42,768 bases of DNA from an uncultured Prevotellaceae bacterium. GTDB lineage: Bacteria; Bacteroidota; Bacteroidia; Bacteroidales; Bacteroidaceae. This document shows positions 1-42,768 of the stretch, one piece after another. Where the stretch lies: contig CACYKE010000027.1 in NCBI GenBank assembly GCA_902774925.1, forward strand, positions 1 to 42,768, written 5' to 3'. The position numbers and the translations under genes are program-made. The notes beneath the pieces were generated by a model. That model was given only the letters and a program-made list of their open reading frames with translations, searched no databases and was not told where the DNA came from. The first letter of the stretch is position 1; the number at the start of each line of letters is the position of its first letter.

Positions 1-1
1 A

Positions 2-913
2 TACAGATGTAAAAGCTGTGGAAATACATGGGGTCATTGTCATGAGGAGTGTCCAGAATGCGGCTCTACAGATGTTGAAGATGATGGCTATGGCTATTTA
101 CAATATGAATGTAATGATTGCGGACATATATGGGGCGATGATAATGACGATGATGATGCAACAGATAACAAATATGACGATAATGATGAAACTCCATGTC
201 GTCCTGAATCTCAATCTCTTTCTCCTAGTAGAATAATTGACAATATAAACATGGATATGATATATATTGAAGGGGGGACTTTTATGATGGGAGCAACAAC
301 AGAACAGGGAGAGGATTCCTGGGATAATGAGAAACCAACACATCAGGTAACAGTAAGCTCTTATCACATTTGTAAGCACCCTGTTACTATCAGAGAATGG
401 GAAGCTGTGATGGGTAAGAGTAAATATATTACGGGTGAACCATACCATCCTGTTCATAATGTAACTTGGAATGACTGTCATCAATTCATAGAAAGGTTAA
501 ACTCTTTGACAGGAAAGAACTATCGACTTCCAAGAGAAGCAGAATGGGAGTTTGCAGCTCGGGGTGGTAATAACTCTATGGGATATAAGTATAGTGGTAG
601 TGATAATATTGATGATGTCGCTAATTATAGCAAAAATGGGAGTTATTGGTATGACACTACGTGTAATGTCATGCATAAGTTGCCAAACGAAATAGGTATT
701 TTTGATATGAGTGGGAATGTGTGGGAATGGTGTGAAGATTGGTATGGTGACTATAGTAACGAATATCAAATCAATCCTACAGGCCCTAGTAAAGGAGAAT
801 ATCGCGTTATTCGAGGTGGTGGAGCAGATAGTAGACCTGGGCGTTGTAGAGTTTCGAGTAGAGACCTCAAACGTGAAGATTCTTATGGTATTGGATTTCG
901 TTTAGTGTATTAA
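2..913 (+). CDS. Zinc-ribbon / FGE-sulfatase-fold protein (5' partial)
   Basis: The reading frame is open to the left edge, so the true start lies outside the window; the first internal ATG near 251 would cut off a clear N-terminal part. The visible N-terminus has Cys pairs (CKSC, CPEC, CNDC) of one or two zinc ribbons, then an Asp-rich linker. From about residue 85 it is a formylglycine-generating-enzyme/SUMF1-like domain: GGTFMMG, YRLPREAEWEFAARGG, MSGNVWEWCEDWY, RVIRGG and a final GFRLVY. This fold is used by sulfatase-maturing enzymes and by many bacterial conflict and signalling proteins as a binding or C-type-lectin-like scaffold. Only one Cys is seen near the C-terminal RGG, so true FGE activity is doubtful. 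It is AT-rich like the next two zinc-ribbon genes, 15 bp downstream, which suggests one transferred block. Confidence 0.85.
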   Translation, partial: YRCKSCGNTWGHCHEECPECGSTDVEDDGYGYLQYECNDCGHIWGDDNDDDDATDNKYDDNDETPCRPESQSLSPSRIIDNINMDMIYIEGGTFMMGATTEQGEDSWDNEKPTHQVTVSSYHICKHPVTIREWEAVMGKSKYITGEPYHPVHNVTWNDCHQFIERLNSLTGKNYRLPREAEWEFAARGGNNSMGYKYSGSDNIDDVANYSKNGSYWYDTTCNVMHKLPNEIGIFDMSGNVWEWCEDWYGDYSNEYQINPTGPSKGEYRVIRGGGADSRPGRCRVSSRDLKREDSYGIGFRLVY

Positions 914-928
914 TTTATTTTGATATTT

Positions 929-1666
929 ATGATGTGTCCATATTGTAATCAGAATCATCCAGAAGGGACTAAATACTGTCCAGAAACAGGTGAGAAAATC
1001 CTCTCTAAGATGTTAAGTTGTCCTAACGAGAAATGTATAAACTACAAAAAGTACATCCTTCCAGAAGACAGTAAGTTTTGTCCTGATTGTGGAGAGCGAT
1101 TATCACACCATGCAGATATAATAAATAAATGGTCGACTATATCTGATTTCTCAGATGGCTCTCTTATATTTGGAATAACGCTTGGTGCAACAACATTATC
1201 AGACATAAGTGTGAAGGGCGAGCAGAATGTTAAGTACATTAAAAACTTCGGATATGAGATAGATATTAATGAGAACGTTCAAGTGTTTATAGTGGTTCTC
1301 CCAGCAAATGAGGATGAAGTGAAATTTTTTTTGTCTGAGTTCCCGGAAGGTAGTAGGAGTCATATTTTGAACGAAACATTGACCGTGAATGGTGCGCAAG
1401 TTACATGCTATTCAAAATTCCCTTTTTTAGCAGATATAGGTGTTTCTTCTGAAAAGAGTGAGAAAGAGAATATTGGAGCTTTACTTAAACATGGGTACAA
1501 GATAGTTGATAAAAGCACGATAAAATTTCCTCCAGCTGATGATAATACTAATACCATACTGCTGATTAATAATGGTAAGTATTCACACAAAAATGACATA
1601 TTAATCTCTTTATATAATAATAGCGTCATAAGTTTTTGGTATAACCCAATAATAGTGAATGTATGA
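929..1666 (+). CDS. Double zinc-ribbon protein, paralogue 1
   Basis: A 245-residue protein of unknown function. The ATG at 929 was chosen because it aligns with the start of the paralogue beginning at 1663 (MMCPYCNQ against MKCPHCNQ). The first knuckle reads CPYC then CPETG, so its fourth ligand is Thr instead of Cys; the second reads CPNEKC then CPDCG and is complete. The remaining ~170 residues have no recognised motif and no signal peptide or membrane segment. Its last four bases overlap the next start (ATGA), so the two are probably translationally coupled. Likely a cytosolic adaptor in the same unit as the zinc-ribbon/FGE gene upstream. Confidence 0.8.
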   Translation: MMCPYCNQNHPEGTKYCPETGEKILSKMLSCPNEKCINYKKYILPEDSKFCPDCGERLSHHADIINKWSTISDFSDGSLIFGITLGATTLSDISVKGEQNVKYIKNFGYEIDINENVQVFIVVLPANEDEVKFFLSEFPEGSRSHILNETLTVNGAQVTCYSKFPFLADIGVSSEKSEKENIGALLKHGYKIVDKSTIKFPPADDNTNTILLINNGKYSHKNDILISLYNNSVISFWYNPIIVNV

Positions 1667-2718
1667 AATGTCCGCATTGTAATCAAGAACATCCTGAGGG
1701 AACAAAATTTTGTCCTGAAACAGGGGAAAAAATGCCATTGCTTTTGAGTTGTCCTAATAGCAGTTGTCGAAACTATAATAAATATACTCTGCCTCTGGAT
1801 AGTAATTATTGTCCAGACTGTGGCATGAAGTTAATTCATAAAGATTTTATAGAAAAAAATTACTTAGATCCTCTAGTCATTTCGGAATATATGGGTGAAG
1901 ATGTGTCTGTTATCGACGATAATTCGGTCATATATGGAGAGAGTTCAGAAGGAAATAGAACATGTCAATTTTCATATCGTAATATAAATATTACAGCAAT
2001 AGGAGATGAAGGAGGTGCTATTTCTAAATTTTTGTACAAAAGTTTAACCTTTGAGAATCTTCGTGTTTTATTTAAGTTGCCAGATGATGTTGATGATGTT
2101 GTAGAATTGCGATCTATTCTATTAAGTATAGAGGATGTAGATGGCACTAATTTCAACTTTGTTGATTATAATTTAAGGTTTTATCTTAGATTTAGAAAAG
2201 ATGGAACTATTAGGTATCTAATGGTGGAAAAATATAGAGATAAAGGTTTCCTTGCATCAGTATTCCCAATCAATGGAGTGTTATTAGGAGAAACATCTTT
2301 TAAACAAATAGGTAAGAAATATTCATTAAGGAATAATGGTGGCGAGACATATTGTAATATAGGTGGGATTGCTTTTTTTTCACAAGAAGGTTCCTCAAAG
2401 GTATGTTCGATGGTGATTGAAAATAATGTAGAAATGCCTGCTTCACTAATCCATTGGGGATTCGATTGGCATTTCTCATATAGTCAATATCTGGAAATAT
2501 TAAAAGAAAAAGGCCTTAGTCCGAATAAATGGGGAGCAGAAAAGCCAAAAGTTATTTCAAAAAAGGGTCGAAGTATGTTAAAAGCGACGATAAAAGTTAG
2601 TTTAGATGAATTTGTCTATTGTTCTCTTATTTTTGATATGGGAAATAAAAATGGTGAGGGATGTTCAACATCTTCCCCCAACTCTTTATATAAAATCGTA
2701 TTTGAGTATGAAGAATAG
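1663..2718 (+). CDS. Double zinc-ribbon protein, paralogue 2
   Basis: A 351-residue protein whose first ~55 residues are closely similar to the preceding gene: MKCPHCNQEHPEGTKFCPE, then a second ribbon CPNSSC/CPDCG. As in paralogue 1 the first knuckle ends CPETG and lacks the fourth Cys. The long C-terminal part is mixed polar sequence with no motif I recognise, and it differs from that of paralogue 1, so the pair share a zinc-ribbon header joined to different bodies. No signal peptide or TM segment. It starts by ATGA overlap with the upstream gene and ends 19 bp before a third, truncated copy of the header. Confidence 0.8.
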   Translation: MKCPHCNQEHPEGTKFCPETGEKMPLLLSCPNSSCRNYNKYTLPLDSNYCPDCGMKLIHKDFIEKNYLDPLVISEYMGEDVSVIDDNSVIYGESSEGNRTCQFSYRNINITAIGDEGGAISKFLYKSLTFENLRVLFKLPDDVDDVVELRSILLSIEDVDGTNFNFVDYNLRFYLRFRKDGTIRYLMVEKYRDKGFLASVFPINGVLLGETSFKQIGKKYSLRNNGGETYCNIGGIAFFSQEGSSKVCSMVIENNVEMPASLIHWGFDWHFSYSQYLEILKEKGLSPNKWGAEKPKVISKKGRSMLKATIKVSLDEFVYCSLIFDMGNKNGEGCSTSSPNSLYKIVFEYEE

Positions 2719-2737
2719 TATTATTTAATAAGAAGTT

Positions 2738-2830
2738 ATGAAATGTCCACATTGTAATCAAGAACACGAGCAAGGCACTCTACTCCCAACAGTAGCAACT
2801 CCTGAGGAGGGTTGGATTATTGGCATATAA
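2738..2830 (+). pseudogene. Truncated third zinc-ribbon header
   Basis: A 30-codon reading frame beginning MKCPHCNQEH. It is almost identical at DNA level over about 30 bases to the start of the gene at 1663, then diverges and stops. It keeps the first CxxC but no further Cys. This is best read as the stump of a third tandem zinc-ribbon gene that lost its body by deletion or recombination. A functional micro-protein is possible but unsupported. Confidence 0.55.
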
Positions 2831-2866
2831 TATCAAATGACTTCGTTTTCGACGTATATATCATTT

Positions 2867-2901
2867 CCGCAAAGCTAAGGTCGTAGTTTTGCGGATTTTT
2901 T
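2867..2901 (+). terminator. Rho-independent-like terminator
   Basis: A 7-bp perfect stem (CCGCAAA with TTTGCGG) and a 14-base loop, followed by a run of six T. It lies after the zinc-ribbon block and before the gene at 2984, so it likely ends the transcript of the first three genes. Confidence 0.55.
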
Positions 2902-2983
2902 GTGTTGCAATGATAGGTAATGAATAATATCTACATCACTATTAATAGCTGAAATTCATTATTAATCCCAAAATGTAAGCAAT

Positions 2984-3400
2984 ATGAAGAATATTAATGC
3001 AATTGCTTGGTTCATCACGATGATGACCTTGTTAGCCAGCACGCCATGCGCTGCATCTGCCATTAACTATAAAGCTGAGATTAGTGTTATGTCAATAGAA
3101 ACTCAAAACGACGATATGCGGCAAGCATTGTCTTACCAGCGAGAAGCGGAGTACTATACCAAACAAGCATTGGAGTATGACAGAGAGGTAGATTATTACA
3201 TTCGTCAGGAGCAGATTTATCTCCGTGAAGCGGAATACTACTCGAAGCACGAGAATTACAACCAAACAAAGATTTATCAGCGAAGAGCAAAGAATGCAAC
3301 AGACAAAGCGGATTCATATAGGAGAAAGGCAGACAATGCTAGAGACAGGGCAAAGTCATATATGAGAAAAGCTGAAGATGCACTTCAAAAAGCAAAATAA
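2984..3400 (+). CDS. Secreted or periplasmic Tyr/Arg-rich helical protein
   Basis: A 138-residue protein with an N-terminal signal peptide (hydrophobic stretch about 6-20, small residues ASTPCAASA near the cleavage site). The rest is highly charged and predicted helical, built from degenerate ~7-11-residue units of the form REAEYYxxQA, RRAKNATDKADSYRRKA and RDRAKSYMRKAEDA, resembling a coiled-coil or alanine-rich fibre. No catalytic motif. It lies 23 bp upstream of the WG-repeat membrane protein and probably shares its transcript. Function unknown; an envelope structural or periplasmic spacer role is only a guess. Confidence 0.7.
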   Translation: MKNINAIAWFITMMTLLASTPCAASAINYKAEISVMSIETQNDDMRQALSYQREAEYYTKQALEYDREVDYYIRQEQIYLREAEYYSKHENYNQTKIYQRRAKNATDKADSYRRKADNARDRAKSYMRKAEDALQKAK

Positions 3401-3423
3401 CAACGATATAAATAACAGAAAAT

Positions 3424-4617
3424 ATGAAACAGATTTCAGCAAGTTTGTTCTTCACGGTATTGTGGAGAGGCCTGTGTCAGGCATTGGGATGGTTTTTCGG
3501 CCTGTTCGGGTATAAGCACGATGGCAAGTTTGCCAAGTGTGTCTGGGGGGTATTCGCAACAAGTGCCTCCATTGTTATGGCATTGTTTGCTTTGTTTTTG
3601 GTAGTATGCCTTGGTGAGAGTATATATAACCACTTTTTCAGGAATCATTATTGTGATGATGAGTACTGCTATCATTCTGAGTATGTCAGTCGGGATATTT
3701 ACTACCATAATACTGAAGATGGAAAGAGTTACATCTACAACAAGCGTACTGGTGAAAAGCTGATAAAGCATATTGCCTGGATTGCCAAACCGCTTGGCAA
3801 AGATACGCTGGTTTGTTATAGCGACGGTAAGAAACGAGGCTATTTCAGTAAAAACACAGGTAAGGTGATTATCAAGCCTAAATATGATCATGCGTGGGTG
3901 TTCTCCGATGGTTTGGCCAGTGTGGATGATAATGGCTATATCAAGTTCATTGACGGAACAGACAAAGTTGTTATGGATCAAAGGATACCATACACTCCGA
4001 ATATGGAGGGCTATGTGTTTCACGCTGGTTATTGTGTGATGGATTCTGGCGATGGAGATCTATTCGGCCTTATTGATAAGACGGGGCAGATCGTACTCCC
4101 CATAGAATATAGTTCCATCAGCCCTACTAATGACTTGGAGATGTGGCGTGTCACCAAAGGCAAGGAGAATGGTTTACTAGATAAAGATTTAAATACCATC
4201 ATTCCGCTGACAGAATGCTCGATGTGGGTATATGATGATATGATCCATATGGTGATGCCAGATCATACGTTACGGAAGCTAACCCTGCAAGGGGAGCTTA
4301 TTAACGATTTTTACATCACTTGTGTACGAACATTGGAGTATTCGAAGGAAGAGGTTCTGTACCGTACTGACAAAACGACTGATGATGAAGGTCATGTTGT
4401 GGATACCACTATCGAGTCATACCACCCAGTGGCAAATGCGAAGAGAAAAGCGTATGTGGCAGGGGACTGCTATGAAGGTTTGATGAGTGTAGATGGTCAT
4501 ATCATTACAAAACCATTGTACAAGGATATTACGGCAATAGGGTACGATTTGTACCTGTGCGATGTGTCAAATGGAGATCAAGTGATAGTGAATGGACAAG
4601 GTGAAATTGTAAAATAG
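3424..4617 (+). CDS. Membrane-anchored WG-repeat protein
   Basis: A 397-residue protein with one strong TM helix at about residues 42-66 and an upstream amphipathic hydrophobic stretch (10-28). The large remainder is built of WG (KWG-type) beta repeats: GKKRGYFSKNTGKVIIKPKYD, LFGLIDKTGQIVLPIEY, ENGLLDKDLNTIIPLTE and EGLMSVDGHIITKPLY. Such repeats make beta-propeller-like or solenoid surfaces thought to bind partners outside the cytoplasm. It is 9 bp from the next gene, whose N-terminus also has a WG-like unit, so the two may act together. No enzyme motif. Confidence 0.75.
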   Translation: MKQISASLFFTVLWRGLCQALGWFFGLFGYKHDGKFAKCVWGVFATSASIVMALFALFLVVCLGESIYNHFFRNHYCDDEYCYHSEYVSRDIYYHNTEDGKSYIYNKRTGEKLIKHIAWIAKPLGKDTLVCYSDGKKRGYFSKNTGKVIIKPKYDHAWVFSDGLASVDDNGYIKFIDGTDKVVMDQRIPYTPNMEGYVFHAGYCVMDSGDGDLFGLIDKTGQIVLPIEYSSISPTNDLEMWRVTKGKENGLLDKDLNTIIPLTECSMWVYDDMIHMVMPDHTLRKLTLQGELINDFYITCVRTLEYSKEEVLYRTDKTTDDEGHVVDTTIESYHPVANAKRKAYVAGDCYEGLMSVDGHIITKPLYKDITAIGYDLYLCDVSNGDQVIVNGQGEIVK

Positions 4618-4626
4618 GGTATTATT

Positions 4627-5823
4627 ATGGTAAAGAAATTGTTTTTCAGGAATGTGTTGGCATTGGCAGCAATTTTGCTGCCAGCCAACCTTTTGTCGGC
4701 GCAGAATTCGGCATCCCAGACCGATCTGAAGGAGTTTGAGAGGGTGGACATCTGTACCAGGAACCCGAAGTATGCCATCGTGACAAAAGACGGGAAGAAG
4801 GGAATCTATGATATGTTGCTCCACCAGAATGTAGTTCCGGCGCAGTTCCGGGAAGTGTTCTTCTCTCGTCAAGATGTAGAGGACAGTCTCTATTATAGCA
4901 TATTCTTTGCCAAGGAAGGAATCAAAGTTGGTATCCTCAGTGTGGACGAAGAAACCAACTTTGTGATGTCAATTTGGTTGGATGATCCAGACGAGGTGTT
5001 ATCGCTGGATGAATGTACCACGATAGACCAGGAGATGACGAAGAGGGTGGGGAAGCAGTTGAAAAGATTCATTAAGAAACAAAAGCTGGAAAATGCTCAG
5101 ATTGTAATAATGAACTCGCAGACTGGACATCTGAAGACGTGGATAGCACTGGAACAAGACATGAAGAAAGAAGATGCAGGTAAACTGTTGACACACTCAT
5201 GTACGTCATCCGTGACAAAACCTTTCCACGTGGTGATGGCCCTGGAGAAGGAACAGCTGACATTGGATAGCATCTGTGACGGGATTACTTATCGGCAGGC
5301 TATCAAGACGTTTAATAACCCGATGATGCGTCGGGCCATATTTGGTGGCTATCGTAGGAGTGCGGCAGAACGAAAGTGGGAGGAACAGACCAATACGCAG
5401 CGTCGTTCTACCAACCCCTTGAATATGGCTGTCGGCTATAATAGTGTGGGCATTGGTGGTAGGATGATGTGTCCGACACTAAGGGGTGACAGCGTGGAAA
5501 CGGAAGATCAAGTCTTGCCGCCTTCCATCCTTGCAACCTTAAAAGATGTGCTAAGGGTGGACAGAAAAGAATCACCCCAGCTGGCATGGCTGACAGATGC
5601 TGTAGATTGGCTGGGGTATGCTACGACAGAATATATCTATGCCGAGGAAGACCGTGAGCTAAAGACTCCAATAGGTCGGGAGTTACAATTCATTGGAGTG
5701 TTTCCTGCAGAGAATCCTAAATATACAATTTGTATTGTAGCTGACAAGAAATCCTTGGATATTGAGCCTAGCGTATTTCAAGATGTAGTGAATCCGTTGT
5801 CGCAATGGTTATTGAAGAGATAA
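4627..5823 (+). CDS. Secreted WG-like / degenerate penicillin-binding transpeptidase protein
   Basis: 398 residues. A signal peptide occupies about 1-25 (cleavage after LLSAQ). Residues ~38-75 carry a WG-like unit (KYAIVTKDGKKGIYD). From ~157 the protein follows the transpeptidase domain of FtsI/PBP2-type proteins: AQIVIMNSQTGHLKT, then SSVTKPFHVVMALE at 194-207 giving SVTK in the place of the catalytic SxxK, AVGYNSVGIGGRMMCP at ~268-283 in the FYNAVANGGKM position, and FIGVFPAENPKYTICIV at 355-371. I see no KTG triad where it should precede the FIGVFPAENP segment, and the SxN motif is unclear. Family resemblance is strong but enzyme activity is doubtful; it may bind muropeptides or act as a pseudoenzyme. 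Confidence 0.7.
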   Translation: MVKKLFFRNVLALAAILLPANLLSAQNSASQTDLKEFERVDICTRNPKYAIVTKDGKKGIYDMLLHQNVVPAQFREVFFSRQDVEDSLYYSIFFAKEGIKVGILSVDEETNFVMSIWLDDPDEVLSLDECTTIDQEMTKRVGKQLKRFIKKQKLENAQIVIMNSQTGHLKTWIALEQDMKKEDAGKLLTHSCTSSVTKPFHVVMALEKEQLTLDSICDGITYRQAIKTFNNPMMRRAIFGGYRRSAAERKWEEQTNTQRRSTNPLNMAVGYNSVGIGGRMMCPTLRGDSVETEDQVLPPSILATLKDVLRVDRKESPQLAWLTDAVDWLGYATTEYIYAEEDRELKTPIGRELQFIGVFPAENPKYTICIVADKKSLDIEPSVFQDVVNPLSQWLLKR

Positions 5824-5889
5824 TGATATAAATATCAATTGCACAATCGGGATGGCTGTGGATTTAACACTTTAAACATACAGACTCAG

Positions 5890-6441
5890 ATGACAATAAT
5901 ACACGCAACAGATCCTACAACGGATGTGCTTTCACAATTGTATGTAACGAGGGATGACATATCTGCGCTTATCAACGAAACAAATAGCAATGTAGATGTA
6001 CAAAATGCCATCCGTGGTGATAGTACTATAATGATGTTGGGTCATGGTAATCAATATGGGCTTTTTTCTAAGCCGAACAAGAAGGGGAAGTATGAGCGTT
6101 TCCTTATTACAGGCCGTCATGTACAATTCCTCCGAGACAAAGTTGGCATTGGAATCTGGTGCTATGCGAACCTCTTCGCCGAGAAATATGGTTTGTCAGG
6201 TCTCTTCTCAGGTATGATTATATCAGAGATGCAAGAAGCTATAGATTTGAATATTCATACAACACAGGAAGAAATAAGTAGAGAAATAACGAAATTTGCC
6301 TGTCGTTTGGGGGACTGCATGAATAGGTATGAACTACAAGAGATACCCGTAAGGATGTTAGAATTGGATGATGTCAAATCTGAACTGACTCAATTCAATT
6401 ATAGTAGACTATTCTTTTATGAAAACAAAAATAACAGATGA
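5890..6441 (+). CDS. Small protein with caspase/CHAT-like His-Cys pattern
   Basis: 183 residues from the ATG at 5890; an in-frame TTG at 5839 would add 17 residues with no better support. The core reads STIMMLGHGNQYGLFS (His52 in a GHG turn), then FLITGRHVQFL, then GIGIWCYANLFAEKYGLSG (Cys91) and GMIISEMQEA. A hydrophobic strand ending in H-G, followed about 40 residues later by a hydrophobic strand ending in Cys, is the layout of clan CD (caspase/CHAT) peptidases. No signal peptide. It follows the degenerate-PBP gene by 66 bp. Activity is inferred from pattern only; it could be an unrelated alpha/beta protein. Confidence 0.5.
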   Translation: MTIIHATDPTTDVLSQLYVTRDDISALINETNSNVDVQNAIRGDSTIMMLGHGNQYGLFSKPNKKGKYERFLITGRHVQFLRDKVGIGIWCYANLFAEKYGLSGLFSGMIISEMQEAIDLNIHTTQEEISREITKFACRLGDCMNRYELQEIPVRMLELDDVKSELTQFNYSRLFFYENKNNR

Positions 6442-6545
6442 GGTGGGCTGTTTTTTCTTTTTTTATGATAGTTTTGGTTACTTTTTCCTCTCTCTTCACA
6501 TAAAGGGGTAATAAACAGATGTTGAACGTATAAAGATGTACGATT

Positions 6546-8411
6546 ATGAAGCAGAAATACGATAAGCAGGTGACGCAGAAGACTTACGGGGTCTTCCATG
6601 TGATGAGCAAGCGAGTATCGGAAAAAGATATGGTGAGGATTTGTGAGGCGTTCGAGTTTGCATGTGAAGCTCATGCAGATCAGAAGCGCAAGTCTGGCGA
6701 ACCTTATATCATCCACCCCATCGAGGTGGCAAGTATTGTAGCTGGAGAACTGGAGTTGGGAGCTAATCCAGTTATCGCGGCCTTCCTTCATGACGTGGTT
6801 GAGGACACGAAGTACACGATTGAGGATATTCAGAAGCGTTTTGGAAAGGATGTCGCTTTTCTGGTGAGTGTTCTGACGAAGCAGAGTAAAGAACACTATG
6901 AGATGTCAAAGCAGGTGGACAATTACAAGCAGATGCTTGACTCCATCCATTACGACATCCGTGCGCTGCTCATCAAGTTGGCAGACCGTCTGCATAATAT
7001 GAGGACGCTGGGAAGTATGCCCGCCCATAAGCAAATGAAGATTGCAGGTGAGACTGATTTCTTCTATGCTCCGCTGGCTAACCGCCTTGGACTTTACCCT
7101 ATCAAGATAGAGTTGGAGAATCTGAGTTTCCGCTATCGCTGTCCCCATGAGTATGAGGAGATAGCAAGAATGCTCCATCGTGACGAGCTTAGCCATGAAG
7201 GTAGACTCCATAACTTCACCGATAAGATCCGTATGGTGTTGGGCAAGGAGTTTGGCAATGTGTCTGTTCATGCTTCATTTCGTGCGCCATACAGCATTTG
7301 GCGTAAGATGCAAAAGACAGGGGACGATTTCAGTCATATCCCGTTCCGTCACGTGGTGGAAATAGTCTTTCCTTGCGAAGACATTAGTCAAGAAAAAGAT
7401 ATTGCTCTGAGAATCTACTCACGCTTGACAAGTGTGTTTAACGAAAAGCCTTGTTCTGTCATATCGTACATCGATAGTGCCAAGGAAAATGGCTATCAGT
7501 CTTATCATGTCCAATTGCTCTCAGAGTTTGGCAGTTGGGAGGAGGTCCATATCAGCAGTGAGCGTATGGTACGCAATAATCAGATAGGTGTTGTAGCGGA
7601 GCGTCGTGAGGATTCTGTTCGCATGTGGATTGACAAGTTCCGCAAGGTGCTGCGTGATCTGGACTTCCATCAAGAAGAGGGCGGCTATATGGATAATGTG
7701 GTGACAGCATTCTACAACGATAACATCATGGTCTTTACGCCCAAGGGTGAATCCATTAATCTTCCGAAGAAGGCTACAGCATTGGATTTCGCCTTCGAAA
7801 TTCACAGCCATATTGGAGAGCATGCCCACTATGCTCGTATCAATGGCCAGCTGTCCTCTATCAAGGCAGAATTGCAGCGTGGTGACATCGTAGAAATTGT
7901 TACTAATCCAGATATAACACCACAGAAGGACTGGTCTGACCACGTTCTCACCTATAAGGCAAAAGGTTTCCTGAAACGCTATTTCGCCAAACAGGATAAG
8001 CCGAAGTTCCATTTTTGTTCCGCTTGTCATCCTATTCCTGGGGAAGAGGTTGTCGGCTTCAAAGAGGCCGACGGCAGCATAACTGTACACAAGCGCAACT
8101 GTCATGTCGCAATTGGACTGGCTTCTCAGCAGGGGGACTCCATCGTGCCCGTTGACTATGAGGAGAATACATCTGCTCTCTATCCCGTGTGTATACAGAT
8201 CCTGGCAGTCGACCGTTTCCATCTCTTGAGTGACATGATAAACAGCATCACCAATGAGTTGCATTTATCCATCGATTCACTGAATACCAGTACTACAGAT
8301 TGTATTGTACGTTGTACTATCAACTTTGGGGTACATTCGTTTGGCGAGCTACAGACTATTATAGAGCATGTGTCAGCCATTGAGGGTGTTGAAGAAATCA
8401 AAAGAATTTAG
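6546..8411 (+). CDS. RelA/SpoT homologue with intact hydrolase and degenerate synthetase
   Basis: 621 residues in long RSH order. The HD hydrolase part keeps its metal and catalytic residues (IIHP His57, LHDVVEDT His82-Asp83 and Glu86-Asp87, KLADRLHNM Asp147 and Asn151). The synthetase part (about 225-345) is recognisable (APYSIWRKM, ENGYQSYHVQL), but the usual YDLxAxR block is replaced by IPFRHVVEI, losing the metal-binding Asp and the Arg, and EVQIRT is EVHISS. Then TGS (~388-450), a Cys-rich zinc-finger-like part (CSACHPIPGEE, HKRNCH) and ACT (~550-621). Expected role: (p)ppGpp hydrolase or nucleotide sensor rather than synthetase. A second start at 6603 (MSKRVSEKD) is possible. It sits among accessory genes, so it is probably an extra copy. 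Confidence 0.85.
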   Translation: MKQKYDKQVTQKTYGVFHVMSKRVSEKDMVRICEAFEFACEAHADQKRKSGEPYIIHPIEVASIVAGELELGANPVIAAFLHDVVEDTKYTIEDIQKRFGKDVAFLVSVLTKQSKEHYEMSKQVDNYKQMLDSIHYDIRALLIKLADRLHNMRTLGSMPAHKQMKIAGETDFFYAPLANRLGLYPIKIELENLSFRYRCPHEYEEIARMLHRDELSHEGRLHNFTDKIRMVLGKEFGNVSVHASFRAPYSIWRKMQKTGDDFSHIPFRHVVEIVFPCEDISQEKDIALRIYSRLTSVFNEKPCSVISYIDSAKENGYQSYHVQLLSEFGSWEEVHISSERMVRNNQIGVVAERREDSVRMWIDKFRKVLRDLDFHQEEGGYMDNVVTAFYNDNIMVFTPKGESINLPKKATALDFAFEIHSHIGEHAHYARINGQLSSIKAELQRGDIVEIVTNPDITPQKDWSDHVLTYKAKGFLKRYFAKQDKPKFHFCSACHPIPGEEVVGFKEADGSITVHKRNCHVAIGLASQQGDSIVPVDYEENTSALYPVCIQILAVDRFHLLSDMINSITNELHLSIDSLNTSTTDCIVRCTINFGVHSFGELQTIIEHVSAIEGVEEIKRI

Positions 8412-8456
8412 ATTGAGAGTCAATGAAGTATATGAGATCTATAGGAGGTTTAGACA

Positions 8457-9443
8457 ATGAATGCAAGAACTAATGCTGAAAAGGAATGGCTCCGCAAGTT
8501 GACAGGAAAAGATTCTTGTCAGAAAGAAGAAAAAACGCATGATAAGCCGACGGTGACAAAAGATGACCCCAAGCCGAAAAAAAAGGATTGCCACCACGGT
8601 TTCCAAGATGTGGCAGGCATGGATGATCTGAAGCAGATGGTGATGGAGGGGTTTGTCAACGTGCTGAACAACCAGGAATGTGCAAAGGCATACGGTATTA
8701 CACCGCCTAGCCTCCTGTTTTACGGTCCAGCAGGATGTGGTAAGACGTTTTTTGCCGAGAAGATTGCCGAAGAGATAGGTATCAACTTCATGAAAATAGT
8801 GCCTGATGATTTGGCATCCACCCTTGTACATGGAACACAAGAGAAAATTGGTGAGGTGTTCCGTAGGGCCGAGCGTAAAGCACCAACGCTTATCTTCTTT
8901 GATGAGTTTGACGCGATGGTTCCGCAGCGTTCCAACGACGACCGAAACTATCAGAATGGCGAGGTTAATGAATTTCTGTGTATGCTGAACAATGCTGCAC
9001 AAAAAGGCATCTATGTTTTGGCGGCTACCAACCACCCAGAACGTATAGACCGTGCGGCTCTTAGAACGGGTCGTTTTGATGAGATGATATATGTGGATAT
9101 GCCCGATAATAAGGCCCGTGAGAGTCTGTTTCGTTTGGAATTATCCAAATTGCCAACAGCAGAGGATATCGATTTCGTCCGACTTGCCGATCTGACTAAG
9201 GGTTATAACTGCAGTGATATCAGCTACATTATTAAATTTGCCTCGCGAAAGATGTTCAATGCCAGCATCAAAGAGAAGGGTAAGCCTTACAAAGTAATTA
9301 CTCAGACACTGCTCGAGGAGTCCATCTCCCGCAAATCACCATCTGTGAGCAGCCGCGAACTAAAGGAGTTTGAGAGGGTGCGCACTGAGTTCTCTCCCAA
9401 AGATGAAGGTTGTAAACCGATGACTATAGGGTTTCATGTGTAA
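8457..9443 (+). CDS. AAA+ ATPase, FtsH/Cdc48-like single domain
   Basis: 328 residues. A basic, low-complexity N-terminus (~20-48, Lys/Asp-rich) precedes one AAA+ module: FQDVAGMDDLKQ, Walker A GPAGCGKT at 90-97, Walker B LIFFDEFD at ~145-152, sensor 1 AATN at 189-192 and arginine-finger-like RTGRFDEM at 203-210, then a helical lid to ~285. It has no TM segment and no protease domain, so it is a stand-alone unfoldase or remodeller of the classic AAA clade. A strong GGAGG sits 8-12 bases before the ATG, unusual in this window and deciding the start. It lies 45 bp after the RSH gene and is followed by two small YbjN-like genes that could be its adaptors or substrates. Confidence 0.9.
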   Translation: MNARTNAEKEWLRKLTGKDSCQKEEKTHDKPTVTKDDPKPKKKDCHHGFQDVAGMDDLKQMVMEGFVNVLNNQECAKAYGITPPSLLFYGPAGCGKTFFAEKIAEEIGINFMKIVPDDLASTLVHGTQEKIGEVFRRAERKAPTLIFFDEFDAMVPQRSNDDRNYQNGEVNEFLCMLNNAAQKGIYVLAATNHPERIDRAALRTGRFDEMIYVDMPDNKARESLFRLELSKLPTAEDIDFVRLADLTKGYNCSDISYIIKFASRKMFNASIKEKGKPYKVITQTLLEESISRKSPSVSSRELKEFERVRTEFSPKDEGCKPMTIGFHV

Positions 9444-9469
9444 TATAAAAACGTTAAAATAATACGACT

Positions 9470-9925
9470 ATGAAGGAAAAGTTTTTAGATGCATTTAAGG
9501 CTTTAGGTTTTAAGTTGGAAGATCTGGACGGAACGGCTCTCGGTTTCCACTATGAGGGTCGTAGTCTTCTGCTCTTGCCTAACGAAGAGGACGAGGCATT
9601 TCTGAATATTGCTCTTCCGTGTGTAGTAGAAACAGGCAATGTTGATGAAGAGAAGTTTAACGAGGTGAAGGAAAAACTGAACTCCGCTTTAAAGTATGTC
9701 AAGACATACAGGGCATTTGGCGGTTTGACCATGTTCTATGAACGGGAACTCATTGGGAGCGAGGATTTGAAAGACGTGATACGGAGAATGATTCTGCACC
9801 TTGAAGCAGGCCATTTCTTCCTTCATCATCGTTTGCTTGGCACTAACGATGACGATGATAGTGGTAGTACTGGTAATTCTGATGTAACCGAGATAATTGA
9901 GAGTAGTGATGAAGATGTAGCATAA
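9470..9925 (+). CDS. Small acidic YbjN/CesT-chaperone-like protein A
   Basis: 151 residues, no signal peptide. The pattern is an N-terminal helix, LDGTALGFHYEGRSLLLLPNEEDEAFLNIALPCV, a helix with NEVKEKLNSALKYVKTYRAFGG, a strand, then a long helix and a disordered Asp/Ser-rich tail (DDDDSGSTGN...SSDEDVA). This alternation of DG-strand, acidic turn, LP and long helices resembles the YbjN / type III chaperone-like fold; I infer this from shape only. The next gene has the same architecture. The pair follows the AAA+ gene by 26 bp and is probably co-transcribed with it and the RSH gene. Confidence 0.6.
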   Translation: MKEKFLDAFKALGFKLEDLDGTALGFHYEGRSLLLLPNEEDEAFLNIALPCVVETGNVDEEKFNEVKEKLNSALKYVKTYRAFGGLTMFYERELIGSEDLKDVIRRMILHLEAGHFFLHHRLLGTNDDDDSGSTGNSDVTEIIESSDEDVA

Positions 9926-9938
9926 AAAAAGAGAGATT

Positions 9939-10340
9939 ATGACTAAGAAAGAATTGATTATGTCAACCCTCGAAGAGAAGATGGGTTATTGTCCTGAGAT
10001 TGATGAAGATGGCGACATCATGTTTGCTTATCAGTTGAAGACCATTTATGTGATGACAGCTGATGATGACGAGCAATACGTTTCGGTAATGCTTCCCCAG
10101 TTCCATGACATTGAAGAGGGGAAAGAAACTATAGCTTTGGCGGTATGTAATAAGATGACTCGCGAACTGAAGTTCGCCAAGGTATATATCGATCAGACCT
10201 TCAATCATGTTACGGCGACCTGCGAGTTTTATTACAGTAGCAAGAAGTCATTATTGCAGAATCTAGAAAGGTCTCTGGAATTACTAGGTGTTATCCGTAC
10301 CGTTTTTAGAAACGATATGGATGAGTTGTCGGAAATGTAA
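9939..10340 (+). CDS. Small YbjN/CesT-chaperone-like protein B
   Basis: 133 residues, 13 bp after the first such protein and similar in plan: helix, EIDEDGDIMFAYQLKTIYVMTADDDEQYVSVMLPQF, a helix containing AVCNKMTRELKFAKVYID, a strand ATCEFYYSS, then a long C-terminal helix. The acidic turn followed by a strand ending in LP and the N-K-(8)-K pattern are typical of YbjN-like proteins, which may act as small chaperones or adaptors. No catalytic residues. The start could also be the ATG at 9960 (MSTLEEKMGY). Likely a partner of the upstream AAA+ ATPase, by context only. Confidence 0.65.
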   Translation: MTKKELIMSTLEEKMGYCPEIDEDGDIMFAYQLKTIYVMTADDDEQYVSVMLPQFHDIEEGKETIALAVCNKMTRELKFAKVYIDQTFNHVTATCEFYYSSKKSLLQNLERSLELLGVIRTVFRNDMDELSEM

Positions 10341-10485
10341 AAATGTATCTAATACTCCAGTATTGGAGAATGCTGTCATAGGTATTCTTCAAGAGGAAGT
10401 AGGGGACTACAGGAAATGGTCGAAGGCGATGTTGGCTCAACAGTATGAAAATGTAGATGATGTTATAGAGATTGTCGAAAGGTAG
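10321..10485 (+). CDS. Small hypothetical protein or gene fragment
   Basis: A 54-codon frame starting inside the end of the preceding gene. Its sequence (MSCRKCKNV, then VLENAVIGILQEEVGDYRKW and QQYENVDDVIEIVER) is protein-like, with a CxxC near the start and an acidic helix at the end, so it is not random spacer. It could be a real small protein coupled to the upstream gene, or the 3' stump of a lost gene. Nothing identifies a function. Confidence 0.35.
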   Translation: MSCRKCKNVSNTPVLENAVIGILQEEVGDYRKWSKAMLAQQYENVDDVIEIVER

Positions 10486-10543
10486 CTGTTGAATAAATCA
10501 AAAAATATTAAATCATTCTCCAAACGAAAGGTAGTGGTAATCA

Positions 10544-11590
10544 ATGAAGTATATGAGATTTCTGGTCATAATCATGGTTCTGATGTTAATTGGAGGATTT
10601 TTCAGCATCAGCCCGATGTCGTGCAATAGTGGTAGTCGACCTGCTACTGACTGCACCGAGGAAGACAGCTTGGCATATGAGGAAGTCGCAGATGATGCTG
10701 AAGATGAAGAGAGCATTGTAGGTAAGGATATTTTGGTGAATTTCTCTGATGACAAGAGCCTGCAGGGGCTGTCAAAACTCACAGTTTCCTTGCAGGGTTT
10801 CACTACGACCACTTATAATGCGTCAGCTGACTTTTGTGAGAGGGTCAACTATGATATATCTGTTGATTTCCCCAAACGATCGGTTGCTCATTCTGATGCG
10901 ATTACCAAATGGCTCGTTGAGAAGATCGAGGACTCTGGGAATATGGATGGCGAATTACCTCCAATGAATGCAATCTATATCAACTATGCCAGAAGGACTA
11001 ATGCAGGTTGGCGGTATGAAGGTGACATTCACAATCGACAGCGAATATGCAAGTTTGCCGCTGACGTATATTTTGCCATAGTCAAGGGCGATTACGGTTT
11101 GAATGAGATGGAGATTCCATCATCGCTATTCTCTACCTTGTGTCTGAGTGCATACGTAAAAAACAGCAGGTTCGTTACCTACCAGCAATTTAAGCATGAT
11201 TACCGTGGTGGTGCTCATGGCTATTATACGGAACGGCTGATATCCTTTGACCATGTCCACGGACAGGAAATAGACTATAAATACTTGTTTAGGGATGGCT
11301 GCATGGAAGCTATTCTGGCACTGCTTAAAGAGGAGGCCAAGCAATCGCCGAACTATCAGAAATGGGAGCCGGATATTGATGAATATGCGTGTGTCAAGGA
11401 CGAGAATGACAAACCCACAGGTCTGCATAGACTTCCACAGCCAGGGTTGTCAGAAGAGGGCGTGGTCTTCTCTTTTCAGCCATACGCCATCAGTTGTTTC
11501 GCGGCAGGCACGTTCCACTTTACCATACCCTACAATCGGTTGAGACCTTACCTGACAGACAGGGCCAAGTGGTGTTTGAATATGAAATAA
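10544..11590 (+). CDS. DUF3298/RsiV-like envelope protein
   Basis: 348 residues. A hydrophobic N-terminal segment (~5-23) is followed by PMSCNSGS, a weak lipobox, so it is exported and possibly lipid-anchored; an acidic linker follows. The C-terminal two thirds follow the DUF4163-DUF3298 pattern: DYRGGAHGYYTERLISFD, an LF(R)DG turn, GLSEEGVVFSFQPYAIS and AAGTFHFTIPYNRLRPYL. This domain is found in RsiV, where it binds lysozyme, and in many uncharacterised Bacteroidota lipoproteins. The first 19 bases around its start are repeated at 8420. It is followed by another lipoprotein gene 36 bp downstream. Confidence 0.75.
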   Translation: MKYMRFLVIIMVLMLIGGFFSISPMSCNSGSRPATDCTEEDSLAYEEVADDAEDEESIVGKDILVNFSDDKSLQGLSKLTVSLQGFTTTTYNASADFCERVNYDISVDFPKRSVAHSDAITKWLVEKIEDSGNMDGELPPMNAIYINYARRTNAGWRYEGDIHNRQRICKFAADVYFAIVKGDYGLNEMEIPSSLFSTLCLSAYVKNSRFVTYQQFKHDYRGGAHGYYTERLISFDHVHGQEIDYKYLFRDGCMEAILALLKEEAKQSPNYQKWEPDIDEYACVKDENDKPTGLHRLPQPGLSEEGVVFSFQPYAISCFAAGTFHFTIPYNRLRPYLTDRAKWCLNMK

Positions 11591-11626
11591 AGAATAAAGT
11601 TGTTGAATTATTAAAAAAAGAATCGT

Positions 11627-12526
11627 ATGAAAGAGTTTTTTTACTTAATGGTTGCGCTGGTGCTCGTCAGTTGTACGGACCAGTTTGTGTCGGATGGCAC
11701 TTTGGGAAATAACGCTGAGGTGTCATCTACAAGTAGTGAGTTTAAGGCTCTGCTGGCAAAAGCCAGATGGGGTGATGGTCAGGCTTATGTGAAGCTGGCT
11801 GACTGCTATCGGGACGGAAAGGGTGTGAAGCAGGACTTTGTCGGTATGCTAAGTATGGCAGCAATGGCATGCCAATATGACGGCATCAATCATGTAGAGG
11901 ATTATCTGAACTCTTTGCCAGAAAACTCTGAATACAGGCTTGCTATAGAGGTGCTATACAAGTGTGACAAGGAAAAGAGGGAAGAGGCAGAGGCCTTGGC
12001 GGATCGTCTGGTAGATCAAGGGGCTGTAGACGGGTATACGATGAAAGGGATTATGGCCATGGAGCGTGGTGACAGCTTGGAAGGGAAGCACCTTATCGAA
12101 CAAGGCGCTGAGAATGGAAGTAGTCTGGCGGAAATGCTCTTGTGTTTTCCGAACTGGAGGGATTGCAGTAAGCCGGATATGAAGAAACTCACTGCGTTGG
12201 CAGAAAGGATTCCATGGGCATGCAATCTTCTTGGTGACATCTGTTCTGACAAAGAGAATGTTGATTTGATGAATGAGCGTTTGGCGGCATATTATTACAT
12301 GAAGGCAGACGAACAGGCTTGTCTAACGAAACGTGGTGCCCAATACTTACTGATTGCTCATCTGACGGACAAGAATTTTAGTTTGAGTGAAAGTGACTTC
12401 GAACGAATCAAAAAACTTTGTAGTGATAATCCTATCGTGCAAGAATACCTGCAATCTGACGATTCGGATTTTGAGTATGACGATTGCGATAGTATTGAAG
12501 TAATAGATACGGTGGCTGTGCAATAA
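11627..12526 (+). CDS. Sel1-repeat-like lipoprotein
   Basis: 299 residues with a clear lipoprotein signal (ALVLVSC, Cys at residue 16). The mature part is helical with Sel1/TPR-like units: KARWGDGQAYVKLADCYRDGKGVKQDFVGMLSMAAMA is a good Sel1 repeat, and further units are degenerate (EALADRLVDQGAVDGYTMKGIMAM, GKHLIEQGAENGSSLAEMLL). It ends in an Asp-rich tail. Such proteins act as scaffolds in the envelope. It directly follows the DUF3298-like gene, probably in the same operon. The partner is unknown. Confidence 0.75.
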   Translation: MKEFFYLMVALVLVSCTDQFVSDGTLGNNAEVSSTSSEFKALLAKARWGDGQAYVKLADCYRDGKGVKQDFVGMLSMAAMACQYDGINHVEDYLNSLPENSEYRLAIEVLYKCDKEKREEAEALADRLVDQGAVDGYTMKGIMAMERGDSLEGKHLIEQGAENGSSLAEMLLCFPNWRDCSKPDMKKLTALAERIPWACNLLGDICSDKENVDLMNERLAAYYYMKADEQACLTKRGAQYLLIAHLTDKNFSLSESDFERIKKLCSDNPIVQEYLQSDDSDFEYDDCDSIEVIDTVAVQ

Positions 12527-12576
12527 ATGATGTGCACATAACGTTATAATAATAGTCATAAAGAAAGGATTTGCTT

Positions 12577-13266
12577 ATGAAGGTTTATTTATCTGAATAT
12601 GGGCCTTGTGGGTATAATAGCTTACAGGAAATAGTGGATTACAAATTGGGTCTTGGACATTCGTATCTAGATCATGTCATACAGTATAATGTACGATATC
12701 GGGATTGTCTGCGTGAAAAGGGGATGGACGGACTGTTGGAGATGCTGTTCGATGAATGTCCCCGGTTGGCACGAGAAGAGACGGTACTGAATAATCTGAA
12801 GAACTGGTGGGTGAACGGTATGCATGAGCATTTGGCTGACTATGACATTCAGTGTTACCCTAGAGATGCGAGGCTCAATATTGCAGGAAGCTGGTTTGAC
12901 GGCGTGGATGATGTTAAGGCTCAGGTAGAAATGTCGGGAAGGACCAGTAAACCTATATTCGAATTTCTGATGGATAGCAGGTGGTCTAGAAGGGAGAAAT
13001 ATAAGGAGAACCCGGACGGACTGCATATTGGAGAGTTATGGGAGAGCTACCCGACGTTTGACTCTTCGGATGCGGGTGACGGGAGGTCGTATGACAACTA
13101 TTTCTTTAGCCGCAGTCCGCTGACAGTGGCCATGATGGATCGCTATAGTGAGATAGACAAGGAAGCAAACAAATGTATGGTCCATGAGTATATACCGAAA
13201 GATGCGCTTCCCGTGCTCTATTGCAATGGTGATTATCCGTGTGTATTATTGGCTTCAGAAAAATAA
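12577..13266 (+). CDS. Hypothetical protein (unrecognised)
   Basis: 229 residues from the ATG at 12577, chosen over an in-frame TTG six bases earlier because AAAGGA lies at the right distance. Rich in Tyr, Trp and Asp; recognisable stretches are YGPCGYNSLQEIVDYKLGLG, ECPRLAREETVLNNLKNWWVNGMHEHL and a C-terminal LPVLYCNGDYPCVLLAS. No signal peptide, TM segment or motif I know. Its stop codon lies inside a 54-bp repeat that recurs 3.7 kb downstream. Confidence 0.65.
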   Translation: MKVYLSEYGPCGYNSLQEIVDYKLGLGHSYLDHVIQYNVRYRDCLREKGMDGLLEMLFDECPRLAREETVLNNLKNWWVNGMHEHLADYDIQCYPRDARLNIAGSWFDGVDDVKAQVEMSGRTSKPIFEFLMDSRWSRREKYKENPDGLHIGELWESYPTFDSSDAGDGRSYDNYFFSRSPLTVAMMDRYSEIDKEANKCMVHEYIPKDALPVLYCNGDYPCVLLASEK

Positions 13267-13312
13267 CCTGTACTCCGCAAGGAAATCCTCCCCCCACCGT
13301 AAGGGTAGGGAG
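13259..13312 (+). repeat. REP-like direct repeat, copy 1
   Basis: A 54-bp segment with a C-rich then G-rich palindrome (CCCCACC gtaa GGGTAGGG). It matches 16954-17007 with two mismatches by direct comparison. It overlaps the end of the upstream gene and may also act as its terminator. Confidence 0.85.
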
Positions 13313-13380
13313 GAATGCGGTTGATTTAGTTTAAAAAGGACTTTGTGTTTTGTTTAAAATGGTTAAAATTGTCTTATTAT

Positions 13381-13416
13381 CAGCGGAAAATGAAAGAAAA
13401 ATTGCATTTTCCGCTG
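13381..13416 (+). promoter_or_regulatory. 12-bp inverted repeat upstream of ATPase gene
   Basis: CAGCGGAAAATG at 13381-13392 and its exact reverse complement CATTTTCCGCTG at 13405-13416, spaced by 12 bases. The right arm ends 19 bases before the -7 element and covers the -33 zone, so it could be a repressor operator or a transcribed hairpin of an upstream message. Confidence 0.6.
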
Positions 13417-13435
13417 GTTATATATAAATTTTTGC

Positions 13436-13443
13436 TATATTTG
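13436..13443 (+). promoter_or_regulatory. Bacteroidota -7 element for the ATPase-PrsW-sigma unit
   Basis: TATATTTG fits TAnnTTTG and is followed by CAG. It lies 29 bases before the ATG at 13473. No clean -33 TTTG was found at 19-21 bases upstream. Confidence 0.6.
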
Positions 13444-13472
13444 CAGCGGATTTTGATTATAATGCTATATTT

Positions 13473-14897
13473 ATGATTATAGGACGCGAAAAAGAACAGC
13501 GTGAACTGCTGGGTCTTCTTGAAAAAGATGAGTCACAGTTTTGTGCCGTTTATGGCAGAATGCGTGTGGGCAAGACATATCTCATACGCGAGACATTCAA
13601 TTATCAGTTCTGCTTTCAGCACACAGGAGTGTCGAAAGGAACGCTACGCCAGCAACTGACGGCATTCCGCAACTCTTTGGTGGCGGCAGGCATAAAGTGC
13701 GCCATACCAAAAACGTGGATGGAAGCCTTTGAACTGCTGAAACAGCTTATCACCGAAGCCCCTGCAGGAAAGAAGGTGCTGTTTATCGACGAACTGCCCT
13801 GGATGGATACCCCTAAGGGCAACCTTATTGGTGCGCTGGAAAACTTCTGGAACGGATGGGCTACGGCACGCCGTGAAAAAGACATTGTACTCATCGTATG
13901 CGGCAGTGCCACTTCATGGATTAGCAAGAAAATGCTGAAGGACAAGGGTGGGCTTCGCGGAAGACTAACCAACCGCATAAAACTGGTGCCCTTCACACTC
14001 CGAGAATGTGAACTTTTTGCCAAAGGAGCCAACTTGGCATTAGGCAGGAAGGACGTGCTGGAACTCTACATGATTCTCGGTGGCATACCTTACTACTGGA
14101 GTTTTCTGAAAAAGGGATTAAGTGTGGCACAAAATGTCGATCAACTGTTCTTTACTGAGACGGCACAGCTTCGTGACGAGTTCGAGGCTCTATATGCCAT
14201 TCTGTTCAAGCGCCCAGAGAATTATCTCAAGGTCATAGCATGTCTGAGTAATGGCAGGAAGTCGGGCATGACCAGGGAGGACATCCTCACAATGAGCAAA
14301 ATTTCTGACGGAGGCACCTTCTCCACTGTACTGGAAGAGTTGGAGGAGTGTGGGTTCATACGACGTTTTGCTTCCGCCGATACCGCAGAGACTAACGCAA
14401 TGTATCAGCTGATAGACAACTACACCTTATTCTATTACCTCTGCATCAAGAAGAATGCTTTCAGCGATGAACGTTACTGGTCGAACACCTGCACGTCAAC
14501 AGCCCATAATACCTGGAAGGGACATGCCTTTGAGCGGGTGTGTCTCCAGCATGTCCCGCAGATTAAAGCAGCCCTTGGCATCTCTGGCGTCCAGACTAAT
14601 GTGTGCTCATGGTTTACACGCGGCACAGACGATCGGCGGGGAGCACAGATTGACCTCGTGATTCAACGCGCTGACGGATTTACCGACCTCTGTGAGATGA
14701 AACATTCTACAAGCGTTTTCACGATAGATAAAGACTACGCCTGCGACTTACAAAATAAGCATGACGCCTATCAGGAATTTTCAAAGGACAAACGTACGCT
14801 ACACCTTGTCATGGTAACAACGAATGGCGTTATGCACAATAACTACTACAATATGGTACAGAATGAGATTGTCATGGATGATTTGTTTGCTGTGTAG
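13473..14897 (+). CDS. AAA/STAND-like ATPase with DUF234-type C-terminus
   Basis: 474 residues. Start MIIGREKEQRELLGLL, Walker A GRMRVGKT at 28-35, Walker B KVLFIDELPW at ~105-114, sensor-like IVCGSATSW, then a winged-helix part (SKISDGGTFSTVLEELEECGFI). The C-terminus has a restriction-endonuclease-like pattern GAQIDLVIQRADGFTDLCEMKHST (D...ExK). This is the widespread archaeal-type ATPase_2/DUF234 family, abundant in Prevotella and of unknown function, possibly linked to mobile or defence DNA. It touches the PrsW-like gene directly (zero spacing) but may only be transcribed together with it. Confidence 0.85.
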   Translation: MIIGREKEQRELLGLLEKDESQFCAVYGRMRVGKTYLIRETFNYQFCFQHTGVSKGTLRQQLTAFRNSLVAAGIKCAIPKTWMEAFELLKQLITEAPAGKKVLFIDELPWMDTPKGNLIGALENFWNGWATARREKDIVLIVCGSATSWISKKMLKDKGGLRGRLTNRIKLVPFTLRECELFAKGANLALGRKDVLELYMILGGIPYYWSFLKKGLSVAQNVDQLFFTETAQLRDEFEALYAILFKRPENYLKVIACLSNGRKSGMTREDILTMSKISDGGTFSTVLEELEECGFIRRFASADTAETNAMYQLIDNYTLFYYLCIKKNAFSDERYWSNTCTSTAHNTWKGHAFERVCLQHVPQIKAALGISGVQTNVCSWFTRGTDDRRGAQIDLVIQRADGFTDLCEMKHSTSVFTIDKDYACDLQNKHDAYQEFSKDKRTLHLVMVTTNGVMHNNYYNMVQNEIVMDDLFAV

Positions 14898-15632
14898 ATG
14901 ATGAGCACACTGATTCCGTTTGCGGCAGCGTTATTGCCGGCCATGGTGCTGCTTTTCTACATTTGGAAGAAAGACAAGCAGAAGGAGCCGACCTCGTGGT
15001 TGGTGAAGGCCGTGCTGTGGGGTGCAGCGATATGTATTCCTGTGGCCGTTGTTGAGATGGGCATATCCACGGCATTGTTTGGCGCTGGAGGCAAACCAAC
15101 CAGTTTCTTGGGTACAACGGCAATGGCTTTCTTCGTTGCCGCATTGCCCGAAGAGACGTTTAAGTTGCTGGTGCTCTGGATGGTGTTGCGGAAGAACCCT
15201 TATTTCGACGAGCACTTCGATGGCATCGTTTATGCCGTATGTGTCGGACTGGGATTTGCAGCATTTGAAAACATCGGATATGTTTTGGGTGAGGAAGAAA
15301 ACTGGGCGGCAGTTGCCATTGCCCGTTCGTTGTTGGCCGTTCCCGGGCACTATGCCTTCGCCATATTGATGGGCTACTACTATTCGGTCTACCACTTCAT
15401 TGACCATTCATCTAAGGTGGCGGTCTGTGTGCTCTTGGTTCCTGTTGTGGCCCATGGCGTCTATGATGCACTGGCTATGAGTGGGATGGTTAATGAGTAT
15501 GTCGGAGGAATATGCTTTTTCGTTCTTATCTATTACTGCGTAAAGATGCATAAGGTGGCTAGGAAAAAAGTGCTTGCATTATTGCATCATGATGAGGTGG
15601 ATGTAAATTCAACCGAAAGCATTCACGTATAA
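14898..15632 (+). CDS. PrsW-family intramembrane metalloprotease
   Basis: 244 residues with about seven hydrophobic segments. It has the family signature residues: ALPEETFK (Glu85-Glu86), FDGIVYAVCVGLGFAAFENIGYVL (Glu124), ARSLLAVPGHYAF (His151) and VVAHGVYD (His186, Asp190). In Bacillus, PrsW makes the first cut in anti-sigma RsiW. Here a sigma-factor gene follows 25 bp downstream, which supports a role in releasing a sigma factor. It starts immediately after the stop of the ATPase gene; a second ATG three bases on is equally possible. Confidence 0.9.
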   Translation: MMSTLIPFAAALLPAMVLLFYIWKKDKQKEPTSWLVKAVLWGAAICIPVAVVEMGISTALFGAGGKPTSFLGTTAMAFFVAALPEETFKLLVLWMVLRKNPYFDEHFDGIVYAVCVGLGFAAFENIGYVLGEEENWAAVAIARSLLAVPGHYAFAILMGYYYSVYHFIDHSSKVAVCVLLVPVVAHGVYDALAMSGMVNEYVGGICFFVLIYYCVKMHKVARKKVLALLHHDEVDVNSTESIHV

Positions 15633-15657
15633 ATGTTTGTATGAATATTATTGAGAA

Positions 15658-16212
15658 ATGACAGACCAAGATATTATACAAGGACTGATAGCGAGGGACA
15701 ATCGGGTGACGGAGGAGTTTTTCTTCGAGAAGTGTCGCCCGCTGTTCTGTAAAATTATCAGTCTTGTTTTTAGCTATGAGGTGGACTACGATGAGTTCGT
15801 GAATGAGCTGTATGTGTATCTGATGGAGGACGATGCGCAGAAACTCAGGAACTTCGAATATCGTAGTTCGGTGTATATGTGGCTGAAGGTGTTGGCTATC
15901 CGCTTCTTCATCAAGAAAAGAGGAAGAATGATAGATATCACTCCATCGGCAACTCCTTCTAATGGGCCGGAGCTTATGACGGATGAAGAGAATGATGAGG
16001 CAGCAAAAGGGGACCTGGAGCGATTGTTCAGCAAGATGCCAACACCAAGATATGCCTACGTTATTAGGATGCTCTTGATAAAAGACCAGGAGCCCGAACA
16101 TCTGGCAAAGGAAATGGACATTACTACTGCGAACCTATACAATATTAAACGTCGTGCGATGGCTCAACTGACTCGTGTCGCACTTAAAGACATCAAAGAA
16201 TATGGGAAATAA
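15658..16212 (+). CDS. ECF-like RNA polymerase sigma factor
   Basis: 184 residues. Region 2 is visible as YDEFVNELYVYLMED...LRNFEYRSSVYMWLKVLAIRFFIKKR. After an acidic linker, region 4 reads PRYAYVIRMLLIKDQEPEHLAKEMDITTANLYNIKRRAMAQL, a helix-turn-helix. The region 3 gap is short, as in ECF factors. It lies between a PrsW-like protease and a gene with an anti-sigma-like N-terminus, and overlaps the latter by 11 bases, the usual arrangement of a sigma/anti-sigma pair. Confidence 0.85.
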   Translation: MTDQDIIQGLIARDNRVTEEFFFEKCRPLFCKIISLVFSYEVDYDEFVNELYVYLMEDDAQKLRNFEYRSSVYMWLKVLAIRFFIKKRGRMIDITPSATPSNGPELMTDEENDEAAKGDLERLFSKMPTPRYAYVIRMLLIKDQEPEHLAKEMDITTANLYNIKRRAMAQLTRVALKDIKEYGK

Positions 16213-16831
16213 ACAACATATATCCGATGAACTGTTGGCAGCATACCTAGAAGGTAATGTCAACGAGCAGGAGATGGCACAGGTGCTACGGGCTGTGGGA
16301 AGGAACACCGAACTGCAGGAGGCACTTGACATTGCTTTACGGTTGGATGAGGAAGGGGAAGAACTTCCGTTGCAGATGGCTGCAGAAGGTGGCAGAAACC
16401 TTTGTGATATACAATGCGAAGCATACGTCCTAAAACAATGTGGCATCGAGTGCAGCGTAGAGGAATTGTTAGAGGTGGCCAAGGAAAACCATTGGATTCG
16501 TAGAGCTGGAACACCACTGAACTGTATCGGTAATCTGGTGGAGCATCAAGGAATAAAGGTTGCTCGTAGGCTGAAGGCATCAATTGAAGATATTAAAGAA
16601 GTGTTGGAAAAAGGGTGTGGTGTCATCGTGGCTGTTGATAGCGACAAACTCTATCCTGAACGGCCTGATGAAGAGGATGCCACCAATCATGCTATTGTTG
16701 TGACAGGAATGAAAGAAGATGCAGTAACCATCTATGATCCAGGAAATGTAACAGAGATAGATATAAAACTATCACTATTTATGTCTGCATGGAAGGAATC
16801 TCATTGCTACATGGTGAGTACTAAAGTGTAA
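16202..16831 (+). CDS. Anti-sigma-like N-terminus fused to C39-like cysteine peptidase
   Basis: 209 residues from the ATG at 16202 inside the sigma gene. Residues 1-45 (HISDELLAAYLEGNVNEQEMAQVLRAV) look like the N-terminal anti-sigma helices that bind sigma, without the zinc-binding HxxxCxxC. From ~66 a papain-like C39 fold: CDIQCEAYVLKQCGIE with Cys72 preceded by Gln, TNHAIVVTGM with His163, and TIYDPGN with Asp179, so the triad appears complete. No TM segment is seen, so it is not itself an obvious PrsW substrate. It may cleave a peptide or the sigma factor, or use the fold for binding. Confidence 0.75.
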   Translation: MGNKQHISDELLAAYLEGNVNEQEMAQVLRAVGRNTELQEALDIALRLDEEGEELPLQMAAEGGRNLCDIQCEAYVLKQCGIECSVEELLEVAKENHWIRRAGTPLNCIGNLVEHQGIKVARRLKASIEDIKEVLEKGCGVIVAVDSDKLYPERPDEEDATNHAIVVTGMKEDAVTIYDPGNVTEIDIKLSLFMSAWKESHCYMVSTKV

Positions 16832-16857
16832 AAGATTTGTTGATATATCTGATAGAA

Positions 16858-16882
16858 AGAGCTGCTTCGGCAGCTCTTTTTG
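16858..16882 (+). terminator. Strong intrinsic terminator
   Basis: An 8-bp perfect stem AGAGCTGC / GCAGCTCT with a TTCG tetraloop, then a T run. It closes the ATPase-PrsW-sigma-peptidase unit. Confidence 0.9.
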
Positions 16883-16953
16883 TTTGTAAGGGCATGAATT
16901 GACAGTTTAAAGTTTAACAACATGACAATGAAAAATATGAAAAAGGTATCAGC

Positions 16954-17007
16954 AAAAATAACCTGTACTCCGCAAAGAAATCCTCCCCCCACCGTAAGGG
17001 TGGGGAG
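16954..17007 (+). repeat. REP-like direct repeat, copy 2
   Basis: It matches 13259-13312 at 52 of 54 bases. This copy is a fuller palindrome: AAATCCTCC at its left pairs with GGAGGATTT ending at 17017, around an inner CCCCACC/GGGTGGGG. It lies between the terminator of the sigma unit and the hipBA promoter. A related palindrome follows hipA at 18730. Confidence 0.85.
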
Positions 17008-17053
17008 TGGGAGGATTTGTATTGAATGTGAATACAAAATGAGATTTTTTTTA

Positions 17054-17115
17054 TCATAATGTATCATAAAATAGATTTTATTTCATATATTTGCAGACCA
17101 AAAGATACATTATGA
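17054..17115 (+). promoter_or_regulatory. Candidate HipB operator: paired inverted repeat around the promoter
   Basis: TCATAATGTATC at 17054-17065 is the exact reverse complement of GATACATTATGA at 17104-17115. The two half-sites bracket the -7 element and the second covers the hipB start codon. HipB is known to repress its own operon through palindromic sites; this pair fits autoregulation. Confidence 0.6.
17086..17093 (+). promoter_or_regulatory. -7 element of the hipBA promoter
   Basis: TATATTTG, followed by CAG, matching TAnnTTTG and lying 18 bases before the ATG at 17112. Confidence 0.65.
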
Positions 17116-17429
17116 CGAAATTTAGTAAATCAAACTGGTTGCCAATGAAGTTGGCCGAGAATCTTTCTATTGTAGGCGAGCAATTACGCTTGGCGCGTCT
17201 GCGTCGGGACCTAAGTATTGAGCAGGTTGCCGAAAGGGCGCAATGCAGCCGACTGACTGTTGCAAAGCTTGAAAAGGGCTTACCGACGGTATCTGTAGGC
17301 ATTTTATGCAGAATACTCTATGCGCTTCAATTAGGCGATGACATTTTGTTACTTGCACGTGATGACAAACTCGGACATGTCATCCAAGACATAGAGGTGA
17401 AGAACAAAAAAAGAGCATCGAAGAAATAG
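17112..17429 (+). CDS. hipB: HipB-like antitoxin, XRE-family regulator
   Basis: 105 residues from the ATG at 17112; an in-frame TTG at 17091 lies in the promoter and was rejected. The HTH is clear: LRLARLRRDLSIEQVAERAQCSRLTVAKLEKGLPTVSVGILCRILYAL at ~25-72. The C-terminus is Lys-rich (VKNKKRASKK). In HipBA systems this protein binds HipA and represses the operon. The gene ends 12 bp before hipA. Confidence 0.9.
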   Translation: MTKFSKSNWLPMKLAENLSIVGEQLRLARLRRDLSIEQVAERAQCSRLTVAKLEKGLPTVSVGILCRILYALQLGDDILLLARDDKLGHVIQDIEVKNKKRASKK

Positions 17430-17441
17430 TTTATCTGGGTT

Positions 17442-18710
17442 ATGGAAACACTTGAAGTGGTCGCCAGTTTTGACTGGTTAGAAAATGAAGAGACGATAGG
17501 CTATCTCAGTTATGACCAACTGGGAGGAAAAGATGTTTTCACCTTTGAATATACGAAGGAGTGGATAAAGAAGCATTCCGACATTATTCTAGGTGGAGAC
17601 TTACAACCTTACGCAGGTAAGCAACATACACAACCTGATGGCGAAATATTCGGCTGCTTTGCAGATTGCCTGCCAGACTTCTGGGGTCGTACGCTTATCG
17701 AACTGAAAGAGAGACAGACCAATAGCACAAAAGGAAGACTGACATACAACCTGTCAGATTGGGTATATCTTAAAGGCGTGGAAGATTCCTTGCGCATTGG
17801 AGGGTTCCGCTTTAAGGATATTGACACAGGGCTATACCTGAACGTATCGGACGATTTTCAGGTTCCACCAATATTAAGTTTAGAAATGCTTTTCGAAGCA
17901 GCAAAGAAAGTGGAGGAAAGCGAGTTCAAGAGTGAAGAACCGGACAACAGATGGCTTGAGCGGCTGCTCAAACCGGGAACCTCTGTCGGTGGTGCAAGAC
18001 CAAAGGCATGCGTTTCCGACGAGAACAGTCTTTATATAGCAAAATTTCCTTCAACCACAGATAGGTGGAATGATTGCAGATGGGAGTTTTTTGCCAACAA
18101 GATGGCAGAGCAGTGCGGTATTCATATTGCCACGACCAAACTGATTTCGCTCAGTTCAGGACATGACGTCTTTCTTTCAAAACGATTTGACCGGACACCC
18201 GACGGAAAACGTATACATATGGCTTCTGCACTGAACCTGCTTGGATTAACGCAGGAAGACACACATAAAAGATATTACGCATACCCTGAAATAGCCGATT
18301 TTATAGTATCAAATGGTACAGATGTCGAAAAGTCACTTCAGGAGCTGTATCGTCGCATAGCATACACTATTTGTATCGGTAATACAGATGACCATCTGAA
18401 AAATCATTCCTTTCTACTCACCAAGAAAGGATGGGAATTGTCACCTGTTTATGATATAAACCCTTCGGTCGGTCATACTCATAGCCTGCTCATTGATGGC
18501 GTGTCAAACGCATCAAGTCTTGACAACTTATTCAAGGCGCATAAGTTGTATAAGCTTGACGAAGAAACTGCTTTTGACATCATCAAAGATGTTACGCAGA
18601 CCATGAAGAATTGGAAAGATACTGCACGGGATTGCGGTATCAGCGAAAAGGATAAAGCATACGACGATTTTTCCCAAAGATTTACAGAGGGTGTGTCCTG
18701 GAGCATTTAG
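17442..18710 (+). CDS. hipA: HipA-family Ser/Thr kinase toxin
   Basis: 422 residues, usual full length for HipA. The N-subdomain (VASFDWLENEETIGYLSYD, FGCFADCLPDFWGR) is followed by the ATP-binding loop GTSVGGARPKA, the lysine strand SLYIAKFP, the catalytic loop IGNTDDHLKNHSFLL and the metal-binding YDINPS. HipA kinases phosphorylate aminoacyl-tRNA synthetases such as GltX and cause growth arrest; the substrate here is unknown. Catalytic residues look intact. Paired with hipB, it is a complete type II toxin-antitoxin module bracketed by two palindromic repeats. Confidence 0.92.
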   Translation: METLEVVASFDWLENEETIGYLSYDQLGGKDVFTFEYTKEWIKKHSDIILGGDLQPYAGKQHTQPDGEIFGCFADCLPDFWGRTLIELKERQTNSTKGRLTYNLSDWVYLKGVEDSLRIGGFRFKDIDTGLYLNVSDDFQVPPILSLEMLFEAAKKVEESEFKSEEPDNRWLERLLKPGTSVGGARPKACVSDENSLYIAKFPSTTDRWNDCRWEFFANKMAEQCGIHIATTKLISLSSGHDVFLSKRFDRTPDGKRIHMASALNLLGLTQEDTHKRYYAYPEIADFIVSNGTDVEKSLQELYRRIAYTICIGNTDDHLKNHSFLLTKKGWELSPVYDINPSVGHTHSLLIDGVSNASSLDNLFKAHKLYKLDEETAFDIIKDVTQTMKNWKDTARDCGISEKDKAYDDFSQRFTEGVSWSI

Positions 18711-18729
18711 CCCAAGGGGAAAGCTCCAT

Positions 18730-18753
18730 CCCCCACCGGAAGTGCGGTGGGGG
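18730..18753 (+). terminator. Palindrome / bidirectional terminator between hipA and the OmpA-like gene
   Basis: CCCCCACCG at 18730-18738 and its exact reverse complement CGGTGGGGG at 18745-18753, with a 6-base loop. It sits between convergent genes. Sequence and context resemble the REP-like repeats at 13259 and 16954. Confidence 0.65.
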
Positions 18754-18768
18754 GAGGATTAATGATGG

Positions 18769-19197
18769 CTATTTTGCAACAAAGACCACTCGGCGATTTT
18801 TCGCTCTTCCCTCTTCCGTGCTGTTGTCTGCAATGGGGGAGTATTGTCCTTTGCCAACAGCCGTCAGACGACTGCGCGAAATGCCCATTTCAACAAGTTT
18901 GTCGACAATGGCTTGAGCACGCTTTTCACTGAGCTTCTGATTGGAATCGGGAGTACCTGTCGAGTCGGTATGACCTTGAACCTCATAACGCAGTTCCGGA
19001 TTTTGATCCATCAGCATCTTGATACGGTTGATTTCAGTCATTGATTCCGACTTGATGACAGCCTTGTTTACGTCGAAGGTGATGTCGTAGGTCACGATAG
19101 TACGATAGGAATTGGTGTTAACGGCAGCTTTCTTTGGCTGGCAAGCAGTCAGTGTGAATAATGCTGCACAAAGTAATACAGAAACAAATAATTTCAT
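18769..19197 (-). CDS. OmpA-family peptidoglycan-binding lipoprotein
   Basis: 142 residues. Start taken at the ATG at 19197 rather than an upstream TTG. A lipoprotein signal ends in LFTLTAC. The mature part is one OmpA C-terminal domain: VTYDITFDVNKAVIKSES, YEVQGHTDSTGTPDSNQKLSEKRAQAIVDKL, LTAVGKGQYSPIADN and GRAKNRRVVFV. It tethers the outer membrane to peptidoglycan. It has its own promoter and is transcribed towards hipA. Confidence 0.92.
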   Translation of the reverse strand: MKLFVSVLLCAALFTLTACQPKKAAVNTNSYRTIVTYDITFDVNKAVIKSESMTEINRIKMLMDQNPELRYEVQGHTDSTGTPDSNQKLSEKRAQAIVDKLVEMGISRSRLTAVGKGQYSPIADNSTEEGRAKNRRVVFVAK

Positions 19198-19224
19198 AAG
19201 CAAATAAATTTATAGTTCGCGTGG

Positions 19225-19232
19225 CAAAAGTA
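19225..19232 (-). promoter_or_regulatory. -7 element for the OmpA-like gene
   Basis: Read on the minus strand: TACTTTTG, matching TAnnTTTG, 27 bases upstream of the ATG at 19197. Confidence 0.55.
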
Positions 19233-19339
19233 CGTAGAAAAATTGAGAAAACCATCAAGTTAAGGTGGTAAAATATAGAAAAAATCAAAAAAAACGTTAA
19301 TTCTGCCTTGCTTTGGCTATAACTTCATCAAAAATAATG

Positions 19340-19347
19340 TAATTTTG
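19340..19347 (+). promoter_or_regulatory. -7 element for the kinase/FHA operon
   Basis: TAATTTTG matches TAnnTTTG, 26 bases before the ATG at 19374. A TTTG at 19312-19315 is 24 bases upstream, slightly too far for the usual 19-21. All seven genes to 28536 are spaced -17 to +19 bp and no other clear promoter is seen, so this probably drives the operon. Confidence 0.5.
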
Positions 19348-19373
19348 ACCAAAATTATAAATATTATAGAAAA

Positions 19374-20867
19374 ATGGAATTAACTTCAGGACTATTATTT
19401 GCTGATAGATATAAACTAGTCAAACAGCTCGGAAGGGGAGGATTCGCAGAAGTTTGGTTAGCTGAGGACAATCTGACAGGTGTTCAGGTTGCTGTGAAGG
19501 TATATGCTCCAGGAACCGGTTTGGATGAGGATGGTATCAAGATTTTTACACAGGAATTCACTGTGGTGTTCGACATGAACCATACCAACCTGCTGCGTCC
19601 TACGCATTACGACTGCTACGAGCGCATGCCCTATCTCATCATGCCCCTCATCAAAAACGGTTCAGCCTTCAAGTATCTGACCGAGGGCGTGAATATCCCT
19701 GAGGAAGAAGCCTGGAAGATGTTACACGACGTGGCAGCAGGACTGGCCTATCTCCACGAGAAGAATCCGCCCCTGATTCATCAGGACATCAAGCCGGACA
19801 ACATCATGATAGGCGACGAAGGGCAATATCTGATTACCGACTTCGGCATCAGTGCCCGTGTCCGCAGTACGATACGTGGTGCCCAGGCTGCTGAGCAGAG
19901 CGGCGGTACGTTGGCCTATATGGGACCAGAGCGCTTCAGCAAGACCCCAAAGCCCATCATGGCCAGCGATGTATGGTCGCTCGGTGCTATGATGTATGAG
20001 CTGATGACCGGACAGCCTCCATTTGGCAATCATGGCGGCATGCTTCAGAAGAACGGTGCTGATATCCCCCTTATTGAAGAAGACTATTCGCAGGAGATAA
20101 AGGATATGGTCTATGCCTGTCTGGCCAAGGAGACTTGGGACAGACCGTCGGCCAAGAAGATTGAGGAACTTACTTACAATAAGATCCATGGTATCGTGGT
20201 TCCTGCAGAACCAGTAAAGGATAACGGTGAGGATGCTGATAAGAAGCAAAAGAGTACGCCTACCCCCGAACCCGTTACTCCCAAACCCGATACCCCCAAA
20301 ACCGGTGCCTCCAAGAAGATTAACAAGAATATCATCATCGGAGCTGTTGCCGCCATTGTCGTCCTAATCGGTATCGTTGCGATGTGTAGTGGTGGTGGCG
20401 ACAGTGAGGAAGTACCCCCCGTAGCCGTAGAGGAAGTCGTTCCTGTCATCAACTATGATTCGCTGGCACAGGTCAGCATTCAGGAAGGTATGGCGCTGCT
20501 GGAACAGGCCGACACCTTTATGACCAACCACGAGGAAGATAAGTTCGACTCTAAATATAATAAGGTGGAAGATACCTATATCAGCGCCTTGAAGAAGTTT
20601 GAGGAGGCTTTGGTCAATAAGGACAGCCTTTCGGCAGAGATTTCCAGCAATGCCCTCATCCAGAAGAGTACGGCAGCAGGAAAGCTGTTTAATATCTATA
20701 AGGAACTGAGTGAGATAGCCTCCGGTCTGAAGGAAGCAGGCCTTGCTGATGGTGCCGCAGAATCTGAGGCGCGTGCAGAAGCCATCAAGCCATATATTCC
20801 TGACTTGATTAATAACGAAAACCAAGATACTAACGAAAACCAAGACAATAATGAACAGATTCCTTAA
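19374..20867 (+). CDS. Membrane Ser/Thr protein kinase 1 (HQD type)
   Basis: 497 residues. Kinase domain ~12-270: Gly loop LGRGGFAEV, VAVK (Lys42), catalytic loop HQDIKPDN (136-143), DFG (156-158), GTLAYMGPERFS. The usual HRD Arg is Gln. A Pro/Thr/Lys linker (TPTPEPVTPKPDTPKT) leads to one TM helix (~319-338) and an outer domain of ~155 residues, helical and TPR-like (SIQEGMALLEQADTF, SALKKFEEALVNKD, GKLFNIYKELSEIA). The plan is that of PknB/PpkA-type receptor kinases: cytoplasmic kinase, periplasmic sensor. It overlaps the next gene by 17 bases and heads a seven-gene phospho-signalling operon. Confidence 0.93.
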   Translation: MELTSGLLFADRYKLVKQLGRGGFAEVWLAEDNLTGVQVAVKVYAPGTGLDEDGIKIFTQEFTVVFDMNHTNLLRPTHYDCYERMPYLIMPLIKNGSAFKYLTEGVNIPEEEAWKMLHDVAAGLAYLHEKNPPLIHQDIKPDNIMIGDEGQYLITDFGISARVRSTIRGAQAAEQSGGTLAYMGPERFSKTPKPIMASDVWSLGAMMYELMTGQPPFGNHGGMLQKNGADIPLIEEDYSQEIKDMVYACLAKETWDRPSAKKIEELTYNKIHGIVVPAEPVKDNGEDADKKQKSTPTPEPVTPKPDTPKTGASKKINKNIIIGAVAAIVVLIGIVAMCSGGGDSEEVPPVAVEEVVPVINYDSLAQVSIQEGMALLEQADTFMTNHEEDKFDSKYNKVEDTYISALKKFEEALVNKDSLSAEISSNALIQKSTAAGKLFNIYKELSEIASGLKEAGLADGAAESEARAEAIKPYIPDLINNENQDTNENQDNNEQIP

Positions 20868-21717
20868 AATACTGACGGTAATCCTGTTGATGACTCTGAC
20901 CACGGTGCATACCTATGCCCAGAGTGCCAGTGATGCTTACAACAAGGGAGTTGCCTTGATGAACAAAGGCGACTATCAGGGTGCCATCGCCAGTTTTAAA
21001 GCCTCGATGGCTATTAACAAGAGTGCTGCTAACGTCAAGAAATGTAATGCACAGATTTCCAAGTGTAACCGTCTGGCCAAGAAAAAGACTACTGACAGGA
21101 AAGACGAACCTAAGAAAACCACTCAGAAGACCTTGGTTGTCAGTGCTAAGAATGTTGGTTTCGAGGCAGCTGGCGGCGAGAGGATTATTGGCGTCTTGAC
21201 TCAGCCGGAGAGTAATGACTGGATAGCCAATGTGGCCTCTGAGCACGAGAGCTGGTGTAAGTTGTCCAAATCGATGAACGGTAAGGAGCTACAGATAGAA
21301 TGCCTGCCCTCAAATAGTACTATTTCAAGATATACGGGCATTACCGTCATCTATGACCAGGAGACCCAATTCATCCAACTCACACAAAAAGGAAAGGACG
21401 CCGAAATCACAGCCCACCCCAATGATGTGAAGTTCAAACTCAAAGGCGGTACCGAGAAAGTGGCCATCAGTTGCAACAGTGATACACTGTATGCAGACAA
21501 CAAAAACTGGCAGTTGTCCAAACGTCCGGACTGGTGTGAAGTATATGTAGGCAGTAGTAATGAGATCACTGTGAAGGTTAAAGAAGTTAAGAAAGGTGAT
21601 CCTATCTACGAGTCAGGCCGTTCTGGCGATATCATTCTGAAAAGTCAGAATCAGGAGTGCATCATTCGAGTGGATCAGAGAAAACGTAATATAATTAATT
21701 CTATTTTAAAACACTAA
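20851..21717 (+). CDS. Secreted TPR-like / BACON-domain protein
   Basis: 288 residues. Signal peptide 1-23 (ending HTYAQ), a short TPR-like unit (AYNKGVALMNKGDYQGAIASFKASMAIN), a Lys/Thr-rich linker and two BACON-like beta domains: ~94-180 (VSAKNVGFEAAGGERIIGV, WCKLSKS, FIQLTQKGKD) and ~185-280 (KFKLKGGTEKVAISCN, WCEVYVGSSNEITVKV, CIIRVDQ). BACON domains are common in Bacteroidota surface proteins and bind ligands or act as spacers. Since it overlaps the kinase gene and is exported, it may bind the kinase's outer domain; this is inference. Confidence 0.8.
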   Translation: MNRFLKILTVILLMTLTTVHTYAQSASDAYNKGVALMNKGDYQGAIASFKASMAINKSAANVKKCNAQISKCNRLAKKKTTDRKDEPKKTTQKTLVVSAKNVGFEAAGGERIIGVLTQPESNDWIANVASEHESWCKLSKSMNGKELQIECLPSNSTISRYTGITVIYDQETQFIQLTQKGKDAEITAHPNDVKFKLKGGTEKVAISCNSDTLYADNKNWQLSKRPDWCEVYVGSSNEITVKVKEVKKGDPIYESGRSGDIILKSQNQECIIRVDQRKRNIINSILKH

Positions 21718-21736
21718 CAACTAAAAACAAAAAGCT

Positions 21737-22630
21737 ATGAGATGCAATAATTGTGGATGGGACAATGCTCCCGGTTGCAGTTCTTGCGTGAAGTGCGGCC
21801 ACCCGTTACAAGCAGACAATGGTGGGTACAACAACAACCCCTATCAAGGAGTAAACGTGCCCAATTACAATCAAGGCGGAGAACCGCAGCCACGCCCTAC
21901 TGTCATCGGCACTCAGGCAGCTGACATACCAGCTCCGCGACCGACAAGAATTGTCAATGGTCCTATGATGCAGGACCAGCAGTTGAAGGCTACCGTTGTG
22001 CAAAGTCCGAAAAGCTGTCCTCATTGTGGCTATCCCGTCATGGGCGATTTCAGCAGTTGCCCGAACTGTGGAGCCAGTATCGCGCCAGCTCCCAGACCGA
22101 CAACCATCCAGCGTCCAGACGGTCAGCCGGAAACGCCGGCAGCCCCCTTGGCAGGCACAGTTGCGACTGGCAAGAAATCCTTATTGAATGAGCTGGGTAT
22201 CGATGAAACGGTGAAGTGCGACAAGTGTGGTGCAGAAGTATCAATCGACTTTACATTCTGTCCAAAATGTGGTGAAAGGATACACCTGCCGACAGTACGT
22301 GCCATCCGTCACAAGCCTACGGCAGCTCCTGAACCTCCAAAGCCGAAGTGCCGTCTGACCATCATCCCTGAGGAAGACGAGCAGGAAGTTCCTGTACCCA
22401 ACGAGTATGAGGGAGCATCTATCATCTTAACCAGAGATAATACAGAGGCAAATAACCGTACTATCACTTCGAAGGAACAGGCGGAGCTGATTTGTGAAGA
22501 CGGTAAATGGTTTGTGTTGAACAAGAGCGAATTAAGTTCCACTTATTTAGAGGCAAACAGGAAACTGGAAATCCAACAGGGCGATGTCATCGTGATGGGT
22601 GACAGAAGATTCAAGTTTGAAATTGAATAA
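21737..22630 (+). CDS. Triple zinc-ribbon protein with degenerate C-terminal FHA-like domain
   Basis: 297 residues, cytosolic. Ribbon 1: Cys3, 6, 17, 20; ribbon 2: Cys94, 97, 108, 111; ribbon 3: Cys161, 164, 175, 178. Between ribbons lie repeated PRPT-x-I motifs (Thr55, Thr70, Thr122) that look like kinase substrate sites. The C-terminus (~227-297) has FHA-like strands and QGDVIVMGDRRFKFE, but the phospho-binding residues are altered: SKEQAEL instead of SRxHAxI, and LSSTYLE instead of SNGTYVN. It is probably a phosphorylated adaptor that recruits the FHA proteins encoded next. Confidence 0.78.
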   Translation: MRCNNCGWDNAPGCSSCVKCGHPLQADNGGYNNNPYQGVNVPNYNQGGEPQPRPTVIGTQAADIPAPRPTRIVNGPMMQDQQLKATVVQSPKSCPHCGYPVMGDFSSCPNCGASIAPAPRPTTIQRPDGQPETPAAPLAGTVATGKKSLLNELGIDETVKCDKCGAEVSIDFTFCPKCGERIHLPTVRAIRHKPTAAPEPPKPKCRLTIIPEEDEQEVPVPNEYEGASIILTRDNTEANNRTITSKEQAELICEDGKWFVLNKSELSSTYLEANRKLEIQQGDVIVMGDRRFKFEIE

Positions 22631-22647
22631 CAACAATTTTAGTCCGC

Positions 22648-23943
22648 GTGAGCACCTATCAAGTCATAGACAGATGCGACTTTAGGCCAGGAGACGTCAT
22701 TGACAACAGATATAGTGTCAGGAAGGCCCTTGGAGAGGGTTCCTTTGGCATCGTATATCTCGTTGAAGACGGTCGGGGCGGGAAATATGCCTTGAAGCTC
22801 CTTAGATTGTGGGAAGTGCCAGCCGAGATTCGCCAACCTTTAATGGAGCGCTTCGAGATGGAATTCAACACAGGCCGCATTGATTGTGACAATTTGGTTC
22901 GTTCACTGGACTATGGCACTGTTGGTGGCAATCCTTTCATTGTGATGGAGTTCTGTCCAGGCGGTGACCTTGAGCCCTTGCTTGGCAAGCCAGACGGCAA
23001 CACGCCGCGTATCTGTCAAGACATTCTCGTCGGACTCAATGCCTTGCACGACAGGGGAAAGGTGCATCGGGACCTGAAACCTGAGAATGTGCTCTTCAAA
23101 CAGAATGGCAAGGCCGCTCTGACGGATTTCGGAATAGCCGGCGACCGTACCCACCGTATGACGCAGCGTAATATCTTTGGCAAGCCCAATCAGGTATTCG
23201 GAACCTACGCCTACATGCCCCCGGAGCAGGCCATGAGAGCCCGTGGAGGTGCTACCGTGCTGCCGACGACCGACATATTCTCTTTCGGCGTGTTGGCTTT
23301 CCAGTTGCTCACTAACCAATTGCCTTTTGGAACGCTGGAGACGCACAATGACCTTGCAGAATACCAGAAACGCGGAAAAGACGGAATATGGAACCGCGAT
23401 GCCCTTCGCCACGTCAACAACAGCCAGCAATGGATACAGTTGATTGAAGGCTGTCTGAACCCAGATTTCAGACAACGGTTCCAAAGCGTCCACGACGTGT
23501 TGAGGTTGCTGCCGCAGTCGCTGGGAGGAGGTTACCAGCCACAGCCTGTCAGGCTCGCTCAGTCGTATACACCGCAACAGTATGCCAGTGGCTATCAGCT
23601 GCGAATACTGCAAGGTGAGGAATACGGTAAAGTGTACCAGCTGACTCAGTTAGCCAGCCAAGGTCGTCGTATTCTGACTATTGGTCGTCAACTGGGCAAC
23701 AGTATCTTTATCAAATCAGACTTCAGCGACTTCTTATCGCGTTTCCATTGCACGTTAGAACTGGCCACCAACGGTCATTGGGCCATTCGTGATGGTCAGT
23801 GGCGCAACGATATGCGACAGTGGGTAAACTCCAGCAATGGAACCTATGTAAACTCGAAACCCGTCAATGAAAACGGCTACTTTCTCAAAGCAGGTGACAT
23901 CATCGCCATTGGCGACGTTACACTAAGATTTGAAAATTACTAA
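22648..23943 (+). CDS. Soluble Ser/Thr kinase 2 with C-terminal FHA domain
   Basis: 431 residues starting at GTG 22648; the frame has no nearer ATG and the start MSTYQVIDRCDFRPGDVID fits. Kinase ~18-290: LGEGSFGIV, YALKLL, VHRDLKPEN (HRD intact), TDFGIAG, GTYAYMPPEQ. From ~320 an FHA domain with intact binding residues: ILTIGRQLGN, LSRFHCTLEL, SSNGTYVNSKPV, AGDIIAIGDVTLRF. No TM segment, so it acts in the cytosol. The FHA may dock it onto phosphothreonines made by the membrane kinases or on itself. 17 bp after the zinc-ribbon gene and 19 bp before the next. Confidence 0.92.
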   Translation: MSTYQVIDRCDFRPGDVIDNRYSVRKALGEGSFGIVYLVEDGRGGKYALKLLRLWEVPAEIRQPLMERFEMEFNTGRIDCDNLVRSLDYGTVGGNPFIVMEFCPGGDLEPLLGKPDGNTPRICQDILVGLNALHDRGKVHRDLKPENVLFKQNGKAALTDFGIAGDRTHRMTQRNIFGKPNQVFGTYAYMPPEQAMRARGGATVLPTTDIFSFGVLAFQLLTNQLPFGTLETHNDLAEYQKRGKDGIWNRDALRHVNNSQQWIQLIEGCLNPDFRQRFQSVHDVLRLLPQSLGGGYQPQPVRLAQSYTPQQYASGYQLRILQGEEYGKVYQLTQLASQGRRILTIGRQLGNSIFIKSDFSDFLSRFHCTLELATNGHWAIRDGQWRNDMRQWVNSSNGTYVNSKPVNENGYFLKAGDIIAIGDVTLRFENY

Positions 23944-23962
23944 CCTTTTAATTATAAACATT

Positions 23963-25819
23963 ATGGATAATCAAAGTTACAAGCGCACAGTGGCTGGCTC
24001 TGTTGGAGCTGGCGTAGGTGCAATCTTCAATGGTTCAGGACGTACTTATTACATCCTCGAACACAAGACCAGTTCAAAGTATCATAGCGCTGGTGAGTCA
24101 CAGAAAATCATCATCGACCAGATTGAGATTGGTCGCGATGCTTCTTGTCAGGTTCGCTATGACGAGTCTTTCGATACAGTAAGCCGCAAGCATGCCGCCA
24201 TCGTTCGCGACGGCAACAACTGGCAACTGATCCACCTCTCTTCTTCTAACCCGACGTTGGTGAACGGCCGTCCCGTTCAGGGTTCCTATTATCTCCAGAC
24301 CGGTGACGAGATCCAGTTATCCGTCAATGGTCCACGCCTTGGCTTCATCCAGCCGCAGGGCAAGCAGGGTCTCACGTCAAGCATCAAGCTCACTGAGCGT
24401 ATGAACCTGTTCCGCGAGCAGGCTCTCCGTCCTTATCGCCGTGCCATCTGGGCTTTGGCAACACTGCTGCTGCTTGTCGTCCTCGGCTTTGGCGCCTGGA
24501 ACTACAAACTGCATCTCGACAATCAGGCTCTCCGTCAGGAGATGGCTATGTATGCAGCTCAGGTAGACTCTCTCGGCATGAAGAAAATTCAACTTGAGAA
24601 TCAGGAACAACAGTTGACCGCTCAATTGGCAAGTGATCCGAACAACCAGGCATTGAAGCAGCAGCTCGGTCAGGTTCAGCAGGAACGCGTCCGTGTTGTC
24701 TATGCCTACAATGCTGCATCCCAGAAACTGGCATCGACCAAGTCTAAGTTGGCAGAATACGGTTATGACGACGAGGATGAGGACGAGAGCACTGGCACAG
24801 GCTCAACAGCTACGGCCGACATTGCGGCAGCTACAGGCGGAAATGCCGGACTGGGACAGGACGGACCTGTCACTGACGGTGAGGAGCGATGGGACAACTC
24901 TGAGCAAGAGGTTGTTGCAGCAGAAGGAACAGCCGTCAATCCTGGTAACAAGAATGACTTCGTCGACAAGTCTAACCCCACCATCCAGGAGTCAGCCAAG
25001 AATTCTGCCGGTGCTTCAGACAACATCGTAAAATACTATAACGACATCTACAGTCTGAAGGTAAAGCGCATTACGCTTGAGCGTGGTGGCAACTCGTATG
25101 ACCCAGGTATCGCCACAAGCCAGCTCGTAGTCGGTACAGGTTTCGTTGTTGGTGGTAAGTTCATTACAGCACGTTCTAATCTGCAGCCTTGGGTATATCG
25201 CAATGTCTATAATGACGACTGGCGCCGTCTGCTCGCAGAGTATGTAGCAGCCGGATTCCATGTCATCATCGACTTTGAGGCTTACTCTACGCGCGGTTCC
25301 GGTCATCCACTCCGTTTCAGCAACACCCAGTTCGACCTGGCTTCCTTGGAAGCATACGATGGCAAGGAAATTGTTGAGATTCGCAAGGACGTTATCAAGA
25401 GAATCAAGGGCTGGGGCATTGACATTGCCTATAAGAAGAGTACTCGTGAGAAGTTCGTCGTAACGTACTATACCGATGGTTCCCACAACGCTGCTTCTCT
25501 GGCACTTGGAGCCCCTGGCGGTCTGCCTGTTGACATTCCGACAGCTCAGAGCCTGAAGGGTAGCGAGGAAGTGGTTATCGCCGGATTCTCTGGAAACACC
25601 AATATCCAGTCGCTGTCAAGCTATGTGAAGTACTTCACCAGCCGCACATCGCGTCTGGCATCTCGCTTCATCACACTACAGGATGCCTCTGCCAACTGGG
25701 GCTTCACCGGTTCACCGGCTTTCTTCAAGGAGAGCAATGGCACTTATCGTGTAGTAGGTGTCAACGTGGGTAACTTTGGTGGCGAGGTTCGTGTTGTGCC
25801 TATTCACAGAGTAAGGTAA
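23963..25819 (+). CDS. FHA - TM - coiled coil - trypsin-like (inactive-looking) protein
   Basis: 618 residues from the ATG at 23963. A canonical cytoplasmic FHA at ~45-120 (IEIGRDASC, TVSRKHAAIV, NPTLVNGRPV) is followed by one TM helix (161-178), a coiled coil (~183-265), an acidic/Gly linker and a trypsin-like beta fold ~370-618: VVGTGFVVGGKFITARSNL, GWGIDIAY and GFTGSPAFFKESNGTYRVVGV. The catalytic His is absent (ARSN), Ser is Thr582, and only Asp487 fits, so it is probably a pseudoprotease binding something in the periplasm. It would link an outer ligand to inner phosphothreonine recognition. Central to the operon and its most unusual member. Confidence 0.85.
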   Translation: MDNQSYKRTVAGSVGAGVGAIFNGSGRTYYILEHKTSSKYHSAGESQKIIIDQIEIGRDASCQVRYDESFDTVSRKHAAIVRDGNNWQLIHLSSSNPTLVNGRPVQGSYYLQTGDEIQLSVNGPRLGFIQPQGKQGLTSSIKLTERMNLFREQALRPYRRAIWALATLLLLVVLGFGAWNYKLHLDNQALRQEMAMYAAQVDSLGMKKIQLENQEQQLTAQLASDPNNQALKQQLGQVQQERVRVVYAYNAASQKLASTKSKLAEYGYDDEDEDESTGTGSTATADIAAATGGNAGLGQDGPVTDGEERWDNSEQEVVAAEGTAVNPGNKNDFVDKSNPTIQESAKNSAGASDNIVKYYNDIYSLKVKRITLERGGNSYDPGIATSQLVVGTGFVVGGKFITARSNLQPWVYRNVYNDDWRRLLAEYVAAGFHVIIDFEAYSTRGSGHPLRFSNTQFDLASLEAYDGKEIVEIRKDVIKRIKGWGIDIAYKKSTREKFVVTYYTDGSHNAASLALGAPGGLPVDIPTAQSLKGSEEVVIAGFSGNTNIQSLSSYVKYFTSRTSRLASRFITLQDASANWGFTGSPAFFKESNGTYRVVGVNVGNFGGEVRVVPIHRVR

Positions 25820-25838
25820 GTTTATATAGTTTATCTAA

Positions 25839-26909
25839 ATGTCAGAAGTAAAAATCAAACTTGCTGCAGGCACTAATGTCGGACTTCTCCGACAAAACAA
25901 CGAAGACAACTTCATTGTTTCCAGTGACCTTGGCACTTCTGAATGGCTCATTCCCCAGGTCGGTACTGAAATCGACCTGGGGGAATTAGGAGCCTTACTC
26001 GTCGTTGCCGACGGTATGGGAGGAAGCAATGCAGGCGAAGTGGCTTCGGCCATTGCCATTGAGACCGTCCAAAACAAATTCACCCCGGAGTTGCTCGCTG
26101 AGGTGGTTGACAACGATAAGGCTGTTCAGGAATATATGAAAGCCGTTGTCAAGGAAGCCGACCTGAACATCCTCAACCAGAGTAAAGAGGATGCCACGAA
26201 ACAGGGGATGGGTACAACTATTGTGATGGCATGGATTCTTGGCAACAAGGCTTATGTCTGCTGGTGTGGTGACAGCCGCTGCTATGTGCTCAACAGGCGT
26301 AAAGGTCTCGTTCAGTTGTCGAAAGACCACTCCTATGTTCAGGAACTGGTTGACAAGGGTGAACTATCCGCAGAGTTGATGCACGACCATCCTCTTTCGA
26401 ATATTATCACCCGTTGCTTAGGCGATGTGGACAATCGTGCTAACCCCGAAACACGTATTTACCAGTTACATAACGGTGATGTCTTCATGCTCTGCAGCGA
26501 TGGTCTTTGCGGCCTGTGTCACGACGACCAGATACTCGATGTGATGATAAAGTTCCACGACGACCCCGTAGAGTGTAAGAAAGAGCTTATCTCCGCTGCT
26601 CTCGCCGCTGGCGGCTATGACAACGTGACAGTAGCCATTGCCAGCATCCAAACCGACGAAGACGACGACGTGTATGACGAGGAAGAGGAAACAGCAGCCA
26701 CTGGCGAGGAAAACCTTTCCACCACCATTCGCTGTGAGACCATCGGTCGCCGTTCCCACAAACTGAGAAACCTGGTGTTGCTATTCGTGATTTTAGTCAT
26801 TGCGGTTGTGACATACGCTTATTTCACCAAGGACAGCAACCCGACGAGTCAGTCGATTATAACTACCATCACGCTTTATTGGGAAAAGCTTAGCAGTTAT
26901 ATTAAGTAG
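25839..26909 (+). CDS. Membrane-anchored PP2C-type Ser/Thr phosphatase
   Basis: 356 residues. The PPM/PP2C domain has all metal-binding signatures: RQNNEDNF (21-23), VADGMGGSNAGE (58-62), GMGTTIVMA, CGDSRCYVL, CSDGLCGL (Asp221) and GGYDNVTV (Asp261). An acidic linker leads to a C-terminal TM helix (~310-329) and a short tail, so the catalytic part is cytoplasmic and tethered to the membrane, beside the kinases. It would remove phosphates placed by the three kinases of the operon. 19 bp after the FHA/TM gene, 7 bp before kinase 3. Confidence 0.93.
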   Translation: MSEVKIKLAAGTNVGLLRQNNEDNFIVSSDLGTSEWLIPQVGTEIDLGELGALLVVADGMGGSNAGEVASAIAIETVQNKFTPELLAEVVDNDKAVQEYMKAVVKEADLNILNQSKEDATKQGMGTTIVMAWILGNKAYVCWCGDSRCYVLNRRKGLVQLSKDHSYVQELVDKGELSAELMHDHPLSNIITRCLGDVDNRANPETRIYQLHNGDVFMLCSDGLCGLCHDDQILDVMIKFHDDPVECKKELISAALAAGGYDNVTVAIASIQTDEDDDVYDEEEETAATGEENLSTTIRCETIGRRSHKLRNLVLLFVILVIAVVTYAYFTKDSNPTSQSIITTITLYWEKLSSYIK

Positions 26910-26916
26910 ACATCAA

Positions 26917-28536
26917 ATGACATTCAAAGAAGGCAATATCATTGCTGAGCATTACGAACTCAAAAGACAACTTGGTCAGGGTAGTTTTGGAGATGTTTGG
27001 TTGGCACACAACCTGCTGGCTGACATTGATGTGGCCATTAAGTTCTATGGAACACTCGACCAGAAAGGCATCGAGGAGTTCCGTAACGAGTTCAAGATAG
27101 CCTACAAACTCCATCATCCCAACCTGCTCAATATCAACCATTTCGATGTCTTTGAGAACTGTCCCTATCTTGTGATGCCCTATTGCGAGAACGGCTCTGT
27201 CAGCCATCACATAGGTCAGATGCCTGAGTCCGAGATATGGAAATTCGTTCTTGATGTCAGCTGTGGTCTTACCTTCCTCCACACCCAGAAACCGCCCGTT
27301 GTCCATCAGGACATCAAACCCGACAACATTCTCATAACCAGCGACGGACGCTATGTCATTTCCGACTTTGGCATCAGTCGCAGTTTCCGAACACAGCTGA
27401 GTAGTACCAAAAACAAGGTGAATAGTTCTGGCACCTTGGCCTATATGGGCCCTGAGCGATTCTCGGAACAGCCGATGGTCGTGCTGGCCAGCGACATCTG
27501 GGCCTTTGGCATGACGCTCTATGAAGCCATTACAGGCACTGTTCTTTGGGAGGGAATGGGTGGCTGTGTTCAACTCAACGGAGCCCGTATCCCCGTTATC
27601 AGTCATACCACCCCAGAACTGGCCCGACTTGTTAGTGCTTGTCTTGCTGCAGAGACATGGAATCGCCCGACGGCACAACAGATTTACGACTATGCTGCTG
27701 CATACATACAGCACAAGCCGCTTCCGCAGCTCATTCATGGCCCTCAAGAACTGCCAAAGCCTGTTACCCCATCCCCGGCGCCATCGCCAGCACCAATACC
27801 ATCGCCCACCCCTCATGTTAAGCTTCGGCAACAGAGTTTGAGGACATCAGACTCCTCAACCAGTTCGTTTACTAAGCGTATTCTTGTTGCTGCTATCGCG
27901 CTGATAGGAGTCGTTCTGGTTGGTGGTGGTATCGTATCGTTATACAATTATTTCAGCGAAGAGCGAGATTTTGTGTCCTGCAAGACCCCTCAGGATTTTG
28001 AGCAGTTCATTAAGGATCATCCCTCATCTTCCTATGTTAATACGGCTCGCAAACGTATCAGGGCCCTCACACCCGCATCCACGCCTACATCCGCCCCTGT
28101 CCAACAAGTCTCTGTTCATGAGCCTGTGAAGGAAAAGGTGCAGATTGTCACCCAGCCTGCCGCTCCTGCAACCCAACGGACGCCAGTCGACGACCGCATC
28201 TATATCCAGCCATCTGAGAAAAACAGTAATACGACAACTACCGCCTCGTCAACAAGTCAGCACGACGACGATGCCATATTCTATTCCTGTCAGACAATTG
28301 ACGATTACCAGTCATACTTGAACACCTTCCCTCAGGGAAGTCACCGTGCCCAAGCACAAACAGCTATTAATAGTCTGCTGAACCGCAACGACAACCTCGT
28401 CAACGACAACGAACCCGTCGTCAGAGAGGAGCAGAGCAATACTTCCTTCAGAGTCAACCGCATCGGTCCTCCACGCTCTCAGCGTCCACGTCCAAATGGC
28501 CCTCCTCCCAGAGGGTATCGTCACCGAAGACCATAG
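26917..28536 (+). CDS. Membrane Ser/Thr protein kinase 3 (HQD type)
   Basis: 539 residues. Kinase ~13-262: LGQGSFGDV, VAIK (Lys42), VHQDIKPDN (130-137), SDFGISR, GTLAYMGPERFS. The HQD and the activation-loop end match kinase 1, so the two are paralogues. A Pro/Ser-rich linker (~281-300), one TM helix (~321-343) and an outer part follow. The outer part has two copies of a ~33-residue helical motif, DFVSCKTPQDFEQFIKDHP and IFYSCQTIDDYQSYLNTFP, each ending in an A(R/Q)xxI helix, separated by Thr/Pro-rich sequence, then a Pro/Arg-rich tail. The outer domain differs from that of kinase 1, implying a different stimulus. Last gene of the operon. Confidence 0.92.
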   Translation: MTFKEGNIIAEHYELKRQLGQGSFGDVWLAHNLLADIDVAIKFYGTLDQKGIEEFRNEFKIAYKLHHPNLLNINHFDVFENCPYLVMPYCENGSVSHHIGQMPESEIWKFVLDVSCGLTFLHTQKPPVVHQDIKPDNILITSDGRYVISDFGISRSFRTQLSSTKNKVNSSGTLAYMGPERFSEQPMVVLASDIWAFGMTLYEAITGTVLWEGMGGCVQLNGARIPVISHTTPELARLVSACLAAETWNRPTAQQIYDYAAAYIQHKPLPQLIHGPQELPKPVTPSPAPSPAPIPSPTPHVKLRQQSLRTSDSSTSSFTKRILVAAIALIGVVLVGGGIVSLYNYFSEERDFVSCKTPQDFEQFIKDHPSSSYVNTARKRIRALTPASTPTSAPVQQVSVHEPVKEKVQIVTQPAAPATQRTPVDDRIYIQPSEKNSNTTTTASSTSQHDDDAIFYSCQTIDDYQSYLNTFPQGSHRAQAQTAINSLLNRNDNLVNDNEPVVREEQSNTSFRVNRIGPPRSQRPRPNGPPPRGYRHRRP

Positions 28537-28560
28537 CAAAAGGCAGCATCGCTTAACCCA

Positions 28561-28640
28561 GGAAAAGATACTTTCGTTCGAAAACACAAAGAAAAATGAA
28601 TTTTCCTTTGGTGTTTTGCTCACTTATTCGTATCTTTTTC
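28561..28640 (+). repeat. Duplicated promoter segment, copy 1 (decayed)
   Basis: It aligns without gaps to 28721-28800 at a fixed offset of 160 bp. It contains the inverted repeat CAAAGAAAA...TTTTCCTTTG and a -33 TTTG at 28607, but the -7 reads TATCTTTT instead of TATCTTTG. Probably a former promoter. Confidence 0.75.
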
Positions 28641-28720
28641 CAAAGAAAAAATAGGCTGCATCTCAGAAAAATCCAAATTTATTTGGTTTTTCGTTCGATT
28701 TGCACTATCTTTTCGCTTCG

Positions 28721-28800
28721 CGAGAAGATATTTTCGCTCGAAAGAACAAAGAAAAATGAATTTTCCTTTGGTTCTTTGCTCACTTATTCGTATCTTTGCA
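28721..28800 (+). repeat. Duplicated promoter segment, copy 2 (active form)
   Basis: The second copy of the ~80-bp duplication, ending exactly at the working promoter of the C10 protease gene. It shares long runs with copy 1, including AAAGAAAAATGAATTTTCC. The whole gap 28537-28828 holds only these two copies and AT-rich spacer. Confidence 0.75.
28767..28798 (+). promoter_or_regulatory. Consensus promoter of the C10 protease gene
   Basis: -33 TTTG at 28767-28770, 20-base spacer, -7 TATCTTTG at 28791-28798: an exact match to the Bacteroidota TTTG-N19-21-TAnnTTTG pattern. It lies 30 bases before the ATG at 28829. Confidence 0.8.
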
Positions 28801-28828
28801 GGCAACTATCAAACCTATTATTAAGAAA

Positions 28829-31654
28829 ATGAAAAGATCTATCCTACTTTTTCTGTCGGTTATGATGACTGTCATCATGACGGCAGGCGACGTGACGCCC
28901 CAGCAGGCGCTGCAACAGGCTCAGAAATTCCTGCAGCAGACACCGTCGGGCATGAAGAGGAGTCAGGCTGAGGTTCCCCAGCTGAAGATGGCGGGACGCG
29001 TCAGCGGACTCTATGTGTTTAACGCAGAAGCCAACCAGGGCTATGTCATCGTGTCGAACGACGACCGCACAACGCCCATTCTGGGCTATAGCGAGACGGG
29101 CACCCTCGACCTGGATAACATGCCTTGCAACATGCGTGCATGGCTGCAGGGTTATGCCGACGAGATTGCGTGGCTGAATGAGCACAACTATCAGCCCGCA
29201 GCGTCACAGGCTCCCCATCGCACTGCCTCAGCAGTCAAGGAACCCATTGCCCCGCTGATGGCAACTAAATGGAATCAGGACTATCCGTATAACGCATTTT
29301 GTCCGGAGTATTCGAGTGGAAAGAAATGCGCTACAGGTTGTGTAGCTACCGCTATGGCGCAGTGCATGTATTTTACTGAGATGCGTGTTGGTTCTACCAC
29401 CACCACTATTACTTCCAAAATTCCTGGGTATACGAATCCTAGATATGGACTGACCATTAACGCTATTCCTGCCGGTACTACCATCAAATGGAGTGACATG
29501 ATTGCTGACTACAGCAAAGGTTACACTTCCGAAGAGGCCACAGCCGTAGCCTACTTGATGTTATACTGCGGTACTTCGGTTCAAATGGACTATGGCCCTG
29601 AATCATCTTCGAATGGTGATAAAGTAGCTAATGCCCTGAAATCTTATTTTGACTATAACACCGGGACGGTAACCTTCATTGACCGTAACGACTACACTTA
29701 TAGTGACTGGGTGGATATCATGTATTATGAACTGAGTCAGGGACGTCCCGTATGTTATGGCGGTCAGTCATCGGGTGGCGGTCACGAATTTGTATGTGAC
29801 GGCTACCAGAATGAAGACTATTTCCATATCAACTGGGGCTGGGGTGGCATGAGTGATAACTACTTTAAACTCTCTGCGCTCGACTCTGACCAGCAAGGTA
29901 TAGGTGGCAGCACTTCCACTGATGGCTTCAATTATGGTCAGGATGCAGTCATCGGTATTCAGAAAGCAGGAGAAACAGGGACATTACCACCTTTGAACAT
30001 TAATAACCCTTCTTACACCATTAATAGTCTCACACTCGATAAATCCAGCATTCTGGGTGGTGAGTCGGTAGAAGCCTCCTTCGAAATAACTGTTAAACCT
30101 GGTTACGACTTTGATCGCGATTTGCATTTATATGATTTGAATGGCAAAGGTTTTGTGGCCGGAAAGACTTTCTATGCAAAAGCAGGTACCACAAAGGTCT
30201 GTACATTTACATTTACTCCTGAAAACGAGACACATGTTTATAACCTTACCATTTTTTATCCTTCGGGAGGTTATTATTATTATTGTCCAGGCAGTTTCGC
30301 TAATCAAACGCTTTCGGTGACGGCAACAAGTGCTAATCCCACTACAGACAATATTACGCTGACAAGTTCACTTACTGTTGAGAATTCTGAAAATGCGGGA
30401 GGGGTGAACTACAATCTATACGGAAAAGAGGTTAATGGCGTGTTGAGAGTAAACAACCCAAATGCAAGCTATGATTATTCAGGAGTATTCCAATTCGACG
30501 TCTACATCTATGGAAACTATTCATCTCCTGTTTGGCGTTATGTCGATAATGTACTCATCCCTGCAAATGGCTACATCGACATTCCTGTGGCATTTAGTGG
30601 CATTCTGGGGAAAAAATACGAATTTACTTTCATCTATGATAAGAATGGCGGTTCGAGTGGTTGGATAGAGGCAGGTTACTACACCATCCAACCAGGCATT
30701 ACGGCCTATAAATCCGACGGCACCTACACTGTTGTTAAGTCAACTACCAACTACGAAGTTCCAGCCGATGCTGTCGCAGTGGATATGTCGGGAGCCAGTG
30801 TGACTAATGTCACCAAGAACAGCAATCCCAATACACTTTATATCCTGAAAAAGAGCGACAGTGTGCCCGGAAGTCTGAACAACGTTGTCACATTAAACAA
30901 CGATGGCAGCTATTCTAGTAAGGATATTACGCTTACAGATGGTTACGACTTCTATTCTCCCGTTGATTTCACGGCTACGGATATTGAGTTCACCTATAGC
31001 AACGACCGCTGGGCCGATGGCACCAATGGTTGGAATACCATCATGCTACCCTTCGATGTAACTTCAGTCACGGCTAATGGAACAGATATCGACTGGTTCC
31101 ACAGCGGCAGTGATACAGGCAAGCAGTTCTGGTTGAAGAAATTTACAGGCGACGATACAAGTGCCCCCAAGGTCTATTTCGATTACACAGATGAGATGAA
31201 GGCCAACACTCCGTATATCATCGCTCTGCCCGGCAACCACTGGGGTACAGAATACGACCTAAGCGGCAAGACCATCAAGTTCATTGGTGCAAATGCAGAG
31301 GTAAAGAAGAGTACATCTGGTGTAGTCACTGGCGGCAACTACCGCTTCGTGGGTGACACCAAGGCTGTAAACACAGAAAAAATCTACTGTATCAATGCAG
31401 CTGGTAACATGTTTGAACTGAAAGCCACTGGTGGCAGTCCTGCTTTCCGTCCGTTCTTCAAGGCCGACATGTTTGACCGCACAGTGACCAGTCTCGGCAT
31501 CGGTAATGGTGGCGAAACGACGGGAATTACAACGTTGAACATTGAACGTGAAACGTTGAACGACGATAGTTGGTATGACCTGCAAGGCCGTCGCGTCGAG
31601 AATCCCACCAAGGGTGTGTATATCAAGAATGGCCGCAAGGTCGTGATTAAGTGA
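28829..31654 (+). CDS. C10 (streptopain/interpain-like) secreted cysteine protease
   Basis: 941 residues from the ATG at 28829. Signal peptide ~1-20, inhibitory pro-region (Spi-like: TPQQALQQAQKFLQQ, GYVIVSNDDRTTPILGYSE), then the catalytic C10 domain: KWNQDYPYNAFCP, KCATGCVATAMAQ (nucleophile Cys), GGGHEFVCDGY (catalytic His) and FHINWGWGG. The large C-terminal part consists of beta domains and ends in WYDLQGRRVENPTKGVYIKNGRKVVIK, a terminal module common on exported Prevotella proteins and possibly a secretion or anchoring signal. Just before that module an AACGTTG-type repeat is translated in frame (TLNIERETLN). Homologues (SpeB, interpain A) degrade host proteins. Confidence 0.92.
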   Translation: MKRSILLFLSVMMTVIMTAGDVTPQQALQQAQKFLQQTPSGMKRSQAEVPQLKMAGRVSGLYVFNAEANQGYVIVSNDDRTTPILGYSETGTLDLDNMPCNMRAWLQGYADEIAWLNEHNYQPAASQAPHRTASAVKEPIAPLMATKWNQDYPYNAFCPEYSSGKKCATGCVATAMAQCMYFTEMRVGSTTTTITSKIPGYTNPRYGLTINAIPAGTTIKWSDMIADYSKGYTSEEATAVAYLMLYCGTSVQMDYGPESSSNGDKVANALKSYFDYNTGTVTFIDRNDYTYSDWVDIMYYELSQGRPVCYGGQSSGGGHEFVCDGYQNEDYFHINWGWGGMSDNYFKLSALDSDQQGIGGSTSTDGFNYGQDAVIGIQKAGETGTLPPLNINNPSYTINSLTLDKSSILGGESVEASFEITVKPGYDFDRDLHLYDLNGKGFVAGKTFYAKAGTTKVCTFTFTPENETHVYNLTIFYPSGGYYYYCPGSFANQTLSVTATSANPTTDNITLTSSLTVENSENAGGVNYNLYGKEVNGVLRVNNPNASYDYSGVFQFDVYIYGNYSSPVWRYVDNVLIPANGYIDIPVAFSGILGKKYEFTFIYDKNGGSSGWIEAGYYTIQPGITAYKSDGTYTVVKSTTNYEVPADAVAVDMSGASVTNVTKNSNPNTLYILKKSDSVPGSLNNVVTLNNDGSYSSKDITLTDGYDFYSPVDFTATDIEFTYSNDRWADGTNGWNTIMLPFDVTSVTANGTDIDWFHSGSDTGKQFWLKKFTGDDTSAPKVYFDYTDEMKANTPYIIALPGNHWGTEYDLSGKTIKFIGANAEVKKSTSGVVTGGNYRFVGDTKAVNTEKIYCINAAGNMFELKATGGSPAFRPFFKADMFDRTVTSLGIGNGGETTGITTLNIERETLNDDSWYDLQGRRVENPTKGVYIKNGRKVVIK
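31531..31561 (+). repeat. Short AACGTTG-type tandem repeat inside the C10 protease gene
   Basis: Runs of AACGTTG/AACATTG/AACGTGA translated in frame between the last beta domain and the C-terminal module. The same 7-base unit occurs at 34889-34926 in the radical SAM gene. Confidence 0.7.
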
Positions 31655-31727
31655 GAGAAGAACTGAGCTTGCTCGAGTTCTTCCGAACGGGAACGAGCTC
31701 GAGTGAAGCTCAAGGTCGTGATTAAGT
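31636..31727 (+). mobile_element. Small palindromic insertion flanked by 17-bp direct repeats
   Basis: CAAGGTCGTGATTAAGT occurs at 31636-31652 and again at 31711-31727. The 58 bp between form an imperfect palindrome (arms AGCTTgCTCGAGtTCTTCC and GGGAACgAGCTCGAGtgAAGCT). The left repeat covers the last codons and stop of the C10 protease; the right copy would have ended the gene with TAA at the same codon. It looks like a MITE/REP-type insertion with target duplication. No transposase gene. Confidence 0.6.
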
Positions 31728-31748
31728 AATCATTAATTTCAGAGTACA

Positions 31749-31916
31749 ATGAAAAAGTTATATATTAAACCCGAAATGAGCGTCTATCCATTGCCTACCA
31801 TGCAATTGTTGGCAGGCAGTGCTCCTGGTGCCGGTGACCAAACCGATCCAGGTATGGCTCCCATGTACGACGACGAAGTCGAACTAATTCCCGGTCTCGA
31901 GATATTTCAAATGTAA
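31749..31916 (+). CDS. Small companion peptide of the C10 protease
   Basis: 55 codons: MKKLYIKPEMSVYPLPTMQL, then LAGSAPGAGD, then an acidic tail with Met/Pro (PGMAPMYDDEVELIPG). Prevotella genomes carry many such short genes beginning MKKxYIxPxxxV...LLAGS, often after protease or surface-protein genes; their function is unknown and the LLAGS segment may be a processing or export signal. It follows the protease gene by 94 bp, across the palindromic insertion, and ends just before a terminator. Confidence 0.65.
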   Translation: MKKLYIKPEMSVYPLPTMQLLAGSAPGAGDQTDPGMAPMYDDEVELIPGLEIFQM

Positions 31917-31932
31917 TGAATACATCATTAAT

Positions 31933-31962
31933 AAAGCCCGCACATCGATGCGGGCTTTATTT
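31933..31962 (+). terminator. Bidirectional intrinsic terminator
   Basis: A 10-bp perfect stem AAAGCCCGCA / TGCGGGCTTT with a 6-base loop, flanked by A and T tracts. It lies between the convergent peptide gene and amtB and can serve both. Confidence 0.9.
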
Positions 31963-31979
31963 TGTATACTGGTGTTGTT

Positions 31980-33365
31980 TTACTTGTTCTTTTCCTTGAT
32001 GTGTTCCTCGTATTCGGCGAGTTCGCGTTCACCGATGTGAGCCAAGCCGTAATGCTCGTCGTGCTGTGAGAAGTCGAGACCGACCTTTTCGCTGTATTCT
32101 GACACGCGCATGGGGATGAATTTGTCGATGAGCTTATATCCCAGCCAGCTCATGGCGAAGGTGTAGACGAACACGATGACGATGGCCAGCAGATGGTAGA
32201 GGAAGATGATGAAACCTTCCCATGTGCCTGCTATGAGACCCTCCTGGATGAAGATACCCGTCAGCACGGTACCAAAGATACCACCAGTGCCGTGGGTGGG
32301 GAACACGTCGAGGGCGTCGTCAATACGCGAGTGGGAACGCCAATAGACGGCGATGTTACAGATGAGCGTGATGACGAACGCGATGAAGATGCTCTGACCG
32401 ACAGTGACATAGCCTGCCGATGGGGTGATGGCCACGAGACCAACCACACAACCCACAGCAGCACCCATGGCCGAAGGTTTTCTGCCACGCAGGCAGTCAA
32501 AGAATATCCATGTCATCATGGCTGTTGCCGAGGCGGTGTTCGTATTCAGGAACGCCTTGATAGCCACGCCGTCAGCATGCAGCGACGAACCCGCATTGAA
32601 ACCGAACCAGCCTAGCCACAACATTGCAGCACCCAGAAGTACAAAGGGGATATTAGCTGGTTCGCTTTTGCGTGTCTCAGCCTTGCGTCGTCCGAGGAAG
32701 ATTGCACCGGCCAGAGCCGCGATACCTGATGAGGCATGGACGACGATACCGCCGGCGAAGTCGATGACGCCCCATTTCATGAACAAGCCCTCGGGGTGCC
32801 ATGTCATGTGTGCGAGCGGACAATATATAATAAAGAAGAAGAACATCATGAAGAACATATACGCCGAGAATCGTACGCGCTCAGCAAACGAACCGGTGAT
32901 GAGCGACGGGGTGATGATGGCGAACTTCATCTGGAACAGGGCGAAGAGTGCCAGGGGAATCGTTGCACCACCCAGCACATTGCCTGCAGGTGTGGTATAG
33001 ACCGCACCGCCCACGCCGTGGAACATCGGGAACGTCAGCGGGTTGCCAATCACGCCACCGATGTCGTCGCCAAAGCACAGTGAGAAACCGATGAGCACCC
33101 AGAGAACGGATATCAGTCCCATGGCGATAAACGACTGTAACATGGTGCTGATGACGTTCTTCGCACCCACCATACCGCCATAGAAGAACGACAGTCCGGG
33201 CGTCATCATCAACACGAAAATAGTGGCCGTGATGAGCCAAGCCACATCGGCTGCTGAAATCACTGACCAGTCACACTCAAACGACGGTTCTCCCACCGCC
33301 AACCCTGCAATGGCAATGATCGTCATCGCCGTCATCAGGGTTATCCATCTTTTCTTTACTTTCAT
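31980..33365 (-). CDS. amtB: Ammonium transporter Amt family
   Basis: 461 residues from the ATG at 33365; an upstream non-ATG start would run into the promoter. Eleven or so TM helices. Family marks: TPGLSFFYGGMVGAKNVISTM, ITGSFAERVRF, GGIVVHASSGIAALAGA (first pore His), WFGFNAGSSL and FPTHGTGGIFGTVLTGIF (second pore His). The N-terminus has a signal-like segment (MTIIAIAGLAVG), and a charged cytoplasmic tail follows the last helix. It imports ammonium/ammonia. No glnK/PII gene is seen beside it, so it stands alone here. Confidence 0.95.
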   Translation of the reverse strand: MKVKKRWITLMTAMTIIAIAGLAVGEPSFECDWSVISAADVAWLITATIFVLMMTPGLSFFYGGMVGAKNVISTMLQSFIAMGLISVLWVLIGFSLCFGDDIGGVIGNPLTFPMFHGVGGAVYTTPAGNVLGGATIPLALFALFQMKFAIITPSLITGSFAERVRFSAYMFFMMFFFFIIYCPLAHMTWHPEGLFMKWGVIDFAGGIVVHASSGIAALAGAIFLGRRKAETRKSEPANIPFVLLGAAMLWLGWFGFNAGSSLHADGVAIKAFLNTNTASATAMMTWIFFDCLRGRKPSAMGAAVGCVVGLVAITPSAGYVTVGQSIFIAFVITLICNIAVYWRSHSRIDDALDVFPTHGTGGIFGTVLTGIFIQEGLIAGTWEGFIIFLYHLLAIVIVFVYTFAMSWLGYKLIDKFIPMRVSEYSEKVGLDFSQHDEHYGLAHIGERELAEYEEHIKEKNK

Positions 33366-33399
33366 TGTCTTTTTACCTTTAATTGTTAATTTTTGGCTG

Positions 33400-33407
33400 C
33401 AAAGGTA
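33400..33407 (-). promoter_or_regulatory. -7 element of amtB
   Basis: TACCTTTG on the minus strand, followed by CAGCC, matching TAnnTTTG, 34 bases before the amtB start. The rest of the ~370-bp gap between amtB and fba (about 33410-33660) is AT-rich and I see no gene or RNA in it. Confidence 0.6.
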
Positions 33408-33663
33408 TTGCAAAAGGTTAGGAAACTTGTCGATTTTCTGACCTTTTGGTTGTTAAAACTAAAACGAATATACAATTTGTAAAGCACAAGACGTTTATTT
33501 CTGTCATTTTGCTTAACTTTTGTTCGAAAATGGCATCATGTTGTTACAAAGCGTCAGCGGTGTTACTTTGTCATCTGCAGTTTGCATTTTGGCGGTCCGT
33601 TGGAGTCGCAGCACTGGAAAAGTTTTAAAAACCGTGAAAAGTTCAGAATCTGTGGCTTTTGCG

Positions 33664-33695
33664 TTTGGACGTTTGGAAAGAAATTGCTAACTTTG
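33664..33695 (+). promoter_or_regulatory. Consensus promoter of fba
   Basis: -33 TTTG at 33664-33667, 20-base spacer, -7 TAACTTTG at 33688-33695, followed by CAG. An exact Bacteroidota-type promoter 42 bases before the fba ATG. Confidence 0.8.
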
Positions 33696-33737
33696 CAGTC
33701 GAAAATTTCTAATTCATCTAACATATTATTAAGAATT

Positions 33738-34700
33738 ATGGTTAATTACAAGGATTTAGGTCTCGTGAATACTCGCGAGATGTTTAAGAGAGCAGTTGCT
33801 GGCGGCTATGCTATTCCCGCTTTCAACTTCAACACAATGGAGCAGATGCAGGCTATCGTGATGGCTGCTGTTGAGACCAAGTCTCCCGTTATCATGCAGG
33901 TGTCAAAGGGTGCCCGTAACTATGCTAACGCTACTATCCTGCGTTACATGGCTGAGGGTGCTGTGGCTTATGCTAAGGAACTGGGTTGTGAGCATCCTGA
34001 GATCGTGCTGCACCTCGACCACGGTGACAGCTTCGAGCTCTGCAAGGACTGTATCGACATGGGCTTCTCTTCAGTGATGATCGACGGTTCTTCTCTGCCT
34101 TACGAGGAGAATATCGCTCTGGCTAAGAAGGTTGTTGACTATGCTCATCAGTTCGACGTAACCGTTGAGGCTGAGCTGGGTGTGCTCGCTGGTGTTGAGG
34201 ACGAGGTCGTTGCTGCTGAGTCTCATTACACAAAGCCTGAGGAGGTTATCGACTTCTCTACCCGCACAGGTTGCGACTCACTGGCTATTTCTATTGGTAC
34301 CTCTCACGGTGCTCACAAGTTCACTCCTGAGCAGTGCACACTCGTGAACGGCGTACTCGTTCCACCTCCCTTGGCATTCGACGTGCTCGCTGAGATCGAG
34401 AAGAAGCTTCCCGGATTCCCCATCGTGCTCCACGGAAGTTCTTCAGTTCCTATGGATGAGGTTAACACCATCAACCAGTTCGGTGGTAAGCTCGAGGCCG
34501 CTATCGGTATCCCCGAGGAGCAGCTTCGCAAGGCTTCTAAGAGTGCTGTTTGCAAGATCAACATCGACTCAGACTCTCGTCTGGCTATGACTGCTGCTAT
34601 CCGCAAGCACCTCGCTGAGCATCCTGGAGACTTCGATCCTCGTCAGTATCTGAAGCCCGCTCGTGAGAACATGAAGAAGATGTACATCCACCAGTGCTAA
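33738..34700 (+). CDS. fba: Class II fructose-bisphosphate aldolase
   Basis: 320 residues from the ATG at 33738; the frame stays open upstream but the promoter lies inside that extension. Class II marks: GYAIPAFNFNTMEQMQAI, EIVLHLDHGDSFELCKDCID (zinc His after the catalytic Asp), EAELGVLAGVEDEV, DSLAISIGTSHGAHKF (zinc His) and GFPIVLHGSSSVP. It splits fructose-1,6-bisphosphate into DHAP and glyceraldehyde-3-phosphate in glycolysis and gluconeogenesis. Codon use is very biased towards GCT/GTT/CTG, as expected for a highly expressed gene. Its stop overlaps the 3' end of the convergent radical SAM gene by 4 bases. Confidence 0.96.
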   Translation: MVNYKDLGLVNTREMFKRAVAGGYAIPAFNFNTMEQMQAIVMAAVETKSPVIMQVSKGARNYANATILRYMAEGAVAYAKELGCEHPEIVLHLDHGDSFELCKDCIDMGFSSVMIDGSSLPYEENIALAKKVVDYAHQFDVTVEAELGVLAGVEDEVVAAESHYTKPEEVIDFSTRTGCDSLAISIGTSHGAHKFTPEQCTLVNGVLVPPPLAFDVLAEIEKKLPGFPIVLHGSSSVPMDEVNTINQFGGKLEAAIGIPEEQLRKASKSAVCKINIDSDSRLAMTAAIRKHLAEHPGDFDPRQYLKPARENMKKMYIHQC

Positions 34701-35497
34701 TAACTCGCTGAACAGGGGAAACCCAAAGCAATAACCCGGTCGCGGATGGTGTCAAGCTGTTCGCGACTGGCTTTTTCTAATCCTTTGGTGGGTGTCTCGC
34801 GGTCGATGGTATAGACCATGACCTGCTGGGGACGGATCTCACGGATGGCGTCGAGCCAGGGGGCGACGAATTCCTCACCGGTATTATCAACGTTGAACGT
34901 TGAACGTTGAACGTTGAACATTGAACTTATAGTGCCACGCATAAACATCGTCTGGATGATGATGTGGCCGTTGAAGGCCTTCATGCGTTCGATGATCTGT
35001 CGGACGTCGTAGGCGGTATTTGGACGGTCCACCTTATTAATATATATAGGGTCGACGGTGTCCAGTTTGAGGATGTTGTTGTCGACACGCATCAGGGCGT
35101 CGTGTACCGACTGACGATGGATCATGGTAGAGTTGGAGAGTACGCTGACCTTCGCCTTGGGACAATATTTGTCGCGCAGACGAATGGTATCATCGATGAT
35201 ATCAGCAAACTGCGGATGACACGTGGGCTCACCATTCCCCGCAAAGGTCAGCACGTCAGGCAACTGGCCGCTGGCCGTCATTTCCTGCAGTTTCTCTTCA
35301 AGTTTCTGGGAAACCTGCTCGGGAGTCGGCAGGGGTAGGGTAGGACGGTGGTCACGATTGAAACCACACTCGCAGTAGATGCAGTCGAAGCTGCATACCT
35401 TGCCGTCGGCGGGCAGGAGATTGATGCCCAGCGAAATGCCTAAGCGACGGCTATGAACAGGCCCGAAAATGGGCGAAGGATAAATAACTGTACTCAT
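34697..35497 (-). CDS. Radical SAM protein, COG0731-like
   Basis: 266 residues. The 4Fe-4S cluster motif is CSFDCIYCECG (a CxxxCxxC form), after FGPVHSRRLGISLGINLLP; other marks are TFAGNGEPTCHPQF and SVLSNSTMIHR. The family is related to TYW1/wyosine-type and activase-like radical SAM enzymes; its substrate in Bacteroidota is not known. After IIIQTMFMRGT an extra stretch (MFNVQRSTFNV) is encoded by a 7-base tandem repeat and is absent from the logic of the fold, so it is an in-frame insertion. Own promoter on the minus strand. Confidence 0.85.
   Translation of the reverse strand: MSTVIYPSPIFGPVHSRRLGISLGINLLPADGKVCSFDCIYCECGFNRDHRPTLPLPTPEQVSQKLEEKLQEMTASGQLPDVLTFAGNGEPTCHPQFADIIDDTIRLRDKYCPKAKVSVLSNSTMIHRQSVHDALMRVDNNILKLDTVDPIYINKVDRPNTAYDVRQIIERMKAFNGHIIIQTMFMRGTISSMFNVQRSTFNVDNTGEEFVAPWLDAIREIRPQQVMVYTIDRETPTKGLEKASREQLDTIRDRVIALGFPCSASY
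34889..34926 (-). repeat. AACGTTG tandem repeat inside the radical SAM gene
   Basis: Four AACGTTG units followed by AACATTGAAC (plus-strand reading). Three 7-base units make 21 bases, giving the heptapeptide period FNVQRST on the coding strand. The frame is kept. Confidence 0.8.
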
Positions 35498-35505
35498 ATT
35501 GCAGG

Positions 35506-35513
35506 CAAAGTTA
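35506..35513 (-). promoter_or_regulatory. -7 element of the radical SAM gene
   Basis: TAACTTTG on the minus strand, followed by CCTGCAATATG. It is only 8 bases from the start codon, so the leader would be very short. Confidence 0.55.
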
Positions 35514-35576
35514 CACTTTTTATGTGAAAAAACAAAAATTTTTCAAATTTCACTTTTCTTTTTTCACTTTATTTAT

Positions 35577-35584
35577 TACCTTTG
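35577..35584 (+). promoter_or_regulatory. -7 element of the ftsX-uppP-truB-queA-folK operon
   Basis: TACCTTTG followed by CACG, matching TAnnTTTG, 34 bases before the ftsX ATG. All downstream genes to folK are close or overlapping. Confidence 0.65.
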
Positions 35585-35618
35585 CACGAAATTAGGTGTA
35601 TTACGTCTAAATGAGACT

Positions 35619-36497
35619 ATGAGTAAGAAGCGAAAAAAGACCCGCAACCATCGTGGTATGCAGGTTGTTACCTTATGTATAAGTACTACGATGGTGCTTA
35701 TCCTGTTGGGTATGGTGGTGTTCTTCGTATTGTCGGCACGTAACCTGTCGGCACATATGAAGGAGCACTTGACGGTGACGGTAATGCTGAAGGATTCGGT
35801 GACGGTGAACGACGCCAAACTGTTCTGTCGTGACCTGTATCATCGTCCCTATTCACATAACATTGATTATATCAGTAAAGAACAGGCTCAGCGTGAGCAG
35901 GTGAAGGAGTTGGGCAGTGACCCCACGGAGTTTCTGGGTTTCAACCCGTTCCCGGCAACGCTGGAGATTCAGTTGGCAGCCGACTATGCCAACCGTGACT
36001 CGCTGAAATGGATAGCAAAGGAACTGAGAAAGGACTCCCGCGTCAGTGACTTGGCGTATATGGAAGACCTGATGGACCGTGTGAACGTCAATCTGAGCCG
36101 TGTCAGTGTGATATTGTTGATATTGGCCGTGCTGTTGACGTTTGTGTCGTTCTCGCTGATTAGCAATACGGTGCGTCTGAGCGTCTATGCCCGTCGATTC
36201 CTTATCCACACCATGAAGCTGGTTGGTGCCTCGTGGGGATTCATCCGCAGGCCATTCCTGAAGCAGTCCATTTGGATTGGTGTCATTGCCGCCATATTGG
36301 CTATCTGTGTGCTGGGACTTGGCATCTACGGTCTCTACCTGAAACAGCCTGGTTTCGAGGAAATCGTGACGTGGGAGGTGCTGGTGATTACTGGTGTCGC
36401 CGTGTTGCTGTTCGGCATTGTGATTACAGCGCTATGTGCTTGGCTGGCAGTGAACAAGTTCCTGAGAATGACGGCAGGAGAACTGTATAAGATATAG
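35619..36497 (+). CDS. ftsX: FtsX-like cell-division permease
   Basis: 292 residues from the ATG at 35619; the longer frame begins in the promoter. Topology: TM1 (~17-40), an extracellular domain (HLTVTVMLKDSVTVNDAKLF...YISKEQAQREQ...GFNPFPATLEIQL), then three TM helices (~162-185, ~220-243, ~256-280). The pattern FNPFPATLEI and the FLIHTMKLVGASWGFIRRPF segment are typical of FtsX. With the ATPase FtsE (not in the window) it activates peptidoglycan hydrolases at the septum. First gene of a conserved Bacteroidota cluster. Confidence 0.92.
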   Translation: MSKKRKKTRNHRGMQVVTLCISTTMVLILLGMVVFFVLSARNLSAHMKEHLTVTVMLKDSVTVNDAKLFCRDLYHRPYSHNIDYISKEQAQREQVKELGSDPTEFLGFNPFPATLEIQLAADYANRDSLKWIAKELRKDSRVSDLAYMEDLMDRVNVNLSRVSVILLILAVLLTFVSFSLISNTVRLSVYARRFLIHTMKLVGASWGFIRRPFLKQSIWIGVIAAILAICVLGLGIYGLYLKQPGFEEIVTWEVLVITGVAVLLFGIVITALCAWLAVNKFLRMTAGELYKI

Positions 36498-36539
36498 TTG
36501 AGAGTTGATAGATTATAGTTAAGAGTTTAGAGATATATT

Positions 36540-36794
36540 ATGAATAAGAGAGATTTTGCTTTTGACCGCATGAATTATATTCTGCTGGCCATTGGTATGG
36601 CAGTGGTTGTTATCGGTTTTCTGCTGATGAGCGGTTCCGGTAGCAATGAGACAACTTACGATCCAGACATTTTCAGTGCCCGTCGCATCAAGGTGGCTCC
36701 GATAGTTTGTCTGCTGGGTTTTGTGTCGATGATTTATGCTGTCGTGCGTCGTCCGAAGACCGATGCCACAGAAGAGAAGGAGGTAACAGAATGA
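36540..36794 (+). CDS. DUF3098 small membrane protein
   Basis: 84 residues with two TM helices (~12-31 and ~53-67) joined by a polar loop (SGSGSNETTYDPDIFSARRIKVAP) and a charged tail. The NYILLAIG..VVIGFLLMSG and DPDIFSARRI...P signatures are those of DUF3098, which sits between ftsX and uppP across Bacteroidota. Function unknown; its place suggests envelope or division work. It overlaps uppP by 4 bases (ATGA). Confidence 0.85.
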   Translation: MNKRDFAFDRMNYILLAIGMAVVVIGFLLMSGSGSNETTYDPDIFSARRIKVAPIVCLLGFVSMIYAVVRRPKTDATEEKEVTE

Positions 36795-37648
36795 CTTGGT
36801 TGGAGACCGTTATCATTGCCATTGTCGAGGGACTGACAGAGTTCCTGCCTGTATCGTCGACAGGACACATGATTATCACGCAAAACCTGTTGGGTATCGA
36901 ACAGGGTGACCCGTTTGTCCATGCCTTCACATTCATCATCCAATTTGGTGCCATCCTGTCGGTGGTATGTCTCTATTGGAAGCGTTTCTTCCAGTTTGAC
37001 AACAGCCCGGCCCCTGCAGGTAGCAGCATGTGGCAGAAACTGAAGCATAAGTACTATTTCTACTGGCTGCTCATCGTGGGTGTGTTGCCTGCGGTGGTTA
37101 TCGGACTGTTGGCCAAGAAGTCGGGACTGCTCGACTGGTTGCTCGACTCCGTGCTGGTGGTAGCCATCATGCTGGTCGTCGGTGGCGTATTCATGCTGTT
37201 CTGCGACAAACTGTTCAATAAGGGCAGCGACGCCAACAAGGTAAACGAGGGTAGGGCCTTTCGAATCGGCTTGTACCAGTGCATCTCGGTCATTCCCGGT
37301 GTGTCGCGTTCGATGGCTACGATTGTGGGCGGTATGACCCAGGGACTGACACGTCAGCGTGCTGCTGAATTCTCGTTCTTCCTGGCTGTTCCCACGATGG
37401 CCGGTGCTACGCTGCTCGACCTGCTTGACTTGCTGAAGGAAGATACGGCGTGGGCCACATCGCATAATATCACGATGCTCATTTTGGGCTGTGTGGTGGC
37501 GTTCATCGTTGCCTTGCTGGCCATGAAGTGGTTTGTGGCCTTCCTGACAAAATACGGCTTCAAGGCATTTGGCTATTATCGCATTATCGTGGGTGGCATC
37601 ATCCTTGCCCTGTTGCTCACTGGTCACTCTTTAGCAATGGTAGATTAA
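36791..37648 (+). CDS. uppP: Undecaprenyl-diphosphatase
   Basis: 285 residues, from the ATG that overlaps the previous stop. Signatures: AIVEGLTEFLPVSSTGHMII at 10-29 (catalytic Glu region and first P-loop-like motif) and ISVIPGVSRSMATIVGGM (second motif with Arg). About seven to eight TM helices. It removes a phosphate from undecaprenyl diphosphate to recycle the lipid carrier for peptidoglycan and other cell-wall glycans, and gives bacitracin tolerance (older name BacA). Directly followed by truB. Confidence 0.96.
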   Translation: MTWLETVIIAIVEGLTEFLPVSSTGHMIITQNLLGIEQGDPFVHAFTFIIQFGAILSVVCLYWKRFFQFDNSPAPAGSSMWQKLKHKYYFYWLLIVGVLPAVVIGLLAKKSGLLDWLLDSVLVVAIMLVVGGVFMLFCDKLFNKGSDANKVNEGRAFRIGLYQCISVIPGVSRSMATIVGGMTQGLTRQRAAEFSFFLAVPTMAGATLLDLLDLLKEDTAWATSHNITMLILGCVVAFIVALLAMKWFVAFLTKYGFKAFGYYRIIVGGIILALLLTGHSLAMVD

Positions 37649-38380
37649 ATGAACTTCATAGAGGGAGAATACATATACATCAACAAGCCCTACAGGATGA
37701 CGTCCTTCGGCGCGCTGGCCTTTGTGAGGACCCGTGTGTCGAGACGTGTGGGTGTCCGACGGGTGAAGATAGGACATGCGGGGACCCTCGACCCGCTGGC
37801 CACAGGGGTGCTGATACTGTGTACAGGCAAGAAGACGAAGGAGATAGAACGTCTGCAACTGAACAACAAAGAGTATACGGCCACCCTGCAGTTGGGTGCT
37901 ACGACCCCCAGCTACGATATGGAACATGAGGTGGACGCAACCTATCCGACGGCGCATATTACTGAAGAATTGGTGCGTCGTGTGCTCATCGGTTTTGTCG
38001 GTGAGATACAACAGGTGCCCCCTCAGTATTCTGCCTGTAAGATTGGCGGCGACCGTGCTTACGACCTGATGCGCAAAGGCAAGGAAGTGGAGCTGAAGGC
38101 GAAAACGGTGCATATCGATTCCATCGATGTGATAGACTTCGACCCCACAACCATGCAACTGAGCATTCGTGTCAGTTGCGGCAAAGGCACCTACATCCGT
38201 TCGCTGGCCCGTGACATCGGCCGTGCGCTGGAGAGTGGTGCCTACCTGACGGCCTTGTGCCGTACCCGTCTGGGCGGTGTGCGCATTGAGGACTGTATCA
38301 CCATCGACGATTTCCCCCAGTGGTTAGAACAACAGGAAATCGAAAAAGCAGAATGTCGAAATGACGAGAAATCGAAATAA
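37649..38380 (+). CDS. truB: tRNA pseudouridine(55) synthase
   Basis: 243 residues. The start abuts the uppP stop. The catalytic motif is KIGHAGTLDPLATGVL with nucleophile Asp48; also GDRAYDLMRKGKEVEL and CGKGTYIRSLARDIG. TruB makes pseudouridine 55 in the T-loop of tRNAs. Length is normal for Bacteroidota TruB without a long C-terminal PUA domain. The Lys/Glu-rich end is variable. Confidence 0.96.
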   Translation: MNFIEGEYIYINKPYRMTSFGALAFVRTRVSRRVGVRRVKIGHAGTLDPLATGVLILCTGKKTKEIERLQLNNKEYTATLQLGATTPSYDMEHEVDATYPTAHITEELVRRVLIGFVGEIQQVPPQYSACKIGGDRAYDLMRKGKEVELKAKTVHIDSIDVIDFDPTTMQLSIRVSCGKGTYIRSLARDIGRALESGAYLTALCRTRLGGVRIEDCITIDDFPQWLEQQEIEKAECRNDEKSK

Positions 38381-38397
38381 TGAAATTATAACAATAT

Positions 38398-39540
38398 ATG
38401 AAACTGTCACAATTCAGATTTAAGCTGCCCGATGAACTGTTGGCGCAGGAACCTCCTCACAAGGTGTTTGAGAATTCCGACGGCACTACCGAAAAGGTCT
38501 ATCGCCGCGACGAGTGCCGTATGATGGTCGTTCACCGTAAGAGTCAGACCATTGACATGTTCGAGAAAGACGAAGAAGGTAACGACACACAGGAATTTAT
38601 CAAATTCCGCAGCATCATCGACTATTTCGACGAGGGCGACGTCATCATCTTCAACGATACGAAGGTTTTTCCTGCCCGTCTGTATGGTACGAAGGAGAAG
38701 ACTGATGCCAAGATTGAGGTCTTCCTGCTGCGTGAGTTGAATCCCGACTTGCGCCTGTGGGACGTATTGGTGGAGCCTGCCCGTAAGATTCGTATCGGCA
38801 ACAAGCTGTTCTTCGAGGAAGACGGTCCGATGGTGGCAGAAGTCATCGACAATACGACCAGTCGCGGACGTACCCTGCGTTTCCTCTACGACTGTCCGCA
38901 CGACGAGTTCAAGCAGGAACTCTTTGCGCTGGGTTCGGCACCCGTTCCCCGTTATATTGTCGACCGTCGTGAGGTGACCGCCGATGATATGGATAACTTC
39001 CAGACCATCTATGCCAAGCACGAGGGAGCTGTCACGGCGCCTGCGTCAGGCTTGCATTTCAGTCGTGAACTGATGAAGCGTCTGGAGATTCGCGGTGTCA
39101 ACTTCTCGTTCATTACTGTCCACTGCGGACTGGGCTGTTTCGACAGCATCGAGGTAGAGGACCTGACGAAGCATAAGATGGGTTCCGAGCAGATGATTAT
39201 CACGCCCGAGGCCTGCGTGCCTGTCAACGAGTCGAAGGCTGCCGGACATCATATCTGTGCCGTTGGTGTGACGACGCTGCGTGCCACTGAGACCGCTGTG
39301 GGTACCGACGGCATGCTGAAGGAGTTTAACGGCTGGACCAACAGGTTCATCTTCCCGCCGTATGACTTTGGACTGGCCGACCGCATGGTGGTCAATTTCT
39401 ATCACTCGGAGTCGACCATGCTGATGGCGACAGCAGCCTTCGGAGGTTACGACCTCATTATGGAAGCCTATCAGAAAGCTGTGGACAACGGCTACCAGTT
39501 TGGCTGCTATGGCGACTGTATGCTGATACTGGATGACTAA
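38398..39540 (+). CDS. queA: SAM:tRNA ribosyltransferase-isomerase QueA
   Basis: 380 residues. Marks: [85 protein letters not shown] and FHPP-equivalent [24 protein letters not shown]. It transfers and isomerises the ribosyl part of SAM onto 7-aminomethyl-7-deazaguanine in tRNA, the penultimate step of queuosine synthesis. Slightly longer than many homologues through the N-terminal segment [18 protein letters not shown]. It overlaps folK by 8 bases. Confidence 0.95.
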
Positions 39541-39979
39541 GCACCAAGTGTATTTGGGGTTGGGCTCGAATCTGGGTGACTGCAGCAGGAACCTGAAACG
39601 AGCCATCCGTCTGATAGGAGAACGCGTGGGGACAGTCGTTTGCCAGTCGTCGTTCATCGAGACGGAACCCTGGGGATTTGAGTCGGAGAACAAGTTTCTG
39701 AATGCCGTCGTGCTTTGTGAGACTGAGCGGACACCACGCGAGGTGCTCCTGCTCACTCAACAGATTGAGCGCGACATGGGACGTAAGAAAAAGCTAACAG
39801 CTAATAGCCAAAAGCTAACAGCCAATTATAAAGATCGTCCTATCGATATCGACATTCTGCTGTATGACGATTTGACCGTCGATGAGCCCGACTTGAAGAT
39901 TCCCCATCCGTTGATGCACGAGCGCGACTTCGTGATGATTCCGTTGGAAGAGGTCAGAGATATGATGGCTGATGGCTGA
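39533..39979 (+). CDS. folK: HPPK (6-hydroxymethyl-dihydropterin pyrophosphokinase)
   Basis: 148 residues. Marks: [42 protein letters not shown], then [13 protein letters not shown] (the RxIDIDIL metal site) and [16 protein letters not shown]. It transfers pyrophosphate from ATP to hydroxymethyl-dihydropterin in folate synthesis. Between GRKKK and DRPIDID a short repeat ([13 protein letters not shown]) replaces the usual linker; it is encoded by a near-duplicate DNA motif and probably lies in the flexible loop. Last gene of the operon. Confidence 0.94.
39790..39826 (+). repeat. Short AGCTAACAGC-type repeat inside folK
   Basis: Two near copies of AAAAGCTAACAGC with AATAGCC between, translated in frame as [12 protein letters not shown]. 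They lie just before the conserved catalytic IDID motif. A second short tandem (GATGGCT units) surrounds the folK stop at about 39964-39981. Confidence 0.65.
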
Positions 39980-39997
39980 TGGATTCGCAACGCCACA

Positions 39998-40012
39998 CTC
40001 TGCTTTGCAGAG
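39998..40012 (+). other. Small hairpin between folK and the GH28 gene
   Basis: CTCTGC TTT GCAGAG, a 6-bp perfect stem with a 3-base loop, 18 bp after the folK stop. No T run follows, so it is a weak terminator candidate or an mRNA end structure. Confidence 0.35.
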
Positions 40013-40050
40013 AAGATGTAATATTAATATAAACAAAAACAAAACTACGT

Positions 40051-41556
40051 ATGAAAAAACTAATCTCTCTGTTGCTGCTAGGCGTTACGTTGAGCGCCTC
40101 GGCACAAAAGCACAACTGCGAGCACGGCAAGGCCTGTGCCAACTGCGAAAATCCGTACAAGCACTACACTCAGCAACTGCCTTTCCAGATGCCTGAGGTC
40201 AGTGCACCAACGTTTCCCGACCGTCAGGTGAACCTGAAGGACTTCGGTGCCGTCGGTGATGGTATTACGCTCAATACCGACGCTTTTGCAAAGGCTATCG
40301 ACCAGCTGAGCCGTCAGGGTGGTGGCCGTCTGCTGATTCCTGCCGGTGTGTGGTTTACAGGCCCCATCGAGCTGAAGTCGAACATCAATCTCCATTTGGA
40401 GGTTGGTGCCGTCATTTTGTTCTCTGGTGACGAGAAGCTCTACAAAATCATCAAGACCTCGTTTGAGGGCTTGGACACCCGTCGCTGTCAGTCGCCGCTG
40501 ACGGCCAATGGCTGTGAGAATATCGCCATTACGGGACGTGGCGTCATCGACGGTAACGGTCAGTATTGGCGTCCCGTCAAGAAGGCGAAGGTCACTGCCG
40601 CTCAGTGGAAGGAGGTCTGCGGCCGCCCAGGTGGCGTGAAGGTTCGCGACGACTACTGGGTGCCCTCTCAGGGCTATGCCGATGCCGAGAAGAATGCCGA
40701 CATGAACGTTGTCAAGGCCAACACCGAGGCCGAATGGAATAATTACAAGCGTTTCCTGCGTCCTGTGATGATCTCCTTGGTCAACTGTAAGAACGTGTTG
40801 CTGCAGGGCGTCATCTTCCAGAATTCTCCCGCGTGGAACATCCATCCGCTGATGTGCGAGAATGTCATCATCGACAATGTCCTCGCCCGCAATCCCTCCT
40901 ACGCCCAGAATGGTGACGCGCTCGATCTGGAGTCGTGCAAGAATGCCCTCATCGTCAATTCGAAGTTCGATGCTGGCGACGACGGCATCTGCATCAAGAG
41001 TGGTAAGGACAAGGACGGCCGCCTGCGTGGCAAGCCCTGCGAGAATGTCGTCGTCGACGGCTGTACCGTCTTCGCCGGTCACGGAGGCTTCGTCGTCGGT
41101 TCTGAGATGAGCGGTGGCGTCAGAAACATCCTCGTCAAGAGCTGTCAGTTCTTGGGCACCGACGTTGGCCTGCGTTTCAAGTCCACACGCGGTCGTGGCG
41201 GTATCGTCGAAAACATCTTTATCCGCGACATCTCTATGACCGATATCAAGACCGACGCTATCACCTTCAACATGTATTATGGCGGCAAGTCCGTTGCCGA
41301 GATGCTGGCCGACGGTGACAATCCCGACAACACCACCAAGATGCCCGTTACCGAAGAGACGCCCATCTTCCGCAATATCGACATTCAGGATATTGTGTGC
41401 AATGGTGCCGGACGTGCTATGGAGTTCAACGGCCTGCCCGAGATGCCCATCAGGAATATCAACCTGAAGAACATCGTCATCAAGGCCAAGAAGGATGCCG
41501 AGTTTACCAACTACGAGAACGTCACGAAAGAGAACGTCAACATCACTATCGAGTAA
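40051..41556 (+). CDS. GH28-family polygalacturonase-like pectinase
   Basis: 501 residues. Signal peptide 1-19 (ending LSASAQ), a Cys-rich leader (HNCEHGKACANCE), then the right-handed beta-helix with the pectate-lyase-like start VNLKDFGAVGDGITLNTDAFAKAI. All four GH28 motifs are present: NGDALDLES (N287-D289), AGDDGICIKSG (Asp310-Asp311), FAGHGGFVVG (His344) and GLRFKSTRGRGG (Arg375-Lys377). It hydrolyses alpha-1,4-galacturonic links in pectin; an exo or rhamnogalacturonan-related mode cannot be told from sequence. Exported, probably periplasmic. It lies beside the GH26 gene, both serving plant cell-wall use. Confidence 0.93.
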   Translation: MKKLISLLLLGVTLSASAQKHNCEHGKACANCENPYKHYTQQLPFQMPEVSAPTFPDRQVNLKDFGAVGDGITLNTDAFAKAIDQLSRQGGGRLLIPAGVWFTGPIELKSNINLHLEVGAVILFSGDEKLYKIIKTSFEGLDTRRCQSPLTANGCENIAITGRGVIDGNGQYWRPVKKAKVTAAQWKEVCGRPGGVKVRDDYWVPSQGYADAEKNADMNVVKANTEAEWNNYKRFLRPVMISLVNCKNVLLQGVIFQNSPAWNIHPLMCENVIIDNVLARNPSYAQNGDALDLESCKNALIVNSKFDAGDDGICIKSGKDKDGRLRGKPCENVVVDGCTVFAGHGGFVVGSEMSGGVRNILVKSCQFLGTDVGLRFKSTRGRGGIVENIFIRDISMTDIKTDAITFNMYYGGKSVAEMLADGDNPDNTTKMPVTEETPIFRNIDIQDIVCNGAGRAMEFNGLPEMPIRNINLKNIVIKAKKDAEFTNYENVTKENVNITIE

Positions 41557-41626
41557 TTTCTTCATTTCTTTCATTTCTTTGGGCAAACGCCTGGAAATGG
41601 CCGAGTGACCAAAATGACCGATTCTT

Positions 41627-41655
41627 CGGAAGGCCCTTGTTTAGGGCTGCTTCCG
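41627..41655 (+). other. Imperfect hairpin upstream of the GH26 gene
   Basis: CGGAAGGCCCT and AGGGCTGCTTCCG can pair around a short TGTTT loop with one bulged base. It sits 21 bp before the GH26 ATG in a 120-bp gap, after a tandem TTTCATTTCTT stretch. It could be a leader structure or the end of the GH28 message. Confidence 0.35.
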
Positions 41656-41676
41656 GAGACGCCATACTTAAACAAA

Positions 41677-42768
41677 ATGAGAAAAACTACTCTTTTACTG
41701 ATGCTGTTTGTATGCGGACTGATCTCTGCCTCTGCACAGACTGCTGCCAAGATGGAAGCAGAAAGTGCTGCCTACGAGAATTGCAAACTCATCAAAGATG
41801 GGAAGTATTCAGGCGGTAAGGCCCTCGAACTCACAGAGGCCAATGCCAAAATCACCTTTACCTACACGGCTGCCGAAAGAGGCAAGTACACCATCACCGT
41901 TGGCTACGACGGACTGTATGGCAACAAGGTGGTTAATCTGTCTGTCAATGGCAACGCTGCCACCTTCAACACGACAGAGAAAGGTCCAGGCGAGGCCGTT
42001 GTCGGCCCCTACCTTATGAATCAGGGCGACAATACGATTGTGCTTACACCCAGCTGGACCTGGTTCCGCATCGACTACATCACCATAGCCAACAGCGAGA
42101 GTGCCGTGCAGTTCGACATCGCCCCGACACCTGCGGATGCCAATGCCTCCGACGCTGCCAAGACCGTCTATGCCTTCCTCTACGACAACTTCGGCAAGAA
42201 GACCATCTCTGGCATCATGACCGGCGACATGGGGACGGCCAACGGCGACGTCACCCAACATGCCGATGTGCAGGCCGTCTGGCTGGCTTCCGGCAAATAT
42301 CCGGCACTCGTAGGCTTCGACTTCATGAATGCTACAGGCGTCAACGAGACGGATGCCTGGTCCAAAGACTACACCGACAAGAGCATCGCCCTCGCCAAAG
42401 ACCTCTACAATCGCGGCGGACTGCCTGCCTTCACCTGGCACTGGCGCGACCCCAGCCGCAAGACGGGGGAGTTCTACGTCACCGTCGGCGGTAAGCCTGC
42501 ATGCACCATGAAGATCTCCGACGCCATGAACGCTGACGGCTCTTGGAACACCTCGTCAAAACTCTATCAGAACATCGTCAAGGACATCCATACCGTCGCC
42601 GACTACTTCCTTGAATTGCAGGGCGCTGGCATGGCCTGCATCTTCCGTCCGCTCCATGAGGCCAGCGGCGGCTGGTTCTGGTGGGGAACAGACGGCGGTG
42701 CCAACTACGCCAAGCTCTATCAGCTGATTGTCGACGAGATGACCAGTGTGAAGGGTGTCCACAACGTC
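41677..42768 (+). CDS. CBM35-like / GH26 beta-mannanase (3' partial)
   Basis: 364 codons are visible and the frame runs off the right edge. Signal peptide 1-21 (ISASAQ). Residues ~25-140 form a CBM6/35-like beta-sandwich (KMEAESAAYENC, YTITVGYDG, VVNLSVNG, WFRIDYITIANS). From ~150 a GH26 domain: GIMTGDMG, LVGFDFMNATG, GLPAFTWHWRDPS and CIFRPLHEASGGWFWWG, in which Glu328 is the general acid/base. The nucleophile Glu lies beyond the window. GH26 enzymes cleave beta-1,4-mannans such as galactomannan. Secreted or surface-exposed. Confidence 0.9.
   Translation, partial: MRKTTLLLMLFVCGLISASAQTAAKMEAESAAYENCKLIKDGKYSGGKALELTEANAKITFTYTAAERGKYTITVGYDGLYGNKVVNLSVNGNAATFNTTEKGPGEAVVGPYLMNQGDNTIVLTPSWTWFRIDYITIANSESAVQFDIAPTPADANASDAAKTVYAFLYDNFGKKTISGIMTGDMGTANGDVTQHADVQAVWLASGKYPALVGFDFMNATGVNETDAWSKDYTDKSIALAKDLYNRGGLPAFTWHWRDPSRKTGEFYVTVGGKPACTMKISDAMNADGSWNTSSKLYQNIVKDIHTVADYFLELQGAGMACIFRPLHEASGGWFWWGTDGGANYAKLYQLIVDEMTSVKGVHNV

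What the first reader, a model, noticed from the sequence alone, without database searches (positions are those of the whole stretch)
19374..28536. Self-contained phospho-signalling operon: three kinases, FHA readers, PP2C, pseudo-trypsin and BACON protein
Seven genes spaced -17 to +19 bp encode two receptor kinases with different outer domains, a soluble kinase-FHA, a zinc-ribbon adaptor with threonine motifs, an FHA-TM-pseudoprotease, a tethered PP2C and an exported BACON protein: writers, readers, eraser and periplasmic sensors in one unit. Parts recall PpkA/PppA/Fha of T6SS and TerY-P triads, but no secretion or vWA gene is seen here. Best candidate for an undescribed system in the window.
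Basis: partly seen in the sequence, partly recalled or inferred. Interest (0 to 1): 0.85.

Follow-up and report, generated by a model that had tools for sequence, protein, structure and literature searches.

The report
Stand-alone phosphothreonine signalling operon in Prevotella
Seven neighbouring genes in a Prevotella-like genome look like a complete signalling kit that carries information across the cell envelope by adding, reading and removing phosphates; the kit keeps its order in related bacteria, and one of its parts looks like a protease that has lost its cutting residues and may now act as a sensor or scaffold.

Summary
The seven-gene operon (19374-28536) is real; all seven genes keep their order in 16 of 18 related loci, mostly Prevotella MAGs. 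The zinc-ribbon protein is itself an FHA protein. The 'pseudo-trypsin' is an HtrA/DegS-fold domain whose His and Ser are lost in all 20 rows of the close set, while 19 of 38 more widely sampled loci keep both, 17 of them beside an exported protein gene that the window clade lacks. Among close relatives the periplasmic half of this FHA protein occurs in two main types that travel with PP2C and a small lipoprotein gene, like an exchanged cassette. The window's assembly has no match to three T6SS markers. One genus carries zinc-ribbon/FHA and kinase-FHA cousins at the end of a T6SSiii cluster, so part of the kit can serve a T6SS. Best reading: a stand-alone phosphothreonine system, built like the T6SS TPP and the actinobacterial pknB-pstP-fha locus: kinases write, FHA proteins read, a tethered PP2C erases, and an FHA-anchored dead DegS-like domain links cytoplasm to periplasm. 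Signal and output are unknown; nothing has been tested at the bench. None of the named systems tested fits in full.

The parts
19312..19347 (+). Bacteroidetes-type promoter-like site (TTTG-N24-TAATTTTG) in front of the operon
   Evidence: the only + strand match before 28767; 4 matches in the window, 1.17 expected, 5 of 100 shuffles reach 4. The consensus is recalled, not from a call
19374..20867 (+). K1: receptor Ser/Thr kinase (kinase domain, TM 320-338, outer domain); HQD, non-RD
20851..21717 (+). exported TPR/BACON protein (signal-peptide-like start by eye)
   Evidence: (BACON 29.7 bits, cut-off 25; TPR below cut-off)
21737..22630 (+). zinc-ribbon protein with Thr-motif linker and C-terminal FHA fold
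22346..22627 (+). FHA-fold domain of the zinc-ribbon protein (residues about 204-297)
   Evidence: phospho-binding residues only partly kept
22648..23943 (+). soluble kinase-FHA protein (KFHA); HRD kinase
23963..25819 (+). FHA - TM - coiled coil - periplasmic HtrA/DegS-fold domain without catalytic His and Ser (longest ORF starts at TTG 23930)
25010..25816 (+). pseudoprotease domain (residues 361-629 of the long ORF), allelic type I
24450..26909 (+). proposed exchanged cassette: periplasmic half of the membrane FHA protein plus PP2C; in type II loci followed by a small CxxCxG lipoprotein gene absent here
   Evidence: left edge from the drop in DNA identity against L021, right edge approximate
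25839..26909 (+). PP2C phosphatase with one TM helix (312-330) and a short periplasmic tail
26917..28536 (+). K2: receptor Ser/Thr kinase (TM 322-340, outer domain); HQD, non-RD
28706..28730 (+). terminator-like hairpin with T tail behind K2
   Evidence: 11 pairs; the only + strand site in 19200-28800, but the scan found fewer sites (4) than its shuffles (mean 8.5), so weak evidence

Best explanation
A stand-alone trans-envelope phosphothreonine signalling system. Steps: (1) K1 and K2, kinases with periplasmic outer domains, sense an envelope signal, perhaps with the exported BACON protein (inferred). (2) They switch on the soluble RD kinase KFHA, whose FHA domain docks it on phosphorylated partners (inferred from domains and from what is known of HRD kinases). 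(3) Thr motifs in the linker of the zinc-ribbon/FHA protein, and perhaps in the PP2C tail region, are the marks that are written and read (inferred from conserved motifs). (4) The membrane FHA protein binds a phospho-mark inside and passes the state to a DegS-fold domain outside; in 19 of 21 sampled loci outside the window's clade this domain keeps His and Ser, in this clade it has lost them and works as a sensor or scaffold (fold and residue loss shown, role inferred). (5) The tethered PP2C resets the system (active-site residues shown, activity inferred). The output is probably an envelope function and is not identified.
Against: No biochemical, expression or phosphoproteome data. No output gene was found next to the operon in all loci. 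The FHA domain of the zinc-ribbon protein has Lys for the canonical Arg and Gln for the canonical His and may not bind phosphothreonine. Thr motifs are present in only 2 of 17 distant zinc-ribbon proteins. The model of the membrane protein is weak (mean pLDDT 57; ten-residue blocks of the protease-fold region 29-83, mostly 60-83). Terminator-like and sigma-70-like sites of the region are at or below shuffle counts. The KFHA family is rare in the samples: 19 of 398 genomes of the genus, 17 of 399 of the family, 4 of 395 of the phylum at E 1e-60, own genome counted.
Confidence: 0.6

Rival explanations
1. It is the threonine-phosphorylation pathway of a type VI secretion system: kinase, PP2C and FHA proteins license T6SSiii assembly.
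For: In 3 of the 4 g37 genomes with a match, the kinase-FHA gene lies 12-13 kb from TssC on the same contig (the fourth sits on a 4.7 kb contig), at the end of a cluster with ClpV-, TssC-, TssD-, VgrG- and TssK-type genes; in G254 the cluster also holds PP2C, FHA, FHA-trypsin and further kinases. Their kinase-FHA groups with the window's.
Against: No PF17642 or PF17541 match in the own assembly (94% complete; PF05591 is uninformative for T6SSiii). Of the genomes of L013-L030, 11 of 18 lack both (their completeness is not told). T6SSiii stretches read in 4 of the 8 other positive genomes show none of these regulators; in G363 the two loci are 16.6 kb apart on opposite strands. The receptor kinases of the g37 version are of another clade.
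Confidence: 0.1
2. A cell-envelope growth regulator, working like the actinobacterial pknA-pknB-pstP-fhaA-fhaB locus.
For: Same kinds of parts: receptor kinases, a tethered PP2C, FHA proteins in one locus (passages on the pstP locus in PMC6554272); the FHA fold of the zinc-ribbon protein is closest to OdhI/GarA.
Against: No PASTA hit and no rodA or pbpA in the operon; rare in the samples, so not a housekeeping growth system.
Confidence: 0.17
3. A defence or toxin-antitoxin module of the KKP (kinase-kinase-phosphatase) or MADS kind, acting against phages.
For: Kinases plus PP2C with a kinase-FHA, as in KKP (passages of PMC11341870); strong but generic kinase hits to mad6 and PD-T4-6 models; rare in the samples; two cassette types.
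Against: NCBIfam MADS6 scores 129-139 bits against a cut-off of 460; no cold-shock domain and another gene order than KKP; in viral contigs only kinase-domain matches (33% over residues 10-241 at best; 45% over a 43-residue stretch); no match in plasmids at E 1e-40; the phage-record collection was not searched. The envelope parts do not fit.
Confidence: 0.1

Closest known systems
T6SS threonine phosphorylation pathway (PpkA-PppA-Fha with TagQRST in Pseudomonas aeruginosa; passages of PMC12607579)
   Same: membrane kinase, PP2C, FHA reader, envelope parts; relatives of the zinc-ribbon and kinase-FHA genes end a T6SSiii cluster in one genus
   Different: no TssC or TssD match in the own assembly; three kinases, zinc-ribbon/FHA protein and FHA-DegS-fold fusion; TagQRST-like genes not seen in the operon
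Actinobacterial pknA-pknB-pstP-fhaA-fhaB locus (passages of PMC6554272)
   Same: receptor kinases, tethered PP2C and FHA proteins in one locus
   Different: no PASTA hit, no rodA/pbpA; exported BACON and FHA-tethered protease fold instead
ArnA of Sulfolobus (zinc finger plus FHA; passages of PMC6509490; kinases ArnC/ArnD and PP2A from listings)
   Same: zinc-binding N-terminus, linker, C-terminal FHA, in a kinase/phosphatase network; ArnA is the best profile hit in PDB sequences, weakly (E 0.004, profile positions 2-89, that is zinc finger and linker only)
   Different: archaeal; partner is the vWA protein ArnB, no vWA here; output is archaellum expression
DegS (membrane-anchored periplasmic stress-sensor protease; role recalled)
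   Same: one TM helix and a periplasmic HtrA-type fold
   Different: FHA domain on the cytoplasmic side, no PDZ hit, catalytic His and Ser lost in this clade
KKP kinase-kinase-phosphatase module of Pf prophages (passages of PMC11341870)
   Same: Ser/Thr kinases with a PP2C; one kinase carries an FHA domain
   Different: no cold-shock-domain kinase, other order, membrane and exported parts
TerY-P triad (vWA, PP2C, kinase; recalled)
   Same: kinase plus PP2C, with zinc ribbons
   Different: no vWA hit in the operon

Membership tests
T6SS threonine phosphorylation pathway | T6SS structural genes in the genome | tested here: not met
   no TssD (PF17642) or TssC (PF17541) match in G000 (94% complete, so a small doubt stays). 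(PF05591) also negative but it missed all 12 T6SSiii genomes
T6SS threonine phosphorylation pathway | membrane kinase, PP2C and FHA protein in one locus | tested here: met
Actinobacterial PknB/PstP/Fha locus | PASTA repeats on the receptor kinase | tested here: not met
   no PASTA hit at E 0.05; NF033483 at most 175.6 bits against cut-off 450
Actinobacterial PknB/PstP/Fha locus | membrane-tethered PP2C with FHA proteins | tested here: met
TerY-P triad | vWA (TerY-type) protein in the operon | tested here: not met
   no vWA hit in the seven proteins or the three neighbours scanned
KKP module | one kinase with a cold-shock domain, one with FHA, beside a PP2C | tested here: not met
   no cold-shock domain; feature from passages of PMC11341870
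MADS defence system | MAD6 kinase above the curated cut-off | tested here: not met
   129.5, 130.8 and 138.9 bits against 460
HtrA/DegS protease family | trypsin-like HtrA fold | tested here: met
HtrA/DegS protease family | catalytic His and Ser | tested here: not met
   0 of 20 rows, window included; 19 of 38 more widely sampled loci keep both
FHA domain (zinc-ribbon protein) | FHA fold | tested here: met
   OdhI/GarA structures, best E 1.3e-4, TM-score on the target 0.65
FHA domain (zinc-ribbon protein) | phosphothreonine-binding Arg, Ser-Arg and His (pattern recalled) | tested here: inconclusive
   Arg233 and Ser245 kept in all 18, then Lys and Gln in place of Arg and His; binding not testable here

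The most novel reading that the evidence does not exclude
An undescribed class of trans-envelope signalling in Bacteroidota built around an FHA-anchored DegS-like protease: phosphothreonine state inside the cell gates a protease (or, where it has died, a pseudoprotease) in the periplasm within one polypeptide. In what may be its older form it sits beside an exported partner protein and sometimes an ExbB/ExbD-like proton channel. In the window's clade the protease has become a sensor whose periplasmic half is exchanged as a cassette with PP2C and a small lipoprotein.
Probability: 0.35. Interest if true: 0.85.

Novelty: new variant of a known kind. Interest (0 to 1): 0.7.

Why it matters
In the paper searches made here (openly licensed PMC papers only) nothing in the listings or in the passages read described such an operon in Bacteroidota, and the main text of the Bacteroidales T6SS survey holds none of the words kinase, FHA, forkhead or phosphatase (PMC4714493, term search). 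A compact operon with writers, readers, eraser and a dead protease is a tractable test of how phosphorylation inside a cell can be tied to the periplasm. Live and dead versions of one protease domain in relatives give a natural series for asking what a pseudoprotease does.

Tried and rejected
T6SS part: rejected for the window, kept as a rival because of the g37 clusters. PF05591 matched none of 40 genomes although 12 carry TssC and TssD, so it carries no weight. Plasmid or phage origin: no KFHA match in plasmids at 1e-40; in viral contigs 7 loci with kinase-domain matches only. ExbD-like partner elsewhere in the own assembly: no match. The exported solo protein as a relative of the protease domain: not supported by profile comparison (probability 15); only a PW motif is shared, so the label 'psprot_solo' is a working name. 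Weak first-search hits G028 and G045 (6 of 60 relatives match at 1e-3, these two weakest) lead to other clusters (L066, L067).

Coupling of small lipoprotein and domain type: 0 of 8 type I against 10 of 10 type II, but the PP2C tree sorts by type too, so one contiguous tract can explain it. The independent-pairs run gave 3 pairs, p 0.25, and I had put the type label in for both traits, so it only counts the pairs. The tree includes PP2C itself; the single-part trees were used for change counts only, their support values were not looked at. Coupling of protease state and solo gene: 17 of 19 live loci have it (16 labelled; L119 read by eye in the same output), 1 of 19 dead loci (L058); starred branches give one pair, so not significant. 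L055 (domain truncated) was left out of that count, and L064 (kinase split in two frames; protease residues and solo gene both present) was not in the tree.
Full report
What is there. The seven ORFs lie at the stated coordinates on the + strand. Pfam gives kinase domains in K1, KFHA and K2, FHA in KFHA and the membrane protein, PP2C, BACON and zinc ribbons. K1, the membrane FHA protein, PP2C and K2 each have one TM helix by hydropathy; KFHA and the zinc-ribbon protein have none. K1 and K2 carry HQD, KFHA carries HRD; PP2C keeps its metal-site motifs (motif meanings recalled). A Bacteroidetes-type promoter-like site stands at 19312-19347 and the next + strand one at 28767-28798, before the C10 peptidase gene (4 matches, 1.17 expected, 5 of 100 shuffles reach 4). 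A terminator-like hairpin stands at 28706-28730, the only + strand one of the region, but the scan as a whole found 4 against 8.5 in shuffles, and 14 sigma-70-like sites against 10.7, so these sites are weak evidence. The own assembly has five Pkinase matches, one below the cut-off; three are here.

Conservation. The 18 loci of GTDB genome contigs found with the membrane protein show all seven genes in the same order in 16; L017 is cut, L030 lacks BACON. A third receptor kinase follows in 12 of 18; one family of exported proteins near the end of the unit occurs in 12 of 18, with WG repeats in the one scanned. Sampled frequency of KFHA at E 1e-60, own genome counted: 19 of 398 genomes of the genus, 17 of 399 of the family (4 of these the T6SS-linked g37 version), 4 of 395 of the phylum (one of them g37). 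A search of 60 relatives with the membrane protein matched 6, two of them weakly. More distant relatives keep zinc-ribbon, KFHA, FHA-protease and PP2C genes; seven loci (L048, L059, L117, L124-L127) also have a kinase and a BACON-like gene upstream, and five (L056, L057, L064, L075, L076) have an ExbB-like and an ExbD-like gene. The ExbD-like protein has no match in the own assembly.

Live and dead protease. Across 38 loci with a full domain (13 of them the window and its close set), 19 keep both His and Ser and 19 do not. Of the live ones 17 have an exported protein of about 300 residues next door (16 labelled, L119 read by eye; L075 and L076 lack it); of the dead ones 1 (L058). On the KFHA tree the state changes three times, but starred branches force only one, so the pairing is suggestive and not shown. 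The dead set is mainly one clade (17 rows, SH-aLRT 98), with L050 and L058 apart.

Two allelic types. Identity to the window in the cytoplasmic half of the membrane protein is 0.80-0.95 in all 19 relatives, but in the periplasmic half it is 0.89-0.95 in seven (type I), 0.41-0.46 in ten (type II) and 0.34 in two (type III). Against L021, the nearest relative on the tree of the other parts, DNA identity in 300-base bins is 0.83 up to 24473, 0.44-0.56 from 24474 to 25673, then 0.66-0.77 until about 26570. A small lipoprotein gene with four CxxCxG motifs stands between PP2C and K2 in 10 of 10 type II and 0 of 8 type I loci; the type III loci carry a like gene before PP2C (L030; L065). On the tree of KFHA, zinc-ribbon protein, PP2C and FHA half the type changes five times, three (type I) or four (type II) forced by starred branches; shuffled labels need 6.7 on average and are as low in 17 of 200. 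Trees of single parts give 1 change for PP2C, 2 for K2, 3 for the FHA half and 4-5 for KFHA, zinc-ribbon protein, BACON and K1. The simplest reading is a contiguous cassette exchanged by recombination. The PP2C tail has a Trp in 7 of 7 type I and 0 of 10 type II proteins.

Relation to T6SS. TssC and TssD are found in the same 12 of 40 genomes searched, not in the own one. Of the 18 genomes of L013-L030, 7 have them. In genus g37 the zinc-ribbon/FHA and kinase-FHA genes, another kinase and a WG protein end a T6SSiii cluster which at its other end has FHA, an FHA-trypsin with His and Ser motifs, a kinase and a WG protein (G254, G072), and in G254 a PP2C; TssE, TssF and TssG there are guesses by place and size. 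The kinase tree (root by midpoint) puts the g37 kinase-FHA with the window's (22 rows, 99) but the g37 receptor kinases elsewhere. So the pair zinc-ribbon/FHA plus kinase-FHA is shared, not the whole kit. T6SSiii stretches read in G363, G457, G459 and G466 (4 of the 8 positive genomes outside g37) show no such regulators.

Mechanism. By analogy with the T6SS TPP (PMC12607579) and the pstP locus (PMC6554272): receptor kinases write, FHA proteins read, a tethered PP2C erases. Different here are the zinc-ribbon/FHA protein, whose layout recalls ArnA (weak profile hit; PMC6509490), and the FHA-anchored DegS-like domain. Shown: parts, order, fold, residue loss, and topology by hydropathy. Inferred: every phosphorylation and binding step, the signal and the output. 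Papers: passages found by term were seen of PMC7159879, PMC11341870, PMC12607579, PMC4714493, PMC6509490 and PMC6554272; all others only in search listings with the start of the abstract.

Noticed in passing
window 17091-18710: Small HTH-like protein (by eye) plus HipA-like protein (Pfam) just upstream, a HipBA-type pair by look; then an OmpA-type gene on the other strand (18769-19203) whose relatives lie upstream of the operon in 8 of 18 related loci.
   Followed up: partly
window 28796-31654: C10 (streptopain-family) peptidase with Spi inhibitor propeptide behind the operon, with a promoter-like site of its own. Not adjacent to the operon in the 18 related loci, though partial C10-gene matches lie some kb away in four of them (L024, L028, L029, L030).
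   Followed up: partly
L070 and L060 (G254), L068 and L061 (G072), L062 (G226): A T6SSiii cluster framed by kinases, FHA proteins, an FHA-trypsin with intact motifs, WG-repeat proteins and (G254) a PP2C: a possible phospho-regulated Bacteroidota T6SS. The Bacteroidales survey PMC4714493 does not use the words kinase, FHA, forkhead or phosphatase.
   Followed up: partly
L118 and L124 (G1048); L121 and L125 (G1196): Two genomes carry two divergent copies of the operon each.
   Followed up: no
L067 8703-19501 (G045): A different cluster of FHA-like proteins, PP2C and kinases in another family of the order; its kinases group with the T6SS-linked receptor kinases (support 91, not starred).
   Followed up: no
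L050 14645-19546, L065 14195-19381, L058 13568-19348: Very large proteins (1633, 1728 and at least 1926 aa) beside divergent operons, one with a T9SS sorting-tail hit below the cut-off (two of the three scanned): possible outputs.
   Followed up: no
L014 13849-14850 (-): By eye, a protein with a zinc ribbon, TM, BACON-like stretches and CxxCxG motifs near the operon, combining motifs of several operon genes.
   Followed up: no
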